This document shows positions 1-64,000 of a DNA stretch of 64,000 bases, piece after piece. The stretch comes from Acidiluteibacter ferrifornacis (lineage in GTDB: Bacteria; Bacteroidota; Bacteroidia; Flavobacteriales_E; Vicingaceae). The notes below the pieces were generated by a model. It was not told where the DNA came from and ran no database searches. It worked only from the letters and a program-made list of their open reading frames with translations. Made by a program: the position numbers and the translations under genes. Where the stretch lies: assembly GCF_009909615.1 (NCBI RefSeq), contig NZ_WWNE01000007.1, positions 1,052-65,051 on the forward strand. The letters are read 5' to 3'. The first letter of the stretch is position 1, and each line of letters starts with the position of its first letter.

Positions 1-1
1 C

Positions 2-3000
2 ATTGGGGCAAACACCGTTACACTTACCGTTACAGATGGCAGTAGCAACACCGCAACTGCAGTGAGTTCTGTCACAGTAGCAGACACTACTGCTCCTTCT
101 GCAATCGCTCAAAACATTACTGTTTATCTTGATGGAAGTGGGAATGCGAGTATAACTGCATCAGACATTGACAATGGAAGTACAGACAATTGTTCTTCTG
201 TATCCTTAAGTGCGAGTAAAACGGCTTTTACTTGTTCAGATATTGGTACTAACTCAGTTTCACTTACCGTTACGGATGGAAGCAGCAATACGGCAACTGC
301 TGTAAGCACAGTAACAGTGGCTGATACGACTACTCCTATAGCATCTGCTCAAAACATCACTGTTTACCTTGATGGAAGTGGGAATGCGAGCATAACTGCA
401 TCAGATATTGACAATGGAAGTACAGACAACTGTTCTTCAGTCTCCTTAAGTGCGAGTAAAACAGCTTTCACTTGTTCAGATATTGGTACTAACTCAGTTA
501 CACTTACAGTAATTGATGCAGGCAGTAATACTGCGACTGCTGTAAGCACAGTAACGGTATTAGACACAATTACTCCAAGCTGGGCGAATACATCTATTAC
601 TAATCCATTAAGTTGTTTTGGCGACTCCAATGGACAACTTAGTGCTTCTGCCACTGGAAGAACTGCACCTCTCTCCTATTCTTGGAGCAATAGTGCAACT
701 TCAGCTTCAATTTCAAGTTTAGGAGCAGGAACCTATACCGTTACCATTACAGATGGCAATGGGTGTACAGATAGTGCAAGTGTCATTTTAAATGAACCAT
801 CTCAATTGGTCTCTTCAATTTCAGTAGATTCCAATGCCTCTTGCAATGCGGTGGCTGACGGTGGTGCTTCAATAGTAGCATCAGGTGGAACAACCCCTTA
901 TAGCTATGTTTGGTCCAATGCGGCTACCACATTATCAATAACAGGAATATCCTCAGGAACCTATACTGCTACAATTACAGATGCAAATGGATGTTCTACT
1001 TCCAGTTTTGCAACAATTACTGAACCTTCCACTTTAACAGCTACCTCAGTCGTTGACAGTAACGTCTCTTGTAGTGGATTCGCTGATGGTGGAGCGACTG
1101 CCTCTGCAACAGGAGGAACTACTCCTTATACGTATGTTTGGTCTAATGCAGCTAATACCGCATCCATCACAGGTGTTTCAGCAGGCACTTATACCATTAC
1201 TATTACTGACTTAAATGGATGTACTGCGACAAGTTCAGCAACTATTACGCAACCTTCAAGCATAACCACTTCAATCGTTGTTGACAGTATTCCGGACTGT
1301 GTCACCTCTACTAATGGCCAAGCTACTGCTACAGCTACAGGAGGAGTAGCACCATATACCTATTTATGGAGCAATTCTTCGACTAATAATACAATTTCTG
1401 GAGTTGCATCAGGAACTTATACTATTACTGTGACTGACATGAATGGGTGTACATTAAGTTCATCGACAACAATAACCATTTTAGATACAATTAAACCTAA
1501 TGCAGTTGCAAAGAACCTAACCATTTATTTAGACGCATCGGGTTCAGCAAGTATAACTGCAGCTGACATTGACAATGGTAGTTCAGATAACTGTTCGGCT
1601 ATTACTTTAGCCATAGATTCATCTACTTTCGATTGTTCTGAAGTAGGAAACAACACCATTAACTTTTACGTGACAGATGGCAACTCGAATATAGACTCAA
1701 CTACTGCCATCGTCAATGTTTTAGACACTATAAAGCCAATAGCCATTGCTAAAAACATTACCGTTTATTTGGATGCACTTGGTTCTGCGAGTATAACTGC
1801 AGCCGACATTGACAATGGAAGCAGCGATAACTGTTCGGCTATTACTTTAGTAGTTGATTCCTCTAATTTCGATTGCACAGATGTTGGCCAAAAAACGGTT
1901 AACCTTATAGTTATCGATGCAAACGCTAACTCTTCTTCTGCTACTGCTACAGTAACCGTTTTAGATACGCTTAACCCTACTGTGGTTGCTCAGAACATTA
2001 CCGTTTATTTAGATGCCAATGGAACAGCTAGCGTTACTACAGCAGATATTGACAATGGAAGTAGTGACAACTGTTCTGCAATCACTCTAAGCCTTGACTC
2101 TACTAACTTCGATTGCTCGGAAGTAGGAACTAATCCTGTGAAACTATACGTGACAGATGCTAACGCCAATGTGGATTCAGCAGTTGCAACCGTAACCGTT
2201 TTAGATACTATCCACCCTACCGCTATTGCTCAAAACATAACGGTATACTTGGATGGAAGTGGTAGTGCCAGCATTACTGCAGCTGATATAGACAATGGAA
2301 GTGCTGATAATTGTTCTTCTATTTCTCTGGCCATCGATTCATCGAACTTCGACTGTACGAAAATTGGAGCCAACCCTGTTCTGTTAACTGTAACAGATGC
2401 TAGTGCAAATGTTTCTTCTGCTTCGGCCACAGTGACTGTTTTAGATACCCTAAACCCAACCATTATCACTCAAAATATCACTGTTTATTTAGATGTCAAC
2501 GGAACCGCTTCCATTTCTACCTCTGATATTGATAATGGTAGCTCAGACAACTGTTCAACGATCACTCTAAGCCTTGACTCTACTAACTTCGATTGTTCTG
2601 AAGTAGGTGCTAATACCGTAAAACTGTATGCAGTGGATGCAAATGCAAATATTGACTCTGCTAATGCCACCGTAACAGTTCTTGATACCATCAATCCTAC
2701 AGTAGTTGCACAAAACTTAACCGTTTATTTAGATGCTTCGGGTAACGCAACCATTACTGCAGCAGATATTGACAATGGAAGTAGTGACAACTGTTCTGCA
2801 ATCACTCTAAGCCTTGACTCTACTAACTTCGATTGCTCGGAAGTCGGAACTAATCCTGTGAAACTATACGTGACAGATGCCAATGCCAATGTGGATTCAG
2901 CAGTTGCAACCGTAACCGTTTTAGATACTATCCACCCTACCGCTATTGCTCAAAACATAACGGTATACTTGGATGGAAGTGGAAGTGCCAGCATTACTGC

Positions 3001-5611
3001 AGCTGATATAGACAATGGAAGTGCTGATAATTGTTCTTCTATTTCTCTGGCCATCGATTCATCGAACTTCGATTGCTCTAATGTAGGTGCAAATCCAGTA
3101 AAACTAACGGTAACAGATGCTAGTTCTAATATAGCTTCCACTTCTGTAGTAGTAACTGTCTTGGATACTTTAAATCCTACAATAATCACTCAGAATATCA
3201 CAGTATACCTAGATGTAAATGGAACTGCTAGTATTACGCCTGCGGACATCGACAACGGAAGTGCAGACAACTGTGCTGCAATTACATTGACAATCGATTC
3301 TGCAAACTTCGATTGTTCTGAAGTAGGTGCTAATACCGTAAAACTGTATGCAGTGGATGCAAATGCAAATATTGACTCTGCTACTGCTACAGTAACCGTT
3401 TTAGATACGCTTAACCCTACTGTGGTTGCTCAGAACATCACCGTTTATTTAGATGCCAATGGAACAGCTAGCATTACTGCAGCAGATATTGACAATGGAA
3501 GTAGTGACAACTGTTCTACAATCACTCTAAGCCTTGACTCTACTAACTTCGATTGCTCGGAAGTAGGAGCTAATCCTGTGAAACTATACGTGACAGATGC
3601 CAATTCCAATGTGGATTCAGCAATTGCAACCGTAACCGTTTTAGATACACTCAATCCAATAGTAATTGCTCAAAACATTACTGTTTATTTGGATGCGTCA
3701 GGTAGCGCAACCATTTCCACTACTGACATTGACAATGGTAGTTCCGACAATTGCTCAGCCATCACATTAACGTTGGATTCTACCCAATTTGATTGTGCAG
3801 AAACAGGAGCAAATACCATTAAACTATATGCTGTTGATGCATATTCAAACATAGATTCTGCAACCAGTATGGTCACTGTTTTAGATACACTAATACCAAC
3901 CATAAGTGGATGTCCTGCAAATATTGCAGTAAATACCGATGCGAATAGCTGTGATGCAATGGTCTTCTGGACTGCGCCTACTGCTTCAGACAACTGTATG
4001 GTAGATTCATTGGTGAGCAATTTTACCCCAGGTAGCACCTTCCCTATCGGAGTAACCACTGTTACTTACATTTCGTATGATCCTTCCATGAATACCGATA
4101 CTTGTCAGTTTACCATTACTGTAACTGATAACGAGGATCCTGTAATCGCTAACATCCCAGCTGCTATTTCGGTAAATAATGATGCTGCAAATTGTTCTGC
4201 CATCGTAAATTGGACTATACCCACAGCAACTGACAATTGTACCTTAGATTCTTTAGTCGGAAACTATACTCCAGGTGACGTATTCCCTGTTGGTACAACT
4301 ACCGTAACCTATATTGCTTATGATCCTGAAATGAATACAGACACCATCAACTTTGACATTACAGTATCTGATAATGAAGCGCCAGTTATTTCCTGCCAAG
4401 CAGACACTAGCACTTGTGACCCGATAGTGAATTATACTACTCCAACTGCTTCGGACAACTGTCCTTCAGTAACCGTTACACAAATAAGTGGCTTGGCGAG
4501 TGGTACTGCATTCCCATTCGGGGTAACTACCAACACCTTCGTTGCAGAAGATGATGCAGGAAATAAAGACACTTGCTCATTTACAGTGACTGTCTTTGAA
4601 ATCCCTAGTGTTGCAAACGCAGGAGTTGACATCAATATTTGTGAACCCACTTATGCTTTATCGGCAGATACCATTACGATTGGAAATGGAAGTTGGACTT
4701 CACCTGATGCAACTATTAACTTTGCAGATAACACTGCCCCATCGACCACTGTATCAAACCTGAAAAGAGGAGATAACCTTTTGATTTGGACGGTAACCAA
4801 TGGTGTTTGTAATCCGCAAATTGACACCGTTATTGTTACTTTCGATAACGAACCAACTACAGCCGATGCCGGAGAAGACATTACGCTTTGTGAGGTCAAT
4901 ATTACCCCTCTTGATGCCAACACTCCGCTCATTGGAAATGGAGTATGGAGTGTACTTTCAGGAAATGGACAGTTTGCAAACATCAACGACCCAACAACTG
5001 AAGTGGAAATACCTGACAATAGTTTCAACTCTTTTATTTGGACGATTTCTAATGGAACCTGTGCTTCTAGCAGTGATACTATCCATGTGAAAGCGGCTTC
5101 TAATCCAACTGCGAATGCAGGAGATACCATTTCTATTTATAAAGATGATGGTGTTCAATTGAATGTTGAATCTGATTCTACTGAGCTGACTTATGTTTGG
5201 ACCCCTTCTTTTAGTATTGAAGGAAGCAATACGATTCAATCACCTTTTGCTCGTCCGGCAGAAACCACAGCGTATACTGTAGTGGTAACCTCTGCAGATG
5301 GTTGTTTTGGAACCGATCGAGTAGTTGTAATTGTTTCTGATTTGTTGAAAATTCCTACTGCATTTACTCCTGATGGAGATGGAGTTAACGATACATGGGA
5401 CATTAAAAACACTGAAGAGTTCGCAGCAGTGGAAGTAATAGTATACAATGGAAATGGAAATGAGGTATTCTCTTCTACCAATTATGAATCTTGGGATGGA
5501 AAGTATGAAGGCAAAGACCTCGAAGTCGGCTCCTACTATTTTGTGGTAAAAACCACAGACAAAGCCGGTAAAAATTCTGTAAAAACAGGAATTGTATCCA
5601 TTTTAAGGTAA
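2..5611 (+). CDS. Giant secreted repeat adhesin, 3' part, with T9SS type B sorting domain
   Basis: The reading frame is open from base 2 and the 5' end lies outside the window; about 1869 residues are visible. The order is: a partial and two full 80-residue units (to 562), four SprB-type repeats (563-1483, each with the ...GTYTVTITDGNGC pattern), ten 80-residue units of exactly 240 bp (1484-3883), HYR/Ig-like domains (3884-5340), and a gliding-motility-associated C-terminal domain starting near IPTAFTPDGDGVND and ending in SILR. Each 80-residue unit carries DIDNGSxDNC, a calcium-site-like acidic loop, and a second conserved Cys about 20 residues on, which suggests a disulfide. Type B C-terminal domains direct export by the type IX system to the cell surface or medium. 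The PorP/SprF gene directly downstream fits this. The role is probably adhesion or gliding; the ligand is unknown. Confidence 0.9.
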   Translation: MGANTVTLTVTDGSSNTATAVSSVTVADTTAPSAIAQNITVYLDGSGNASITASDIDNGSTDNCSSVSLSASKTAFTCSDIGTNSVSLTVTDGSSNTATAVSTVTVADTTTPIASAQNITVYLDGSGNASITASDIDNGSTDNCSSVSLSASKTAFTCSDIGTNSVTLTVIDAGSNTATAVSTVTVLDTITPSWANTSITNPLSCFGDSNGQLSASATGRTAPLSYSWSNSATSASISSLGAGTYTVTITDGNGCTDSASVILNEPSQLVSSISVDSNASCNAVADGGASIVASGGTTPYSYVWSNAATTLSITGISSGTYTATITDANGCSTSSFATITEPSTLTATSVVDSNVSCSGFADGGATASATGGTTPYTYVWSNAANTASITGVSAGTYTITITDLNGCTATSSATITQPSSITTSIVVDSIPDCVTSTNGQATATATGGVAPYTYLWSNSSTNNTISGVASGTYTITVTDMNGCTLSSSTTITILDTIKPNAVAKNLTIYLDASGSASITAADIDNGSSDNCSAITLAIDSSTFDCSEVGNNTINFYVTDGNSNIDSTTAIVNVLDTIKPIAIAKNITVYLDALGSASITAADIDNGSSDNCSAITLVVDSSNFDCTDVGQKTVNLIVIDANANSSSATATVTVLDTLNPTVVAQNITVYLDANGTASVTTADIDNGSSDNCSAITLSLDSTNFDCSEVGTNPVKLYVTDANANVDSAVATVTVLDTIHPTAIAQNITVYLDGSGSASITAADIDNGSADNCSSISLAIDSSNFDCTKIGANPVLLTVTDASANVSSASATVTVLDTLNPTIITQNITVYLDVNGTASISTSDIDNGSSDNCSTITLSLDSTNFDCSEVGANTVKLYAVDANANIDSANATVTVLDTINPTVVAQNLTVYLDASGNATITAADIDNGSSDNCSAITLSLDSTNFDCSEVGTNPVKLYVTDANANVDSAVATVTVLDTIHPTAIAQNITVYLDGSGSASITAADIDNGSADNCSSISLAIDSSNFDCSNVGANPVKLTVTDASSNIASTSVVVTVLDTLNPTIITQNITVYLDVNGTASITPADIDNGSADNCAAITLTIDSANFDCSEVGANTVKLYAVDANANIDSATATVTVLDTLNPTVVAQNITVYLDANGTASITAADIDNGSSDNCSTITLSLDSTNFDCSEVGANPVKLYVTDANSNVDSAIATVTVLDTLNPIVIAQNITVYLDASGSATISTTDIDNGSSDNCSAITLTLDSTQFDCAETGANTIKLYAVDAYSNIDSATSMVTVLDTLIPTISGCPANIAVNTDANSCDAMVFWTAPTASDNCMVDSLVSNFTPGSTFPIGVTTVTYISYDPSMNTDTCQFTITVTDNEDPVIANIPAAISVNNDAANCSAIVNWTIPTATDNCTLDSLVGNYTPGDVFPVGTTTVTYIAYDPEMNTDTINFDITVSDNEAPVISCQADTSTCDPIVNYTTPTASDNCPSVTVTQISGLASGTAFPFGVTTNTFVAEDDAGNKDTCSFTVTVFEIPSVANAGVDINICEPTYALSADTITIGNGSWTSPDATINFADNTAPSTTVSNLKRGDNLLIWTVTNGVCNPQIDTVIVTFDNEPTTADAGEDITLCEVNITPLDANTPLIGNGVWSVLSGNGQFANINDPTTEVEIPDNSFNSFIWTISNGTCASSSDTIHVKAASNPTANAGDTISIYKDDGVQLNVESDSTELTYVWTPSFSIEGSNTIQSPFARPAETTAYTVVVTSADGCFGTDRVVVIVSDLLKIPTAFTPDGDGVNDTWDIKNTEEFAAVEVIVYNGNGNEVFSSTNYESWDGKYEGKDLEVGSYYFVVKTTDKAGKNSVKTGIVSILR
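1484..3883 (+). repeat. Ten tandem 240-bp coding repeats with 720-bp higher-order period
   Basis: Ten in-frame copies of exactly 240 bp run without indels, starting at the Asp codon of the DTxxP motif (1484, 1724, 1964 ... 3644). Copies three apart are much more alike than neighbours: 2041-2100 is identical to 2761-2820, and much of 2581-2640 matches 3301-3360. This shows duplication of three-unit blocks of 720 bp (1964-2683 and 2684-3403). The same family precedes the SprB repeats (83-322, 323-562). Confidence 0.92.
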
Positions 5612-5641
5612 TAATAAGACTCGATTTAAATCAAAATAAAG

Positions 5642-6607
5642 ATGAAAAATACAATCGCAATTTTCGCCATAGGTTTATTCAGTTTAGTGTCCGTAAAAGC
5701 ACAAATAACAGAGCAATACACCATGTGGAACTTGAATCACTTCCTTGTCAATCCTGCTGCTGCAGGAAACAGTGATTATTTAGATGTTTCACTAGGTTTT
5801 AGAAGACAATGGGCTGGCGTTAGTGACGCTCCAACTACTTTTTACGGAACTGGGCATACCGTTTTAAACGGCCCGAAGGGAGCAGAAAGGTCAGCACTTA
5901 GAATTAGTAACTCTTCTACTTCCAAAGCTAGACCTAGACTCAAACATGCGATGGGTGCTAAAATTGGCACCATTGAAAATGGAGCTTTCCGCAAAAGCGA
6001 AGGGATGCTGACTTATGCCCTACATTTACCAGTTCTAAATGATATGTATTTAGCATTTGGAGTATCAGCGGGATTAACCAACCTAGGTTTCACAGAGTCC
6101 AAAGCAGAAGTGTTAATCGCGGAAGACAGAACCTATGAGGCCTATGCTTCCGGACAAAATCAAAACATGTTCAACGTCAATGCGGGAGCCTACTTCTACT
6201 CTGACCAATTCTATGTAGGATATTCAGCGAGTGACCTCATGCAAAACAAGTTGGATTTAATTGAAACTACCGCAAACCTCAATGAGCGGTCTCAGTTAAA
6301 AATAAGACACCAGATTATGGGAGGTTATCATTTTGATTTGAACAATGATTTTCGACTTTCTCCCGCTGTTTTGGTTAAGCAGTCCGGGGTTGGCCCAATC
6401 AGCTACGACATTAATACTGTCCTAACCTACAAGCAGAGCCTTTCGATAGGCGCAGCTTATAGAAGTGAAGATGCCATCTCTGCTTTACTAGGATTTCAAT
6501 TGAATCACTTATTAAAGGCTGGGTATGCTTATGACTTTACCCTTTCCGATATTCGTGATCAATCAAGTGGTAGCCACGAAATCTTTGTTGGAATCACCTT
6601 ATTTTAA
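5642..6607 (+). CDS. PorP/SprF family type IX secretion membrane protein
   Basis: This 321-residue protein has a signal peptide (residues 1-20, ending VSVKAQ). It then shows the family signature: a QYTMWNLNHFLVNPAAAG motif, FRRQWAG, and a string of amphipathic beta strands ending in an aromatic residue. PorP/SprF proteins are outer-membrane barrel partners of T9SS; paralogues next to giant type B cargo proteins are thought to anchor or help export their neighbour, as SprF does for SprB. The gene starts 30 bp after the adhesin, and the OmpA gene follows 29 bp later, so the three probably form one operon. The specific partnership is inferred from position. Confidence 0.88.
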   Translation: MKNTIAIFAIGLFSLVSVKAQITEQYTMWNLNHFLVNPAAAGNSDYLDVSLGFRRQWAGVSDAPTTFYGTGHTVLNGPKGAERSALRISNSSTSKARPRLKHAMGAKIGTIENGAFRKSEGMLTYALHLPVLNDMYLAFGVSAGLTNLGFTESKAEVLIAEDRTYEAYASGQNQNMFNVNAGAYFYSDQFYVGYSASDLMQNKLDLIETTANLNERSQLKIRHQIMGGYHFDLNNDFRLSPAVLVKQSGVGPISYDINTVLTYKQSLSIGAAYRSEDAISALLGFQLNHLLKAGYAYDFTLSDIRDQSSGSHEIFVGITLF

Positions 6608-6636
6608 TCCTATCCTCAACGCAATTATCATTCATT

Positions 6637-8940
6637 ATGATTAGATATTTATTCCTTCTCAGTGCACTGTTTTTCTTAAGTGATTTAAATGCACAGTTCA
6701 TTCTTCCGCAATTTGAAACACCAATAAAGCTAGAACCACTCAATAGCGCTGCTGAAGAAAGTCTACCTATTCCCTATCAAAATGGAGATAAAATGTATTT
6801 TGTTAGAACAGCAGTTTTAGGTAGTCTGAAGGAAAAAAGTAAAGGACAGGAAGTGTGGCAAGCTAAACGCGAAGATGGAGTTTGGCAAAGTCCCACTAAC
6901 CAATTTGACGCTGTGAACGACAATGGAAATAATGCCATAATCGGAACTTCTAAAGATGGCAATCGCGTCTACGTATTCAACTCGGTTCAGACGAGAAGAA
7001 AGTTAGCCAAAGGAATTGCGATGACTGAAAAAAATGAAAATGGTGAGTGGAGCGAATTGGTAAAAATTGAAATCCCCGGGTTTGAAATCGGAGATGGACT
7101 CTATTCTTTTTACATTAACCCAGATGAAAACGTCATCCTCATTAGTATGCCAGTTGATACTGACACTTCCGATTATGAAGATTTATTCATCAGCACCAAA
7201 GGAGGCGATGGGAATTGGTTACCCATTGTTAGTCTAGGTTCAACTATCAACACTCCAAAAAGCGAATTGAGCCCTTATTTAGCAGATGATAATAAAACCC
7301 TTTATTTCTCTAGTACTGGTCATGGTGGACTAGGAGATGCTGATATATTCGTCACTTATCGATTGGATGATAGTTGGGTTAATTGGAGCAATCCGTTGAA
7401 TATGGGTGCACCAATCAACTCTCCACTTTTTGATGCCTACTTCATCATCGGGAACAATGAAGAGGTTTATTTTACGAGTAACAGGGGGCAAATTTTTAGT
7501 GATATCTACTACACTAAACTCACCAAAGAAGTTCGATTTATTGGCGATGGTGAAGTCATCAATGGAAAATTCATTTACAAAGGCCTACCGGTAGAAGGGC
7601 TAACCTTAAATGTGTATGACGAAAACAATCAATTAATAGATCAAGTTGTTACTGATGAAAATGGTTTATTTTCTTATGTCAAGCTAAATCCGGAAGAAAG
7701 CTACATCATCCGACTTTCAGAAGAAGATGCTCAAAAATATGATGGAGCAAAAATTTACTTACTTGATGAAAGCGAAAACCTTAAAAAGCGACTGCATTAC
7801 CTCAGTACAGAGAAAAGCTTCCTAGAAGAAGAACCTCTCGTTCAAAAAGACGAAATGATTGTTGGAGTATTTGAATACAACAACCTTCCGAGAGCCAATA
7901 CAGGCTTAGTTCTTTTCAATGAAAAGGGAGAACCCTTGGATACAATTTACACCAATGAAAAGGGCCAATTCACCTACAATAAAATCAAATTTGATCAAGC
8001 TTATTCAATGCGCCCTATCGATATGACTGATGAAGAGATCGCAAGCTCATCCATTTATATAGATGGAAAAAAGAGACAAAAGATGAGCACCTTAAGTGCG
8101 GATAAAAATTCACTCTTATTGAAAGATGTTAGCGATGACACTGAAATTTTGAAAGGGGTATTTCAATATAAACAATTGCCACTCGCTAACGCTGGGTTAG
8201 TAATCTGGGATGAAAATGGATTTCCAGTTGATACTATTTATACGGATGATAAAGGAAACTTTACCTATGAAAAAATCAAAACAGATATTATATATTCTCT
8301 CCGACCGTTGGACATGACTCCTGAGGAAATGGATGATGCAGTGATTTATCTGCTCGACGATGAAGATAAAATTGTTGGAGTCTCGGACAAGGACAATGAA
8401 AATCCTTTCTTAATGGTTCCATATACCGAAGGAGATGAGGTAATTTATACTCCTGCAAAAGGAATCGAAAAAATGACGGAAAACCAACCAATTCCCGCCT
8501 CCAAAATAGCTCCAGAAAAAACAAACACACTAGCTCCAGCAACTGAAAAGTCAGTTGCTAAAAAAGTAGAACCGAAAGCAGAAAAGATCCTTCCTCCTAT
8601 TAATCAGGAGAACAAAGGAAATTACACCTTGGATTACCCTTTCAATCAATTCTACTTAGGTAAGGATGACAAACAAATCCTATTAAAGGTAATTGCTCTT
8701 ATGAAGAAAGACCCTTCGCTTAAAGTGAGATTAATTGGACACACCGACAATGTGGGCCGCGATGAAGTCAACCAAGAGGTTTCTGAACAACGTGCTGAAG
8801 TGGCTAAAAAATTCATGACCGATAGAAACATTAGCTCTGACCGAATTACCACAGAAGGTATGGCAGACAGACAGCCAGTGGCTACTAATGAGACTAAAAT
8901 AGGTAGAGCAGAAAACAGAAGAGTAGAGATTAAGTTTTAA
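6637..8940 (+). CDS. OmpA family protein with PD40 and carboxypeptidase-regulatory-like repeats
   Basis: This 767-residue exported protein has a signal peptide (1-19, ending LNAQ) and a PD40/WD40-like propeller region at about 40-300 (for example LSPYLADDNKTLYFSS). Three related beta-sandwich repeats begin near residues 307, 406 and 504, each with the pattern GxFxYxxLP...DTIYTxxKGxFxY. A proline/lysine-rich linker leads to a C-terminal OmpA domain from about 661, with LIGHTDNVG and a final NRRVEI, which in this family binds peptidoglycan. The architecture resembles PorE-type proteins that connect T9SS parts to the cell wall. It is the last gene of the adhesin operon and is followed by a strong terminator. 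Confidence 0.87.
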   Translation: MIRYLFLLSALFFLSDLNAQFILPQFETPIKLEPLNSAAEESLPIPYQNGDKMYFVRTAVLGSLKEKSKGQEVWQAKREDGVWQSPTNQFDAVNDNGNNAIIGTSKDGNRVYVFNSVQTRRKLAKGIAMTEKNENGEWSELVKIEIPGFEIGDGLYSFYINPDENVILISMPVDTDTSDYEDLFISTKGGDGNWLPIVSLGSTINTPKSELSPYLADDNKTLYFSSTGHGGLGDADIFVTYRLDDSWVNWSNPLNMGAPINSPLFDAYFIIGNNEEVYFTSNRGQIFSDIYYTKLTKEVRFIGDGEVINGKFIYKGLPVEGLTLNVYDENNQLIDQVVTDENGLFSYVKLNPEESYIIRLSEEDAQKYDGAKIYLLDESENLKKRLHYLSTEKSFLEEEPLVQKDEMIVGVFEYNNLPRANTGLVLFNEKGEPLDTIYTNEKGQFTYNKIKFDQAYSMRPIDMTDEEIASSSIYIDGKKRQKMSTLSADKNSLLLKDVSDDTEILKGVFQYKQLPLANAGLVIWDENGFPVDTIYTDDKGNFTYEKIKTDIIYSLRPLDMTPEEMDDAVIYLLDDEDKIVGVSDKDNENPFLMVPYTEGDEVIYTPAKGIEKMTENQPIPASKIAPEKTNTLAPATEKSVAKKVEPKAEKILPPINQENKGNYTLDYPFNQFYLGKDDKQILLKVIALMKKDPSLKVRLIGHTDNVGRDEVNQEVSEQRAEVAKKFMTDRNISSDRITTEGMADRQPVATNETKIGRAENRRVEIKF

Positions 8941-8965
8941 AATATCCCCTACTCTATATAACCAT

Positions 8966-8998
8966 AAAGCAGCCCGATTTATTCGGGCTGCTTTTTTT
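8966..8998 (+). terminator. Rho-independent terminator after the adhesin/SprF/OmpA operon
   Basis: A perfect 10-bp GC-rich stem (AGCAGCCCGA at 8968-8977 with its complement at 8983-8992) with a TTTAT loop is followed by a T run. It lies 28 bp past the OmpA stop codon. Confidence 0.9.
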
Positions 8999-9263
8999 AG
9001 GGTTGACCTATACTCCATACCTACTGCCTCACAGAAACCCAAAAACTCGACAATGATAACCGTACATTCTAACTTAACTCAACGTTCAATTTGACTTAAA
9101 AAAGGAATAATCGGATACAAAAGTGATTTTGGTTGTTTGGGCCTAGGGTTTAAATTAATTGATTAATCAATGGTTTCACGGAGGGCTCAAATCTGATGTA
9201 TTGATTGAGGGGGAGGAGTAAAATCAATTTCAATTTAAAAAGAAAAGTTAGTCAAGATAAAAA
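8999..9263. other. Intergenic stretch at the left edge of the accessory island
   Basis: No supported gene is seen here. Short open frames lack codon structure and signals. No tRNA fragment, inverted repeat or attachment-like copy of the tRNA-Pro sequence was found, so the left end of the island is not marked by an obvious att site. Confidence 0.5.
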
Positions 9264-10130
9264 TTAATAACCTTCTAAAAACATCTGAGCATTCTGAGAT
9301 TCTATTTTCTCAGCTATACTTTCAGATTCATCCGAGCTAATTAAGTTAAAAATTGACTCTGCATCTTTTAATTGTTTGTAGATTCTAAATTCTTCAGAAG
9401 TCTTTGAAGTAGGTTCATCAGAAATTAAAAAGAACTGGTTGTTATTATGATTTACAGCCTTTATCGTTTTTAGATGTGCAATTACACTTATGTAAGTATT
9501 AAGCTCTTTGTGTAAAGTAGCTGTGGTTTTAGTAAGTGGCAATGTTTTCGCACCTATAAAGGCTCCATTCTTTCCTATACAATCTATTTTGAAGGCACTC
9601 AAGAGCGTAGGGGCAAATCTCGAATCTAACTCAATATTAGTATGTACCTTGTTTGCTACTCGAGTAATTAACTTTGAATTTACCCTTTTGTAAAATTGTA
9701 CTTCTTTCTCTGAGTTTTTTTCTTTTTGGATGGGTTCTATTTGATCTACCAATAAATGAAAAAGCTGATTAAATTTTGCAGCGTCAATACTATCATAGAT
9801 TGCTTTAGAAGCAGTAAAACCTAATATACCATTACTATACTTCGACAAGTATTCAAAGTAGTTTTCAGATATAGGATTATTGATATCAAAAAAACTATGC
9901 TCTTGTTTTTGGCTTTGGTTATTTACTTTTTGAAGATTAGCAGCTATTTCTTTCACTAATAATTCTATTTGTTTAGAATCAGTTTTCATTAATGATTTTG
10001 CAATCCTCTTCTTTAAATCAGAAAATTGAAAATGAAATAACATGCCATCAAAAACGATTAATCCAATGATAATAGAATCTTGAGTATAAGAATTAGGCGA
10101 TATTTTTACAAGGCTATAGAAAGAATTCAT
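9264..10130 (-). CDS. DUF3037-like protein of unknown function
   Basis: This 288-residue soluble protein has no signal peptide or membrane segment. The N-terminus (FYSLVKISPNSYTQDSI then IIGLIVFDG) resembles the opening of DUF3037-type proteins, which start FYSLxxYxP and soon reach a GVVLF-like strand. The rest is mixed and Lys/Glu-rich, with no catalytic motif I recognise. It stands alone at the left end of the island. It begins 4 bp after a short, apparently frameshifted small gene, with which it may be cotranscribed from a TATCTTTG element at 10296-10303. The family assignment is weak; it could equally be an island-specific hypothetical. Confidence 0.55.
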   Translation of the reverse strand: MNSFYSLVKISPNSYTQDSIIIGLIVFDGMLFHFQFSDLKKRIAKSLMKTDSKQIELLVKEIAANLQKVNNQSQKQEHSFFDINNPISENYFEYLSKYSNGILGFTASKAIYDSIDAAKFNQLFHLLVDQIEPIQKEKNSEKEVQFYKRVNSKLITRVANKVHTNIELDSRFAPTLLSAFKIDCIGKNGAFIGAKTLPLTKTTATLHKELNTYISVIAHLKTIKAVNHNNNQFFLISDEPTSKTSEEFRIYKQLKDAESIFNLISSDESESIAEKIESQNAQMFLEGY

Positions 10131-10134
10131 TTTT

Positions 10135-10286
10135 TTATGTCCTTAATAATGGAATAAAAAAGTTGGAAAACTAGTTTATTTCTGTTTTCGTTGAATAAAA
10201 AATGGCCTAAGGCTTCTTCATTGGTCTTGTCTATCTGAATTTCAGGAGGAAAAAATTGAGAAATTTCCGGAGATTTACTTTTGCAT
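10135..10286 (-). pseudogene. Possible small gene broken by a one-base slip in an A run
   Basis: An open frame ends at 10135 with coherent protein-like sequence (SKSPEISQFFPPEIQ ... FQLFIPLLRT) but has no start codon in frame. An ATG at 10286 is one base out of frame and meets TAA after three codons. Removing one A from the run just after this ATG would give a protein of about 48 residues starting MQSKSPEISQ. A perfect TATCTTTG promoter element lies 9 bp upstream of that ATG. The stop is only 4 bp before the next gene. The product is unknown; it could also be a translated leader or chance. Confidence 0.35.
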
Positions 10287-10295
10287 TGTGCTACG

Positions 10296-10303
10296 CAAAG
10301 ATA
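10296..10303 (-). promoter_or_regulatory. Candidate TANNTTTG promoter element for the DUF3037-like gene
   Basis: TATCTTTG on the minus strand is an exact match to the Bacteroidota -7 element. Transcription would start a few bases before the ATG at 10286. No convincing -33 TTTG was seen. Confidence 0.4.
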
Positions 10304-10309
10304 ACTTTT

Positions 10310-10512
10310 TCAGTAGTGATTACTAACGAATCAATTACAATTCCATCTTAATAGAACTATTAAGCTTAGCAACTGGCATTTTAAAAACATTCACCATTTT
10401 GGGAGCTATTTCTATTAAAAAAACAAGTATTTTAGGCCAATCTTGCCAATCCCTACTCTAATCCAATATGCATATGATTATAAGCGATAAATAAGGGTTT
10501 ACTAAAATTTAA
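10310..10512. other. Intergenic AT-rich stretch between the DUF3037-like and TAC transcription units
   Basis: Together with the broken small gene this completes a 380-bp region without an intact gene. Nothing further is recognised: no tRNA, no long inverted repeat and no coding-like frame. Confidence 0.5.
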
Positions 10513-10947
10513 TTAGTCCAAATCAAATACCTGATCTGTCTTTAGTTTTTCGCTAACGTTAATGGTTGGTAAAGGGTAGTGGTTGTATTCTGTTTTTTCT
10601 GTTTTAGCATGCAATATTCCACGTGTAGTGCCCACACTTATAATCGCTAAATGCTGCAGAAACCCTTTTGAAACTTTAAACTTTTTACCAGGCTTTATAA
10701 AACTAGCCCAAGCTTCTTGTTCAATTTGAAATTCGCACTTCACCTCTATTACCATAGCAACTTGACCATTTTGCAAATAATTAATATTTACAAAACAACC
10801 AATCATGTTGGTGTTAGCGTCTATTCCGAAATTGATGTCAATGTTCAAACTTAGTTCTGGAACATTCTCTAACTCTTTAATTAGAATTGCAAACTGCTCA
10901 GTATTAATATTGGCTAAATAAAAGCCAACTTTTTTATTAGTAGGCAT
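10513..10947 (-). CDS. SecB-like chaperone of a toxin-antitoxin-chaperone operon
   Basis: This 144-residue protein has a beta-rich first half, with alternating strands around residues 30-80 of the form FVNINY...MVIEVKCEFQI. A C-terminal part carries GTTRGILHAKT then a Pro-rich YPLPTINVSE. This resembles the SecB fold, where a TRGxFP-type segment precedes PPxNF. Length and strand pattern fit SecB. In TAC modules such a chaperone binds a C-terminal addiction segment of the antitoxin and protects it. The gene overlaps the antitoxin gene by 11 bp and is last in the order toxin, antitoxin, chaperone, as in known TAC operons. The call rests on fold pattern plus context. Confidence 0.62.
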   Translation of the reverse strand: MPTNKKVGFYLANINTEQFAILIKELENVPELSLNIDINFGIDANTNMIGCFVNINYLQNGQVAMVIEVKCEFQIEQEAWASFIKPGKKFKVSKGFLQHLAIISVGTTRGILHAKTEKTEYNHYPLPTINVSEKLKTDQVFDLD

Positions 10948-11401
10948 ATTTTTTATTTTTGTCCCAAACTCCTTGCTGATTCAATTGAATAACTTTTGGT
11001 TCGTTGTGAGTAATATGGGTGTAGTTCCCTACCGTATGAACCGCTCGAATGGCCTGATGAAAGCTAAATTTGATTTCTACTTTAATTTCTTGCGTCTCTT
11101 TTACGCCTACCTGAATTAGTTCAATACCAAGTGCTGCCTCAATTTTTGAAATGGTTTCAAAAGTGAAATTCTCTTTTCCTTTTACCCATTTATTTACTTG
11201 CTGAGGAGATACTTGCATCAATGCGGCTAACCCTTTTTGGGTCATCTTTTTTGACTTCAGGGTTTGTAGTATTTTTAGCGCAACAGCCTGAGCGTTTTTT
11301 AACCATCCCCGGTTTTCTGCTCTCCAAGTTATAGCGTCTAGCGACCGCTTGTCTTGATCGCTTACTAAAGCTAAAAATTTTTCTTTATTGGTCGGTTTCA
11401 T
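10937..11401 (-). CDS. HigA-like antitoxin with HTH domain and C-terminal extension
   Basis: This 154-residue protein has an XRE-type helix-turn-helix at about residues 50-95 (KKMTQKGLAALMQVSPQQV, then WVKGKENFTFETISKIE). This is the usual DNA-binding antitoxin arrangement. After the HTH it carries about 50 extra residues ending in VWDKNKKYAY. Antitoxins of chaperone-dependent modules have such a hydrophobic C-terminal chaperone-addiction segment, so this tail is a candidate SecB-binding site (inference). It follows the toxin gene by 3 bp and overlaps the chaperone gene by 11 bp. It probably represses its own operon. Confidence 0.7.
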   Translation of the reverse strand: MKPTNKEKFLALVSDQDKRSLDAITWRAENRGWLKNAQAVALKILQTLKSKKMTQKGLAALMQVSPQQVNKWVKGKENFTFETISKIEAALGIELIQVGVKETQEIKVEIKFSFHQAIRAVHTVGNYTHITHNEPKVIQLNQQGVWDKNKKYAY

Positions 11402-11404
11402 ATC

Positions 11405-11941
11405 TTAATACTCGTTATCTTCTAGTAAGAACTCATAGAACGAATCGGAATCAAATACGTCGTGTTCCTTTAAAAAACTGCGACATCTTTCTAATTTATT
11501 CAGCTCGTCTTGAGTGTGCGTTCGGTCTTTTATTAAATGAGTAAACTTTATCGTTCCTCCTGTAATAACAAAACACTCCGTATCTATTTTTAAGGCATAT
11601 AATCGAAAATAGGTTTTTCTTCCCTTCTTCCTAGAAAGTTCACCTTCTTGATATTCTTGATTGTAGAGTGGTTTAAAAAACTCTCCGAGGGTTTCTTTTC
11701 CTTTACTGCTTTGGTATAGTATATCGTTGATTTCATCTGCACTTTGAATTAGTTTTTGAGGTAATTCATTGATATTTTCATTGTCAGGTACATCTGATTT
11801 ATGTAATTCTACAAATTCTATGAGGTAGCTCGGATCTGTCCATTTTCCATCTTCTCCTAGAAGTTTTGCGAATTCGTTTTCTACCTCTTCATCGAAATGA
11901 AAGGCAAACAAATTCTCAGCAAATATAGACACTATCTTCAT
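11405..11941 (-). CDS. Probable toxin of a toxin-antitoxin-chaperone operon (HigB/RelE-like)
   Basis: This 178-residue acidic protein has a helical N-terminal half. The C-terminal half has the strand-turn-strand pattern of RelE/HigB toxins (KTYFRLYALKIDTECFVI followed by GTIKFTH, then a helix with ELNKLERCRSFL). It is longer than a typical RelE toxin (about 90-120 residues). It is the first gene of a three-gene unit, 3 bp before an HTH antitoxin. A ribosome-dependent mRNA interferase activity is the family expectation, not shown. The surrounding R-M genes suggest a defence role. Confidence 0.58.
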   Translation of the reverse strand: MKIVSIFAENLFAFHFDEEVENEFAKLLGEDGKWTDPSYLIEFVELHKSDVPDNENINELPQKLIQSADEINDILYQSSKGKETLGEFFKPLYNQEYQEGELSRKKGRKTYFRLYALKIDTECFVITGGTIKFTHLIKDRTHTQDELNKLERCRSFLKEHDVFDSDSFYEFLLEDNEY

Positions 11942-12002
11942 AAAATCAACCTACAGGTTTATTTTTAACTAAAACTTAACAAGATTAAGGACTGTGATGC
12001 CT

Positions 12003-12908
12003 TTACAATGCTTGTTTCACTAAACTCATAATATATTCCAAATTCTTCGTGTCAGAAACTTGAATTTGATAATCTCCATTGCCCCAATGCCCAACATTGG
12101 AAACGTCTCTAGCTATTTCTTTTGGGTCATCTAAAGATCCTTTCTTTAAGTTAATCCACATTTTTAATCCTTTGTTTTGAATATGAATATCACAAAATAT
12201 TTTACCTTCCAATTCAAAACCAACTTCTTGCTTTTTAACCCGAATCTCTGCTTTATTAGACAACTCTAAAATCGCATCCTTAAATTCCTCGTAGAGCTCA
12301 ATGGTTGATTCAGACTTCCCTGCTAAATGGTCTTCCTCTGTGTAGACCTTTATCTCATCTTGAACTGCTTTAAATTCTTGGTTCTTTTGGGTGAGTGGTT
12401 TGATACTTTCAGCCGACTTTGCTTTCTTAATGGAATTGATAGAAACCGTATTGTTTTCATATTGCTTTATTTCCCACAATTCGATTCCGAGGTCTTTAAA
12501 GTTGGTAGCCAAGCGTTGATTTTCGGTAAAACTTTGGGAAACAAAAACAACTCTACTTTGCGACCAATCTACATCGTTGCGTTTCAAAGTTTCCTTTTGA
12601 GTTTCGTTGTATTCTATGATGAAGTCAGCTTTATTTTCTAGCATTAAACCCAAATAGCTCAAACCTTGGTCTACCACAGAAATGTTCTTACCTCGTTTGT
12701 ATTCAATAATGATAAAGGCTTTACTTTCTTTATCATAACCCAAGGTATCAATGCGTTTGTTTTTAATGGTAAACTCCGATTTTACCATTTGCAAACCCAT
12801 AATGTTTTCCAAATTGGACTCAAACAGGTTTTGAATTTCCTTTTCTAATTTAAAAGGCTTTTCTTTAATGCTAGAAAGCGAGGATTTTACATTTTGGTAG
12901 ATTGGCAT
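12003..12908 (-). CDS. PD-(D/E)XK nuclease-like protein with C-terminal DUF5655-like domain
   Basis: This 301-residue protein has N-terminal residues about 20-75 with a PD-(D/E)XK core: KNKRIDTLGYD, then FIIIEYKRGK, giving the D...ExK catalytic pair. It resembles NucS-like and Mrr-like nuclease folds. Residues about 200-300 form a separate domain with a KMWINLKKG strand and GHWGNGDYQIQV, similar to DUF5655 domains. Proteins of this layout are often found inside type I restriction loci. It is the last gene of the island's R-M operon, 34 bp after an unknown gene and 61 bp before the TAC toxin start. The target is unknown; a supplementary nuclease is the likely role. Confidence 0.72.
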   Translation of the reverse strand: MPIYQNVKSSLSSIKEKPFKLEKEIQNLFESNLENIMGLQMVKSEFTIKNKRIDTLGYDKESKAFIIIEYKRGKNISVVDQGLSYLGLMLENKADFIIEYNETQKETLKRNDVDWSQSRVVFVSQSFTENQRLATNFKDLGIELWEIKQYENNTVSINSIKKAKSAESIKPLTQKNQEFKAVQDEIKVYTEEDHLAGKSESTIELYEEFKDAILELSNKAEIRVKKQEVGFELEGKIFCDIHIQNKGLKMWINLKKGSLDDPKEIARDVSNVGHWGNGDYQIQVSDTKNLEYIMSLVKQAL

Positions 12909-12942
12909 AGGTTGTATTTAAGATTATCAAGTAGAACTTTAA

Positions 12943-13554
12943 TTAGCAATAGTGGCTTGATTTTCTTTTAGGCTTATCATTACCTCTTTCACTCTTTCCC
13001 CAAACACAAAAAAAGTGTTCAAGCATATATGGTTTTAGTTTTCTCAATTCAGAAGAAAGAATGTAAAGGTCATCAACTTCAATACTTCGCCTACTAGGTG
13101 GCTTCATATTTTTATAAAGTTTTCTTATGCCGTCTTTAACTCCACTCTGTACATATACTTTTCTTGGATAATACTTTTCTCCTTTGCTAAAGGCAATGCG
13201 TAAAGTAGTATCATAAGTCCATAATGGGCCTAACTTTTTAATGCCCTGTTTGGCTTTTATTGTAGTATCATATAACTCTTTAAAATTTGAACATTGCTGA
13301 AACTCTTTTTCCCATTTAGATAAGGCAAGCGCACCTTCTTCACACTTTTTCAAGCCTACTCTCCGTTGATGGCTATTCATGAGTTGCTTGCCACCTTTTT
13401 CAGGATTTAAGCCTCTTGCTCCCTGATCAATTGCTTGTGAAAGGCTTAACTTCTTGTAATAATCCTTCATCCATTTTAAGTGTGGATAATGTTTTATTTT
13501 GTATAACTCTATTGCTTCTATTAGAGGTAGGGTTTCGATAGATGAATCAATCAT
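12943..13554 (-). CDS. Conserved-looking hypothetical protein in the R-M operon
   Basis: This 203-residue basic, mostly helical protein has no signal peptide or membrane segment. A helix-rich middle around KQGIKKLGPLWTYDTTLRIA recalls a short DNA-binding helix-hairpin-like stretch. Lys/Arg patches cluster at the C-terminus, which ends SHYC. I recognise no family. It lies 11 bp after the P-loop gene and 34 bp before the PD-(D/E)XK gene on the same strand, so it is likely cotranscribed. A nucleic-acid-binding partner of either neighbour is possible, but only by context. Confidence 0.6.
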   Translation of the reverse strand: MIDSSIETLPLIEAIELYKIKHYPHLKWMKDYYKKLSLSQAIDQGARGLNPEKGGKQLMNSHQRRVGLKKCEEGALALSKWEKEFQQCSNFKELYDTTIKAKQGIKKLGPLWTYDTTLRIAFSKGEKYYPRKVYVQSGVKDGIRKLYKNMKPPSRRSIEVDDLYILSSELRKLKPYMLEHFFCVWGKSERGNDKPKRKSSHYC

Positions 13555-13565
13555 AAATTCAGCAG

Positions 13566-14051
13566 TTAAATATTATTGTTTTTATCGGTTAGTAATGTCA
13601 GGTAATACTGGAACAAAGAAAACAGAGCGTCGGCACTTAAATCGTTTAACACGTTTTTGTCTGTAATAGCTTGTTCAGAATGCCGATACCGATGGTTGCC
13701 CGTTTTAATCAGTTGATAACCTTCATGGTTGGCTACCGCATTTACCCACTCCATCGGCTTTCCTTTGGTGCGGCTTGAGCAAATAATAATGTCACATTCT
13801 ACTTTTACGAATTCTTTCAGGCTCTTTTCTAAATTACTTCCCGGGTCTCCGGTAGACTCTATGCCGATTTTTATGGTTCCGATGATAATGATGGTTTTAA
13901 TATCATCTTTCTTTTCGGTGTTTGTGGTTCCTACCGATTTTTCAGTTACTGCCTCAGGGTATGCTTGTCTTATTCGCGATACTAAGAGCTTTACAACAGA
14001 AGATTTTCCTTGCTTTCCAGGACCATTCAACGAAATGATTACTTTTTCCAT
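13566..14051 (-). CDS. Small P-loop NTPase in the R-M operon
   Basis: This 161-residue protein starts with a strand and a Walker A motif, IISLNGPGKQGKSSVVKLL (GxxxxGKS), at residues about 5-23. A hydrophobic strand follows (TIIIIGTIKIGIE) and then CDIIICSSRTKGKP, the likely Walker B/switch strand. The size suggests a nucleotide-kinase-like or regulatory P-loop protein, not an AAA+ motor. It sits 9 bp after a 123-residue unknown and 11 bp before another unknown. It may supply nucleotide-dependent control to the accessory module; substrate and partner cannot be read from sequence. Confidence 0.68.
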   Translation of the reverse strand: MEKVIISLNGPGKQGKSSVVKLLVSRIRQAYPEAVTEKSVGTTNTEKKDDIKTIIIIGTIKIGIESTGDPGSNLEKSLKEFVKVECDIIICSSRTKGKPMEWVNAVANHEGYQLIKTGNHRYRHSEQAITDKNVLNDLSADALFSLFQYYLTLLTDKNNNI

Positions 14052-14060
14052 AGGTAGTAG

Positions 14061-14432
14061 TTATTTGTGTTTATTATAAAATTTATCATTAGACCATTTC
14101 TCAATGGTTTCTGTCATTTGTTGATATTCAAAAATTCCTTCATCTCTTAACTTCTTCCAATTTCCAAAACCTAACTCTTCTCCAAGCTTAAAAAAACCAT
14201 CACCTTCATATCCATCTCCTTTTCTTACAACCAATGAGCTTAACATTGGCCTTTTATTTTCACATTCATATGCAGATATTTCACCTAAAATATTTCCTAT
14301 TATTTTTCTATCATATGGCTGAGACATATCTAAGCCTAACTTACAATCATCACACAAAACTTGATAGGTAACTTTCTGATCGGTTCGCTTTCTAGCTAAT
14401 TCAATTAAGTAACTTCTAACGGTTGTGTTCAT
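14061..14432 (-). CDS. Small hypothetical protein of the R-M accessory module
   Basis: This 123-residue protein has the phrases RKIIGNILGEISAYE, RPMLSSLVVRK and GFFKLGEELG. They look like a compact conserved domain with an aromatic C-terminal helix. I cannot name the family. It overlaps the HNH-like gene by 4 bp (ATGA type), so the two are translationally coupled and probably function together. It has no signal peptide or membrane segment. Confidence 0.62.
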   Translation of the reverse strand: MNTTVRSYLIELARKRTDQKVTYQVLCDDCKLGLDMSQPYDRKIIGNILGEISAYECENKRPMLSSLVVRKGDGYEGDGFFKLGEELGFGNWKKLRDEGIFEYQQMTETIEKWSNDKFYNKHK

Positions 14433-15487
14433 CCTATTTTATTATTAATTGGAATTATATCTGACATTCTTTCTATCAATCCTTTTGATACTAAATCTGC
14501 TCCAATTTTTTCCCACAAATTATTGAATCTAGCATTATGTACAATTGAATTCTTTTCAGAGTAATATTTTCTAAACTCTCTTAGGTTGAAATTATTGAAA
14601 CCTAAATCTATTTCATTTTTAGATAATTCTAACTGTTTTTTATTTTGTAAGTCGTAACAATAATTCTTAAATTCATTTATATCACCATTATAATTATCAT
14701 TTAGAATAACTATGGTTCTAGTAAAATTGAAATATTCAATCATGCAATAGATAAGGTGTTTTTTTCCATCAACTCTTAAATGAATTAAATGCGAAATTTC
14801 ATTTCCTTTAGGTACATAAACATCATGTTCAGGATGATATTCGAATACTCTAGGATTTTTACCATCCGTAACGATTTCTTTCTCTAAATTTCTGATACTA
14901 CCTTCAATGTTATGAATTGGATATCCACAATATAAATAGAACTCAATGGCTACTTTTAGAAAATGTAATAAATAGTCTTTGTTAATTTGAAAAGTTAAGT
15001 ATTCACCTTCAGAATATTTATTTGAAAATTGTCTAAGAAACTTGCTTTCTATTACAGGTCGTTCTTCTTTATATTTTCCTGAATTAATTAATTCTTTTCT
15101 TTTTTTATCAAATTCTTCATCATTTTTAAAAGATAAAGTTATTATTCCATTATCTTTAACAAGATCAATGGTATGCATTGGCTTATAGCTCCCAGCTTTA
15201 ATTGGTCTCAATCTCCCCTCTAGGTCAACTAAATCAATAGATTTGATTTTAGTTCTAGTATTTATACCCATTATATCTTTAATCAACTTTAACTGATCAG
15301 AGACTTCTAGGTCATATTTTTTTCCAAACTCTTTATTTGATTTATCACAAAGTAACCGTTTGGATTTAAGCTTTCCTCCTAATGATTGAAGCAGAATATG
15401 TTCTTCAGAGCCTTTTCCATCTTCAAAAGAATGTTCACATTCCTCTGATTGATTTCTTAAAGGGCAGACAAAACATTTGTTTTTCAT
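14429..15487 (-). CDS. HNH-like endonuclease of the R-M operon
   Basis: This 352-residue protein opens with a CxxC pair (KCFVCPL) and a further Cys. It then has EEHILLQSLGG followed by RLLCDKSNKEFG. This is the EHI-x-LGG ... LC..xN..FG arrangement of HNH_5-type nucleases, but the usual second Cys of the knuckle is Ser (CDKSN), so metal binding may differ. The remaining 280 residues are mixed alpha/beta with no motif I recognise and may recognise the target. It starts 11 bp after hsdS and overlaps the next gene by 4 bp. A second restriction or modification-dependent nuclease inside the type I operon is the simplest reading. Confidence 0.68.
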   Translation of the reverse strand: MKNKCFVCPLRNQSEECEHSFEDGKGSEEHILLQSLGGKLKSKRLLCDKSNKEFGKKYDLEVSDQLKLIKDIMGINTRTKIKSIDLVDLEGRLRPIKAGSYKPMHTIDLVKDNGIITLSFKNDEEFDKKRKELINSGKYKEERPVIESKFLRQFSNKYSEGEYLTFQINKDYLLHFLKVAIEFYLYCGYPIHNIEGSIRNLEKEIVTDGKNPRVFEYHPEHDVYVPKGNEISHLIHLRVDGKKHLIYCMIEYFNFTRTIVILNDNYNGDINEFKNYCYDLQNKKQLELSKNEIDLGFNNFNLREFRKYYSEKNSIVHNARFNNLWEKIGADLVSKGLIERMSDIIPINNKIG

Positions 15488-15498
15488 AATCTATCCTT

Positions 15499-16788
15499 TT
15501 ATTTATACTCCCCTTCCCCCTCAGCAGCAACGCCCAACTCTACTTCCTCCATCTTTTCATAAGCCCCTTTTACCAAAACCTGCCCATTCATCAACATCGG
15601 CAACAACCAATCTCGAAGAGAGGAAAGCTGTTGGTTTTCTAGACCAATTTTATTTTGTTTCTCAAACATTGGATGAACGATTGAATTAAATTTCTTTAGC
15701 ACATTGTCATGTGGTTTGATTACTGATAATGAGAACAAATCACCTTTTGTAATTGAACCAAAAGTTGTTCCGTCACTGTTTCTCCTATCAAATACCTGTT
15801 TTAAATATCGTAATACACCATCTAAAGATGAAATTGAACCAATTTTACTGTTTAAGGCGGCTAAACCTCGACCAATGCAACAATCTTCATTTGCAATGTT
15901 CATTGTTCCAACAGGAGCTCGCACACTTAACAAGATATCTCCCTCTAGAGCATGTCTAGAAGGTTGAGTAGTAAATTTTCTATTTGTTGGAAATCGAGAA
16001 CCAAAGTCTGTGCAGCCTTGATAAAATACTTTTCCTATTCCCTCTTCATTGTAAGAATCTCCAGGAGGAGATTGACCCATCGTAATATTTGCAATGTCTT
16101 GTAATTCGACTACCTCCCAACCCTCAGGAATATCTCTTTTCAGCTCATCATTAAAAACCATTTTTCCGCCAGAAGATTTATAAGGTTTGCCATTTTTATC
16201 TGGATAATTGAATTGCACAAACCAATAATCATAAATCAATTTGGCCATGCCTTCCAACTCCGCATTAATTTTGTTGTTCAACTCTATTTTAGCATCTAAA
16301 TCTGAAAGTACTTTGGCGATTTTTGACCATTCAGACTTATCAGGATATGGAACTTCAAAATCTTGAATAGACTTCAATGATAGATTCTTAATTGTTGAAC
16401 CTGTTGCAACATTATAAAAATATTGTTGAACATCTTTCAGTTGAAAATAATAAAAGTAAAAACGATTAATCGGAGATTTAAAGTTTAAGTAAGCAGCACT
16501 TTTACCTAACATAACTTTTTCATTGTTGTAAAAAGCCATACTTCCAATTGAACCATTTATTCCCAATAATAAAGTATTTTGGTTAAGTTCAATATAATTC
16601 CTTTCAAAATCTTCGGTGGTTACAGTTTTCGTATTCTCATTTAATTCAATTTTTCCATGCTTTAAATTATTTCCATTAATAAAAAATATATTTGAATCTT
16701 CCTCATAGGTTGGTGTTCCATGTAAACCATCTCCAATTCTTGAACAGAGAGCTTTTAACGGTGTTTTTTGCCAAGATTTAATCCCCAT
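15499..16788 (-). CDS. hsdS: Type I restriction-modification specificity subunit
   Basis: This 429-residue protein has the classical two-part design: target-recognition domain 1 at about 1-150 and a central conserved coiled-coil around residues 155-185 (KIELNNKINAELEGMAKLI). Target-recognition domain 2 runs from about 215 to 370, starting WEVVELQDIANITMGQSPPG, and a second conserved helix pair ends near LRDWLLPMLMNGQ. It gives the sequence specificity of the HsdM/HsdR complex. It overlaps hsdM by 11 bp, as expected for coupled translation. Both recognition domains appear full length, so a functional methylase is likely. Confidence 0.93.
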   Translation of the reverse strand: MGIKSWQKTPLKALCSRIGDGLHGTPTYEEDSNIFFINGNNLKHGKIELNENTKTVTTEDFERNYIELNQNTLLLGINGSIGSMAFYNNEKVMLGKSAAYLNFKSPINRFYFYYFQLKDVQQYFYNVATGSTIKNLSLKSIQDFEVPYPDKSEWSKIAKVLSDLDAKIELNNKINAELEGMAKLIYDYWFVQFNYPDKNGKPYKSSGGKMVFNDELKRDIPEGWEVVELQDIANITMGQSPPGDSYNEEGIGKVFYQGCTDFGSRFPTNRKFTTQPSRHALEGDILLSVRAPVGTMNIANEDCCIGRGLAALNSKIGSISSLDGVLRYLKQVFDRRNSDGTTFGSITKGDLFSLSVIKPHDNVLKKFNSIVHPMFEKQNKIGLENQQLSSLRDWLLPMLMNGQVLVKGAYEKMEEVELGVAAEGEGEYK

Positions 16789-18406
16789 AACTCAACCCCT
16801 CCAAATTCTTTTCAATCTCTTTTTCCAACTTTTTCCCTTCAGCAAACAATTCGCTCAGATTGCTTTTAAAGACGTTTAGCTTTTCTTCAAATTCTTCTGG
16901 CGTTATGTCAACGTATTCTATTTTTACTTCAAAATATTGGCCTGCACTTAGACTGTAGTTTTTGGCTTTTATATCTTCGTAGCTCACCACCACAGAAAAA
17001 TCGTCTTCTGCGGTTTTGCTATTAAACACCTCTATAATTCGGTCTTCTTCAGCCTCAGAAAGTACCGTTTTTTGGTTCTTGCCTTCTTTTACTTTGGTTC
17101 CTAAATTAGAGGCATCTATCAATACCACATCGCATTTATTGCTTTTGTCTAAAAACAAAATGGAAACATTGGTGCCTGTAGTCGCAAAAATATTAGAGGG
17201 CATGCTTACCACACCTGCCAACATTTTACTTTCCACCATTTTCTCCCTTATCTTCTTGTCTATTCCGCTTTGGGCGGTTATAAAACCGGTGGGTACTACT
17301 ATGGCGGCCTTTCCTTTTTCACTTAATGAGTACATGATGTGCTGCAAAAACAACAAATAAATGGCCATGCTCTCTTTCTTACTCTTAGGCACATTGGGTA
17401 TGCCTGCAAAAAAACGTTCTTGGTTGGCTTTGCTATCTAACTCATCTCTATAATCAGAAAAATCCAACTTAAAAGGTGGGTTAGAAACAATGTAATCAAA
17501 TTTTTGAAGCTTACCGTCTTCCGATCTGTGGTATGGGTCTTTTATGGTATTGCCTTTTACCACATTGGGTAAAGAATGCACCAAGTCGTTCAATATTAAA
17601 TTCAACCGCAGTAAAGAAGAAGATTTTTGAGAAATATCTTGGGTGTAAATGGTGCTTTTGTTTTCGCCAATTTGATGGGCCAAATTCATCAACAAAGTTC
17701 CCGAGCCAGCACTTGGATCGTAACAAGTTACATTGCTTACCTCATTATTTACTAAACAACGCGCCATAATTTTAGAAACAGCATGCGGTGTAAAGTATTC
17801 GGCATATTTACCGCCACTATCCGAATTGTAATCCTTAATCAGGTATTCAAAAATAGCTGCAAAAAAGTCAAATTTTTCTTCAAATATTCCTTCAAAACTA
17901 AAGGTTATTAACTTATTAATAAGCGCCTTGCAAAAGGCATCTCTTTCGTCAGTTACGTATTTACTCACTTCTTCAAACAACACAATCTTTGTTTTTCCAG
18001 AAGTCAATACAGAGAATATTTCGCTGTTTTCTTTGGCAATGTCCAACAAGGTATTGTCGAACAATTTAGCAAAATTGGCTTCGTTTTGCAGGTCAAATAA
18101 GTTTTGTATAAAATGGTTCTTTCCTATTTTGGCCGTCTTTTCGCCCAATTCCATTTCTAACACTTCGTATTCATCATCACTGAATTTATTCAGTTCCAAT
18201 TCCCAATCTTTCCCTGCCTTTTCTAATCGAGGGTCGAGTTTTTTTATTTGGTAAACAAACTTGTCGTTCAATAATTTGTATAGAAAAACCTGTGTAATAA
18301 CCTTAAACTCGTTTCCATCATTCCCTAATCCATATTGAGCACAAACGCTTTTTAGGTCGTCAATTAAATCTTTAATCTGCTGCTCAAATTCCTTTGTTTT
18401 ACTCAT
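16778..18406 (-). CDS. hsdM: Type I restriction-modification N6-adenine methyltransferase subunit
   Basis: This 542-residue protein has an N-terminal HsdM helical domain to about residue 150. The catalytic N6-methyltransferase domain follows, with AdoMet motif I DPSAGSGTLL at about 230 and catalytic motif IV NPPF at about 309. A C-terminal helical tail, rich in Glu/Lys, contacts HsdS in the family. All key residues are present. With hsdS it should methylate an adenine in a bipartite site. It is separated from the broken hsdR by 82 bp that hold a REP-like stem-loop. Confidence 0.95.
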   Translation of the reverse strand: MSKTKEFEQQIKDLIDDLKSVCAQYGLGNDGNEFKVITQVFLYKLLNDKFVYQIKKLDPRLEKAGKDWELELNKFSDDEYEVLEMELGEKTAKIGKNHFIQNLFDLQNEANFAKLFDNTLLDIAKENSEIFSVLTSGKTKIVLFEEVSKYVTDERDAFCKALINKLITFSFEGIFEEKFDFFAAIFEYLIKDYNSDSGGKYAEYFTPHAVSKIMARCLVNNEVSNVTCYDPSAGSGTLLMNLAHQIGENKSTIYTQDISQKSSSLLRLNLILNDLVHSLPNVVKGNTIKDPYHRSEDGKLQKFDYIVSNPPFKLDFSDYRDELDSKANQERFFAGIPNVPKSKKESMAIYLLFLQHIMYSLSEKGKAAIVVPTGFITAQSGIDKKIREKMVESKMLAGVVSMPSNIFATTGTNVSILFLDKSNKCDVVLIDASNLGTKVKEGKNQKTVLSEAEEDRIIEVFNSKTAEDDFSVVVSYEDIKAKNYSLSAGQYFEVKIEYVDITPEEFEEKLNVFKSNLSELFAEGKKLEKEIEKNLEGLSYGD

Positions 18407-18445
18407 TTGTTATTTATGTGTGTTCTATTTTTAAAATGTAATTGT

Positions 18446-18485
18446 TCAATTGTCACACTGAGCGATAGTCGAAGTGGACAATTGA
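18446..18485. repeat. REP-like imperfect palindrome between hsdR and hsdM
   Basis: TCAATTGTC (18446-18454) pairs with GACAATTGA (18477-18485), and an inner CACT/AGTG pair surrounds GAGCGATAGTCGA. The core resembles the short interspersed CACTGAGCG...GTCGAAGTG palindromes common in Bacteroidota. It could fold in the hsdR-hsdM intergenic RNA and affect relative expression. Confidence 0.6.
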
Positions 18486-18488
18486 GAG

Positions 18489-21400
18489 TTAAGCAATATT
18501 CCCTCTATATTCATTTAAATATTCATTCACCAATAATTGGTTTACTCTTTTGTAATCAGCAGCTGCTAATGGCAACTTATTTTTAAACTGCTTTACTACG
18601 ATGCGTTGCAGCATTTTTTCAACATAATTTTCATTGTCCATTTGTCGGTTGTTTTGATCAATTTCTTGGTCAACTTCTGCTTTTAATTCCATTAAAACTT
18701 CAGCCAATTTTCGGTCTTTATCTGTTATCGGATCTTTCTCCATCAATCGTTTATGCAAGCGAGCGTATTTTTTATCGTCTTCATATTTCTGAGCCAACAA
18801 TTGGTTTTGTCTTTCCAACTCTACCGCTTTGTTGTAGATCACTTCTAGTTCTTGAATGTTGGAGTTCATTTCTTCTTTGCTTACTTCGTTTAAGTTCTTT
18901 TTCTTAAACAAGCGCTCCAATTCTTCTCGTAACGAGATAAACTCAGGGTCTCTAGGGTCAAAATTGCCACCCAAACTTTCTCGGGTTTTCTGCAATATAT
19001 TTTTTAACTGATCAGCCAAAACCAATTCTTCTTCTTTCACTTTCGTGAAGGAGAAAATAATGTCTTCCAAGGCAATGTTGAGTAAATTGGTATTGTCCAA
19101 ATCATTCTCCAATGCTTTTTTGGTATTGATTAAAGCCAATCGGTTGTTCGCTTCTCTAGAGAGTATCGCGAGTTTTCTAAAATCGAGTTCATTTAAAAAG
19201 TCATAATTGCCCGACAAACGAATCAGGTTGTACAAGCTTTTGGCATCACCTAACACCTTGGCAATCTTTAGCATTTCGCCATGGTCATTGATTTGTCTAA
19301 TCTGCTGAGAAAACACTTCTGCATCTTGGGTATTAAATTGAAATAAAGTGTCTTTTATCATTTCAATTTCTTGGGCAATCTCTTCAGGTTTTTTAAACAA
19401 ATCAGAATAGTGCTGCATTTCATCACCTAATTCACCTTGCAGCTCTTTAAAGTAATCTCGGTTTGTTTTATCAAACTCTTTTTCAATGTCAGCAAAATCT
19501 ACAATGTAACCGTATTTGTGGTCTTTATAGGTTCTATTTACGCGGGTTAAGGCTTGAAGTAAATTGTGTGCCTTAATCACTCTAGTGAGGTAAAGTTTTT
19601 TTAATCGTTTGGCATCAAAACCAGTTAGCAGCATGTTGTAGACAAAAAGGATATCAATTTTTCCTTCTTTAAATTCCTCAACTAAATCCTTTCTAAAATC
19701 CTTATCACCAACATCATGAAGTATCACTTCAGAACGAGTTACCATCCTATTGGCTTTCTCTTGCTCTCCATAGCTTAATTTAGGTTCAGCAGCCATGTTG
19801 TGCTGCGGCTCTGAATGGCCATAATTGGTTTCAAATATTTCTTGAAGCGCTTTTGCTTGCTTCGAAGAATCACAGATAACCATTCCACCAACAGAAGCAT
19901 CGCCAACCGTCATTCTAAATTGTTCTAAATCTTTTACAATATACTCCAACAGCGCTTCCACAAACTTTGGGTGTGCATAGGCATCTTCCTTTTTAAAAGA
20001 ACCTCTCATGGTTTTAAACTGCTCCAAGAGTTCTTTCAGTTTTAGTTTGTAATTGGTTTCTATTTCTTCTCGAATTAGGCGCAGTGTATACCCATCTTTA
20101 ATAGAGGCATTGTAATAATACTTGTGAATGTAATCGCCAAAAATCGATTTTGAATTGTAATCACTACCAAGTAGCGGAGTTCCTGTTAATCCAATTCGAA
20201 TGGCGTATGGATCAGACTCATTTAAATTCGATAAAAAGCTACCCGTTGGGTTATAACTTCGATGAACTTCATCTAAAAAGTAAATCCGTTGAATGTTTAC
20301 TTGGTAATCGGTGTTACGAACAACATCAGGGTCATCTTTAAATTTATGAATGTTTACAACGTAATTTCTGACTTCCCAGTATCGTTATGTATGACACTAG
20401 TCGATTTTATTTCTTTGGTAAAATCCTCTTTAGAATTAACATTGTGAACCACCAAACCACGGCTTCTGAACTCAAGGCTTGCTTGGGTTAATAAATCTAA
20501 TCGGTCTACAATAAAGTAAAACTTAGGCACAATGCCTTTGTTGCGAAAATAGTTCGTGAGGTATTTTACATTATAAAACGCCAATGCTGTTTTACCACTG
20601 CCTTGAGTGTGCCATATAATGCCATTTTTTATTCCTTCATCTAGTTTTTGTTCAATAGCTTTGGTTGCAAACAGTTGCGGATATCGCATGATGTGCTTTT
20701 GCAAATCCTCAGATTCTATTGGTTTTACATAGGTTATGGCATATTCCAATAGAAAAGCCAAACGGTCTTTTTTAAATAGAGAGGTACAAATTCGATTGGT
20801 TGGTGTGTTTGATTTTTTATTTGTTTGATATTCAGCAGAACTTTTAATCCCCAACAAGTTATTGTCTTTTAAAACCCAATTTTCATCTGCATCACTTAAT
20901 CCAGAAAAAATAGAATGATTAAAAGTATGTTCCTCTCTGAAGTAATTAAAATGAGGTTTTCCATAAGATGGCGTAGCGTAGAAGGCCCCTTGTAATGGTT
21001 GAATTGCGCCATTATCATACTCCATATTATTGGAGAATACCATCAGTTGCGTTATGTTCACAAAGTTTCTAAACTTCTTGTTTTGAAAACGAGAGATAAT
21101 CCGTTTCCGTTCTGCTTGTACTCCATCTAAATTGTTAGGCTTTTTTACTTCTATGAATGCTAAAGGCATTCCATTTATAAGCAGAACAATATCAGGTCTA
21201 AAATTGTCATCATCCTTTTGGTAAGGCAATTCCGTTACGACATGAAAATCGTTGTTTTCAAAGTTCTCAAAATCAATCAAACGGTTACCTGATCGTTCTA
21301 CTAACTTTTCATAAAAGGCTTTTCCTAAATCTTCATTCTCTAAACTTAGTGCTACTTCATCATAAAAACGTTTAATATCGTTGGCATCAAATTCAGGGTT

Positions 21401-21550
21401 TATTCGAGCAATGCTTTCGTTAAAAATAGAGGTAAAGATATTGGTGCTTTTGTCCCACGTAGTATTTTTCAACGAAAGGTATTTGTACCCCAATTGAATT
21501 AGATGAAGTATCGTAGGGATTTTTACTCTCGTGTCTTCGTTGAATTCCAT
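18489..21550 (-). pseudogene. hsdR: Type I restriction subunit HsdR, interrupted by one frameshift
   Basis: Two adjacent reading frames (21550-20354 and 20360-18489) make one full-length HsdR of about 1020 residues. The first holds the nuclease core (PDIVLLI ... FIEVKKPN, about 120-145) and Walker A TQGSGKT near 313. The second continues with VVNIHKFKDD, the DEVH box in FLDEVHRSY and GLTGTPLL. The frame breaks after SEIT: ATT ACG TTG TAA should read ATT ACN GTT GTA, so one base is missing between 20360 and 20361. No other stop occurs up to 18489. HsdR would be the DNA translocase and nuclease of the complex. A truncated 398-residue product keeps the nuclease but lacks most of the motor. A sequencing error or phase-variable slip remains possible. 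Confidence 0.9.
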
Positions 21551-21800
21551 TAATAATCTAGTTTAGTTCTTTTCAGTAGTTGAGTGCTAAGATAGTGAAT
21601 TCTATCTATTTGTTATTGATTTCACCTCTAGCAAAAAAAGGTTAATTACAATAAGGAATAACACTCTATTTCCCACGAAATAATTCACATTACGCGAAGT
21701 ACTCGATTTAACCACACAGAGTGCTTTCATTTAGTACCGAAATACACTATTTCCCTTTCACATTTTGTACAATTTAAGTGCGTTCACAAATTGCTTAACA
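21551..21800. other. AT-rich intergenic stretch upstream of hsdR
   Basis: No gene is supported here. The minus-strand promoter of hsdR should lie within roughly the first 80 bp, where I see only an imperfect TATCTTAG near 21585. The stretch separates the R-M operon from the GIY-YIG/tRNA array. Confidence 0.45.
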
Positions 21801-21832
21801 AAAAACCTTCAATCTCTCGATAAAAGGTTTTT
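21801..21832 (-). terminator. Terminator-like hairpin of array unit 1
   Basis: AAAAACCTT (21801-21809) pairs with AAGGTTTTT (21824-21832). It lies just downstream (minus strand) of the unit 1 tRNA-Pro-like fragment, the same place the terminator of the intact tRNA-Pro occupies. Confidence 0.55.
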
Positions 21833-21837
21833 CTTAG

Positions 21838-21893
21838 TCGGGGTGGTCAAGCTCAAAGCTAGACGAGATGACCGGACTACCGCTTCATCCACC
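21838..21893 (-). pseudogene. tRNA-Pro-derived fragment, array unit 1
   Basis: On the minus strand this keeps the D-arm stretch GTAGTCCGGTCATC and the 3' acceptor end CCACCCCGA of the tRNA-Pro at 24273-24347. The anticodon arm is missing and the T-arm is replaced by another stem. It cannot make a Pro tRNA. The stop codon of the neighbouring GIY-YIG gene (21877-21879) lies inside the D-arm part. Confidence 0.7.
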
Positions 21894-22110
21894 TTTCAAT
21901 TCCTATATGTTTGATTTTTGATTCTAATTTTCTCGCCTCACTTCGATTTTCAATTTCTAATAATTGGACTAACTCCCAAGGACTTCCTGATTGGGTTGAT
22001 TTTGAACGACCTGAATTATGCCTTTTTAAACGATCATCAATATCTTGTGTTTCCCCAAAATAATACCTACCCGTGGTTTGACTTTTTAAAATATATACGA
22101 AATGAGCCAT
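21877..22110 (-). CDS. Small GIY-YIG nuclease, array copy 1
   Basis: This 77-residue single-domain GIY-YIG protein starts with FVYILKSQTTGRYYFG (the first part of the GIY...YIG pair appears as VYI...YYFG). Next come a conserved Arg/His helix (DRLKRHNSG), a PWELV strand and the basic helix RSEARKLESKIK with the catalytic-type Glu region. Stand-alone proteins of this size resemble the UvrC-type nuclease domain and are common near tRNA and rRNA genes in Bacteroidota. The last codons (RWMKR) and the stop TAG run into tRNA-Pro-derived sequence. Two close paralogues lie at 22287 and 23933. Confidence 0.85.
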   Translation of the reverse strand: MAHFVYILKSQTTGRYYFGETQDIDDRLKRHNSGRSKSTQSGSPWELVQLLEIENRSEARKLESKIKHIGIERWMKR

Positions 22111-22191
22111 CTAATTGAAATTGAAGGAACAATTTAGTAAAATCATCAACTAAGTTCCTAACAAATAAACTCAAACTTTGGACAAAAGAAA
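22111..22191. repeat. 81-bp spacer repeat upstream of GIY-YIG copy 1 (second copy at 24128-24208)
   Basis: This sequence is found again at 24128-24208 with a single mismatch seen (AGTTCC versus AGATCC). It sits directly before each GIY-YIG start on the minus strand and shows that the whole unit, not only the gene, was duplicated. Confidence 0.88.
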
Positions 22192-22218
22192 AGCCTTGTA
22201 CAAATTGTACAAGGCTTT
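22190..22218 (-). terminator. Perfect 14-bp palindromic terminator of array unit 2
   Basis: AAAGCCTTGTACAA (22190-22203) and TTGTACAAGGCTTT (22205-22218) are perfect complements with one base between. It lies 6 bp downstream (minus strand) of the unit 2 tRNA-like element. Confidence 0.65.
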
Positions 22219-22224
22219 CCTTGG

Positions 22225-22303
22225 TCGGGGTGGTCAAGCTCAAAGCTAGACGACCTTCCAGTCCATGACTGGACGCGATGACCGGACTACCGCTTCATCC
22301 ACC
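22225..22303 (-). pseudogene. Chimeric tRNA-Pro-like element, array unit 2
   Basis: On the minus strand the D-arm GTAGTCCGGTCATCGCG, the variable AGGTCG and the 3' end CCACCCCGA match the intact tRNA-Pro. The anticodon arm is replaced by TCCAG / TCATGGA / CTGGA, and the T-arm by GTCTAGC / GCTTGAC with a TTTGA loop. The 5' acceptor strand is GGTGG instead of CGGGGTG, and U33 is lost. A folded RNA is possible but a normal tRNA is not. The stop codon of GIY-YIG copy 2 lies inside it. Confidence 0.65.
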
Positions 22304-22520
22304 TTTTAATTCCTATACGTTTGATTTTTGATTCTAATTTTCTCGCCTCACTTCGATTTTCTATTTCTAATAATTGAACTAACTCCCAAGGACTTCCTGA
22401 TTTGGTTGATTTTGAACGACCTGAATTATGCCGTTGTATACGATCTTCAACATCTTGCGTTTCACCACAATAATACCTACCCGTAGTTTGACTTTTTAAA
22501 ATATATACGAAATGAGCCAT
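22287..22520 (-). CDS. Small GIY-YIG nuclease, array copy 2
   Basis: This 77-residue protein is nearly identical to copy 1 (differences such as YYCG for YYFG, QDVEDRIQRHN and a K/H change near the end). It has the same start, the same PWELV and RSEARKLES motifs, and the same ending in tRNA-derived sequence. Twelve bases upstream of its ATG the usual spacer is replaced by the left end of an ISAon1-like element, so its original promoter and spacer are lost. It may now be silent or read from the IS. Confidence 0.83.
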   Translation of the reverse strand: MAHFVYILKSQTTGRYYCGETQDVEDRIQRHNSGRSKSTKSGSPWELVQLLEIENRSEARKLESKIKRIGIKRWMKR

Positions 22521-22592
22521 CTAATTGAAATTGGGTCATGACCAAATGTTGTGTGTGAATTAAATTAATATTCCGATTTTCGTTTAAAAAAA

Positions 22593-22946
22593 TTGGAACT
22601 TTCAAAAGATACTTTAAGTTTAATACTTCCTGAATTACTCATTTCTCATTTTGATTTAATTTCTTCTCGAACTGAGGGAGAAGTAGTTCATTTGAATTTT
22701 GAAGAAAAGAAGGCTGTTCCCGAAGAAGAAAAAGAGCGGATTTTAATTGGTCATGGATTTCATAAAGTCATTACAATTCAAGACTTTCCTTTGCGAGGAA
22801 AGACGGTATTATTGCACATTAAGCGGCGTAGGTCGTTAGATAAATCAACAAATCAAATTGTTCAGAGAGATTGGAATTTAGTAGCAAAAGGCAGTAGAAT
22901 GACGAATGATTTCGCCGCTTTTTTAAAAGAAATTAATCAATACTAA
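22593..22946 (+). CDS. ISAon1-like transposase, N-terminal region
   Basis: This 117-residue protein has the layout of the ISAon1 transposase N-terminal ORF: a helix, LPELLISHFDLI, an acidic stretch, then PLRGKTVLLHIKRRR, a basic beta segment probably used in DNA binding. The Cys residues of a classical ISL3 zinc finger are not visible. It ends at 22946, overlapping the next reading frame by 20 bp around a run of T followed by AAAA. The start at 22593 is a non-ATG codon (TTG). Confidence 0.8.
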   Translation: MELSKDTLSLILPELLISHFDLISSRTEGEVVHLNFEEKKAVPEEEKERILIGHGFHKVITIQDFPLRGKTVLLHIKRRRSLDKSTNQIVQRDWNLVAKGSRMTNDFAAFLKEINQY

Positions 22947-23919
22947 AGATTTAGACTGTAATTCTTTAGGCGATATTTATGGTGTCAACGGAAAGAAATT
23001 ACAGCGCCAGTATCGGGATTATTTAAGTGACTTTAAAAAATGGGATCAATTAACTCATGCCAGAGATTGGTTAATTTTTCCGCAGAATATTGGCAAACGA
23101 CTATCAATAGACGAAGTAGCACTTTCACAAGGAGAACTTTATACCATTATTACAAATAAAAAAGCAAAAGGTAGAGCCGGCTCTATTGTAGCTATAGTTA
23201 AAGGAACAACTTCTTCAGAGGTGATCCAAAGGGTTAATAAAATAGCCACATCTAAGCGAAGAAAAGTAGAGGAAATTACCTTGGATATGGCAGGTTCTAT
23301 GAAACAAATTGTAAAGGTCTGTTTTCCTTTAGCTAAACAAGTTACAGATAGATTTCATGTTCAAAAATTAGCATCAGAAGCGGTACAAGAGGTAAGAATA
23401 AAATACAGGTGGAAATCAATTGATAAAGAGAATAGAGCTATTGCAGAGGCTAAAACATTAGGCAAAACCTACAAAGAAGAAATGTTATCCAATTCTGACA
23501 CTGTTAGACAGCTCTTAGCACGAAGTAGGTATTTACTTTTCAAAAGCCCTGATAAATGGACAGTAAAACAGAAAGAAAGGTCAAAAATATTATTTGATTT
23601 ATATCCAAAAATCAAAACTGCTTATCAACTAAGTAACCAACTTAGAATAATTTATAACTCTTCAATAGAAAAAGGGGTGGCAATGACAAAATTGGCACAA
23701 TGGTACAATGAGGTCGAAAACTCAAATTTTAAAAGTTTTAAGTCAATAATGAACACCATATCATTGAACTACAAAACCATTCTAAATTATTTTGATGATA
23801 GAAGCACAAATGCAGCAGCAGAATCTTTCAATGCAAAGATTAAAGCATTTAGATCTAGGTTTAGAGGAGTGAAAAACGTAGAATTTTTTCTTTTTAGACT
23901 GACTAATATTTATGCTTAA
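22927..23919 (+). CDS. ISAon1-like ISL3-family transposase, catalytic part
   Basis: About 330 codons are open from 22927. The sequence contains LSIDEVALSQGELYTIIT (first catalytic Asp), TLDMAGSM...VTDRFHVQKL (second Asp region) and STNAAAESFNAKIKAFRSR (catalytic Glu), the DDE pattern of ISL3 transposases. There is no ATG before the Met in TLDMAG, and the first GTG is at 23221, after the first catalytic Asp. Full activity therefore needs either a shift from the upstream frame (codon phase change of +1) near 22920-22946, or an unusual start. It could be a programmed shift or decay. Confidence 0.82.
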   Translation, partial: KKLINTKDLDCNSLGDIYGVNGKKLQRQYRDYLSDFKKWDQLTHARDWLIFPQNIGKRLSIDEVALSQGELYTIITNKKAKGRAGSIVAIVKGTTSSEVIQRVNKIATSKRRKVEEITLDMAGSMKQIVKVCFPLAKQVTDRFHVQKLASEAVQEVRIKYRWKSIDKENRAIAEAKTLGKTYKEEMLSNSDTVRQLLARSRYLLFKSPDKWTVKQKERSKILFDLYPKIKTAYQLSNQLRIIYNSSIEKGVAMTKLAQWYNEVENSNFKSFKSIMNTISLNYKTILNYFDDRSTNAAAESFNAKIKAFRSRFRGVKNVEFFLFRLTNIYA

Positions 23920-23932
23920 ACACAACATTTAG

Positions 23933-24127
23933 TCATGATCCTAATTTTCTCGCCTCACTTCGATTTTCAATTTCTAATAATTGGACTAACTCCCAAGGAC
24001 TTCCTGATTTGGTTGATTTTGAACGACCTGAATTATGCCTTTCTAAACGATCTTCAATATCTTGTGTTTCCCCACAATAATACCTACCCGTGGTTTGACT
24101 TTTTAAAATATATACGAAATGAGCCAT
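23933..24127 (-). pseudogene. GIY-YIG nuclease, array copy 3, 3' truncated by the IS
   Basis: Residues 1-61 match copies 1 and 2, up to RSEARKL. The last codons (GS) and the stop TGA come from the inverted repeat of the ISAon1-like element. About 50 bp of the gene's 3' end and the adjoining tRNA-like fragment are gone. The catalytic N-terminal half remains, but the terminal basic helix is lost. It lies just downstream of the intact tRNA-Pro and its terminator, with the shared 81-bp spacer. Confidence 0.85.
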
Positions 24128-24208
24128 CTAATTGAAATTGAAGGAACAATTTAGTAAAATCATCAACTAAGATCCTAACAAATAAACTCAAACTTTGGAC
24201 AAAAGAAA
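24128..24208. repeat. 81-bp spacer repeat upstream of GIY-YIG copy 3
   Basis: Second copy of the spacer at 22111-22191, one mismatch. It is followed here by about 27 bp of unrelated sequence before the tRNA-Pro terminator. Confidence 0.85.
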
Positions 24209-24235
24209 TGCTTCAATTCCAATTCTTGGAAACAA

Positions 24236-24267
24236 AAAAGCCTTCTATCTTTCAATAGAAGGCTTTT
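24236..24267 (-). terminator. Terminator of tRNA-Pro
   Basis: AAAAGCCTTCTAT (24236-24248) pairs with its exact complement at 24255-24267, with a 6-base loop. On the minus strand it ends in a T run and lies 5 bp past the tRNA-Pro 3' end. Confidence 0.85.
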
Positions 24268-24272
24268 CTTGG

Positions 24273-24347
24273 TCGGGGTGGCAGGATTCGAACCTGCGAC
24301 CTCCTGCTCCCAAAGCAGGCGCGATGACCGGACTACGCTACACCCCG
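24273..24347 (-). tRNA. tRNA-Pro (anticodon TGG)
   Basis: The cloverleaf is complete on the minus strand: acceptor CGGGGTG/CACCCCG with discriminator A, D-arm GTAGTCCGGTCATCGC, anticodon stem CCTGC/GCAGG with loop TTTGGGA, and T-arm GCAGG-TTCGAAT-CCTGC. CCA is not encoded. It is the only intact member of a family of tRNA-Pro fragments in this region. Confidence 0.96.
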
Positions 24348-24375
24348 ATTTAATTTTAAAACAGTTTTCTCTGTT
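24320..24375. repeat. 56-bp direct repeat covering the tRNA-Pro 5' half and upstream flank (second copy 24428-24483)
   Basis: The block from the D-arm/anticodon junction through the tRNA 5' end and 28 bp of flank is repeated exactly at 24428-24483. The upstream flank probably holds the tRNA promoter, so both copies may be transcribed. Confidence 0.9.
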
Positions 24376-24379
24376 ATTT

Positions 24380-24455
24380 TTTTTTCAAGCTTAGACCGAA
24401 CCTACAATCTTCCAGTCTAAAACTGGACGCGATGACCGGACTACGCTACACCCCG
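24380..24455 (-). pseudogene. tRNA-Pro-like pseudogene with altered anticodon arm
   Basis: The 5' half (acceptor CGGGGTG, D-arm) is identical to tRNA-Pro. The anticodon arm is TCCAG / TTTTAGA / CTGGA, which would give anticodon TTA (pairing with UAA). After AGATTGTAGGTTCGG the sequence diverges and the 3' acceptor strand CACCCCG is absent, so a working tRNA is unlikely. The anticodon stem is the same as in the unit 2 chimera, which links these fragments. Confidence 0.6.
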
Positions 24456-24506
24456 ATTTAATTTTAAAACAGTTTTCTCTGTTTCTTCAGTCTTTTCAAT
24501 TCCTTG

Positions 24507-24593
24507 CGGAGGGAGGGGGATTCGAACCCCCGGATCCCTTACGAGATCGGCAGTTTAGCAAACTGCTGGTTTCAGCCACTCACCCATCCCTCC
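24507..24593 (-). tRNA. tRNA-Ser (anticodon GCT)
   Basis: An 87-nt class II tRNA on the minus strand: acceptor GGAGGGA/TCCCTCC with discriminator G, D-arm GAGTGGCTGAAACC, anticodon stem GCAGT/ACTGC with loop TTGCTAA, a long variable arm (CGATCTCGTAAGGGATCC region) and T-loop TTCGAAT. Confidence 0.95.
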
Positions 24594-24661
24594 TAGCTTT
24601 CCGTCTCTTTTCTACTTCACTAAACACAACCGAAATTGTGTCCATCCCTCAAACGGGAGAG

Positions 24662-24669
24662 CAAAAGTA
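24662..24669 (-). promoter_or_regulatory. Candidate promoter element for tRNA-Ser
   Basis: TACTTTTG on the minus strand is an exact TANNTTTG -7 element, about 69 bp upstream of the tRNA 5' end. No clear -33 TTTG is present. Confidence 0.4.
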
Positions 24670-24782
24670 ATAATCTATTTTAAATCTAAAAGCATAAATG
24701 AATATTTTTTTACTTTTTTTATTTTCTCTCCAATAGAACCAGAAAAAATTCGCTTTTATCCGTTGTAAATAAACCTATCAAT

Positions 24783-24790
24783 TATCTTTG
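24783..24790 (+). promoter_or_regulatory. Candidate promoter element for the ABC importer operon
   Basis: TATCTTTG is an exact match to the Bacteroidota -7 element, 22 bp before the ATG of the binding-protein gene. The -33 region has only a weak TTG. Confidence 0.45.
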
Positions 24791-24812
24791 TCTTGCATCA
24801 AATGCCAAACAA

Positions 24813-26558
24813 ATGTTCCATCTCATCCGTATTCCCTTCTTCGCTGTTGTTGTCTGCTTACTGCTTTTTGCTTGCAACACACCACCCGCTAATCAACCCA
24901 AAGAGGTAACACTACATATTCGTGAAACTGCAGGTGCTAGCTCCATCCACCCTGTTTTGTATAGTGATGAGTTATCCGGAAATCTCAGCACTTATATTTT
25001 TCAAACGTTAACGGTAATCGATTTCAATACACTAGAACTCTCTCCACTATTGGCCGACTCTCTTCCTCGAGTATATAAAGGAGAAAATGGTCAGATGACT
25101 TATTTCTACACAATTAGAAAAGAAGCAAAATGGGATAATGGGCAACCCATCACAGCGAAGGATGCAGAATTTGCGGTAAAATTGAATATCATTCCCAATC
25201 CTGAAGGATACCTATTGAATTCATTCAATAAAACCATTGTTGATTTTGAGTACCACCCGACGGATTCCACTGCCTTTTATATTCATACTTCAGGAGAATA
25301 TAATTCTGGTGAATTTCTTTGTGGCGACATTAGTTTTGTTCCTCAATACCTTTATGACAGCACCAATTACCTGAACCAATTTACGGTTCAACAAATTGCA
25401 GCACACCACGACTCTTTAGCTAAAGACAGCGGAATGATTGCCTTTTTAAATCAAGTTAATGATTTCGAATATAAAATCAATCCAAAATACATCAGTGGAT
25501 CAGGTCCATATAAGTTGACTAAATTCAACAGTGAAAGTAGAATTGAGCTAACTAAGAAAAAAGATTGGTGGGGCAATCAAGTTAAAAATGCTGGAGTTGA
25601 ATTTGAAGCGAATGTTGATAAAATCGTGATTCACATCATTCCTGATGAAACTACTGCACTTGCCGCCTTAAAGAATGGTGACATCGATCTCATCAGAGGA
25701 GTGACTCCTAAGGAATTTTCTGAAATTCAAAAGAATGAAACTTTCAAAGACCAATTTAATTTCGTGACTAGTGAGATATTGGCCTACTATGCTATTGGCA
25801 TGAATCTCAATCACCCCATTTTAAAAATCAAGAATAATAGAAAGGCATTGGCTCACTTGTTAGATGTAGATAAAATTATAGACATCGTTGCCTACGGTTA
25901 TGGAGAACGCATAATAGGTCCATTGCCGCTAAAATATGAAAAACAATACAATAAAAACATCACCCCCTATCCTTTTGACCCAGAAAAAGCAAAACACTAC
26001 CTGTCTATAGAAGGGTGGAAAGACCTCGATGGAGATGGGGTATTAAACAATACTTTGAATGGAGTAAAATCAAAGTTTGAATTGGATTATTTATTCAATT
26101 CAGGGAATGAAAGCCGCAAAATGATAGGCTTAATCCTTAAAGAGGAAGCCGCTAAGGTTGGGGTTCAAATAAATCTCAAAGAAGTGGAATGGTCCATCTT
26201 TTTGGAAAATACCCGAAATAGCAACTTCGACTTATGTTTTACAGGAAAAATGTTTGCTCCTTTACCCAGAAATCATGAAAGCATTTTCCATTCCCGTGCC
26301 ATTGACAATGGCTCCAATTACATAGGTTTTCGTTCGGAGGAGGCGGATCAACTGATTGATTCCCTCAACAAAACTACAGATCCTAGTGTGCGTTTAGCCT
26401 TAAATTATCGTTTTCAGGAAATACTCCATGAGGAATTGCCTTATCTCTTTTTATATGCTCCCTTAGAGCGAATGATTATTTCTAAAAGGTTCACCAATTA
26501 TTCTTTGTCCTCAATGCGTCCAGGATTCTGGGCACCAGGATTTAAACTCAGCGAATAA
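24813..26558 (+). CDS. Peptide/oligopeptide ABC transporter substrate-binding lipoprotein
   Basis: This 581-residue protein has a lipoprotein signal peptide with lipobox LLLFAC, Cys at 21. It belongs to the SBP_bac_5 family: the N-terminal WDNGQPITAKDAEFAVK motif (about 108-125) is the classical family signature, followed by two-lobed domain features and a C-terminal RFQEILHEELPYLFLY. It would capture peptides or related solutes outside the inner membrane and hand them to the two permeases encoded next; the start codon of the first permease follows its stop directly. Substrate class is inferred from family only. Confidence 0.9.
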   Translation: MFHLIRIPFFAVVVCLLLFACNTPPANQPKEVTLHIRETAGASSIHPVLYSDELSGNLSTYIFQTLTVIDFNTLELSPLLADSLPRVYKGENGQMTYFYTIRKEAKWDNGQPITAKDAEFAVKLNIIPNPEGYLLNSFNKTIVDFEYHPTDSTAFYIHTSGEYNSGEFLCGDISFVPQYLYDSTNYLNQFTVQQIAAHHDSLAKDSGMIAFLNQVNDFEYKINPKYISGSGPYKLTKFNSESRIELTKKKDWWGNQVKNAGVEFEANVDKIVIHIIPDETTALAALKNGDIDLIRGVTPKEFSEIQKNETFKDQFNFVTSEILAYYAIGMNLNHPILKIKNNRKALAHLLDVDKIIDIVAYGYGERIIGPLPLKYEKQYNKNITPYPFDPEKAKHYLSIEGWKDLDGDGVLNNTLNGVKSKFELDYLFNSGNESRKMIGLILKEEAAKVGVQINLKEVEWSIFLENTRNSNFDLCFTGKMFAPLPRNHESIFHSRAIDNGSNYIGFRSEEADQLIDSLNKTTDPSVRLALNYRFQEILHEELPYLFLYAPLERMIISKRFTNYSLSSMRPGFWAPGFKLSE

Positions 26559-27962
26559 ATGCTTCATTATACCCTTAAACGTATTCTGTTAGCCATTCCC
26601 ACCTTTGTAGGAATTTCTTTGGTGGTATTTTTCATTAGTATCAATACGCCTGGAGACCCTATTCAAATGATTATTGGCGAGCGAACTTTTGACCTTGAAA
26701 ATGATGTATCTAGAGCAAATATTGAAACCAAAATCAGTGAGGTGAGAACCTATTTCCACTTAGATCTTCCCCCCTTTTATTTTACCATTACCGATCAAAC
26801 ACAATCCGACACCCTCCATCGTATCCCTGACCATCAAATGAAAAAACACCTTTCAAAACTCGCTTTTGAAAATGGTAATTGGAAGAATGTCAACGAGTAT
26901 CACAAATCTATAAACCGATTAACCAGTGAAGCTTATGCGGATCAAACTTCTTCAAAAAACAAAGTTCTTCACCTTATTGAAGAACTAAAAAAACAACAGA
27001 CTACGGAGGAGTTGATGCACCTTTTGGCGAGTTTCAAGCTTGTTTCTTCTAATGAAAACTTAATCTTTGCCTATAAAATATTGGAATATAGTATTCTTCA
27101 ATTAAATGCCCACACAGATATTTCTGCTAGATACGTTCCACAATTCATCTGGAATGGGGCAGAAAATCAATATCGTTATTGGATGGCTGATTTTTTTTCA
27201 GGCGATTTTGGAACCTCATACAAGGACCGAAAACCTGTCGGCCATAAAATTGGCACCGCCCTAAAATGGACCGTATTGATTAGTATTCTATCCATAATTC
27301 TTAGTTATTCGATTGGAATACCGCTAGGAGTATATAGCGCCAAACATCAAAACTCGCCTATGGAACGCCTACTTTCAACATTCTTGTTTAGCATCCATTC
27401 TATTCCTTCGTTCTGGTTGGCTAGTTTGCTCATTATTTTCTTTGCCAGCTATGAATATTTTCCCATTTTTCCCAGTTATGGATTGGGAGATTGGAATGAG
27501 AATAGTTCCGGACTGGTTTCCTTTCTGGATTTAATTTATCACCTATTCTTACCCATTGTTTGTTGGTCTTATTCTAGCATTGCCTACATCAGTGAGCAAA
27601 CTAAAAGAAGCATGTTAAATGAATTGTCTGCGGACTATATTCGAACAGGAAGAGCTAAAGGGCTAACAGAAAATCAATTGTATTGGAAACACGCTTTAAA
27701 AAACGCCTCATTTCCACTGATTACTCAAATTGGAAATTTGTTCCCCGCACTAATATCAGGCTCTTTTATCATTGAATACATTTTCGCAATCCCTGGAGTC
27801 GGAAAATTATTGTTGGATTCCATCGCTTTGAGAGATTATCCTGTAGTGTTTAGTATCCTAATGATTAGCGCGGTTTTAATTTTAATTGGAACACTAATTT
27901 CAGATTTACTGTACCTTAAGATGGATCAAAGAGTTTCTTATTCAAAACAATGGGCTTCATGA
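26559..27962 (+). CDS. Peptide ABC transporter permease (DppB/OppB type) with large periplasmic insert
   Basis: This 467-residue protein starts with the typical first membrane helix of DppB proteins (YTLKRILLAIPTFVGISLVV, then NTPGDP). A hydrophilic, mostly helical insert of about 150 residues (about 50-200) follows, then FSGDFGTSYKDRKPV and the remaining five helices. The cytoplasmic EAA-type loop is SADYIRTGRAKGLTENQLYW. Usual length is about 310-340 residues; the extra sequence lies on the periplasmic side. The gene begins at the base after the binding-protein stop and overlaps the next permease by 13 bp. Confidence 0.9.
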   Translation: MLHYTLKRILLAIPTFVGISLVVFFISINTPGDPIQMIIGERTFDLENDVSRANIETKISEVRTYFHLDLPPFYFTITDQTQSDTLHRIPDHQMKKHLSKLAFENGNWKNVNEYHKSINRLTSEAYADQTSSKNKVLHLIEELKKQQTTEELMHLLASFKLVSSNENLIFAYKILEYSILQLNAHTDISARYVPQFIWNGAENQYRYWMADFFSGDFGTSYKDRKPVGHKIGTALKWTVLISILSIILSYSIGIPLGVYSAKHQNSPMERLLSTFLFSIHSIPSFWLASLLIIFFASYEYFPIFPSYGLGDWNENSSGLVSFLDLIYHLFLPIVCWSYSSIAYISEQTKRSMLNELSADYIRTGRAKGLTENQLYWKHALKNASFPLITQIGNLFPALISGSFIIEYIFAIPGVGKLLLDSIALRDYPVVFSILMISAVLILIGTLISDLLYLKMDQRVSYSKQWAS

Positions 27963-29137
27963 AATTAATCCTCTATATCCAACAGAAGTCACCAGTAGTT
28001 TTTTGGTCTTTAATTGTAATTATCTTTATCGGAGTTTTTGCAGAGCTCATTGCCAATGATCGCCCTTTAGTGGCTTCTCAAAATGGTAAAATTGTATTCC
28101 CTTTTTATAATTCATCCAATCTAAAATCTACCGATATAGACTACGAGTGGCAACTCATGCCATTGATTCCTTATTCTCCCAATTCATTGGATTATAAAAA
28201 TGTGAAGTCAGCTAGTCCCTTTAAAAGTCAACAAGTAGATAGTTGGAGGTATCGTCATTGGCTAGGAACTGATGAGATCGGTAGAGATATTTTTTCCGGG
28301 ATCATTCACGGTACTCAACTTGCTTTGATTATCGGGCTAGGCTCTATGTTGATTGCTTCGATTATTGGAATTTTCTGGGGAGCCATCGCTGGCTTTTATG
28401 GCGACAACACCCTAAAAATTAGTTGGCTTAACTTAATCCTACTTCCCCTATTTATTTTTATAGGTTATTTTTATGGCTTTCACCAAACTGTTTGGACGAC
28501 AGAAACTCCAACCATATCCCTTATACAGATTGTTGTCCTTAATTTAGCCTATATTCTTGCTTCCGTGATTGTTTGCTTTTCATTCAGCCAGTTTCTCAAC
28601 AAATTATTGAAGATAAAAAAGCTAATCACTTTCCCCGTCGATATTATCATCAGTCGAATGATAGAAATAGTCAAATCCGTCCCCATATTATTCTTAGTGA
28701 TTAGCTTAGCAGCGATTGTTAACCCTTCAGCATGGAATATCATATGGATTATCGGTCTGTTAGCTTGGACGAATATTGCGAGGTATACCCGTGCCGAAGT
28801 TTTAAAAGTAAAGAATAAACCATTCATTGAATCGGCTGAGGCTTTGGGATTTTCAAATGCACGGATTCTATTCCAACACATACTCCCTCTTTCGCTTCAA
28901 TCGGCAAGTGTATTTATTGTGTTTGGTATAGCTGGTGCAATTCTTATGGAATCTACCCTATCTTTTATCGGAGTGGGTATCTCAGCGGAAGAAGTTAGCT
29001 GGGGTAGTATTCTTTCCGAAGCCAGAAAAAATCCTACCTCTTGGTGGTTAGCGGTTTTTCCAGGGTTCGCCATATTCTTTACCTTATTTCTATTCAACAA
29101 ATTGGCAACCATTATTGAGGATAGGAATCGATACTAA
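27950..29137 (+). CDS. Peptide ABC transporter permease (DppC/OppC type)
   Basis: This 395-residue protein has a first membrane helix (VFWSLIVIIFIGVFAELIA), a periplasmic segment, then HWLGTDEIGRDIFSGIIHG, the hallmark of DppC proteins. The permease core and the EAA loop IESAEALGFSNARILFQHIL follow. About 90 extra residues with two extra hydrophobic segments sit between the second and following helices (about 160-240). It overlaps the preceding permease by 13 bp and the convergent HD gene by 4 bp. No ATPase genes follow, so they must be encoded elsewhere. Confidence 0.9.
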   Translation: MGFMKLILYIQQKSPVVFWSLIVIIFIGVFAELIANDRPLVASQNGKIVFPFYNSSNLKSTDIDYEWQLMPLIPYSPNSLDYKNVKSASPFKSQQVDSWRYRHWLGTDEIGRDIFSGIIHGTQLALIIGLGSMLIASIIGIFWGAIAGFYGDNTLKISWLNLILLPLFIFIGYFYGFHQTVWTTETPTISLIQIVVLNLAYILASVIVCFSFSQFLNKLLKIKKLITFPVDIIISRMIEIVKSVPILFLVISLAAIVNPSAWNIIWIIGLLAWTNIARYTRAEVLKVKNKPFIESAEALGFSNARILFQHILPLSLQSASVFIVFGIAGAILMESTLSFIGVGISAEEVSWGSILSEARKNPTSWWLAVFPGFAIFFTLFLFNKLATIIEDRNRY

Positions 29138-31209
29138 TCGTGATCAGGGTAAGCGATCCTTACATGGTAAATGTTCATCAACTTCTTCTTAAACATCTTT
29201 TTAATGGTGCTGATGTCTTTAAAAGTGATGTCTGCATTGGCGTATTGCCCCTCATCAATCTGATTTTGAATAATTCCATCGACTAACTTTTCTATACTTT
29301 CTGTGTCATAAGTTTTCAAACTTCTAGAGGCTGCCTCCACTGAATCCGCCATCATTAACACGGATGTTTCTTTCGAATAAGGAATGGGTCCAGGATACCT
29401 GAATTCATCTTCATCAATTTCAATATCAGGATTCTGTTCCTTATAGTTTAATAGAAAAAAGCGCACTTTACTGGTTCCATGATGCGTCCGAATGAAATCG
29501 ATGATTATATCCGGTAATTTATGCTTCTTGGCTATTTTAATCCCATCTTTCACATGTTTAATGATAATCTGAACCGACTCTTCAGGACTCAGCTCATCAT
29601 GTGGATTGATATGAGTGGCTTGATTTTCGATGAAATACATGGGAGCATTCATTTTTCCAATGTCATGATACAAGGCGCCTACCCTAACTAAGAGAGAATT
29701 CCCGCCAATAGCTCTAATGGCCTCTTCCGCCAAATTCGCTACTTGCAAAGAATGCTGGAAGGTTCCTGGAGCTTTTAAATTAAGCTGCCTCAATAACTTA
29801 TTATTAGTATCAGCAATTTCTAATAAAGTAACTTCAGAGACAAAACCAAATAGTTTCTCAAAGGCATAAATAAGCGGATAGGCAAATAGTGTTAGCATTG
29901 CACTTCCAAAAAACCAAGCGATGGCATTGTAATTAATTGTCGATATATCTCCTTCCTGCACTATACTAATTCCAAAAAAACAAACGCTATAAACCCCAAA
30001 AATGATTGCGGAAGAAATAAAAAGTTGACTTCTGTTCCTTAAGCTCAACACACTAAAAATGGTCACGATTCCTGTTAACATTTCAATGAGAATGAACTCA
30101 TATGGGTTAGGAGCAATAAAACCCACGATTAAGATCGTTACTAAATGAGTGAATAAAGCCGTTCGAGTATCAAAAAAAGTTCGAACAATAATCGGTAACA
30201 TGCAAAAAGGAACCAAATAAATACTAAAAACATCAATACTTAAGGAAACCTCTGCAGCCAACACGAACAAAACGATTAACAATAGCAAGAAACTCAATTG
30301 CAGATCGCTAGAAATAATTTGCTTCCTAAACAATAGCAGAAAAAGCGCTAAAAGCAACAAAACTAAAGCCACCAACAAAACTTGGCCCACTAGAATATAA
30401 TAAAACTGATGACCTCCCCCTACTTGATTCTCAAATTCCTTTTTCAAAGATTGAATCATCAACAATTTCTTACCATCTACTATTTCTCCTTTGGATATGA
30501 TGCTTTCACCTCTAACGACCAATCCTTCAGTTAAAGATATTTTCTGAATACTCTCTTTGTAAATCTGATTAGTGGTTTCTTCATCGAAAAATATATTCTG
30601 CTCCAATAATTCTTCAAAATAGAGCAGCGCTGTAGATTTAAAGCTTTTTTCCGTGGAATTTAATCGTTGTTCGAATGCAGCAAAGGCGCTCCTAGCAGTG
30701 TACAACTGTCCCAATTCTTTCGATGTAACCACCTTGCCATAAATCAATTCTATAGAATATTCCTCCGATTTGTTTTCTATAGAAGGGATTAACTGAACAA
30801 TACCCTTTTCATAAATTGCTCTAATTTGATTCTGAACAGATTGAAGTTGTTCCTGAAACATTTCCTTGGAAGAGAATGCAAACTCTCCTTTTTCAAATTC
30901 TTGAGAAAGATACGCTGATAATTTTTGAGTCACTTGATCTACTACATTCGTATCTACCTTGAAATACAACTTTTTATTTTGTTCTAGCTCTTCTTTTTCT
31001 TTGGCGAGTTTTTCAGCAGGTTTATAAATTGGAAAATCGAAAGTTGCAATTAGATCGTTGTGCCCCCAAGGTTTCCCCTTTTGAAACTCATACTTAAACT
31101 TGGCTTCCTTGGGAAATATAAATACAATAACAACAATTGCAGCAATGAAGATGAATAACTTAAAAAATCCATCGTATTGATCTCTAAAAAAATTGAACAA
31201 TCGTTTCAT
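29134..31209 (-). CDS. 7TM-HD family phosphodiesterase (PgpH-like)
   Basis: This 691-residue membrane protein has an N-terminal helix (about 15-35) and an extracytoplasmic 7TMR-HDED-like domain (to about 265). Seven membrane helices (about 270-470) and a cytoplasmic HD domain follow, with VGALYHDIGKMNAPMYF (HD motif near 513) and IRTHHGTSKVRFF. The layout is that of PgpH/YqfF, which in Firmicutes degrades cyclic di-AMP to pApA. The same role is likely but not certain in Bacteroidota. The 3' end overlaps the convergent permease gene by 4 bp. Confidence 0.85.
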   Translation of the reverse strand: MKRLFNFFRDQYDGFFKLFIFIAAIVVIVFIFPKEAKFKYEFQKGKPWGHNDLIATFDFPIYKPAEKLAKEKEELEQNKKLYFKVDTNVVDQVTQKLSAYLSQEFEKGEFAFSSKEMFQEQLQSVQNQIRAIYEKGIVQLIPSIENKSEEYSIELIYGKVVTSKELGQLYTARSAFAAFEQRLNSTEKSFKSTALLYFEELLEQNIFFDEETTNQIYKESIQKISLTEGLVVRGESIISKGEIVDGKKLLMIQSLKKEFENQVGGGHQFYYILVGQVLLVALVLLLLALFLLLFRKQIISSDLQLSFLLLLIVLFVLAAEVSLSIDVFSIYLVPFCMLPIIVRTFFDTRTALFTHLVTILIVGFIAPNPYEFILIEMLTGIVTIFSVLSLRNRSQLFISSAIIFGVYSVCFFGISIVQEGDISTINYNAIAWFFGSAMLTLFAYPLIYAFEKLFGFVSEVTLLEIADTNNKLLRQLNLKAPGTFQHSLQVANLAEEAIRAIGGNSLLVRVGALYHDIGKMNAPMYFIENQATHINPHDELSPEESVQIIIKHVKDGIKIAKKHKLPDIIIDFIRTHHGTSKVRFFLLNYKEQNPDIEIDEDEFRYPGPIPYSKETSVLMMADSVEAASRSLKTYDTESIEKLVDGIIQNQIDEGQYANADITFKDISTIKKMFKKKLMNIYHVRIAYPDHD

Positions 31210-31351
31210 GCACCTCTATTTTTGATACTACGAAAGTAATACAATTCAATTAAACCAACTGCAATCATTCAATTAGAAAAGGTTTCTCTAATAGAACTTA
31301 AATAATTAATTTCGCATTGAATTTATTGAATAGAATCTTAAAACAATAAGG

Positions 31352-32533
31352 ATGATTAAAGACGTATATATTGTATCGGCAGTAAGAACTCCAATGGGAA
31401 GTTATGGTGGTGTATTGGCTTCAGTACCCGCAACAAAATTGGGAGCTGCCGCTATAAAAGGAGCAATAGAAAAAGCTGGAATTTCTGCATCTGAAGTTCA
31501 AGAAGTTTTTATGGGAAATGTGTTGCAAGCTAATTTAGGTCAAGCTCCTGCTAGACAAGCGGCTATTTTCGCAGGTTTGGATCAAAATGTACCTTGTACA
31601 ACGGTTAATAAAGTATGTGCTTCTGGTATGAAATCGGTAATGTTAGCTGCTCAAAGCATTATGTGTGGTGACAACGATGTGGTTATCGCAGGTGGAATGG
31701 AGAATATGTCTTCAGTTCCTTATTACATGGAAGATACCAGATGGGGTGCTCGATTGGGAAACAAAACGGTAGTAGATGGTTTGGTTAAAGATGGTTTAAC
31801 TGATGTTTACAACAATTACCACATGGGGAATGCAGCAGAACTTTGTGCTGCGGAATGCAATATCTCAAGAGAGGAACAGGATGACTTTGCCATTTCTTCT
31901 TATGAGCGATCTGCAAAAGCTTGGTCTGAAGGTAAATTTAAAGATGAAATTGTTCCTGTTGAAGTTCCACAACGAAGAGGAGATGCTGTCATTGTTTCTG
32001 AAGATGAAGAGTACAAGAATGTAAAAATGGACAAAATCAGAGGTTTACGTCCAGTATTTCAAAAAGAAGGATCTGTAACTGCAGCGAATGCTTCCACCTT
32101 AAACGATGGTGCTTCTGCGCTTTTATTAATGAGCAAAGAAAAAATGGAGGCTTTAGGGTTAACTCCTATCGCAAAAATTAGAGGCTATGCCGATGCTGCT
32201 CAAGCTCCTGAATGGTTTACAACTGCACCATCTTTAGCATTACCAAAAGCAATTAAAAAAGCAGGTTTAACAACTGCAGATGTTGACTTTTTTGAATTAA
32301 ACGAAGCATTCGCCGTTGTAGGAATAGCGAACAATCAAAAAATGGGATTAAACCCTGAAAAAGTTAACGTAAATGGAGGTGCTGTTGCATTAGGTCATCC
32401 ACTAGGTAGCTCAGGTTCTAGAATTATCGTGACTTTGATCAACGTATTGAAACAAAATAACGGAAAACTAGGTGCTGCCGGAATTTGCAACGGTGGTGGC
32501 GGTGCTTCTGCTATTGTGATTGAAAATATTTAA
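31352..32533 (+). CDS. Acetyl-CoA acetyltransferase (thiolase)
   Basis: This 393-residue protein is full length for type II thiolases. It has the nucleophilic Cys89 in VNKVCASGMKSV, the NEAFA motif, the His motif ALGHPLGSSG and the C-terminal base Cys in ICNGGGGAS. It condenses two acetyl-CoA to acetoacetyl-CoA, or does the reverse in fatty acid or ketone breakdown. It stands alone, with its own terminator 8 bp after the stop. Confidence 0.95.
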   Translation: MIKDVYIVSAVRTPMGSYGGVLASVPATKLGAAAIKGAIEKAGISASEVQEVFMGNVLQANLGQAPARQAAIFAGLDQNVPCTTVNKVCASGMKSVMLAAQSIMCGDNDVVIAGGMENMSSVPYYMEDTRWGARLGNKTVVDGLVKDGLTDVYNNYHMGNAAELCAAECNISREEQDDFAISSYERSAKAWSEGKFKDEIVPVEVPQRRGDAVIVSEDEEYKNVKMDKIRGLRPVFQKEGSVTAANASTLNDGASALLLMSKEKMEALGLTPIAKIRGYADAAQAPEWFTTAPSLALPKAIKKAGLTTADVDFFELNEAFAVVGIANNQKMGLNPEKVNVNGGAVALGHPLGSSGSRIIVTLINVLKQNNGKLGAAGICNGGGGASAIVIENI

Positions 32534-32540
32534 TTTTTTC

Positions 32541-32579
32541 TACAGTCGGATGGAGGTTTCTCTTTCCGACTGTATTTTT
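32541..32579 (+). terminator. Terminator after thiolase
   Basis: TACAGTCGGA (32541-32550) pairs exactly with TCCGACTGTA (32565-32574), 14-base loop, followed by a T run. Confidence 0.85.
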
Positions 32580-32595
32580 CTCTAGCCTTTAATTG

Positions 32596-33375
32596 ATGAA
32601 ATACGGTATTTGTAATTTAAGTGTTGTCCCCGGACGTGCAGAGGCATCTGACAAAAGTGAAATCGTGACCCAAGTTTTATTTGGCGAACTTTTAAAAGTA
32701 TATGAGTCCAAACAATCTTGGTTTCGTTGCAAAACAGTACCTGACAATTACGAATGTTACATAGACTCCAAGCAATTCGATTGGATAGAAGAAGAAGAGT
32801 TCAATCAACTCAAAAAAATTCAACCGGCTTTGTCCGCTGACTTGGTGCAAGTCTCACAACGAAGTAGCGACGATCAAATTATTCCAATTGTTATGGGGAG
32901 CAATCTTTATAACTATCAAGACAATAAATTCATCAATGGAAATGCGGAGTACAATTTCGAAGGAAATGTATACCCTCTAGAAAGTAAACCCTCCAAATCC
33001 AGATTGAAGGAAAATGCATTCATGTATTTGAATGCGCCATACCTATGGGGTGGCCGATCTCCTTTCGGGATTGATTGCTCAGGTTTTGTTCAATTGGTCT
33101 ATAAATTAAATGGTGTTCAGCTTCCTAGAGATGCATCCGAGCAAGCCAAAATTGGACAAACATTGTCATTCATTGAGGAAGCCGAAGAAGGGGATTTAGC
33201 ATTTTTTGATAATGATGAAGGAAACATCATTCACGTAGGATTGATGCTTGAAAATAATCGAATCATACATGCCTCAGGAAAAGTCAGAATTGATAGAATC
33301 GACCATCAGGGCATCTATAATGTAGATACAAAACGTTATTCACATCGACTTCGTTTAATTAAATCAATTGTGTAG
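32596..33375 (+). CDS. NlpC/P60 cysteine peptidase with SH3-like N-terminus
   Basis: This protein of about 259 residues has an N-terminal half with an SH3b-like beta domain (residues about 10-65, VTQVLFGELLKVYE). The C-terminal NlpC/P60 domain has the catalytic Cys in GIDCSGFVQLVYK, the His in IIHVGLML, and IIHASG. Such enzymes cut gamma-D-glutamyl-diaminopimelate bonds in peptidoglycan peptides. No signal peptide is visible, so it may act on imported muropeptides in the cytoplasm, as YkfC-type enzymes do. The ATG at 32596 is preferred to the TTG one codon earlier. A second NlpC/P60 gene follows 4 bp later. Confidence 0.9.
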   Translation: MKYGICNLSVVPGRAEASDKSEIVTQVLFGELLKVYESKQSWFRCKTVPDNYECYIDSKQFDWIEEEEFNQLKKIQPALSADLVQVSQRSSDDQIIPIVMGSNLYNYQDNKFINGNAEYNFEGNVYPLESKPSKSRLKENAFMYLNAPYLWGGRSPFGIDCSGFVQLVYKLNGVQLPRDASEQAKIGQTLSFIEEAEEGDLAFFDNDEGNIIHVGLMLENNRIIHASGKVRIDRIDHQGIYNVDTKRYSHRLRLIKSIV

Positions 33376-33379
33376 ACCA

Positions 33380-34039
33380 ATGAATAAGAAAGCATGTAGT
33401 ATTTTAATTTGTTGCCTTCTTGTTTTTATCACTTCGTGTCAAATCAACAAGAAGACATCATCAACTTCTTCTAACTCTAGCCAACAACTGACGGAGCAAA
33501 AACACTCTGTAAAAACGACTAGAAAAAAAGAGTCCTCGAATGATAATTCGAAGAAATCGAATAAAAAAATAATCCAGCAAAAAGCCGAAGTAAAACAAGT
33601 TGACACTTTAGCCTACCTCAGAAAAAAATATGCCCCTTTACTGAGTACTGTGCAAGACAGTATTCAAAATCTTCAATTATACAAGTTAATTGATGAATGG
33701 ATGGGGACGCCTTATCGTTTTGGTGGTCAAAGTAAAAATGGAACAGATTGCTCAGGTTTCGCAGGAATTTTATATGCTCATACTTTTTCAATAGCCTTGG
33801 CAAGAAGAGTTTCAGACATTCATCAGGCTACGCCTTTACTTTTAAAACAAGAGGAATTAAAAGAAGGAGATTTAGTTTTTTTTGACATTGGAAAAAGAAA
33901 GCTATCTCATGTAGGTGTATATTTAACCAATGGGAAATTTGTGCACGCATCTACTTCTCAAGGAGTAGTTATTAGCGATCTGAATATGGCCTATTATAAA
34001 AAATACTTTCGTTGTGGAGGTAGAATCATTAAATCTTAA
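33380..34039 (+). CDS. NlpC/P60 cysteine peptidase lipoprotein
   Basis: From the ATG at 33380 the protein has 219 residues and starts with a lipoprotein signal peptide (LLVFITSCQ). A Ser/Lys-rich linker and a C-terminal NlpC/P60 domain follow: [19 protein letters not shown] (catalytic Cys), LSHVGVYL (His) and FVHASTSQG. It would trim or split peptidoglycan from the periplasm or outer membrane. It follows the cytoplasmic NlpC/P60 gene by 4 bp, so the two likely form a pair acting on the same substrate in different compartments. Confidence 0.9.
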
Positions 34040-34053
34040 AAACAACATTTATT

Positions 34054-34734
34054 ATGAAGACAAAAAACATTTCATTTTCTATTTTAACTGCTTTAATCAT
34101 AATAGCTACAGTTGCATGTGGAGCTAAATCATCGGAAGAAAAAACCAACAATAATGACCAAGTAGGTATGGAGGTTATTACTCCTGCTCCAGAAAAAGAA
34201 GAAGCTAAAAAAGAGGAAGGTATTTTTGCTGAAATCAATACTACAAAGGGAACCATAATCGTTCGACTAGAGTATGCAAAAACACCACTTACAGTAGCCA
34301 ATTTTGTAGGTTTAGCAGAAGGTACAATAGAAAATACCTTTAAAGCAAAAGGAACTCCTTTCTTTGATGGTATTGTATTTCATAGAGTAATTCCTAACTT
34401 CATGATTCAAGGTGGTGACCCTACAGGATCAGGAATGGGTGGACCTGGATATAAGTTCAGAGATGAATTTGATGCTACTTTAAGACACGACAGAGCAGGC
34501 GTTTTATCAATGGCTAACTCCGGACCGGGGACTAACGGCAGCCAATTCTTTATTACGCATAACGAAACTCCATGGTTAGACGGAAAGCATTCTGTATTTG
34601 GCTATGTGGTAGAAGGCCAAAGCGTCGTGAATGCTATTGAACAAGGAGATGCAATTGAAACTATTAAAATAGTTAGAGTTGGAAAAGAAGCAAAGAATTT
34701 TGATGCAGCAAAAGTTTTTGCTGAAATGAGATAA
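34054..34734 (+). CDS. Cyclophilin-type peptidyl-prolyl isomerase lipoprotein
   Basis: This 226-residue protein has a lipobox signal (IIATVACG), an acidic linker, then a cyclophilin domain with [19 protein letters not shown] and NGSQFFIT, the active-site Arg and Gln stretches. It probably helps fold secreted or outer-membrane proteins. It starts 14 bp after the NlpC/P60 lipoprotein, so one operon is likely, ending at the terminator at 34757. Confidence 0.93.
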
Positions 34735-34756
34735 CCTATTTATAATTAGAAAACTT

Positions 34757-34797
34757 AAAAGTCCATTTAGCTCGAGAATCGACCTAAATGGACTTTT
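34757..34797. terminator. Bidirectional terminator between convergent genes
   Basis: AAAAGTCCATTTAG (34757-34770) pairs with CTAAATGGACTTTT (34784-34797). Runs of A and T on the two sides let it serve the cyclophilin gene (plus) and the coiled-coil gene (minus). Confidence 0.85.
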
Positions 34798-35382
34798 TTA
34801 TTTGACCTGAATTTTAGATTCCATCAATTTAGCCGCCTCAAGGCATTCGCCTTCCGCATTCTTTAGCTCTACAATGAGTTTAATGGCATTTTTTTCAAAT
34901 GCTTTATAGGAATGCCTCATTTGTTCTGTGAAGGCAGGAAGTACATTTAAACCAGTCTGCACCCCTATAACTTTATTTTTAAATTTTCGCATTAAAGCTT
35001 CCAAAAATAATACTGTCTTTCGTGCCTTTATCAAAGCAGATAACTCTGATTTTTCTTGTTTATAATATTGTAATGAAGTCGTATAAAAATTTAATGACTC
35101 TGAAATGCATTTCTTAAAAAGTTCGAGATTCTCGTTAATGCTACTATTGAAAGTATCTAATTCCTCCAAAATAGATTGCGCGACTTGTTGAATACTATTC
35201 TCCTCCAAATTAGAATCTAACCCCTCTTCTATCTCCGAAATATTATTCATTTGTTTGCGCACTCGGGTGTTCAAATTATTAATTTGAATAACCATTTGGC
35301 CATAAGTGCTCGCTAAATTCTTATAAGCATTCTTGCCATTTTCAAGTTGTTCCAAAAAGAGTTTACTATTATAATCTTCCAT
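34798..35382 (-). CDS. Helical coiled-coil protein of unknown function
   Basis: This 194-residue, almost entirely helical protein is rich in Glu, Lys, Asn and Leu with heptad-like patterns over most of its length. It has no signal peptide or membrane segment. The layout (long helices, one hydrophobic stretch near residues 125-150) suggests a cytoplasmic scaffold. No family is recognised. It is a single gene with a shared convergent terminator; its last codon is next to that stem. Confidence 0.7.
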   Translation of the reverse strand: MEDYNSKLFLEQLENGKNAYKNLASTYGQMVIQINNLNTRVRKQMNNISEIEEGLDSNLEENSIQQVAQSILEELDTFNSSINENLELFKKCISESLNFYTTSLQYYKQEKSELSALIKARKTVLFLEALMRKFKNKVIGVQTGLNVLPAFTEQMRHSYKAFEKNAIKLIVELKNAEGECLEAAKLMESKIQVK

Positions 35383-35484
35383 ATCCCGTAAGTTTAGTAA
35401 ATTAAATAATACTTAATCAACCAATTAAAATACTATTAAACACTAAGCTAATAAAAAGCAACGGAAAATAAAACCTCTCAATTC

Positions 35485-36111
35485 TTAGAAAAGGTTAAAA
35501 AGAGCCATGGCATAAATGTAATATCGAGCAAATCGAGTCAGTCCAAATAGAGCCAACAATGGAAATGGATATCGTACCATCCCCGCAGTCATGCAGACAG
35601 GAGAGAATGGCAATGGAAATAATGCTGCAAATACGACCACAAATCCACCCCACTTCCTGATTAAATCAAAATGAGAGAGAAACTTATGTTGAATGTATTT
35701 TTGAACCCTATGAATTTTTCCAATATATCTACCGATAAAATAGGCAATCATACCTCCACTATAGGACAAAAATGCCAATAAAAGCAACATCGTATAAGGC
35801 GATTCTTTACCTCCAGCCCAAACTATAAACAAATCAGGTGGAATAAGACCCAAAATTATTTCAGACAAAGTAAAAAAGGTTAAAATAGCAGTATCACTGA
35901 AGCTCGAAAACATATAGTCCATTGCGCTATCAACATCAATTACATATTTATTCAATGCAATTAAGCCAACAACCAATAACCCGATTCCTACTAGGAATCG
36001 AAGAGTATGTTTCAATAGAAATGGATAAAGCCCTGTTCGTCTGTAATATATATGATACAGATGCATCTTATATTTAAAACTTCTATGATTTACTGTAGAC
36101 TCCTTTTTCAT
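35485..36111 (-). CDS. VTT (DedA/SNARE-associated) domain membrane protein
   Basis: This protein has about 208 residues from the ATG at 36111. A start at 36147 is unlikely because it would overlap the TATTTTTG promoter element at 36145-36152. It has four to five membrane helices, with SEIILGLIPPDLFIVWAGG and a Gly-rich FLSYSGGMIAYFIGRYIGK, then FPLPFSPVCMTAGMVRYPF, the pattern of YqaA-type VTT proteins. Relatives move or scramble lipid carriers such as undecaprenyl phosphate or phospholipids. The specific substrate is unknown. Confidence 0.82.
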   Translation of the reverse strand: MKKESTVNHRSFKYKMHLYHIYYRRTGLYPFLLKHTLRFLVGIGLLVVGLIALNKYVIDVDSAMDYMFSSFSDTAILTFFTLSEIILGLIPPDLFIVWAGGKESPYTMLLLLAFLSYSGGMIAYFIGRYIGKIHRVQKYIQHKFLSHFDLIRKWGGFVVVFAALFPLPFSPVCMTAGMVRYPFPLLALFGLTRFARYYIYAMALFNLF

Positions 36112-36144
36112 GTTTATTTCTGGGAAGTGTTGATTATGAATTTG

Positions 36145-36152
36145 CAAAAATA
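36145..36152 (-). promoter_or_regulatory. Candidate promoter element for the VTT-domain gene
   Basis: TATTTTTG on the minus strand is an exact -7 match, 33 bp before the ATG at 36111. It decides the start choice for that gene. Confidence 0.45.
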
Positions 36153-36215
36153 GGGTTAATCTTCTATTTATGGGAAGTTTATTTATACTTAACTGACTGC
36201 AAATTGATTAGTTGA

Positions 36216-36587
36216 CTAAAACTGATTGGTAGACATCATCACCAACGTGCAGGCTTCAAAGGCGTCTATTCCTTTCGCAATGGCTTTATCTTTCAACTCC
36301 TTATTCTCTGTTCCAGGGTTAAAAATAAGACGCTTCGGCTTTAATACATTCAAAATGTAATCGTAGTACTCCGGTTGATTAGAGGGTCCAACATACAAAG
36401 TAACGGTATCAACATCTTCGATGGGTTTCAACTCTTTTATAATTTCAACACCATTTACTTCTCCATTTTTAATACCTATAGGAATTACCTCATGACCGTT
36501 AGCCATTAATTGATGGATACACCGAAAAGAATATCTAGCTGGATTAGTTGATGCTCCTATAACTACTGTTTTTTTACTTTCACTCAT
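36216..36587 (-). CDS. CoA-binding (YccU-like) domain protein
   Basis: This protein of about 123 residues is a single Rossmann-type CoA_binding domain: KTVVIGASTNPARYSF at the N-terminus, EVIPIGI, VTLYVGPSNQP and LIFNPGTEN. The ATG at 36587 is preferred to GTG at 36590. Members bind CoA or a related nucleotide; the physiological role is not established. It stands alone upstream of the VTT-domain gene. Confidence 0.85.
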   Translation of the reverse strand: MSESKKTVVIGASTNPARYSFRCIHQLMANGHEVIPIGIKNGEVNGVEIIKELKPIEDVDTVTLYVGPSNQPEYYDYILNVLKPKRLIFNPGTENKELKDKAIAKGIDAFEACTLVMMSTNQF

Positions 36588-36693
36588 CACGATGTACTTT
36601 TCAATTGAATTAACATTCTAAATTAGAAAATCAACCTCATAAAACACCTATTTTTATTCAGATTTGAGCTAACTTTAACAAAATTTAAATTTC

Positions 36694-37854
36694 ATGGAGA
36701 AGATACTATTGTTGGGTTCTGGAGAACTTGGAAAAGAATTTACAATTGCTGCAAAGCGCTATGGACAAACTGTAATTGCAGTAGATAGTTATGCCAATGC
36801 GCCTGCTATGCAAGTAGCAGATGACTTTGAAATAATTAATATGCTAGATGGTGAAGCACTAAACAGAATCGTTGAGCAGCATAAACCTAGTATCATTGTC
36901 CCAGAAATTGAGGCCATAAGAACTTCATTATTTTACGACTTTGAAGCGAAAGGAATTCAGGTGGTGCCATCCGCAAAAGCAGCCAATTTCACAATGGACC
37001 GCAAGAAAATTAGAGACCTAGCTGCTAAAGACCTAGGGCTAAAAACAGCAAATTATAGATACGCTACAAATCTAGAGGAACTGAAGAAAGCAGTAGCAGA
37101 AGTTGGAATTCCATGCGTGGTCAAACCATTAATGTCCTCTTCAGGGAAAGGACAATCAACGATTAAATCCGAGTCTGAAATAGAAATTGCATGGGAAAAC
37201 GCTAACACCAAAGGTAGGGGCGATCAATTAGAAGTTATCGTAGAAGCTTTTATTCAATTTGATTCAGAAATAACGTTGCTCACTGTGACCCAAAAAAGTG
37301 GACCCACCCTATTTTGTCCTCCTATAGGTCATCGTCAGGAACGCGGAGATTATCAAGAAAGTTGGCAACCCGCTCACATTTCTGAAGAACAGTTAAAAAT
37401 AGCTCAAGATATGGCCGCTAAGGTAACCGCCGAATTGAAAGGGGCTGGAATATGGGGCGTAGAGTTCTTTTTAGGGGAAGAAGTATATTTCAGTGAATTG
37501 TCTCCTCGCCCTCATGATACAGGGATGGTCACATTAGGTGGATCTCAAAATTTTAATGAATTTGAATTACACGCTAGAGCTGTATTAGGATTGCCAATAC
37601 CAGAAATTACTTTAGAACGGCATGCTGCAAATGCTGTAGTTCTTTTCCAGAAAAATGAAGTAAAAACACCAACCTACTCAGGCACTGAAAAAGCTGCAAA
37701 CTACCCCAAATCTGATTTTAGAATTTTTGGGAAACCAACCACGCGTCAGTATAGAAGAATGGGAATAGGAATAGCTTATGATGCAGTAGGAACCGATGTG
37801 GATACCTTAAGAAAGAAAGCCAAAGAAGTTGCCGATCAAATCACTGTGGATTAA
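36694..37854 (+). CDS. purT: Formate-dependent GAR transformylase
   Basis: This 386-residue ATP-grasp protein is full length for PurT: an N-terminal Rossmann part ([19 protein letters not shown]), the ATP-grasp core ([22 protein letters not shown]) and the substrate-binding [13 protein letters not shown] motif. It makes formyl-GAR from GAR, formate and ATP in purine synthesis, an alternative to folate-dependent PurN. A glycosyltransferase gene follows 9 bp later with no obvious functional link. Confidence 0.96.
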
Positions 37855-37863
37855 AAATATTCG

Positions 37864-38769
37864 ATGCTAGCAATTTGTATCCCGATATATAATCAAGACG
37901 TTACTCTATTGATTGCTGAGTTAGAAAAGCAAATAAAAGGAGTCAATCATCCCATTGAAATCGTATTGATCGATGATGCTTCTCAAGCGAATTATAAATC
38001 GCTCAATGAACCTCTTTCCAATCGACATACATACATAGAATTGAAGGAAAATATTGGCCGTTCAAGAATTAGGAATCTTTTTCTAAAATATACCTCGGCC
38101 ACTTATTTGTTGTTTTTAGATTGTGATGCATTGATTCATCAACCCAATTTTTTAAAAGAATACTTTCAATCCATTGAAAACAAAAAACTGGTAGTTTGTG
38201 GTGGTAGAGTAAACCAAAAAGAGCCTCCAAATCGATCACATTATTTGAATTGGAAGTACAGTACGCTCAGAGAAAGCGTATCAGTTGAAAAACGACTTCA
38301 AAAGCCTAATCTTTCCTTTATGACCAACAACTTTCTAATAGAACGTAAGACTTTCGAGACTGTCTTGTTTGATGAACGTTTGATTAATTATGGACACGAG
38401 GATACTTTATTTGGATTTGAACTCATGAAACGTGGTATATCCATAGCTCATATTGATAACCCCATTTTCAACGGAGACATTGAAGACAACACGACTTACC
38501 TTTTCAAAACTGAACTAGGACTAAAAAACCTTTCGACTATTTGCAAGAGCATTGATAACGATCCTCAATTTATATCCTCGGTAAGGTTATTAGAGTATTA
38601 CTTTACGATACAAAATAGTTTTACATTATTGGTCATTAGGAACATCTACCGTATTGGTAAACCAATCATTAGAAAAAGATTGGAATCAGGATATGGGAGC
38701 CTAAAGCTATTTGATTTTTATAAATTAGGGTATTTTGATGAACTATTTAGAAAGAAAAATGAAGATTAA
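37864..38769 (+). CDS. Family 2 glycosyltransferase
   Basis: This 301-residue protein has a GT-A fold start, LAICIPIYNQDVTLL, with IVLIDDAS and LLFLDCDA (the DxD-type motif as DCD). An acceptor-side motif follows: NYGHEDTLFGFELMKRG. It would transfer a sugar from a nucleotide donor to a surface glycan or lipid. No membrane segment is clear. Its 3' end overlaps the convergent barrel gene by 23 bp. Substrate is unknown. Confidence 0.9.
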   Translation: MLAICIPIYNQDVTLLIAELEKQIKGVNHPIEIVLIDDASQANYKSLNEPLSNRHTYIELKENIGRSRIRNLFLKYTSATYLLFLDCDALIHQPNFLKEYFQSIENKKLVVCGGRVNQKEPPNRSHYLNWKYSTLRESVSVEKRLQKPNLSFMTNNFLIERKTFETVLFDERLINYGHEDTLFGFELMKRGISIAHIDNPIFNGDIEDNTTYLFKTELGLKNLSTICKSIDNDPQFISSVRLLEYYFTIQNSFTLLVIRNIYRIGKPIIRKRLESGYGSLKLFDFYKLGYFDELFRKKNED

Positions 38770-39436
38770 CTCCTGTTGTCAATGCTTCGTATGTTATATT
38801 AGAGCTTGACTTGAATACAATCGTTTCTCCAGGAAATCTAAAATTCCCTTGTTCATAACGCCCAAACAACCCAATACCAAAGTGATCGGAAAGTAAAAAA
38901 TGAGCTCCTAATTTTAATCCATATATAGTAGATATCTCACTCCTACTTGTAACCTTATTACTAACTGTAGTATATGTACTATTAAATATTTCGAAGGTCT
39001 GATAAGTTATTTCAGGTGTCGTCAACTTTCCTAAGCCGAAATAGGGATTGACATAGAAATAGTGCTTTCCGCTTGTTCGAGCCTCTGCTCCAATTATGAA
39101 TGAGGTCATCTTGTATTTTCCACTCGAACCGTCGACCCCAAAAGAATTGTTAATTCCCCCTTCTTTGACTGTATTAATGGCTTCTTCATCCAATTGAATC
39201 ATTCCCCTATTAAAGCCAAATACAATTGCCATATTATTAGATGCAGCAATTGCATAATCTATATTAAAACTAATCCCACCTCCAGCAAAACCGTTACTAT
39301 CAGACACCAAATCCCCAAGTGGACTCACTGACCCTACTCCAACTGAAACTCTACTTCTATCAAAGTTTTTATCTTCCTGAGAAGCTGCGTTTAGAGTTAT
39401 AAAAGCTAAACTTAAGCTAAGTATTAGGTATTTCAT
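38747..39436 (-). CDS. Outer-membrane beta-barrel protein
   Basis: This 229-residue protein has a signal peptide (to about 20, LNAASQ), then alternating aromatic/glycine beta strands (FNIDYAIAASNNMAIVFGF, HYFYVNPYFGLG, FGIGLFGRYEQG) and a C-terminal strand ending in Phe (GVNLHFSF), the usual barrel terminal signal. It resembles small OprW/OmpW-type barrels. The specific role is unknown. A possible -33 TTTG lies upstream with an imperfect TGGCTTTG. Confidence 0.82.
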   Translation of the reverse strand: MKYLILSLSLAFITLNAASQEDKNFDRSRVSVGVGSVSPLGDLVSDSNGFAGGGISFNIDYAIAASNNMAIVFGFNRGMIQLDEEAINTVKEGGINNSFGVDGSSGKYKMTSFIIGAEARTSGKHYFYVNPYFGLGKLTTPEITYQTFEIFNSTYTTVSNKVTSRSEISTIYGLKLGAHFLLSDHFGIGLFGRYEQGNFRFPGETIVFKSSSNITYEALTTGVNLHFSF

Positions 39437-39696
39437 CTTTTTAAAGGTTTAGTCAATCACTTTAATACAAAGCCACTCACATTAAAGTGAGTTCAAAAAT
39501 AAACCTCGACATCCCATTTAACATTATCTAAATGTTACTTTTACATCACTTGGTTTAAAAAGAACTTCCAAGACGATATGGTTATAAACAGAAAAACAAT
39601 ACAAATTGATTGGATAAGTAATGGGTTAATAATAAAAAGAAACCCTCCCAGCTGGCTATTCAACTAAGAGGGCTCATAAATATTCTATATTGCAGC

Positions 39697-40653
39697 TTAT
39701 CTTTCACTAAATAAACTGCCTACAAACTCTTTTCGATTAAACACTTGCAAATGTTCGATACCCTCTCCTACACCAATATACTTCACTGGAATTTTAAATT
39801 GATCGGAAATTCCAATAACTACACCACCTTTAGCAGTACCATCTAATTTTGTTAGAGCTAGGGCATTTACTTCCGTCGCTAGTGTAAATTGTTTGGCTTG
39901 CTCAAAGGCATTCTGTCCTGTAGAAGCATCTAATACCAATAGTATTTCATGAGGCGCATCCGGAATCAACTTTTGCATCACGCGCTTAATCTTACTCAGC
40001 TCGTTCATTAAGTTGATTTTATTGTGCAAACGACCTGCGGTATCAATAATGACAACATCGGCATCTTGTCCAATAGCTGATTGTAAAGCATCAAATGCAA
40101 CTGAGGCAGGGTCAGCACCCATTCCTTGAGTCACAACTGGTACATCTACTCGTTCTCCCCAAATCTTAAGCTGATCTACTGCAGCAGCTCTAAAAGTATC
40201 TGCTGCTCCTAAAATAACTTTATGTCCTGATTGTTTTAATTGATAAGCAAGTTTTCCAATTGTCGTTGTTTTTCCAACACCATTGACTCCTACTACCATA
40301 ATTACATATGGCTTTTTGTCTTTAGGAATAGAAAATTGAGTGTAATCTTCAGTATTGTTTTCCGCCAGTAATGCAACAATTTCCTCGTTCAAGATGGCAT
40401 TCAGTTCTGAAGTATTGACAAACTTGTCCCGCGCAACACGCTCTTCAATTCTGCCAATAATTTTCAAAGTGGTGTCTACTCCGACATCTGAGGTTACCAA
40501 AATCTCTTCTAGATTATCTAAAACCTCATCGTCTACTTTGGATTTTCCAACTATAGCACGACTAAGCTTTCCAAAGAAACTTTCTTTTGTTTTGGATAAG
40601 CCCTCATCAAGGTGCTCTTTTTTCTTTTTGGAGAAAATATCAAATAATCCCAT
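39697..40653 (-). CDS. ftsY: Signal recognition particle receptor FtsY
   Basis: This 318-residue SRP GTPase has an N domain of helices (to about 100) and a G domain with P-loop MVVGVNGVGKTTTIGKLA (about 115-132), DTFRAAA, the DTAGR motif, TKLDGTAKGG and a C-terminal FNRKEF. It receives the SRP-ribosome complex at the inner membrane for co-translational insertion. The acidic A domain is very short, as is usual in Bacteroidota. It lies downstream of the DUF4295 gene and rpmG on the minus strand. Confidence 0.96.
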   Translation of the reverse strand: MGLFDIFSKKKKEHLDEGLSKTKESFFGKLSRAIVGKSKVDDEVLDNLEEILVTSDVGVDTTLKIIGRIEERVARDKFVNTSELNAILNEEIVALLAENNTEDYTQFSIPKDKKPYVIMVVGVNGVGKTTTIGKLAYQLKQSGHKVILGAADTFRAAAVDQLKIWGERVDVPVVTQGMGADPASVAFDALQSAIGQDADVVIIDTAGRLHNKINLMNELSKIKRVMQKLIPDAPHEILLVLDASTGQNAFEQAKQFTLATEVNALALTKLDGTAKGGVVIGISDQFKIPVKYIGVGEGIEHLQVFNRKEFVGSLFSER

Positions 40654-40718
40654 AGGTATATATAAAAAAAGCTTCCCCCAGTACGAAAGAAGCTATTAAT
40701 TTTTTATGTAAAGAACGA

Positions 40719-40871
40719 TTACTTCTTAAAGAAGTCGTTCACATTATCATTAGGTATAATCTCTTGCTTAAAAGCATAAGATCCAGTCTTATCAGACTTC
40801 ACCATTTTAATAACTTTTGTGAAACTTTTTGCTCCTTGTTTCTGTAACGATGCTACTACTTTCTTAGCCAT
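40719..40871 (-). CDS. DUF4295 family small protein
   Basis: This 50-residue basic protein reads MAKKVVASLQKQGAKSF at the start and ends NDNVNDFFKK. DUF4295 proteins are conserved in Bacteroidota between rpmG and ftsY, exactly the position here. The role is unknown; a ribosome-associated function is suggested by context and high Lys content. It begins 12 bp after rpmG. Confidence 0.92.
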   Translation of the reverse strand: MAKKVVASLQKQGAKSFTKVIKMVKSDKTGSYAFKQEIIPNDNVNDFFKK

Positions 40872-40883
40872 AACGAATAACTT

Positions 40884-41072
40884 TTACTTAATTTCTTTGT
40901 GAACCGTCACCTTCTTCATGATCGGATTGTATTTCTTAAGCTCCATTCTCTCAGGAGTATTTTTTCTATTCTTAGTAGAAATATAACGAGATGTTCCCGC
41001 TAATCCACTCTCTTTATGCTCCGTGCACTCCATTATTATCTGGACTCTGTTTCCTTTACCTTTTTTTGCCAT
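40884..41072 (-). CDS. rpmG: 50S ribosomal protein L33
   Basis: This 62-residue protein has the L33 pattern: [35 protein letters not shown]. It is a large-subunit protein near the E site. The zinc Cys pairs are reduced to one Cys (a zinc-free type). In most Bacteroidota it follows rpmB directly; here a peptidase gene lies between them. Confidence 0.97.
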
Positions 41073-41152
41073 TGTTCTATTTATTTTATAGAGGGGGCAA
41101 ATTTAAGTAATTATCTCTTAAACTACCAACCTTTATGTAAAATTATTTTCAC

Positions 41153-42559
41153 CTAAAATTGAGCTTCCATTTTCATCATTTCTTCGATTTCTTCTATGGT
41201 ACGGGGTGCTCCCTCAGACAAATTTATTGGCTCACTATCAGTAATTAATATATCATCCTCAATTCTGACACCTATGTTCCACCACTTCGGATCACAATCC
41301 GAACCCTCAGCAATGTATATTCCAGGTTCTACTGTAATCACATTTCCACTTTCTAGATTGCCATAAGTCCCCCAGTCATGCACATCCAATCCCAAATAAT
41401 GAGAAGTCCCATGCATAAAATATTTACGGACTTGTCGTTTGTCTTTTAAAATTCCTAACTGATACAATCCTTCTGCAATAATCTCTGTACTAGCTTCATG
41501 AGTACTTCTAAAGGAATTTCCAGGTTTACAGGCTCTTATGCCCGCATTTTGTGCCTTCAAAACCAAATTATAAATGGCTTTCTCTTCAACCGAAAAAACT
41601 CCATCTACAGGTAGGGTTCTAGTTACGTCAGCTGTATAACCCCGATATTCTGCCCCCACATCACTTACTAACAAATGATTATTAGCCAATTTTTTACGAT
41701 TGCTTGTATAATGTAGCACACAACTATTCTCTCCTCCACCCTGAATGGAAGGGAATCCAGGGTACTCTGCTCCTTCTCTTTTAAAAACATACTCTATAAT
41801 CGCTTCCGTTTGATATTCAGTCATCTCTTCCTTTAAAGATTTCATCAGCTCTATTTGAGCAAGCAAGGTAATATCAATCGCTTTTTGCATTAAAACCAAT
41901 TCTTCAGGCTGTTTGATTTGTCGAAGCTCAGCCATCCATATCTTAAGTTGCTTTTCATTCTTTTTTACACGTTTGGGTTGGATGGCTTGCTGAAAACCCA
42001 ACTTCATTTCAGCAAGCAATTGATTCGAAAGATTAATATCACTTTTATACAAATTTTCTGCAATGAAGTTCACTGAAGAATATTGTTTCCAGTTAAAAAT
42101 AGTTGCATCAAATTTAGTATTGGGCTTCACTGTTGAAAATCCTAAAAACTCAGGAGCTAATTCAGGCCCTAACCTTCTTCCATCCCATACTTCTTTTGTC
42201 GGATTTCGCTCAGGTATCCATAAGACTTCTGAAGTCCACTTGGAGTCAATAAAAATAGAATCTTTCAGTATAACCAAAGCCGCATTTGGTTCAGTAAATC
42301 CTGTTAAATAATAAAAATTAGGATCCTGATGATACTCATAATCCACATCATTTGAACGATTCTTTATGGGATTCGCAAAAAATACGGATATAGAGTTTGG
42401 CTCCATTTTTTCTCTCAAAGCAGCTCTTCTTTCTTGATGAAAAGAAACAGTTAAGCCATCGGAATCATAACGATATCGAGTGAGATGCTTCTCCGAATCT
42501 TGCTGTGCAACTAACATTGCGATTTGAAAAAGTAAATAAAAGAATAGGGTGTACTTCAT
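41153..42559 (-). CDS. Secreted Xaa-Pro aminopeptidase (M24B, aminopeptidase P)
   Basis: This 468-residue protein has a signal peptide (about 1-19, AMLVAQQ), an AMP_N domain (about 30-165, SVFFANPIKNRSNDVDYEY) and an M24 pita-bread domain. The metal ligands are visible: the two Asp in VSDVGAEYRGYTADVTRT, the His in HGTSHYLGLDVHD, and Glu in VEPGIYI and VRIEDDIL. It removes N-terminal residues before proline. It is periplasmic, unlike most PepP proteins. It lies between rpmB and rpmG on the same strand, 67 bp downstream of rpmB beyond a terminator. Confidence 0.93.
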   Translation of the reverse strand: MKYTLFFYLLFQIAMLVAQQDSEKHLTRYRYDSDGLTVSFHQERRAALREKMEPNSISVFFANPIKNRSNDVDYEYHQDPNFYYLTGFTEPNAALVILKDSIFIDSKWTSEVLWIPERNPTKEVWDGRRLGPELAPEFLGFSTVKPNTKFDATIFNWKQYSSVNFIAENLYKSDINLSNQLLAEMKLGFQQAIQPKRVKKNEKQLKIWMAELRQIKQPEELVLMQKAIDITLLAQIELMKSLKEEMTEYQTEAIIEYVFKREGAEYPGFPSIQGGGENSCVLHYTSNRKKLANNHLLVSDVGAEYRGYTADVTRTLPVDGVFSVEEKAIYNLVLKAQNAGIRACKPGNSFRSTHEASTEIIAEGLYQLGILKDKRQVRKYFMHGTSHYLGLDVHDWGTYGNLESGNVITVEPGIYIAEGSDCDPKWWNIGVRIEDDILITDSEPINLSEGAPRTIEEIEEMMKMEAQF

Positions 42560-42570
42560 AATTTTTGGAG

Positions 42571-42607
42571 CAAAAAAAAACGTTGCTACTAAGGTAACAA
42601 CGTTTTT
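42571..42607 (-). terminator. Terminator after rpmB
   Basis: AAAACGTTG and CAACGTTTT form the outer stem with one internal mismatch, followed on the minus strand by a long T run (plus-strand A run at 42572-42580). It separates rpmB from the peptidase gene. Confidence 0.8.
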
Positions 42608-42626
42608 ATAATTATTATTCTTTAGA

Positions 42627-42860
42627 CTACATGTAGCCTTTCAATTTCGCTTCTTTGATGCAAGCATCTAATCCATTTTTGTTAATGTTTCTGATTGCTG
42701 ATGCAGAAACTTTCAAAGTAACCCATTCACCAGTTACTTCATTATAAAATTTACGTGTAAATAAGTTTGGATAAAACTTTCTCTTTGTTCTAGTTTTAGA
42801 GTGAGAAACATTATTCCCTACCATCACTTTTTTTCCTGTTAATTGACAAACTCTTGACAT
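42627..42860 (-). CDS. rpmB: 50S ribosomal protein L28
   Basis: This 77-residue protein is typical L28: [52 protein letters not shown]. It is part of the large subunit. It has its own promoter (42899-42930) and terminator, so it is transcribed apart from rpmG. Confidence 0.97.
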
Positions 42861-42898
42861 CGTATATATCTTTAATAAATTCTATTATTTTCGGACGG

Positions 42899-42930
42899 CA
42901 AAGATATGTAATAATTCTTTATGAAATCAA
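42899..42930 (-). promoter_or_regulatory. Promoter of rpmB with -33 and -7 elements
   Basis: On the minus strand TTGA (42927-42930) and TATCTTTG (42899-42906) are separated by 20 bp. This is the best two-element Bacteroidota promoter in the window; the spacing fits the 19-21 bp rule. Confidence 0.6.
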
Positions 42931-42993
42931 TCCTTCAAGCAAAAAAAAATTGTATTTTAATCTACCTTTTTACAAGCTCTTATCATTAATAAG

Positions 42994-43001
42994 TATTTTT
43001 G
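42994..43001 (+). promoter_or_regulatory. Candidate promoter element for the secreted protein and bioY
   Basis: TATTTTTG is an exact -7 match, 24 bp before the ATG at 43026; a TTTT lies at the -33 distance. Confidence 0.45.
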
Positions 43002-43025
43002 CATAAAAATAAACGGAGTCACCAA

Positions 43026-43439
43026 ATGAAAAAAATACTAACCCTTTCAGCAATTCTATTTCTAACCATTACGAGTTTTGCTCAATGCAAATATAACGAA
43101 GGTGTTTCTAATGACGATATCCAACTTTTCTATCAATGGAAAAGAGCAAAGTTATTTGACAAAAACAGCGATATTGAATTAAGGATAAAAATAAAAAATT
43201 TAAAAAAAACAGCTATATTAGTTGACTTTAATGCAGACTACTATTTAGATGGAGTGCTGCAAGAGACTTCTGTAATTGAAGATTTTTGCATTAAATCAAA
43301 GCGAACAGCTCGTGGAAAAGTTAATGGTATAATCATAAAACCAACCCCCGAGATTGTAGAAATTAGAGAAAAGGAAAACTTTAAACTCGAATTTAGTGGC
43401 CTTAAGTCAGAACAAACAGAAGCCTGTGCTGAAAAATAA
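43026..43439 (+). CDS. Small exported protein of unknown function
   Basis: This protein has 137 residues from the ATG at 43026, preferred to the TTG at 42999 because the signal peptide starts there (KKILTLSAILFLTITSFAQ). The mature part is a single beta-sandwich-like domain with alternating hydrophobic strands (ILVDFNADYYLDGVL) and three Cys. No family is recognised. It overlaps the start of bioY, so the two are probably cotranscribed. Confidence 0.75.
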   Translation: MKKILTLSAILFLTITSFAQCKYNEGVSNDDIQLFYQWKRAKLFDKNSDIELRIKIKNLKKTAILVDFNADYYLDGVLQETSVIEDFCIKSKRTARGKVNGIIIKPTPEIVEIREKENFKLEFSGLKSEQTEACAEK

Positions 43440-43962
43440 AAATCAAATATTAACTGTTGCAAAAATTATTGGGGCGGTTGTCTTTATTTGCGTTTGTGCG
43501 CAGATTAGTTTTGGATTGCCCGGTGGAGTGCCGTTTTCAGGGCAGTCCCTAGCCGTTTTAGCAGTGGCCATTGCTATGGGGTTTTACCAAAGTATAATTG
43601 TAGTCGCCGCATATTTACTTTTGGGAGCTTTGGGTCTACCTGTTTTTGCAGGCGGCTCCTACGGGATAGAGCATTTTAGTAATCCTTTTGCAGGATATTT
43701 ATTTGGGTTCTTGGTAGCAGCTGCGGTGGTAGGTTGGCTAAAAGAAAAAGGGTTTGACACCACTTACTGGAAAAATTTTGTGGCTTTTCTAATTGGGCAT
43801 GCCATTATCTTGGCTCTTGGAACAATTGTAATTTATTTTCAACGGGACTGGCCCACAGCGTGGGTTTATGGTTTAAAACCTTTTTTAATTGCAGCAGTCA
43901 TCAAATCCTTATTGGGGGCCTTAATAATGCCTATTTATTATCAAACAAAAGAAGACTGGTAG
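43426..43962 (+). CDS. bioY: Biotin transporter BioY
   Basis: This protein of about 178 residues has six membrane helices with the BioY signatures: AQISFGLPGGVPFSGQSLAV near the start, LLGALGLPVFAGGS, and the FANPFAGYLFGF-like SNPFAGYLFGFLVAA. It is the substrate-binding S component for biotin uptake; no energy-coupling genes are nearby, so it may share them or act alone. Start codons are GTG at 43426 or GTG at 43396; both overlap the preceding gene. No ATG is available. Confidence 0.93.
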   Translation: MLKNKNQILTVAKIIGAVVFICVCAQISFGLPGGVPFSGQSLAVLAVAIAMGFYQSIIVVAAYLLLGALGLPVFAGGSYGIEHFSNPFAGYLFGFLVAAAVVGWLKEKGFDTTYWKNFVAFLIGHAIILALGTIVIYFQRDWPTAWVYGLKPFLIAAVIKSLLGALIMPIYYQTKEDW

Positions 43963-44036
43963 TTCTATTCAAACAATACAACAACTTTTTTTAAGTTATA
44001 CGGACTTTAAGCGGATAAGAACCTGAATATAGCAAA

Positions 44037-45305
44037 ATGCTAAAAAAAACTCTTGGAACTTTCGGAGCAAAATTAATTGGAGCTATACTCAACTTCTTTA
44101 TAATTATACTTTTGTCTCAATTTCTAGGCCCAGAAGGCAAAGGTGAAGCTAGCCTTATTCTTACCTCAATTGCCATGGTCTTAATAGTTGGGAATTTGGT
44201 TGGTGGTGCCCCTTTAGTATACCTTACCCCAAGAAAATCAATATTCCAGCTAATTCAAATAGCATACTCCTGGATTGTTATCATTGCTATACTTTGCTAC
44301 TTTTTAGTATTCAATTTTAATTTAGGAATTGAACCATCATGGGCCAAGCACATTGCATTACTATCTCTTATTGAAGGGTTAACGGCTGTCAATTTAGCAA
44401 TACTAATCGGTAAAGAAAAAATAAGCTGGAATAATTTCACTAGTATTCTTAAATCTCTTTTCTTATTCGGGTTTCTAATTTATGGTTTCTGGATTGCCCA
44501 AATCAACGATCTTTCTACCTATTTAAATGGACTATATGTTTCATTCAGTTTCGGCCTGCTATTAAGTAGTTATTTTGCTTTCCAATTTATAGAATTTAAA
44601 ACTCCTGATAAATTGGGTGAACTGTTTAAGACTCTTTTCAAAAATGGTTTGCTAAACCAAACCTCCTATATTCTTCAATTTTTGAGCTTTAGAATTAGTT
44701 ACTATATAATTAGCACCAAACTTGGTGATTCAGAACTTGGCATCTACTCGAATGCCATATCTATTGCAGAATCGATTTGGTTAATCAGCAGAAGCATCGC
44801 CTTGGTTCAGTTTTCAAGAATAGTCAACTCAGACAACCTTGAAAGTAACCAAAAGTTAACTATACAATTATTTAAATTCACTTTTATTCTTACTTTATTC
44901 GCGCTTATCCCACTTAATTTATTGCCAGCTTCATTCTATGCACTTTTATTTGGTGAAGAATTCTCTTCTATAAAACCGATTATACTTTTTGTTTCTCCAG
45001 GTATCTTGGCTTTTAATTTGTTTCTAATTTTCGGTCACTACTTCTCTGGAATCGAAAAATTTAAGGCGCTAACTTTTGTTTCACTAATTGGTTTCATTAT
45101 TACTTTACTCACAACATTGTATTTAGTAGAATTAAGTGGAACCAAAGGAGTGGCATTAGCGACTTCCATTTCACTTATTGCTACCACTATTATCATAGGC
45201 TATAAATTCAAAGTATCCACCCATACACCATGGCGTAATTTTTTAATTGATCAAAAAGATTTTAAATCTATTAAATTAATGATCAAACAATTGACCATTA
45301 AGTAA
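44037..45305 (+). CDS. Polysaccharide flippase (Wzx-like, MATE/MVF superfamily)
   Basis: This 422-residue membrane protein has about 12 helices. It starts GAKLIGAILNFFIIILLSQF then LGPEGKGEAS, the common opening of Wzx-type flippases, where a charged GPEGKG loop follows helix 1. It would move lipid-linked glycan units across the inner membrane. The glycosyltransferase and methyltransferase genes downstream on the same strand suggest a small surface-glycan group. Confidence 0.85.
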   Translation: MLKKTLGTFGAKLIGAILNFFIIILLSQFLGPEGKGEASLILTSIAMVLIVGNLVGGAPLVYLTPRKSIFQLIQIAYSWIVIIAILCYFLVFNFNLGIEPSWAKHIALLSLIEGLTAVNLAILIGKEKISWNNFTSILKSLFLFGFLIYGFWIAQINDLSTYLNGLYVSFSFGLLLSSYFAFQFIEFKTPDKLGELFKTLFKNGLLNQTSYILQFLSFRISYYIISTKLGDSELGIYSNAISIAESIWLISRSIALVQFSRIVNSDNLESNQKLTIQLFKFTFILTLFALIPLNLLPASFYALLFGEEFSSIKPIILFVSPGILAFNLFLIFGHYFSGIEKFKALTFVSLIGFIITLLTTLYLVELSGTKGVALATSISLIATTIIIGYKFKVSTHTPWRNFLIDQKDFKSIKLMIKQLTIK

Positions 45306-45436
45306 TACTATTTATAATCCACATTGGTTTAGCTCTAACCTTTCAAACAATGAAAAAATAATGTGCTGTTCAATTCTGTGATAACAACTCATAAACTAGT
45401 TTTACCGAATAAAACCAACTATTTTTGGCATTTGAC

Positions 45437-45444
45437 TAAATTTG
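45437..45444 (+). promoter_or_regulatory. Candidate promoter element for the GT4 gene
   Basis: TAAATTTG is an exact -7 match, 29 bp before the GT4 start at 45474. The -33 element is not clear. Confidence 0.35.
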
Positions 45445-45473
45445 TAAGTGATGATTATTTATAAATTCTTCAA

Positions 45474-46631
45474 TTGTCTATTTGGCATCATTTAAAACGC
45501 AAGTATTTGAGAGTTTTATTTATTTCATCTTGGTATCCCAACAAAACTGAACCTACAAATGGAAACTTTGTAGAACAGCACGCCATTTCTATTCAACCAT
45601 ACTGTGATCTTACAATTCTTCACGTAAGAGCAGCTGAAGTTTCCAAAGTAGAAATAGAGCCTATTTCAAATCACGGATTGAAAGGTTTTATCATATACTT
45701 CCCCCAAAAAAAGCTCAATTTTTTCTCCTATCTAAAGTATTATCGAAGGGGATTCAAACTCATAGAAGAATCAGTTGGTAACATTGATTTAATTCATCTC
45801 AATGTTATACTCCCTGTGGGTATAATCGCCTATTTAGCAAAGGTTTTTAAGGACATTCCCTACCTTATAACGGAGCATGCCACTATCTATAAAAAAGAAA
45901 GAAGAAATGAATTAAGCGCTCTCCGAAAGGTGGCTAGTCAAATAATCGCTAGAAAAGCAGCCTATATCTGTCCAGTCTCTCACAATTTGGCTGCAGAAAT
46001 GCAGTCACTTGGTATTAAAGGAAATTATAAAGTAATCCCCAATGCAGTAAACACTTCGCTTTTCAAGGCCGTTGAAAAAAACAACTCTAAATTTAATCTC
46101 TTACACATTAGCACACTGGTGGAAGAACATAAAAATGGGAAAGGAATAATAAGGACGATAAAGAAATTAAGTCAAAAACGAAACGACTTTAAATTTAAAG
46201 TAATTAGCGATTTAAATATCAATCAGTTTGAAAAGAATGCCATTAATCTAGGTGTTAATATGAATCTTTTTGAATTAGAAGGCGCTAAAAATGCCTTTGA
46301 GATTTCGGAAGCCTTCAATACTGCAGATGTTTTTATTTTATTTAGCAATTACGAAAATTTACCCTGTGTTATCATAGAAGCGCATGCATCGGGAGTACCT
46401 GTAATTTCAACAGATGTAGGTGGAATCAATGAAATGATCACAACAGACAATGGGATTCTTATTCCTCCAAAAGATGAAGATGCTTTGCTTACAGCAATTG
46501 AAGCAGTAATGGATAAAAAAATTACCTTTGACCATAAAGCAATCGAAAGAAAAGCAAAAGCAATATATAGTTATCAATCAGTTGGTCAGCAATACTTTGA
46601 ACTCTATCAACAAATACTTGGATTAAAATGA
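45474..46631 (+). CDS. Family 4 glycosyltransferase
   Basis: This 385-residue GT-B protein starts with a strand RVLFISSWYPNKTEPTNGNF (typical N-terminus). The C-terminal nucleotide-sugar site has the EX7E-type motif VIIEAHASGVPVISTDVGGI and a preceding FNTADVFILFSNYENLPC. Only TTG starts are available (45474, or 45507 just before RVLF). It probably extends a surface polysaccharide with the neighbouring flippase. Confidence 0.9.
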   Translation: MSIWHHLKRKYLRVLFISSWYPNKTEPTNGNFVEQHAISIQPYCDLTILHVRAAEVSKVEIEPISNHGLKGFIIYFPQKKLNFFSYLKYYRRGFKLIEESVGNIDLIHLNVILPVGIIAYLAKVFKDIPYLITEHATIYKKERRNELSALRKVASQIIARKAAYICPVSHNLAAEMQSLGIKGNYKVIPNAVNTSLFKAVEKNNSKFNLLHISTLVEEHKNGKGIIRTIKKLSQKRNDFKFKVISDLNINQFEKNAINLGVNMNLFELEGAKNAFEISEAFNTADVFILFSNYENLPCVIIEAHASGVPVISTDVGGINEMITTDNGILIPPKDEDALLTAIEAVMDKKITFDHKAIERKAKAIYSYQSVGQQYFELYQQILGLK

Positions 46632-46715
46632 TTTCTAAAGTCTGTAACAATTACCGTTTAAAAGTGATTCACTAATAATGACCCTGCTAAAATTGAGCAA
46701 CTTTCCTAAATTGTA

Positions 46716-47528
46716 ATGATGAATAAAATCTCGAAACTATTTAAAGCACTATCCCTTCTTTTATCTAATCCCTCGCTTCTTAACGAGGTTTTAGACTCTC
46801 CTTTGAATAGAAAAAAGGAGTTTTTGAAACAATACGCATTAAGCTGTGGGCTTGATTATGTTCATTTGACAGATTTAATTAACGAAAACTCTTTACACCT
46901 GAACAACTATTCCTACCAAGGGGGAAATAGTTTCCCTACAGATTTAATATTATTAAAGAAATTGTGTGAACAAAAAAGCGATTGTAATTACTTTGAAATT
47001 GGAACATGGAGAGGAGAAAGTGCGATTGCTGTTGCTGATAGCTGTAGACATTGCTATACGCTTAACTTGTCCAACCAGGAAATGGAAGCTATTGGTTTAG
47101 AAAAAGACTATATCAATCAACATGAGATTTTTTCAAGAAGCAACCCAAAAATCACCCATCTGAAAGGAGATTCTACAAAGTTTGACTTCTCTCCGTATTA
47201 CGGAAAAATGGATGTAGTTTTTGTAGATGGTAACCATCATTATGATTTTGTGCTAAACGACACAAAGGCTGCTTTCAAACTTTTGAAAGATGAAAATTCT
47301 GTTATTGTATGGCACGATTACACGAAGAATGGAGAGGATATTCGATGGGACATTCTAAAAGCGATTTTAGATGGAAGTGATGAAAGAAACAGGAAATATA
47401 TTTATCAAGTCAAGGACACAATGAGCGCAATTTACACCAAAAAAAACATCCCTACACATCCCAATTCATTTTGGAAGGCCCCAAAATACTCCTTTGATAT
47501 TCAACTAAATATTAGACCTCTGCAATAG
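46716..47528 (+). CDS. SAM-dependent methyltransferase (Methyltransf_24 type)
   Basis: This 270-residue protein has a class I Rossmann core: NYFEIGTWRGESAIAVADS (motif I), then MDVVFVDGNHHYDF (motif III/IV) and VIVWHDYTK. This is the layout of Methyltransf_24 proteins found in glycan gene clusters. The N-terminal 75 residues are a helical extension. The likely substrate is a sugar or aglycone of the cluster. The 3' end overlaps the convergent flavoprotein gene by 17 bp. Confidence 0.85.
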   Translation: MMNKISKLFKALSLLLSNPSLLNEVLDSPLNRKKEFLKQYALSCGLDYVHLTDLINENSLHLNNYSYQGGNSFPTDLILLKKLCEQKSDCNYFEIGTWRGESAIAVADSCRHCYTLNLSNQEMEAIGLEKDYINQHEIFSRSNPKITHLKGDSTKFDFSPYYGKMDVVFVDGNHHYDFVLNDTKAAFKLLKDENSVIVWHDYTKNGEDIRWDILKAILDGSDERNRKYIYQVKDTMSAIYTKKNIPTHPNSFWKAPKYSFDIQLNIRPLQ

Positions 47529-48741
47529 CCTTAGCGGCAATATATGCTGTTGTCCACGCAGCCTGAAAGTTAAACCCGCCAGTCACCGCATCAATATTCA
47601 AGACTTCTCCAGCAAAATATAAGTTCGGATATTTTCTACACTCCATTCGTTTGAAGTTTATCTCCTTATTGTCCACCCCTCCACAACTTACAAATTCTTC
47701 TTTAAAGGTTGTTTTTCCATTCGCTATAAAAGATTGTTCAGTCAAGTTAGTAGCTAATTGTTCTAAATCTTTTTTACTGCAGTCTCCCCAATTGCAATCA
47801 GGATTACTAATAGAAACTTTCACTAAATACTCCCACAATCTACTAGGAATATTTATCGTTTTATGCTTCATTATACTTCGCTTAGGATAATCATTTTTAT
47901 ATTGATTTAAAATAATTTCCATAGAGTCATGATCTTCTACCCCACTCCAATTCACTTGATAGGAAAACTGATAATTCCGTTTATTTAATTCAATAGCAGC
48001 ATAAGAGGACAACTTTAGGACAGCAGGACCACTCATTCCCCAGTGGGTGATTAATAAAGGACCTTCACTTTCATAATTGGAATGACTTAATGAAACTACT
48101 GCATGGTCTACAGATAGTCCCATCAATTGAGTAATGGGATGTTTTGGTAAATTAAATGTAAATAGAGAAGGACGAGGGGTTATAATTTGTAAATCCATTT
48201 CATTGATCCAATGATAAGCGCTTAACTTGGCATTTCCCCCCGATGCAATTAGAACCACATCAAAAAATAATTCTTGTCCATTGGTAAAGCTCAATCGATA
48301 TCCCTTTTCTTGAGGCATGATTTGGTTCAACTCCGATTTCAATTTAATAGCAATATTGTTTTCCTCACAGGATTTCAAAAAGCAATCAATAATATCTCGA
48401 GATTGGTTATTGACAGGAAACATACGGCCATCCTCTTCTGTCTTTAATTCTACCCCTCTTTTACCAAACCATTCAATGGTATCATAGGTCATAAATTGAT
48501 GAAAAGGTCCTCTAAGCTCTTTCTCTCCTCTAGGATAATACTGTGTAAGCTCCTGTGGATCAAAGCAAGCGTGCGTCACATTGCACCTTCCCCCTCCACT
48601 CACTTTAACTTTGGTCAACACTTGATTGGTTTTTTCAAAAATAGTCACCTCTGAATCAGGCATCAATTCTTTAGTATTTATTGCTCCAAAAAAGCCTGAA
48701 GCTCCACCACCAATTACAGCAATTCTCTTTCCTTTTTTCAC
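47512..48741 (-). CDS. BaiN/HI0933-type FAD-dependent oxidoreductase
   Basis: This 409-residue protein has an FAD-binding Rossmann start RIAVIGGGASGFFGAI, the family phrase KVSGGGRCNVTHACF, EDGRMFPVNNQS, WGMSGPAVLKLS and a C-terminal FAGEVLNIDAVTGGFNFQ. The start codon is GTG at 48741. Members are flavoproteins of unclear physiological substrate (BaiN acts on bile acid intermediates in gut species). Function here cannot be specified. Confidence 0.92.
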   Translation of the reverse strand: MKKGKRIAVIGGGASGFFGAINTKELMPDSEVTIFEKTNQVLTKVKVSGGGRCNVTHACFDPQELTQYYPRGEKELRGPFHQFMTYDTIEWFGKRGVELKTEEDGRMFPVNNQSRDIIDCFLKSCEENNIAIKLKSELNQIMPQEKGYRLSFTNGQELFFDVVLIASGGNAKLSAYHWINEMDLQIITPRPSLFTFNLPKHPITQLMGLSVDHAVVSLSHSNYESEGPLLITHWGMSGPAVLKLSSYAAIELNKRNYQFSYQVNWSGVEDHDSMEIILNQYKNDYPKRSIMKHKTINIPSRLWEYLVKVSISNPDCNWGDCSKKDLEQLATNLTEQSFIANGKTTFKEEFVSCGGVDNKEINFKRMECRKYPNLYFAGEVLNIDAVTGGFNFQAAWTTAYIAAKAIAEV

Positions 48742-48832
48742 ATTACAAAACTAGGAGATTTTATCTCTAAATGAATTTGGTTTTTAGATGTGTCAATGCT
48801 TTTTATATATTTACGTTTCATTCTACGTTTTT

Positions 48833-50770
48833 ATGAAATATACTTTCTCACACTTTTTATTATTCATTTTCCTAACCATACTCTCCTTTAATACCTCTGC
48901 CAAGACTGAATTAACTCCTGAGGTCATTTTTCCTCATTATACGGTTAAAGGCGTGGAGAGTAAAGTGGAAATCAATTTAAATATAGATAGTAGTGGAGTC
49001 TATCACCTCTTTTTTAATGGTTCTCCCTACGATTTAACAATCGAAGAAGGTGTGGGGAACATCCCATTAAATCTAAAGAAATCAACCATATTAACCGTAG
49101 AAATCAATAACCTAATATTTGAAAAAAACTTAAACCCTATACCACTTTGGTGGTCCATATTCCCTCCTTTAATGGCTATCTTAATTGCGCTAATTTTCAA
49201 AGAAGTTATTAGTGCATTGGTATTAGGAATTCTATTTGGTGCAGTGATTTTAAATGTATACAGTGACGGGTTGTGGGGAATACTTTTTGGGTTTATGCGC
49301 ACTATCGACACTTATTTATTAGGAGCAATCAATGATAGCGGTCATGTTTCTATAATTCTGTTTTCAATGATTATTGGCGCCATTGTAGCAATTATCTCTA
49401 AAAATGGAGGAATGCAAGGTGTAGTAGATAAGATATCTCCTTTTGCCAAGTCATCTCGTACAGCACAATTAAGCACTTGGGTACTAGGTGTAGCTATCTT
49501 TTTTGACGATTATGCCAATACACTGGTGGTTGGAAATACGATGCGCCCGGTTACTGATAGAATGCGAGTTTCCAGAGAAAAATTAGCTTACATTGTTGAT
49601 TCTACTGCAGCACCAATTGCTGCGATTGCATTTGTCACAACTTGGATAGGTGCAGAATTAAGTTATATCGAAAGTGGAATTGCCAAAATACAAGGTTTGG
49701 ATGAGGGAGTTTATGCTACATTTATCAGCTCTTTACAATATTCGTTCTATCCTATTTTGACCCTTATATTCATTTTCATGCTCATTTTAATGAACAAAGA
49801 TTTTGGACCGATGCTCAAGGCTGAAAATCGTGCGAGAGCAACAGGAGACGTTTCATCTGTTTCTACACAACAAAAAAATATGGGCTCAGAAGACACCGAA
49901 GAGTTTTCAATGGCTAAAAATGCCAAAAGCAGATGGTACAATGCTGCAATACCAATCTTTATTATTATTGTTGGCACAATAGCGGGATTGTTGTATACCG
50001 GATGGGACTCTTCCATTTGGCATGATGGCAGCATTTCTTTAAGCCGAAAATTATCCACTATTATAGGCAACGCAGATTCCTATAAAGCCCTTCTTTGGTC
50101 ATCATTACTATCATTAGTTGTTTCGATAATTATGACAGTTTCTCAACGATTAATGGATTTAGAAGAAACCATGCAAGCGACCTTAAATGGTTTTAAAACA
50201 ATGCTTTCTGCTATTGTTATACTCGTTTTAGCGTGGGGTTTAGCAGAAATTACAGATGATATGCACACAGCTGATTTTTTAACCCAATTGTTATCCAATA
50301 ACGTCGCTCCATGGATTTTACCTGCAATTACATTTATTGTAGCTGCTTTAGTTGCTTTCTCTACTGGCTCTTCATGGGGTACAATGGCTATCCTTTATCC
50401 ATTGATGATGCCAGCAGCTTGGAGTATCTGTCAAGAAGCAGGATTGGATTATGAATCATCATTAAATATTTTTCATAATGTAGTTGCAAGTGTTTTAGCA
50501 GGTTCGGTACTTGGTGACCACTGCTCTCCTATTTCAGACACTACTATACTGAGCTCACTGGCAAGTTCTTGCCATCATATAGATCATGTTAAAACACAAA
50601 TGCCCTATGCTTTAACCGTGGGAGGTGTCGCTATATTTATTGGAATAATTCCATCTGCTTTGGGCGTCTCTTCTTGGATTTGTCTACCCTTTGCTATCAT
50701 GGCTTTATGGCTCATTCTCAAATTATTTGGAAAAGATGTAAAAAATTTAACTGTAGAGGATAAATTTTAA
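48833..50770 (+). CDS. NhaC family Na+/H+ antiporter with N-terminal extracytoplasmic domain
   Basis: From the ATG at 48833 the protein has about 645 residues: a signal-like helix (FSHFLLFIFLTILSFNTSAK), about 80 residues of beta-rich extracytoplasmic sequence, then 11-13 membrane helices. NhaC-type motifs are WSIFPPLMAILIALIFKEV, FFDDYANTLVVGNTMRPVTD, STAAPIAAIAFVTTWIG and GDHCSPISDTT. It exchanges Na+ for protons or may carry an organic substrate. The extra N-terminal domain is common in Bacteroidota paralogues; its ligand is unknown. Confidence 0.9.
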   Translation: MKYTFSHFLLFIFLTILSFNTSAKTELTPEVIFPHYTVKGVESKVEINLNIDSSGVYHLFFNGSPYDLTIEEGVGNIPLNLKKSTILTVEINNLIFEKNLNPIPLWWSIFPPLMAILIALIFKEVISALVLGILFGAVILNVYSDGLWGILFGFMRTIDTYLLGAINDSGHVSIILFSMIIGAIVAIISKNGGMQGVVDKISPFAKSSRTAQLSTWVLGVAIFFDDYANTLVVGNTMRPVTDRMRVSREKLAYIVDSTAAPIAAIAFVTTWIGAELSYIESGIAKIQGLDEGVYATFISSLQYSFYPILTLIFIFMLILMNKDFGPMLKAENRARATGDVSSVSTQQKNMGSEDTEEFSMAKNAKSRWYNAAIPIFIIIVGTIAGLLYTGWDSSIWHDGSISLSRKLSTIIGNADSYKALLWSSLLSLVVSIIMTVSQRLMDLEETMQATLNGFKTMLSAIVILVLAWGLAEITDDMHTADFLTQLLSNNVAPWILPAITFIVAALVAFSTGSSWGTMAILYPLMMPAAWSICQEAGLDYESSLNIFHNVVASVLAGSVLGDHCSPISDTTILSSLASSCHHIDHVKTQMPYALTVGGVAIFIGIIPSALGVSSWICLPFAIMALWLILKLFGKDVKNLTVEDKF

Positions 50771-50791
50771 TTTTTGTATCTCTTTTACTAT

Positions 50792-50799
50792 TACTTTTG
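50792..50799 (+). promoter_or_regulatory. Candidate promoter element for the small lipoprotein
   Basis: TACTTTTG is an exact -7 match, 19 bp before the ATG at 50819. A TTTG at 50773-50776 is closer than the usual spacing. Confidence 0.45.
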
Positions 50800-50818
50800 C
50801 GCAAAATTTAAATTAAAA

Positions 50819-51262
50819 ATGAGAAAAATTTTAACACTAGTAGCAATTCTTGCAGTTGCTTTTCAATTTGTAGCATGTAACAATGTTGCTGAAGAACAAA
50901 ACAAAGAAATCGAAGCGATTAAAGCAGAAGTGATGAAAGTTCATGACGATGCAATGGCATTGATGGGAGATTTAGGTTCTGAAGAAGTACGTATTTCAGA
51001 GAAAGTAACAGCTTTAAAAGCTGATACAACTCTTGCTTCAGACTCATTAACCGCAGTTTCTATTGCTTCTTATGAAGTGGCAATCGCAAACATTGGTTCT
51101 GCTAAAGCTGAAATGATGAATTGGATGAACAATTATGCTGAGCCAGCAGAAGATGCAACATTCGAAGAGAAAAAAGCTTTTTATTTAGCGGAGCAAGAAA
51201 AAGTGAATGCAGTAATGAATGACATTAATGCAACTATTGCTGCTTCTAAAGAAGTAAAATAG
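50819..51262 (+). CDS. Small helical lipoprotein
   Basis: This protein has 147 residues from the ATG at 50819 and a lipoprotein signal peptide (ILAVAFQFVAC). The mature chain is one long helical domain rich in Glu, Ala and Lys (VMKVHDDAMALMGDL, MMNWMNNYAEPAED). It resembles the small viral A-type-inclusion-like lipoproteins annotated in Flavobacteriia. The role is unknown. It is monocistronic, with its own promoter and terminator. Confidence 0.8.
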   Translation: MRKILTLVAILAVAFQFVACNNVAEEQNKEIEAIKAEVMKVHDDAMALMGDLGSEEVRISEKVTALKADTTLASDSLTAVSIASYEVAIANIGSAKAEMMNWMNNYAEPAEDATFEEKKAFYLAEQEKVNAVMNDINATIAASKEVK

Positions 51263-51280
51263 TTTTAAAACACACTAAGT

Positions 51281-51312
51281 AAGCCGTTGTGATTCTCACA
51301 ACGGCTTTTTTT
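51281..51312 (+). terminator. Terminator after the small lipoprotein
   Basis: AAGCCGTTGTGA (51281-51292) pairs with TCACAACGGCTT with a 3-base loop, then a T run. Confidence 0.9.
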
Positions 51313-51447
51313 GTGCTTGTTTTTACCGAAAATTGATTACAAATAAGCAGATACTTAATCATTTGAGAATCAACCATTAAAAACCAATTTTCTACTTATT
51401 CATCAATCTAAAAATATTCCTATTTTAGTATTCTTAAAACCACTACA

Positions 51448-53418
51448 ATGAAAAAACAGCTACATACTCTTTTAACCCTACTCTCTTTAATGACCAACTC
51501 CCTCTTTGCACAAACCCAAATTGGGTTGGATCTCAAAGGAGATGGCAATTACGATAAATTTGGTTATTCGGTTAACATGCCTGACCCATACACATTAGCA
51601 GCAGGGTCTCACCATAACGGTAAAGGATATGTCAAAGTATACCGTTGGAGTGGGAATAGCTGGGCTCAAAAAGGGAATGATGTTATTCGCACATTATCAA
51701 CAGACAAAACAGGCTATTCAATAAGTATGCCTGATTCTAATACAATAGCAGTAGGATCTCCTGAGAAAGATGGTATTAGCCAAAATTCTGGACTTGTGCG
51801 TATCTTCAGGTGGAATGGAACTGCCTGGGTTCAAAAAGGATTAGGGATTGACGGGGAATACACCAATAACTATTCAGGGCGCTCAATTAGTATGCCTGAT
51901 TCCAATACTGTAGCGATTGGTGCCAGTCGAAATTCACCCGACCCTACAACCCTTTTAACAGCAGGACATGTACGGATCTATAAATGGAATGGAACAGCAT
52001 GGATTCAAAAAGGGTTAGACATTGATGGAAAAAGACGACAAGATTATTCAGGATCTTCTGTTAGTATGCCTGATTCCAATACTGTGGCAATTGGTGCCCC
52101 GAGAGGTGGGATAAGTAACGACAGTGCAGGCACTACAAGTATATATCGATGGGATGGTGCAGCATGGATACAAAAAGGAATAGATATTAAGGGTGAAAAC
52201 TTAGCAGACCAATCAGGCACATCGGTAAGCATGCCTGACTCCAATACAGTGGCTATTGGTGCTCCTCAAAACAATGGAAATGGGAATAGAGCTGGAAATG
52301 CTCGGATCTACACTTGGAATGGATCAGCTTGGATTCAAAAAGGTGCAGATATCGATGGAGAAGCTGCTGGAGACCGATCGGGAACTTCTGTGTCTATGCC
52401 TGACTCCAATACTATAGCTATTGGTGCATATGGCAATGATGGCACTGCTACAAATGCCGGTCATGTAAGGGTCTATAGATGGAATGGGACTACTTGGGCT
52501 CAAGATGGAGTTGATATTGATGGTGGTGCTGCCGATGATTGGTTTGGTTATGCCGTGAGTATGGGAGGTGCAAATACTTTAGCCGTTGGATCGCATCTTT
52601 ATAGTGCTCAAGACTCTGGAAAAGTTCAGGTGTATCAATTTTGTAATTTCATTCCTGATACGCTTTCTCCTATAGTTTGCGATACTTTTATTTCTCCAAG
52701 TGGAAAATACATTTGGAGAACTAGTGGTAAATTCAGAGATACCATCTACAACCCTATTGGTTGCAACACATACTATTTGGTTGATTTGAGAGTGAACAGA
52801 AATTCAAAAGTTCTTGTATCAACGGTTTGTGATAGTTTACTTTCTCCGAGTGGGAAATACATTTGGAGAACTTCGGGAACTTATAATGATACCATCCAAA
52901 ACTCTTTGGGCTGTGACAGTGCGATTACTTTTATCTTGACTGTAAACGCTGTTGATGCTAGTGTTTCTAACTTTACGACTTCCATTGCTTCTAATGCATT
53001 TAATGCCACCCACCAATGGGTTTATTGTGATAGCAACTATGCATTTGTTCCTGGAGCTACTAACCAAATATTTACGCCAACCACCAATGGAAACTATGCC
53101 GTAATCGTTACTGAAAATGGTTGTACAGATACTTCTGCCTGTGAAACCGTATTGCCTGTGGGAATATCAGAAAATGTATTAGGCAATTTGGTATTCTTTC
53201 CCAACCCAACAAATGGAATTACTACCATTAGCTTTGGAAATACCTCATTAAATACAACGATAAGAATTAACAGCCTAGATGGTAGATTGATTCATGAACA
53301 GCAGAACATTAATTCCAACCAAGTACAAGTGGATTTAACTAATCAACTTCAAGGAATTTACTTTGTTACCATTCAGCATAATGATGCTGTTCGGGTGATT
53401 AAGTTGGTGAGAAATTAA
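51448..53418 (+). CDS. Secreted repeat protein with T9SS type A sorting domain
   Basis: This 656-residue protein has a signal peptide (to about 22, NSLFAQ). Six or seven repeats of about 55-60 residues follow at about 25-400, each with the core SMPDSNTVAIGAP and VRIYxWNGxAWIQKG. This is an FG-GAP-like propeller blade pattern. Two copies of a Cys-containing unit (SPSGKYIWRTSG, about 410-505), a PKD-like segment and a C-terminal type A sorting domain (FFPNPTNGITTI to VIKLVRN) complete it. It should be exported by T9SS and attached or released. No enzymatic motif was seen. Confidence 0.88.
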   Translation: MKKQLHTLLTLLSLMTNSLFAQTQIGLDLKGDGNYDKFGYSVNMPDPYTLAAGSHHNGKGYVKVYRWSGNSWAQKGNDVIRTLSTDKTGYSISMPDSNTIAVGSPEKDGISQNSGLVRIFRWNGTAWVQKGLGIDGEYTNNYSGRSISMPDSNTVAIGASRNSPDPTTLLTAGHVRIYKWNGTAWIQKGLDIDGKRRQDYSGSSVSMPDSNTVAIGAPRGGISNDSAGTTSIYRWDGAAWIQKGIDIKGENLADQSGTSVSMPDSNTVAIGAPQNNGNGNRAGNARIYTWNGSAWIQKGADIDGEAAGDRSGTSVSMPDSNTIAIGAYGNDGTATNAGHVRVYRWNGTTWAQDGVDIDGGAADDWFGYAVSMGGANTLAVGSHLYSAQDSGKVQVYQFCNFIPDTLSPIVCDTFISPSGKYIWRTSGKFRDTIYNPIGCNTYYLVDLRVNRNSKVLVSTVCDSLLSPSGKYIWRTSGTYNDTIQNSLGCDSAITFILTVNAVDASVSNFTTSIASNAFNATHQWVYCDSNYAFVPGATNQIFTPTTNGNYAVIVTENGCTDTSACETVLPVGISENVLGNLVFFPNPTNGITTISFGNTSLNTTIRINSLDGRLIHEQQNINSNQVQVDLTNQLQGIYFVTIQHNDAVRVIKLVRN

Positions 53419-53459
53419 GGTTTCTATAAATGTATATATGAATGCTATTTAAAGATTAA

Positions 53460-55730
53460 CTACTTCATTTTATCTTTGTTCCAATACATCAAGACCAAAG
53501 GCAAAAGCATCATATCGGTAACTACTGCAAACAGCAAGGTTAAACTAACAAATACACCGATATAGAAAGTACTCATAAAGTTAGAAAAGATAAGGCTACT
53601 AAATCCACCCAGAAGAATTATCGAAGTAATTACGATTGCCTTCCCAGTAGATAGGTATGTTCGTTTTATGGCATAAAGGTTACTTTTCCCTTTTTTGATT
53701 TCTTGTGCATACCGACTTAAAAAATGGATGGTATCATCCACCGCTATACCAAATGCGACAGTAAATACAATGGAGGTAGTAATATTTAGATCTATTCCAA
53801 AATAACCAATAATTCCGGCTACTAGTAATATAGGATATAAATTAGGAATCAATGAAATAAGCCCCATTTTTATAGATTTGAATAGAATGGACATAATTAC
53901 AGCTATGATTACAAATGCGATGCCTAAACCAGATAAAACATTCAAAGCCAAATAGCGGCTACTCTTATCAATGATTACTGGTGTACCTGTTAGTTTATAA
54001 TCAATTAAAGTAGTATCTATTTGAGATTGATAAAACTGCTGCAAGGTATCATTCCTAAATAACACTTCTCTACTCCCCGGGTCAACCATTCGTCCACTTA
54101 AACGAGCCATCTTTCCATCTTCTGAAATAATTTCCGTCAGCTGCTTTTGCATCCCAAGATCTTGAAGTTGATCTGCAATATAGTCGTAACGCTTCTCTTT
54201 ATCTGGAAAAATATAAAATTCAGGCTTCCCACTTCGCATTGCCCGATTGATGTATTTAAAAGGAGTAGTTGGACTAATCATTTGGCCAACTTGATAACGA
54301 TCGGTCAAATAGTTTTCCATTTTATTGATTTCATGCATCACTTCGAAATCATAAATACTACTGCTCTTTTTCTTTACCACAATTGCCATTTCAAAAGGCC
54401 GTATTCCATGAAAGTTATCCTCGAAAAATCTCATTTCTTCAGCCATAGGGTCATTCTCACCCAATTCTTGCATCAAAAAATAGTCAAACTTTATCATCGT
54501 CATTCCGACAATTGCAACAACTCCAACAGAGATATAAGTTATTAGAACCGGCTTTCGATATTGGATAAGCAACAAAAAAAGTTTTCTAAGCAGTTGATCC
54601 CAATCCGAATTAGATTTTCTAGAATCACCCATTTTAGGAATCTTCACCAAATAGAAAATAGCGGGAATAAAAACAATGGCAATCATAAAGGCGCACATCA
54701 CCCCAACTGCTGTAAAAACTCCGAAGTCCTGAACGGGTTCCATATTGACAAATATGAGCGTTACAAAACCCAATGCTGTTGTAATAGAAGTCAGCAATGT
54801 TGCAAGTCCAACATTCTTTAGCATGTTTTTTATGGCTTCAACCTTAGATCTTCCCAATCTAATCTCCTCGAGATATTTAGCTACCAAATGTACCACATCA
54901 CTCATTCCCACAACTAACATAATTACAGGTAATAAAGTAGTCATCATGTTTAACGGTCGACCAAAGAGCTGCATCACACCCAAGCTTAAAACTACTGATA
55001 GCAAAACAGTTGTCATTGGAATTAAAATCCCCCAAAAGGACCGATAGGCAAGAATTAAAAAGATGATTAAAATAAAAATTGATATCCCCATGAAGGTAGC
55101 AAACTCCACTTTCATTATGTCGATGTAAAGCTGTTGGCCCAATATTTTACCAATTACATAAATTTGCTTAAAATCAGTTTGCTCCACTAAATTGTTTATG
55201 GCTGTTCCTAATTCATCAGAATCTGCCTTGTTAATGAGTTCCTTGTTTTTTAATACAATTACAATAACACCTTTATTCAATTCAACAACGTTGGCAATTG
55301 GATCGTTAGATATAGCAATAAATAAAGAATCTGATTCATATTTCTCTGGCTGATCAACGTGAAAATAGGGTTCCTGAAATTCGCCTATTGAAGAAAAGTC
55401 TAATCGAGGATATTTGGCCTCAATCGGAGAAATTACCTCACGAGTATGGGGGAGCTTTTTCAAAGAATCGGTGAATGCTTCTACCTTCTTCAAAAAATCT
55501 TGATTGAAAATTCCGTTATCACTTTTCAATGCAAAAAGTACAAAATCGTTATCATTTTCAAAGGTCGATCGATACTCCTTGAAGAAATCTAAATCATCAT
55601 CTTCTTGAGGAAAGAATTTTTCGAAATCATAATCAAATCGAAGCTTAATAGCTTGATTAGCACTAAAAATAGTAATCAATAGCACAAACGTTAAGGCGAT
55701 TATGCTATACTTTTTGTATTTATCGCTCAT
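53460..55730 (-). CDS. RND superfamily (MMPL/HAE3-like) exporter
   Basis: This 756-residue protein has two homologous halves, each with a large extracytoplasmic loop after the first helix and a block of five to six helices. Typical phrases are LLPVIMLVVGMSDVVHLVAKYLEEI and AFGIAVDDTIHFLSRYAQEIKKG. Family members export lipids, hopanoids or related hydrophobic molecules using the proton gradient. It stands alone, with a TAACTTTG element upstream. The cargo is unknown. Confidence 0.9.
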   Translation of the reverse strand: MSDKYKKYSIIALTFVLLITIFSANQAIKLRFDYDFEKFFPQEDDDLDFFKEYRSTFENDNDFVLFALKSDNGIFNQDFLKKVEAFTDSLKKLPHTREVISPIEAKYPRLDFSSIGEFQEPYFHVDQPEKYESDSLFIAISNDPIANVVELNKGVIVIVLKNKELINKADSDELGTAINNLVEQTDFKQIYVIGKILGQQLYIDIMKVEFATFMGISIFILIIFLILAYRSFWGILIPMTTVLLSVVLSLGVMQLFGRPLNMMTTLLPVIMLVVGMSDVVHLVAKYLEEIRLGRSKVEAIKNMLKNVGLATLLTSITTALGFVTLIFVNMEPVQDFGVFTAVGVMCAFMIAIVFIPAIFYLVKIPKMGDSRKSNSDWDQLLRKLFLLLIQYRKPVLITYISVGVVAIVGMTMIKFDYFLMQELGENDPMAEEMRFFEDNFHGIRPFEMAIVVKKKSSSIYDFEVMHEINKMENYLTDRYQVGQMISPTTPFKYINRAMRSGKPEFYIFPDKEKRYDYIADQLQDLGMQKQLTEIISEDGKMARLSGRMVDPGSREVLFRNDTLQQFYQSQIDTTLIDYKLTGTPVIIDKSSRYLALNVLSGLGIAFVIIAVIMSILFKSIKMGLISLIPNLYPILLVAGIIGYFGIDLNITTSIVFTVAFGIAVDDTIHFLSRYAQEIKKGKSNLYAIKRTYLSTGKAIVITSIILLGGFSSLIFSNFMSTFYIGVFVSLTLLFAVVTDMMLLPLVLMYWNKDKMK

Positions 55731-55749
55731 TCTGAAAATTAGATGGTCA

Positions 55750-55757
55750 CAAAGTTA
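55750..55757 (-). promoter_or_regulatory. Candidate promoter element for the RND exporter
   Basis: TAACTTTG on the minus strand is an exact -7 match, 19 bp before the ATG at 55730. Confidence 0.45.
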
Positions 55758-55877
55758 GTTGTTATTAACTACTCAATCTAATAATTGTTCACGCAACTAA
55801 ACGAATTTCTATTCGTCTCAAAATACAGTATTCATCATCAATTATCCTTAAATTTACGGATAGACTTTACCTTTATT

Positions 55878-58800
55878 TTGAATAGAATAACTTTACATAT
55901 TTGTTTGTTTATATTACTGGCACTATCCAGCATTATTGGAAGAACGCAAGGAACTCCCTTTATCGAAAATAAAGGACAATGGCCTAAACAGGTCTATTTC
56001 AAAGCAAATATCTCCTCAGGTGGACTTTTTCTAGAGAAGACTGGATTTACTTATTATTTCTATTCAAACGGAGAACACGAACACGGAAGCATTGAAGAAG
56101 ACCACAATCATCTTCACGAATTCAAAGAATCAGTTATTAAAACTACTTTTCTGAATATTAACCCATGTCCTAAAATTATCAAATCAGGAGAACAATCTAC
56201 TTTATATAATTATTTCCTAGGCAATGATCCTAAAAAGTGGGGCGCTGGTGCAAAAGCTTTTGAAACCGTAATTTACAAGAATATATATGAAGGTATAGAT
56301 TTAAAAATATACCAATCTCAAGAAAATGGATATAAATATGATTATATCCTTGCACCTTATGCTCATCCTAAGGCAATTCAAACAAAATATTCAGGCTATA
56401 ATCGGTTGGAAATACTTAATGGCGATTTAATTATTTCTCACGAGGTTGGGCAATTAATTGAGGTAAAGCCCTATGCTTATCAGTTCATCAATGGACAAAA
56501 AATAGAGGTACCATGTCAGTTTCAAGTAAACGATAGTATCGTTTCTTTTCGATTCCCAAATGGGTATGATAATAGTCAAGAATTAATTGTTGACCCTGAT
56601 TTGATTTTCTCTACTTTTTCTGGTTCTACCTCTGACAATTTTGGAATGACTGCAACATACGACAGTCAGGGCAATGGTTATACAGGAGGAGTTGTTTTTG
56701 GGAATGGTTACCCAACTACTCCGAATATGGCACAAGATACTTTTGGCAAAGGGATGGTAGATGTAGCCATATCAAAGTTTTCTAGTGATGGAAGTCAACT
56801 CTTATACACCACTTATTTTGGTGGTTCTGGAACTGAAATGATACACAGCATGGTAGTCAATTCAGCCGATGAATTATTGTTTTATGGTACAACCAGCTCT
56901 AGAAATTTACCAACAACTCCATTGTCTTTATTCGATACTTTGAAAGGAGGAACCACGGTAGCGGCTCTTCAATATTTTTCTGGAGGTTCTGATATCTTCT
57001 TAGCTAAAATATCTGCAAATGGAGACCAGTTTTTATCTAGTACCTATTTGGGAGGGTCTGAGAATGATGGATTAAACCTATTGAACAATACAAATGGAGG
57101 TGATTATTCCAATAGATTACTTTATGGATATGGAGATCAAGCCAGAGGAGAAATAAACATTGATCAATTTGACAATGTATACTTAATGAGTTCCACCTAT
57201 TCAACTGACTTTCCTGTAACCTCCGGAAGTTATTCCACTACATTGAATGGAAAGCAAGACGCTATAATTGCAAAATTTTCACCTGATCTCAATAATTTGC
57301 TTTGGTGTACCTATTTGGGGGGAAGTGAAAATGAAGTAGGATACGCCGTTAGAATAAATAATAGCGGAGATGTATATGTTGCAGGAGGAACGATTAGCAC
57401 AGACTTCCCAACTTCAATCAACAGTTACAATCCTACTTATAATGGTGGAGTTACAGATGGATTCGTAAGTCGGTTATCCCAAGATGGCACTACTTTAAAA
57501 AGTTCTACTTTTTTAGGAACAAACAACTATGACCAAACCCACTTCTTAGACATTGATAAATATGGTGAAATATACGCTTTTGGACACAGTTATGGAGGTA
57601 ATTTTCCTGTTAATAATGTGAATTATGTCGATTCAGGAGCAGGTCAATATGTCATCAAATTAGACTCTAATCTTTCTACCAATATTTTCTCAACTACAGT
57701 AGGTAGTCGTTCTGGAACAGGTAAAATTGACTTCTCTCCTACTGCCTTTTTAGTGGATAGATGTCAGAATATTTATATTAGTGGATGGGGAGCTCGTAAC
57801 TCCACCTTCCCCGGGCTTTCATTATCACAGGCACTCAATTCTTCCATGCCAATTACTCCTGATGCATTTAAACCTACAACCCATGGCGGAAATTTCTATT
57901 TTATGGTATTGAGGAAAGATGCCGACAGTTTAGTTTTTGGTTCTTTCTTCGGTGGAACATCTCCCTCAAGAGAGCATGTAGACGGAGGTACGAGTAGATT
58001 TGACCAAGACGGAGTAATTTACCAATCCGTTTGTGCAGGATGCGGAGGTAATAGTAACTTTCCCGTTAAAAATGCCTATTTCCCGACTAATGGATCTTCG
58101 AATTGCAACAATGCCCTGTTTAAAGTGTCGTTAACTGTAAATCCAGAGGCTAAACTTTATGTGGAAAAGGATAGTGTTTGCGCTCCTGCGAATATTGAAT
58201 TCAAAAATACAAGTACCAATAGTAATTATTTCTATTGGCATCTTGGAAATGGAGAAATAGACTCCACCAACAAAGTTATTAGTAGAACTTTTTCCCAACC
58301 AGGAGTGTATTCTATCAAGCTTGTAGTTGGCGATTCTATTTGTGGGACTTCTGATACCTTAGTTAAAGAGGTTAAAGTGTTTAGTAACGATTTGAATATG
58401 GTGAAATTGAAAGACACCATATTGTGCTCAAGTGATAGCATTCTGCTTTACCCGAACTTTAATGGAACTGTACTTGATATCATTTGGAGTGATACTAGGG
58501 ATTTTAAGGATAGATTAAATCCAATAGGAGACTATTTTATTAATGTTTGGACACCCTTCCAGAAAAAATACTATTTAGAATTAAGAGGTCCGGGATGCAG
58601 TATTTTTGACTCTATCACTGTTACAAACAATGTACTAGACAACAACTTTATCCTAAGTGATACCGCAGGTTGCAGTCCACTTAAAGTAGACTTAACCAAC
58701 CTAAGTACCAATTTTGATTCGCTTGTATGGAGTTTCGATGGGCAAGTTGTTTATAATTTAAATTCCATTACTCATGCCTTCAACACCCCGGGCTCCTATT

Positions 58801-59897
58801 CCATTGAACTAAAAACCATAAGTCAGGTTTGTAATAAAGAATTAACCCAGACTAAAAACATTAACGTTTTCCAATCGATTCAAATAAAATCATTGAATGA
58901 TACTTCAGTCTGTGAAGGAGAAAACCTCACAATTAATTTAAATGACTTTAATACAGCGAATCATTTTATCTGGTCATCTGATTCTAAATTCACTGATACT
59001 TTATCTACTACCAAACAATTAGTTTTAAACAATGTAACTATTCCACAACAAATTTATTTACACCTTTCCAATGACCATTGCGATACAATCGTTTCATTTT
59101 CAATTGCCGTTCCGATTGTGAATATATCCCTGCTAGATTCCATCAACAAATGTAAAAATGATACCATTGAAATTAAATCTAATACTGGTAATAGTTCCTC
59201 GAATTTAACTTACAAATGGACTCCTATGCAAAACATCATAAATGGAGCCAATACACCTCAAATTATAACTAATACGAACAACAACACCACCTATTACTTA
59301 GATGTCTCCAATAAATTAGGATGTCATTATAAAGATTCTGTATTTGTAAAAGTTACTACTCCTATAACCAATCAATTACTCCCCTTTAGTCTTAGCGATA
59401 GTGTTCCTATCGGTAAAACCATCGTTTTAGAATCAGATATTATAAAAGACAGTTTTATCTACCAATGGCAACCTGAACAACTAGTTGAATCTCCTCATTT
59501 ACCTTTAACTAAAGCTGTCGCAAAAACAGATACCATTTATCGACTTTATATATTTGATCCTTCTTCAGGTTGCTCCTATCAAGGAAAGCTAAGAATTAGG
59601 GTTTATGACGATGAATGTAATTCTCCTCACATATTTGTACCCTCAGCATTTACGCCAAATAATGATCTTAATAATGATGTGCTTCAAGTTAGAGGAGACC
59701 TAATAGAAACTTTCACCTTTCAAATTTTTAACAGATGGGGAGAATTAATTTTTGAATCTAATGATCTAACCATCGGCTGGGATGGCACCTATAAAGGAGA
59801 AGAAGCTGCCGAAGGAGTTTATGTTTTTCAGCTTAAAGCTAAGTGCTACAGCGGCCAAGAATATTTCTTAAAAGGGGACGTAACGTTAATAAGATGA
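55878..59897 (+). CDS. Secreted SBBP/PKD repeat protein with T9SS type B sorting domain
   Basis: The frame is open from 55785, but the signal peptide (ITLHICLFILLALSSIIG, ending RTQG) is best placed from the TTG at 55878; no ATG is in range. The mature protein starts GTPFIENKGQWPKQVYF, a DUF7948-type N-terminal domain (to about 240). A beta-propeller of SBBP-like blades follows (DGSQLLYTTYFGGSGTE, about 255-750), then several PKD/Ig-like domains. It ends in a gliding-motility-associated C-terminal domain (FVPSAFTPNNDLNNDVLQV to VTLIR). It overlaps the PorP/SprF gene by 4 bp (ATGA). It is a probable surface protein exported by T9SS with that partner. Confidence 0.9.
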   Translation: MNRITLHICLFILLALSSIIGRTQGTPFIENKGQWPKQVYFKANISSGGLFLEKTGFTYYFYSNGEHEHGSIEEDHNHLHEFKESVIKTTFLNINPCPKIIKSGEQSTLYNYFLGNDPKKWGAGAKAFETVIYKNIYEGIDLKIYQSQENGYKYDYILAPYAHPKAIQTKYSGYNRLEILNGDLIISHEVGQLIEVKPYAYQFINGQKIEVPCQFQVNDSIVSFRFPNGYDNSQELIVDPDLIFSTFSGSTSDNFGMTATYDSQGNGYTGGVVFGNGYPTTPNMAQDTFGKGMVDVAISKFSSDGSQLLYTTYFGGSGTEMIHSMVVNSADELLFYGTTSSRNLPTTPLSLFDTLKGGTTVAALQYFSGGSDIFLAKISANGDQFLSSTYLGGSENDGLNLLNNTNGGDYSNRLLYGYGDQARGEINIDQFDNVYLMSSTYSTDFPVTSGSYSTTLNGKQDAIIAKFSPDLNNLLWCTYLGGSENEVGYAVRINNSGDVYVAGGTISTDFPTSINSYNPTYNGGVTDGFVSRLSQDGTTLKSSTFLGTNNYDQTHFLDIDKYGEIYAFGHSYGGNFPVNNVNYVDSGAGQYVIKLDSNLSTNIFSTTVGSRSGTGKIDFSPTAFLVDRCQNIYISGWGARNSTFPGLSLSQALNSSMPITPDAFKPTTHGGNFYFMVLRKDADSLVFGSFFGGTSPSREHVDGGTSRFDQDGVIYQSVCAGCGGNSNFPVKNAYFPTNGSSNCNNALFKVSLTVNPEAKLYVEKDSVCAPANIEFKNTSTNSNYFYWHLGNGEIDSTNKVISRTFSQPGVYSIKLVVGDSICGTSDTLVKEVKVFSNDLNMVKLKDTILCSSDSILLYPNFNGTVLDIIWSDTRDFKDRLNPIGDYFINVWTPFQKKYYLELRGPGCSIFDSITVTNNVLDNNFILSDTAGCSPLKVDLTNLSTNFDSLVWSFDGQVVYNLNSITHAFNTPGSYSIELKTISQVCNKELTQTKNINVFQSIQIKSLNDTSVCEGENLTINLNDFNTANHFIWSSDSKFTDTLSTTKQLVLNNVTIPQQIYLHLSNDHCDTIVSFSIAVPIVNISLLDSINKCKNDTIEIKSNTGNSSSNLTYKWTPMQNIINGANTPQIITNTNNNTTYYLDVSNKLGCHYKDSVFVKVTTPITNQLLPFSLSDSVPIGKTIVLESDIIKDSFIYQWQPEQLVESPHLPLTKAVAKTDTIYRLYIFDPSSGCSYQGKLRIRVYDDECNSPHIFVPSAFTPNNDLNNDVLQVRGDLIETFTFQIFNRWGELIFESNDLTIGWDGTYKGEEAAEGVYVFQLKAKCYSGQEYFLKGDVTLIR

Positions 59898-60910
59898 TAA
59901 GGTGTTCTAAACATATCTTATTACTTCTAATAGCGTTTCATTCTCTACTATCAAACGGACAAGATTTGCACTTCTCACAATTTAATCAATCTCCATTGAA
60001 CCTCAACCCATCTCTCACAGGAAACTTTAGCTCGTCCTACCGATTAATAGCAAATTATCGAAATCAATGGAGCAATGTTGGTGAACCTTATAAAACCTTC
60101 TCATTCTCTGCAGAGGCTCGTGGACTATTTGGTATTAAAAAGTTAAGCTATGGAGCTTTATTTTACAATGATAAAGCAGGAGCAGGAGAGCTCGCGAAAT
60201 CAAATTATGGGATGAGTGTCAATTACAGTCAAAATTTGAATTATGACTCTAGTTTATCTATAAGCATTGGTGCGCTATTAGCATTCCAACAATATAAAAT
60301 AGATTTCAACCAACTTTCTTTTGATCAGCAATATGATGGTTACTCATTCAATTCAAATTTGGGAAATGGTGAAAATTTCGAACAAAATAGTTTTGCTCAA
60401 TTCAATCCCTCATTTGGTGTCCATTTGAATTATGTAATCAATTCTCGAAATGCAATAAAAATAGGTTATTCAATTCATAACCTGTTGACTCCTAGAAATT
60501 CCTTTTTTGATGAAGAGAGTGTAATTTTGCAACAAAGGAATACCATTCACTTTTCCTCTAATTTTGGAGTCAACCAATTGTTAGACATTCAACCATCACT
60601 ATTGTATATGACACAAGGGAAGTATAGAGAATTCGTAATTGGGACTAACTTTCGGTATTACTTAGAGCGCACAAAATACTCCAAGAAAGCGCTAACTGCA
60701 GGAATATATTACCGAAATCAAGATGCGGCTTTTGCTTCGATTGGAATGGAAGTAGCAAGAACATCACTCGGACTGAGCTACGACTTTAATATTTCTGAAT
60801 TAAATACCGCAACTAATAAAAATGGAGGCTTCGAAATTTCAATTGTTCATTTAATCTCCAATTATAAACCTTCTTACAAAAGAGGAACCAAGTGTCCTAA
60901 TTTTATGTAA
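59894..60910 (+). CDS. PorP/SprF family type IX secretion membrane protein, second copy
   Basis: This protein has 338 residues from the ATG at 59894, which overlaps the stop of the SBBP gene (ATGA). A signal peptide ending LLSNGQ is followed by DLHFSQFNQSPLNLNPSLTG, the family opening, YRNQWSNVG, and barrel strands to the end. It is only distantly similar to the protein at 5642, so the two are likely dedicated to their own cargo proteins. The next gene starts 3 bp later. Confidence 0.9.
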   Translation: MIRCSKHILLLLIAFHSLLSNGQDLHFSQFNQSPLNLNPSLTGNFSSSYRLIANYRNQWSNVGEPYKTFSFSAEARGLFGIKKLSYGALFYNDKAGAGELAKSNYGMSVNYSQNLNYDSSLSISIGALLAFQQYKIDFNQLSFDQQYDGYSFNSNLGNGENFEQNSFAQFNPSFGVHLNYVINSRNAIKIGYSIHNLLTPRNSFFDEESVILQQRNTIHFSSNFGVNQLLDIQPSLLYMTQGKYREFVIGTNFRYYLERTKYSKKALTAGIYYRNQDAAFASIGMEVARTSLGLSYDFNISELNTATNKNGGFEISIVHLISNYKPSYKRGTKCPNFM

Positions 60911-60913
60911 TCC

Positions 60914-63085
60914 ATGAGAGTATTTCTTTTTGCTTTTTTAATTGCTCTGCAACTTTCGGTCTATTCTCAAACTAAAAAACAGCTACTTCAAATAGCGAAT
61001 AAGGCATACCTTCTACAAGATTACTACTCCGCCATAAACCTCTATCAAAATTATTTAGAAGCATACCCTTCCGAGATAGAAGTAAAATACAAATTATCAA
61101 AATCATATATTGAACTGAATGATTTTGATAAAGCGATTCCTCACCTATTGGATATCTATAAAACAGACAGAGATAAAAAGTTTCAAGAGACGAGTTTCTT
61201 ATTGGCAAATGCTTATAAACAAACTGCAAATTATAGGTATGCTAAAAGATATTTTCGAAGAGCATTAATCCAACATAGAAGACATAAAGAGAGTTATGAA
61301 TATAAAAAAATCAATCAAGAAATAAAGTCTTGCGATTTTGCCCAAACCAATTATAAACCTATTAAAACAAAAGAGTTGACCAATCTTGGAAGTTCAATCA
61401 ACTCTACTAATGCTGACTTTGCATTTACACTTATCGATAACAATACCGCTATATTTGCTTCAACGGATACTTTTGGTACTGCTAATGGGACAATAGCTTA
61501 TTCTAAACTATTTTGGGCCAATAAAATAAATGAGCAATGGAGCCGTGGTGGATTAGTCCAACTGCCAAAAAGTTATGCTGATCACAATGTCGTTAATCCA
61601 TTTTATGATGATGAAAATCGACAATTATACTTTAGTGATTGTGACACCATGTTGAGATGCATGATCAAAAAAGGAGATATCGTAGGACAAAGTTTAACCA
61701 ATATCATCACTTTAAATAATAAGATTAACCTTCCGTTTACAAATAATACTCAACCAACTATAGCAATTACTGACTCAGCAAAATACTTGATATTTAGTTC
61801 TGATAGAACAGGTGGTTTTGGAGGGATGGACATTTGGTACTCTAAAATATCAGAAAGCGGCTATGAGGAACCTATTAATATAGGTGAAAACATTAATTCT
61901 CCCGATCATGAAATATCTCCTTTTTATAAAAACAATACGCTCTATTTTTCAAGCAATTGGCATCTTGGTTTTGGAGGATTCGATATCTTTAAAAGTGAAG
62001 GAAATATAACCTCCCATAAAAAACCCGAAAACCTATTAAGTCCCATTAATTCGATTTCAAATGATTTATATTTCCAAGAATTTGAAGAGCATTTCTACCT
62101 AACTACCAATCGAACTGGTTCATTGACCTTTAAAAATGATAATTGCTGCAACGACATCTATTATTCTCCCATTGTTGCAGACACAAATAATACTATTGTA
62201 GAAAACACCTATCAAAGTATCAACAACTTACTCCCATTAGCTTTGTACTTTGATAATGATTCACCTAAAAAAAATAAAACTGACACTACTACCAATGCAA
62301 TCTACACAGATCTGCTAAATGAATACATGAATAGAAAAGCAACCTATATTTCACAAAACCTAAAGGGCCTAAATAAAAACGAAGCGATGGATAAAGAGGA
62401 TGACCTAATCGACTTCTTTGAATTTCAATTAATAAATGGGTCAAATCAATTAGACGAAATCACCAAATTTGTAGAAAAACAAATATCAAATAATGAACAA
62501 GTAAAACTAATTGTTAGAGGATATTCTAGTTCTCTTTCGAATTCGGACTATAACTTTAAACTAAGTCAAAGAAGAATAAATAGCTTACAAAATTATTTCA
62601 ATAAAGTTATCGAGAAAACAAATGCGTTGGAAATATTAGCCCTACCAATGGGTGATTTGATTTCTACAGAAAAGAGTCAAGACAATAAGCGAGATCAAAT
62701 TTATGGATTAGATGCTGTTTACCAGAGGAAGATAGAGATCGTTGGACTTGTAGGAAGAAGCATTTTTACTGAAAATCAATCAATCAGTCCGAAATTAGTT
62801 TTACCAAACCCAATAATTAACTTAGGTAAAATAAAGTCTAATGTGGTGAAATATAGCTTGACTATAAAAAATACGGGTAATACGGACCTACAATTAATTA
62901 AAATTGTAGGCTCCCATTTAAGTAATGCTATATTCCCTCAACTCATAATCCCCAATGAGTCGACCACAATAGAACTTCAATTTAATTTTGATAGCGAATT
63001 AGAAACGAGTAAATCTTCTGTTTACTTCATTTCCAATGAAACTGATAAGGTAAAAAGTATTGAATTTAGGTATCAATTTGAGTAA
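60914..63085 (+). CDS. TPR/PD40/OmpA-like protein with C-terminal DUF1573-like domain
   Basis: This 723-residue exported protein has a signal peptide (to about 19, SVYSQ) and TPR-type helices (about 25-130, AYLLQDYYSAINLYQNYL). A PD40 propeller follows (about 150-420, for example YLIFSSDRTGGFGGMDIWYS). Next is a divergent OmpA-like domain (about 530-610, VKLIVRGYSSSLSNSDYNF and LSQRRINSLQNYF), and then an Ig-like tail of about 95 residues (INLGKIKSNVVKYSLTIKNT) of the DUF1573 type. The OmpA domain lacks a clear NRRVEI end, since the tail follows it. It is the third gene of the second surface module. Confidence 0.85.
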   Translation: MRVFLFAFLIALQLSVYSQTKKQLLQIANKAYLLQDYYSAINLYQNYLEAYPSEIEVKYKLSKSYIELNDFDKAIPHLLDIYKTDRDKKFQETSFLLANAYKQTANYRYAKRYFRRALIQHRRHKESYEYKKINQEIKSCDFAQTNYKPIKTKELTNLGSSINSTNADFAFTLIDNNTAIFASTDTFGTANGTIAYSKLFWANKINEQWSRGGLVQLPKSYADHNVVNPFYDDENRQLYFSDCDTMLRCMIKKGDIVGQSLTNIITLNNKINLPFTNNTQPTIAITDSAKYLIFSSDRTGGFGGMDIWYSKISESGYEEPINIGENINSPDHEISPFYKNNTLYFSSNWHLGFGGFDIFKSEGNITSHKKPENLLSPINSISNDLYFQEFEEHFYLTTNRTGSLTFKNDNCCNDIYYSPIVADTNNTIVENTYQSINNLLPLALYFDNDSPKKNKTDTTTNAIYTDLLNEYMNRKATYISQNLKGLNKNEAMDKEDDLIDFFEFQLINGSNQLDEITKFVEKQISNNEQVKLIVRGYSSSLSNSDYNFKLSQRRINSLQNYFNKVIEKTNALEILALPMGDLISTEKSQDNKRDQIYGLDAVYQRKIEIVGLVGRSIFTENQSISPKLVLPNPIINLGKIKSNVVKYSLTIKNTGNTDLQLIKIVGSHLSNAIFPQLIIPNESTTIELQFNFDSELETSKSSVYFISNETDKVKSIEFRYQFE

Positions 63086-63087
63086 CC

Positions 63088-63594
63088 TTAAAACTCAAAT
63101 TTTAATGACAATTGCTCAATAACCTTATCTTGTTCTTTAGCCATAGATTTGGTGTAAGAAGAAACATATTCAAATTGGCCCTTTCTTTCGTTCAACTGAA
63201 TAATTGTAATTGGAAAATCCAATTGAGAAGCGTCAATTCCATCTTTAAATGGAATAAGTTCACAAAAAAAGTCGAAATTCTCAACCCTTTCTTTAATCAC
63301 TTTTTTTGAAGTTGCATTTACCGCTAATCTTTTCGTAATGTAACCTTCTTTTTCTACTTCAAAAGTATAACTATTCCCCAGTTCTATCTTTACTTCGAAA
63401 TTCCCAGAAGCATTAGTAACAATTGTATTAACTAATTCGTTTCTTTTATACAATTTGATTGTCACGTCAGCCAGGCTGTTATCTTCGATAATAACTTTCC
63501 CTTTAAATTTTACTTCCCCTTGGTTAGACCCATAAGAAGATTGAACAAATAAGATTAAAGAAAGAATAACAAAAGTTTTAAATATATTTTTCAT
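63088..63594 (-). CDS. Secreted carboxypeptidase-regulatory-like domain protein
   Basis: This 168-residue protein has a signal peptide (to about 22, VQSSYGS) and a single prealbumin-like beta sandwich: VKFKGKVIIEDNSLADVTIK, NTIVTNASGNFEVKIELGN, SYTFEVEKEGYITKRL, the classical CarboxypepD_reg-like pattern. The last 60 residues are helical. It converges on the preceding gene with 2 bp between stops. No sorting domain is seen, so it is likely periplasmic. Confidence 0.85.
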   Translation of the reverse strand: MKNIFKTFVILSLILFVQSSYGSNQGEVKFKGKVIIEDNSLADVTIKLYKRNELVNTIVTNASGNFEVKIELGNSYTFEVEKEGYITKRLAVNATSKKVIKERVENFDFFCELIPFKDGIDASQLDFPITIIQLNERKGQFEYVSSYTKSMAKEQDKVIEQLSLKFEF

Positions 63595-63861
63595 ATCCGG
63601 ATTGTTTTAGGTTTCGATTCAAAAGTAGCCTAGTCCATTTCCTAAAATTTCATGATTTATCCTAAATTATTAAAATAGGCAAAATACCTAAAGCGAAAGA
63701 CTCACTTATTAACTCATTAAATCTCAATAATATTCCAAAAAATAACTCTGTTAAAAAATGTAAAACAATTAAATAATTCATTAGCTTTACGCTTGCCTAT
63801 AAAAATTCCCGTTTTTATAGTCTTAGATAAGTAAACTATTATTCATTATAACCTCGTAATT

Positions 63862-64000
63862 ATGAGAAGAAAAATTATCTCAGGATTGCTAATGGGCCTA
63901 GCTTTCTTTGGTCTCAGGCAATCATTAAGTGCGCAATGCACACAGGTCTCTCCATATTTGGAGACCTTTGCGTCCTACACTCCTAGTTGTTGGACAGAAG
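63862..64000 (+). CDS. Exported protein, 5' end only
   Basis: An ATG at 63862 opens a frame that continues past the window. It has a signal peptide (KIISGLLMGLAFFGLRQSLSAQ), then CTQVSPYLETFASYTPSCWTE. The ETF...PxCWTE phrase is typical of secreted Bacteroidota proteins with MAM/concanavalin-like domains and T9SS sorting tails, but the rest is not visible. Confidence 0.75.
   Translation, partial: MRRKIISGLLMGLAFFGLRQSLSAQCTQVSPYLETFASYTPSCWTE

What the first reader, a model, noticed from the sequence alone, without database searches (positions are those of the whole stretch)
21838..24347. Tandem GIY-YIG nuclease cassettes interleaved with fragments of tRNA-Pro
Three near-identical 77-residue GIY-YIG genes lie in tandem just downstream of an intact tRNA-Pro. 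Each intact unit reads, on the minus strand, tRNA-like element, terminator hairpin, 81-bp spacer, GIY-YIG gene. The stop codons of copies 1 and 2 lie inside the D-arm of the next tRNA-Pro fragment. Seen directly: the repeated spacer, the repeated terminators and the shared GTAGTCCGGTCATC block. Known: GIY-YIG domains include homing endonucleases, and small GIY-YIG genes are frequent next to tRNA and rRNA genes in this phylum. Inference: the cassette may be a homing-type mobile unit that targets the tRNA-Pro gene and carries a piece of it, so each insertion displaces or regenerates the tRNA.
Basis: partly seen in the sequence, partly recalled or inferred. Interest (0 to 1): 0.75.

Follow-up and report, generated by a model that had tools for sequence, protein, structure and literature searches.

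The report
tRNA-gene-linked GIY-YIG nuclease cassettes
A tiny DNA-cutting gene sits behind a transfer-RNA gene with broken copies of that same tRNA gene around it, one of a large, apparently undescribed family of probably mobile cassettes in Bacteroidota and relatives in which most branches keep to one kind of tRNA gene.

Summary
It is one case of a wide pattern. An intact tRNA lies <=220 bp upstream on the same strand in 41 of 103, 58 of 79 and 21 of 29 homologous loci (three samples sharing six loci); none on the opposite strand in the two samples checked. Behind the gene a remnant of the same tRNA follows (79 of 95 loci), usually with an arm or loop replaced by a G+C-rich hairpin (66 of 79). 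Protein clades largely follow tRNA identity (25 changes; shuffled minimum 45). Empty sites exist, also for the window's own locus (7 of 7 syntenic relatives). In Chryseobacterium the native terminator follows the last remnant in 4 of 4 filled loci, as expected if the cassette enters the tRNA gene and rebuilds its 3' half. Best reading: a homing-type cassette specific for one tRNA gene, near phage SegB in logic but with a bare Slx1/UPF0213-like catalytic domain and added hairpins. Cleavage and mobility are inferred. Found in none of nine literature searches.

The parts
24506..24593 (-). tRNA-Ser(GCT), conserved neighbour used for synteny
24385..24455 (-). 5'-side tRNA-Pro remnant; anticodon arm replaced by hairpin TCCAGTTTTAGACTGGA (24411-24427), decayed 3' half; preceded by a copy of the tRNA leader (24456-24483, original 24348-24375)
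   Evidence: (D3)
24270..24347 (-). intact tRNA-Pro(TGG)
24234..24269 (-). terminator hairpin after the intact tRNA, near identical to the terminator of empty locus L287
23933..24127 (-). GIY-YIG copy 3, truncated at 64 codons by the IS
22533..23941 (.). ISL3-type insertion sequence, limits read by eye (ends imperfect inverted repeats; frames 22593-22946 and 23221-23919 on +, the second with the ISL3 transposase domain)
   Evidence: (I1)
22287..22520 (-). GIY-YIG copy 2, 77 aa, complete
22224..22303 (-). tRNA-Pro remnant: D arm, anticodon arm replaced by hairpin TCCAGTCATGGACTGGA (22257-22273), T arm replaced by hairpin-like TCTAGCTTTGAGCTTGA (22234-22250), acceptor 3' strand
22186..22222 (-). 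terminator hairpin of the remnant
   Evidence: (I8)
22111..22185 (-). spacer shared with the one before copy 3
   Evidence: D1
21877..22110 (-). GIY-YIG copy 1, 77 aa, complete
21838..21893 (-). last tRNA-Pro remnant (anticodon arm absent, T arm as in the other remnant)
21798..21837 (-). terminator hairpin of the last remnant (limits approximate)
   Evidence: fold of 21792-21842

Best explanation
The window holds a decayed array of a homing-type cassette specific for the tRNA-Pro gene. Shown by sequence: the gene for a minimal GIY-YIG nuclease (its family is under purifying selection) is inserted at a tRNA gene so that an intact tRNA remains and remnants of the same tRNA lie beside the gene; filled and empty alleles of the same locus exist in different species; protein clades largely keep to one tRNA; most remnants carry replacement hairpins. 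Inferred: the nuclease cuts the DNA of its own tRNA gene in a loop region (anticodon or T loop, where most hairpins sit), perhaps when it is folded as a hairpin in single-stranded DNA, as its nearest folds (UPF0213, branched-DNA nuclease Slx1) suggest. Repair of the break from a cassette-bearing allele copies the cassette in; the cassette brings the tRNA 3' half plus a terminator, so the tRNA is rebuilt, and the old 3' half is left as the remnant. Because the intact tRNA stays cuttable, repeated breaks cause tandem amplification and gene conversion of tRNA 3' ends and terminators. The hairpin in the remnant removes the cut site or marks the repair.
For: tRNA adjacency 41 of 103 loci (sample chosen by protein similarity to the window only), 58 of 79, 21 of 29; median gap 49 and 52.5 bp in the first two; opposite-strand tRNAs in the same windows 0 in the first two. 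Same-tRNA remnant downstream in 79 of 95 loci at alignment score 30 or more, 71 at 40 or more; tRNAs of another kind reach this in 122 and 28 of 760 trials. Foreign hairpin in 66 of 79 remnants: 59 in the anticodon arm, 26 T arm, 4 D arm (282 of 1990 random windows hold a hairpin). Hairpin pairing kept by compensating change, 0 of 5000 shuffles, relatedness not controlled. Clade follows tRNA: 25 changes for 99 rows and 18 kinds, shuffled minimum 45; the window's protein sits with five other Pro-linked rows (support 91, not starred, quick tree, many forks open). Empty sites. Native-type terminator behind the last remnant in 4 of 4 filled Chryseobacterium loci; an unrelated terminator behind the intact tRNA in 2 of these 4. 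Arrays of 5, 8 and 10 units, the last unit of the first two cut short. Terminator pairs at least 70% alike within locus in 36 of 64, against 8-13% across loci. Tyr, Tyr, Arg, His and Glu of the domain invariant or nearly so; dN/dS 0.04-0.24 in the 16 of 23 pairs with finite dS; model pLDDT 95.
Against: No cleavage or mobility data. The protein is a bare catalytic domain; known GIY-YIG homing enzymes carry DNA-binding domains (PMC2988022 passages). The filled allele keeps an intact tRNA, which should also be cut. In Pro, Lys and about half of the other loci the terminators of intact tRNA and remnant are alike, which a plain tandem duplication explains as well. In 49 of 103 loci of sample 1 no intact tRNA is near, and 16 of 95 loci with a tRNA upstream show no clear remnant. 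In 8 of 103 loci the intact tRNA lies downstream instead; in the four of these read a remnant lies upstream. One Pro-linked protein (L065, anticodon CGG) falls far from the Pro clade. Not found in phage or plasmid records or viral contigs. Hairpins also occur in tRNA remnants without the gene. Copies 1 and 3 of the window differ by 5 nonsynonymous and 0 synonymous changes. One genome per species, so no within-species presence/absence.
Confidence: 0.57

Rival explanations
1. Palindrome-mobilising system, like REP elements with their RAYT transposases: the nuclease acts on the hairpins, and tRNA (and tmRNA) loops are only favoured landing sites for hairpins.
For: Hairpins covary in the Asn lineage and most, not all, share TCC..GGA ends across tRNA kinds; hairpins sit in remnants that have no GIY-YIG gene, e.g. 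tRNA-Val and tRNA-fMet remnants of the same genome; three sister clades without tRNA are flanked by shared repeats in 21 of 26 loci, many REP-like, and in the own genome 5 of 13 CTGAGC-N-GTCGAAG sites lie within about 0.4 kb of the GIY-YIG gene at C18:488291; nearest folds UPF0213 and Slx1.
Against: Does not by itself explain why protein clades largely keep to one tRNA, why the tRNA 3' half and terminator are duplicated, or why gene and tRNA keep strand and spacing. Repeat sharing was tested against other loci, not against other genes of the same genomes.
Confidence: 0.22
2. Tandem duplication of a tRNA gene with a resident, domesticated GIY-YIG gene: no homing; surplus tRNA copies are inactivated by hairpins, and the gene serves the cell (for instance a tRNA-like RNA plus a structure-specific or tRNA-cutting nuclease, as a regulator or toxin with antidote).
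For: Terminators at least 70% alike in 36 of 64 loci; purifying selection; C-terminus read through the remnant in a kept frame, 41 of 116 reading frames of sample 2 end with a tRNA-coded QLVR-type tail; a GIY-YIG domain fused to a TrmH-like tRNA methyltransferase was taken as a hint of a role in RNA metabolism (PMC1564403, passage).
Against: Foreign terminator behind the intact tRNA with the native-type one behind the remnant in L233 and L234; empty sites and decayed copies; I recall no GIY-YIG enzyme shown to cut RNA.
Confidence: 0.14
3. Remnants of integrase-type islands in tRNA genes (attL/attR) that happen to carry the gene.
For: tRNA 3' half duplicated, intact tRNA kept on one side, as at tRNA attB sites (recalled).
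Against: Array units are about 360-550 bp with one small gene, no room for an integrase; hairpins inside the tRNA copies; clade-tRNA match of the nuclease itself.
Confidence: 0.04

Closest known systems
SegB of phages T4/T6 (freestanding GIY-YIG homing endonuclease in the phage tRNA cluster)
   Same: GIY-YIG gene beside tRNA genes; tandem amplification of a tRNA-plus-nuclease unit (718 bp in T6) with microhomology between tRNA 5' end and the gene's 3' end; many tRNA kinds (PMC13096335, abstract and passages; PMC2988022, passages)
   Different: Here on bacterial chromosomes, a bare domain of about 70 residues, clades tied to one tRNA, remnants with replacement hairpins; no phage or plasmid match to the window protein and no viral-contig match to the Asn group
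UPF0213 proteins (1zg2, 1ywl)
   Same: Best solved relatives by sequence (E 2.3e-13 and 1e-11); 1zg2 is also the best fold match; small size
   Different: No tRNA link known to me (recalled); the window proteins match PF01541 and weakly T5orf172, and 15 of 27 aligned relatives match the group I intron endonuclease model, far below its cut-off where the cut-off was shown
Slx1 structure-specific nuclease
   Same: Next best fold (TMq 0.67-0.75) and sequence; cuts branched DNA (entry titles)
   Different: Slx1 is longer and works with Slx4
REP elements and RAYT transposases
   Same: Short palindromes linked to a small nuclease gene (recalled; compare)
   Different: RAYTs are HUH transposases (recalled); here a GIY-YIG domain and tRNA-loop sites
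Group I introns in tRNA anticodon loops
   Same: Insertion near the anticodon, GIY-YIG enzymes in such introns (recalled; PMC3984707 seen in the listing with the start of its abstract only)
   Different: No intron RNA family found in the window region; the tRNA is continuous

Membership tests
GIY-YIG nuclease superfamily | PF01541 over curated cut-off with conserved Tyr/Tyr/Arg/His/Glu and the fold | tested here: met
Freestanding GIY-YIG homing endonuclease (Seg type) | gene lies outside introns, beside its target | tested here: inconclusive
   position outside introns and beside a tRNA gene; that the tRNA gene is the target is inferred
Freestanding GIY-YIG homing endonuclease (Seg type) | DNA-binding module next to the catalytic domain | tested here: not met
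   77 aa, single domain
Freestanding GIY-YIG homing endonuclease (Seg type) | filled and empty alleles at the same site | tested here: met
   between species only:
Freestanding GIY-YIG homing endonuclease (Seg type) | cleaves the empty allele; super-Mendelian inheritance | not testable with these tools
   needs enzyme assay and crosses
tRNA-site integrative elements | tyrosine/serine integrase in the element | tested here: not met
   array units of about 360-550 bp with one small gene; in the window the only other frames with a domain match belong to the IS
REP/RAYT | HUH (Y1) transposase | tested here: not met
   the cassette proteins match GIY-YIG models only, apart from three marginal NCBIfam matches
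REP/RAYT | dispersed palindromes beyond the gene's locus | tested here: inconclusive
   TCCCG..CGGGA at 16 places in the own genome, reversed control 5; of the contexts read, some are tRNA remnants and several look like chance
Group I intron | intron RNA at the insertion | tested here: not met
   no intron family to E 0.5 in 20000-26500

The most novel reading that the evidence does not exclude
A new kind of mobile element: single-domain GIY-YIG nucleases that recognise folded, cloverleaf-like single-stranded DNA of one given tRNA or tmRNA gene, cut in its loops, and spread together with short hairpins that are put into those loops; a sister branch of the same enzymes does the same with REP-like palindromes between genes. 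It would be a GIY-YIG counterpart of REP/RAYT, with a tRNA-targeting branch that rebuilds its target.
Probability: 0.3. Interest if true: 0.92.

Novelty: new variant of a known kind. Interest (0 to 1): 0.8.

Why it matters
A nuclease family largely sorted by tRNA identity (69 of 118 complete genomes drawn from the window's phylum carry matches to the model of mostly tRNA-linked members at E 1e-12) would be a natural set of tRNA-gene-specific cutters without a separate DNA-binding domain, and a cellular parallel to phage SegB amplification. It would account for many small GIY-YIG genes and tRNA pseudogenes of these genomes, and it makes recognition of folded DNA by a 70-residue nuclease directly testable.

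Tried and rejected
Looked for phage, plasmid or viral-contig carriers: none (window protein in phages and plasmids; Asn-group alignment in viral contigs: 50 stretches matched a pattern, none a relative). Looked for an intron or known RNA at the window site: only the two tRNAs reach their gathering scores. Integrase islands: rejected on unit size. A simple terminator scan listed none, but folding shows the hairpins. Literature: nine searches listed no paper that I recognised, from titles and starts of abstracts, as describing tRNA-linked GIY-YIG cassettes or tRNA hairpins in Bacteroidota; lists were capped, and the 2006 GIY-YIG phylogenomic paper (PMC1564403, passages only) holds neither 'Bacteroid' nor 'UPF0213' in its main text. 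The library holds open-licence papers only, so absence is weak.

Limits and dropped rows: one search read only 38 of the loci (files were split) and was redone. That the 103 loci cover every place was checked by eye. The samples overlap: five loci of sample 2 (L125, L126, L127, L129, L134) and one of sample 3 (L309) are also in sample 1. L039, L050 and L027 were left out as duplicates; one search also left out L051 and L057 and used 64 loci with a remnant ending at the tRNA 3' end; one search also left out L057. One search used 79 remnants with score 30 or more; 13 of them show no hairpin by its rule, although some of these do by eye (L124, L038, L042). The random windows were 110 nt long and not required to hold tRNA sequence, so they are a rough background. 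Sample 2 was drawn with four tRNA-Asn-linked proteins, and sample 3 is the best-scoring 29 loci for a model of 27 mostly tRNA-linked proteins, so only sample 1 is free of that choice. The tree has 72 columns for 172 rows, many open forks, and holds three Asn-group contigs twice (L027/L129, L050/L127, L051/L126); without Asn the match still holds. In the Chryseobacterium draw 7 of 25 empty sites do not show the common terminator. Some 'array' counts (10 of 103, 26 of 79) include split genes; with a stricter rule they are 8 of 103 and 22 of 79.
Full report
Observation. The window's minus strand reads tRNA-Ser, a tRNA-Pro remnant, intact tRNA-Pro(TGG), terminator, spacer, GIY-YIG copy 3 (64 codons), an ISL3-type IS, GIY-YIG copy 2, remnant, terminator, spacer, GIY-YIG copy 1, remnant, terminator. 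Two genes are complete; the third and its unit are damaged by the IS. The remnants are tRNA-Pro with the anticodon arm replaced by TCCAGTCATGGACTGGA or TCCAGTTTTAGACTGGA, or absent, and in the two downstream ones the T arm replaced by a weaker hairpin. A pattern for these anticodon hairpins matches at only two places in the 3.5-Mb genome.

Generality. A search of 60 genomes (own one and relatives) with the window protein gave matches in 45. I fetched the places listed there (together with loci) and analysed 103 loci. In 41 an intact tRNA lies 220 bp or less upstream on the same strand (median 49 bp), in 8 one lies 300 bp or less downstream, 5 are at contig ends and 49 have none; no tRNA lies on the opposite strand in these windows. 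Two further samples gave 58 of 79 (named genomes; 1 downstream, 13 at contig ends, 7 none) and 21 of 29 (3 downstream, 2 at contig ends, 3 none). Six loci are shared with sample 1. Loci with two or more near-full GIY-YIG hits number 8 of 103 and 22 of 79; the largest arrays have 10 units of 457 bp behind tRNA-Met, 8 of 366-379 bp behind another tRNA-Met and 5 of 379 bp behind tRNA-Asn. In a draw of 118 genomes of the phylum, 69 carry matches to the A1 model at E 1e-12 or better. Named hosts include Vicingaceae, Pedobacter, Chryseobacterium, Algoriphagus, Marinilabilia, Balneolaceae, and Chlorobiota, Melioribacter and Caldithrix MAGs; single Thioalkalivibrio and Omnitrophota MAG records may be contaminants.

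Remnant and hairpin. Behind the gene lies a remnant of the same tRNA: 79 of 95 loci reach alignment score 30 and 71 reach 40, against 122 and 28 of 760 trials with a tRNA of another kind. Of the 79 remnants, 66 carry a foreign G+C-rich hairpin of at least 6 pairs; of the 89 hairpins 59 are in the anticodon arm, 26 in the T arm and 4 in the D arm. 282 of 1990 random windows of these loci hold such a hairpin. TCCCGN4-8CGGGA occurs 182 times in the sample-2 loci longer than 3 kb, 106 of them within 200 nt behind a GIY-YIG domain. In the main tRNA-Asn lineage, 70 of 70 inserts found with a pattern allowing 12-22 nt are 16 nt long (some loci counted twice). They replace 10 nt of the anticodon arm, which keeps the reading frame that ends in the remnant. 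The 27 distinct forms keep pairing by compensating changes (51 of 81 inner cells paired, shuffled mean 31.6, maximum 45; relatedness not controlled). 41 of 116 reading frames of sample 2 end with a tRNA-coded QLVR-type tail.

Specificity and selection. On a quick tree of 172 domains, 99 rows with a tRNA of 18 kinds need 25 changes of tRNA kind (300 shuffles: minimum 45); without Asn 23 (minimum 34). The window's protein falls with five tRNA-Pro rows (support 91); one further Pro row (L065) falls elsewhere. Of 20 loci without a detected tRNA that were scanned with Rfam, 5 lie behind tmRNA: four in one clade and L120 in another. Of 23 cross-locus pairs 16 have finite dS and dN/dS 0.04-0.24; 7 are saturated. 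The model of copy 2 (pLDDT 95) is nearest to UPF0213, Slx1 and, more weakly, the I-TevI catalytic domain (sequence).

Empty sites. At the window's own locus, 7 distinct relatives keep tRNA-Ser and tRNA-Pro beside the transporter gene, and none has a GIY-YIG hit in the fetched stretch behind it; L287 has nearly the same terminator behind its tRNA-Pro as the window. In the draw from the genus of Algoriphagus litoralis (40 genomes, 28 matches, two of them weak), 8 loci have tRNA-Lys beside the anchor gene: 4 with the gene (one broken) and 4 without. In the draw from the genus of Chryseobacterium formosus (40 genomes, 30 loci fetched), 4 have the gene (one single, one double, two decayed) and 26 have none. 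The flank behind the last intact tRNA could be read in 25 of these 26; 18 show the GACTTACA-type terminator (one with a single change). That terminator stands behind the last remnant in 4 of 4 filled loci (L232, L233, L234, and L150, which shows the double locus L238 in full), while behind the intact tRNA it stands in only 2 of 4; in L233 and L234 an unrelated terminator follows the intact tRNA. That is what insertion into the tRNA gene with rebuilding of its 3' half predicts. Elsewhere the two flanks are at least 70% alike in 36 of 64 loci (across loci 8-13%), which needs duplication or gene conversion in addition.

Mechanism. Shown: position, remnants, hairpins, empty and filled alleles between species, selection, clade-tRNA match. 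Inferred: cutting of the tRNA gene in a loop, repair-driven copying, amplification by repeated breaks, and protection by the hairpin. The main difficulty is that the filled allele keeps an intact, presumably cuttable tRNA; arrays and homogenised 3' ends may be the visible result of that. Phage T6 SegB gives a measured precedent for tandem tRNA-nuclease amplification by homologous recombination (PMC13096335, abstract and passages read).

Rival. A palindrome-mobilising role is real competition: hairpins sit in remnants without the gene, and three sister clades without tRNA share repeats between both flanks in 21 of 26 loci, in the own genome with 5 of 13 sites within 0.4 kb of one gene. The two readings can be joined, and this is my novel case.

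Novelty. The nine searches named in Tried and rejected listed no description. In logic this is a variant of freestanding homing endonucleases, differing in host, target, domain make-up and hairpins; it fails the DNA-binding-module feature of the Seg type and so is not filed as a member. On re-checking, confidence in the best explanation went from 0.58 to 0.57 and the duplication rival from 0.13 to 0.14, because 16 of 95 loci lack a clear remnant and the RNA hint in PMC1564403 had been left out.

Noticed in passing
L079, L092, L100, L109 and L120: GIY-YIG genes on the same strand behind tmRNA (Rfam RF00023), about 120-510 nt away; the first four fall in one clade, L120 in another.
   Followed up: partly
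L096 (G000:C18:488291) and 25 further loci of three sister clades: GIY-YIG genes without tRNA; 21 of 26 share repeats between both flanks, many REP-like (CCTTCGACAAGCTCAGGGTGACA type), and 5 of 13 such sites of the own genome surround one gene.
   Followed up: partly
L270, L271 (own genome, C19 and C21): Solo tRNA-Val remnant and two tandem tRNA-fMet remnants with TCCCGATAGCTATCGGGA in the T loop, without a GIY-YIG gene in the stretch fetched.
   Followed up: partly
L039 1440-1820: Three tandem 127-bp copies of leader plus hairpin-bearing tRNA-Asn remnant upstream of the intact tRNA-Asn, no GIY-YIG gene in them.
   Followed up: no
L043, L087, L068, L025: Reverse order: hairpin-bearing remnant, GIY-YIG gene, then the intact tRNA.
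   Followed up: partly
L285 downstream of tRNA-Pro: A tRNA-Pro 3' end fragment without a GIY-YIG gene, possibly a relic of a lost cassette.
   Followed up: no
window 22533-23941: ISL3-type IS with its coding sequence in more than one frame, inserted in the array, with adjacent cassette sequence missing.
   Followed up: partly
window 16778-21550: Type I restriction-modification-like genes (methylase- and helicase-like frames) next to the array, judged from the translations only.
   Followed up: no
   Followed up: no
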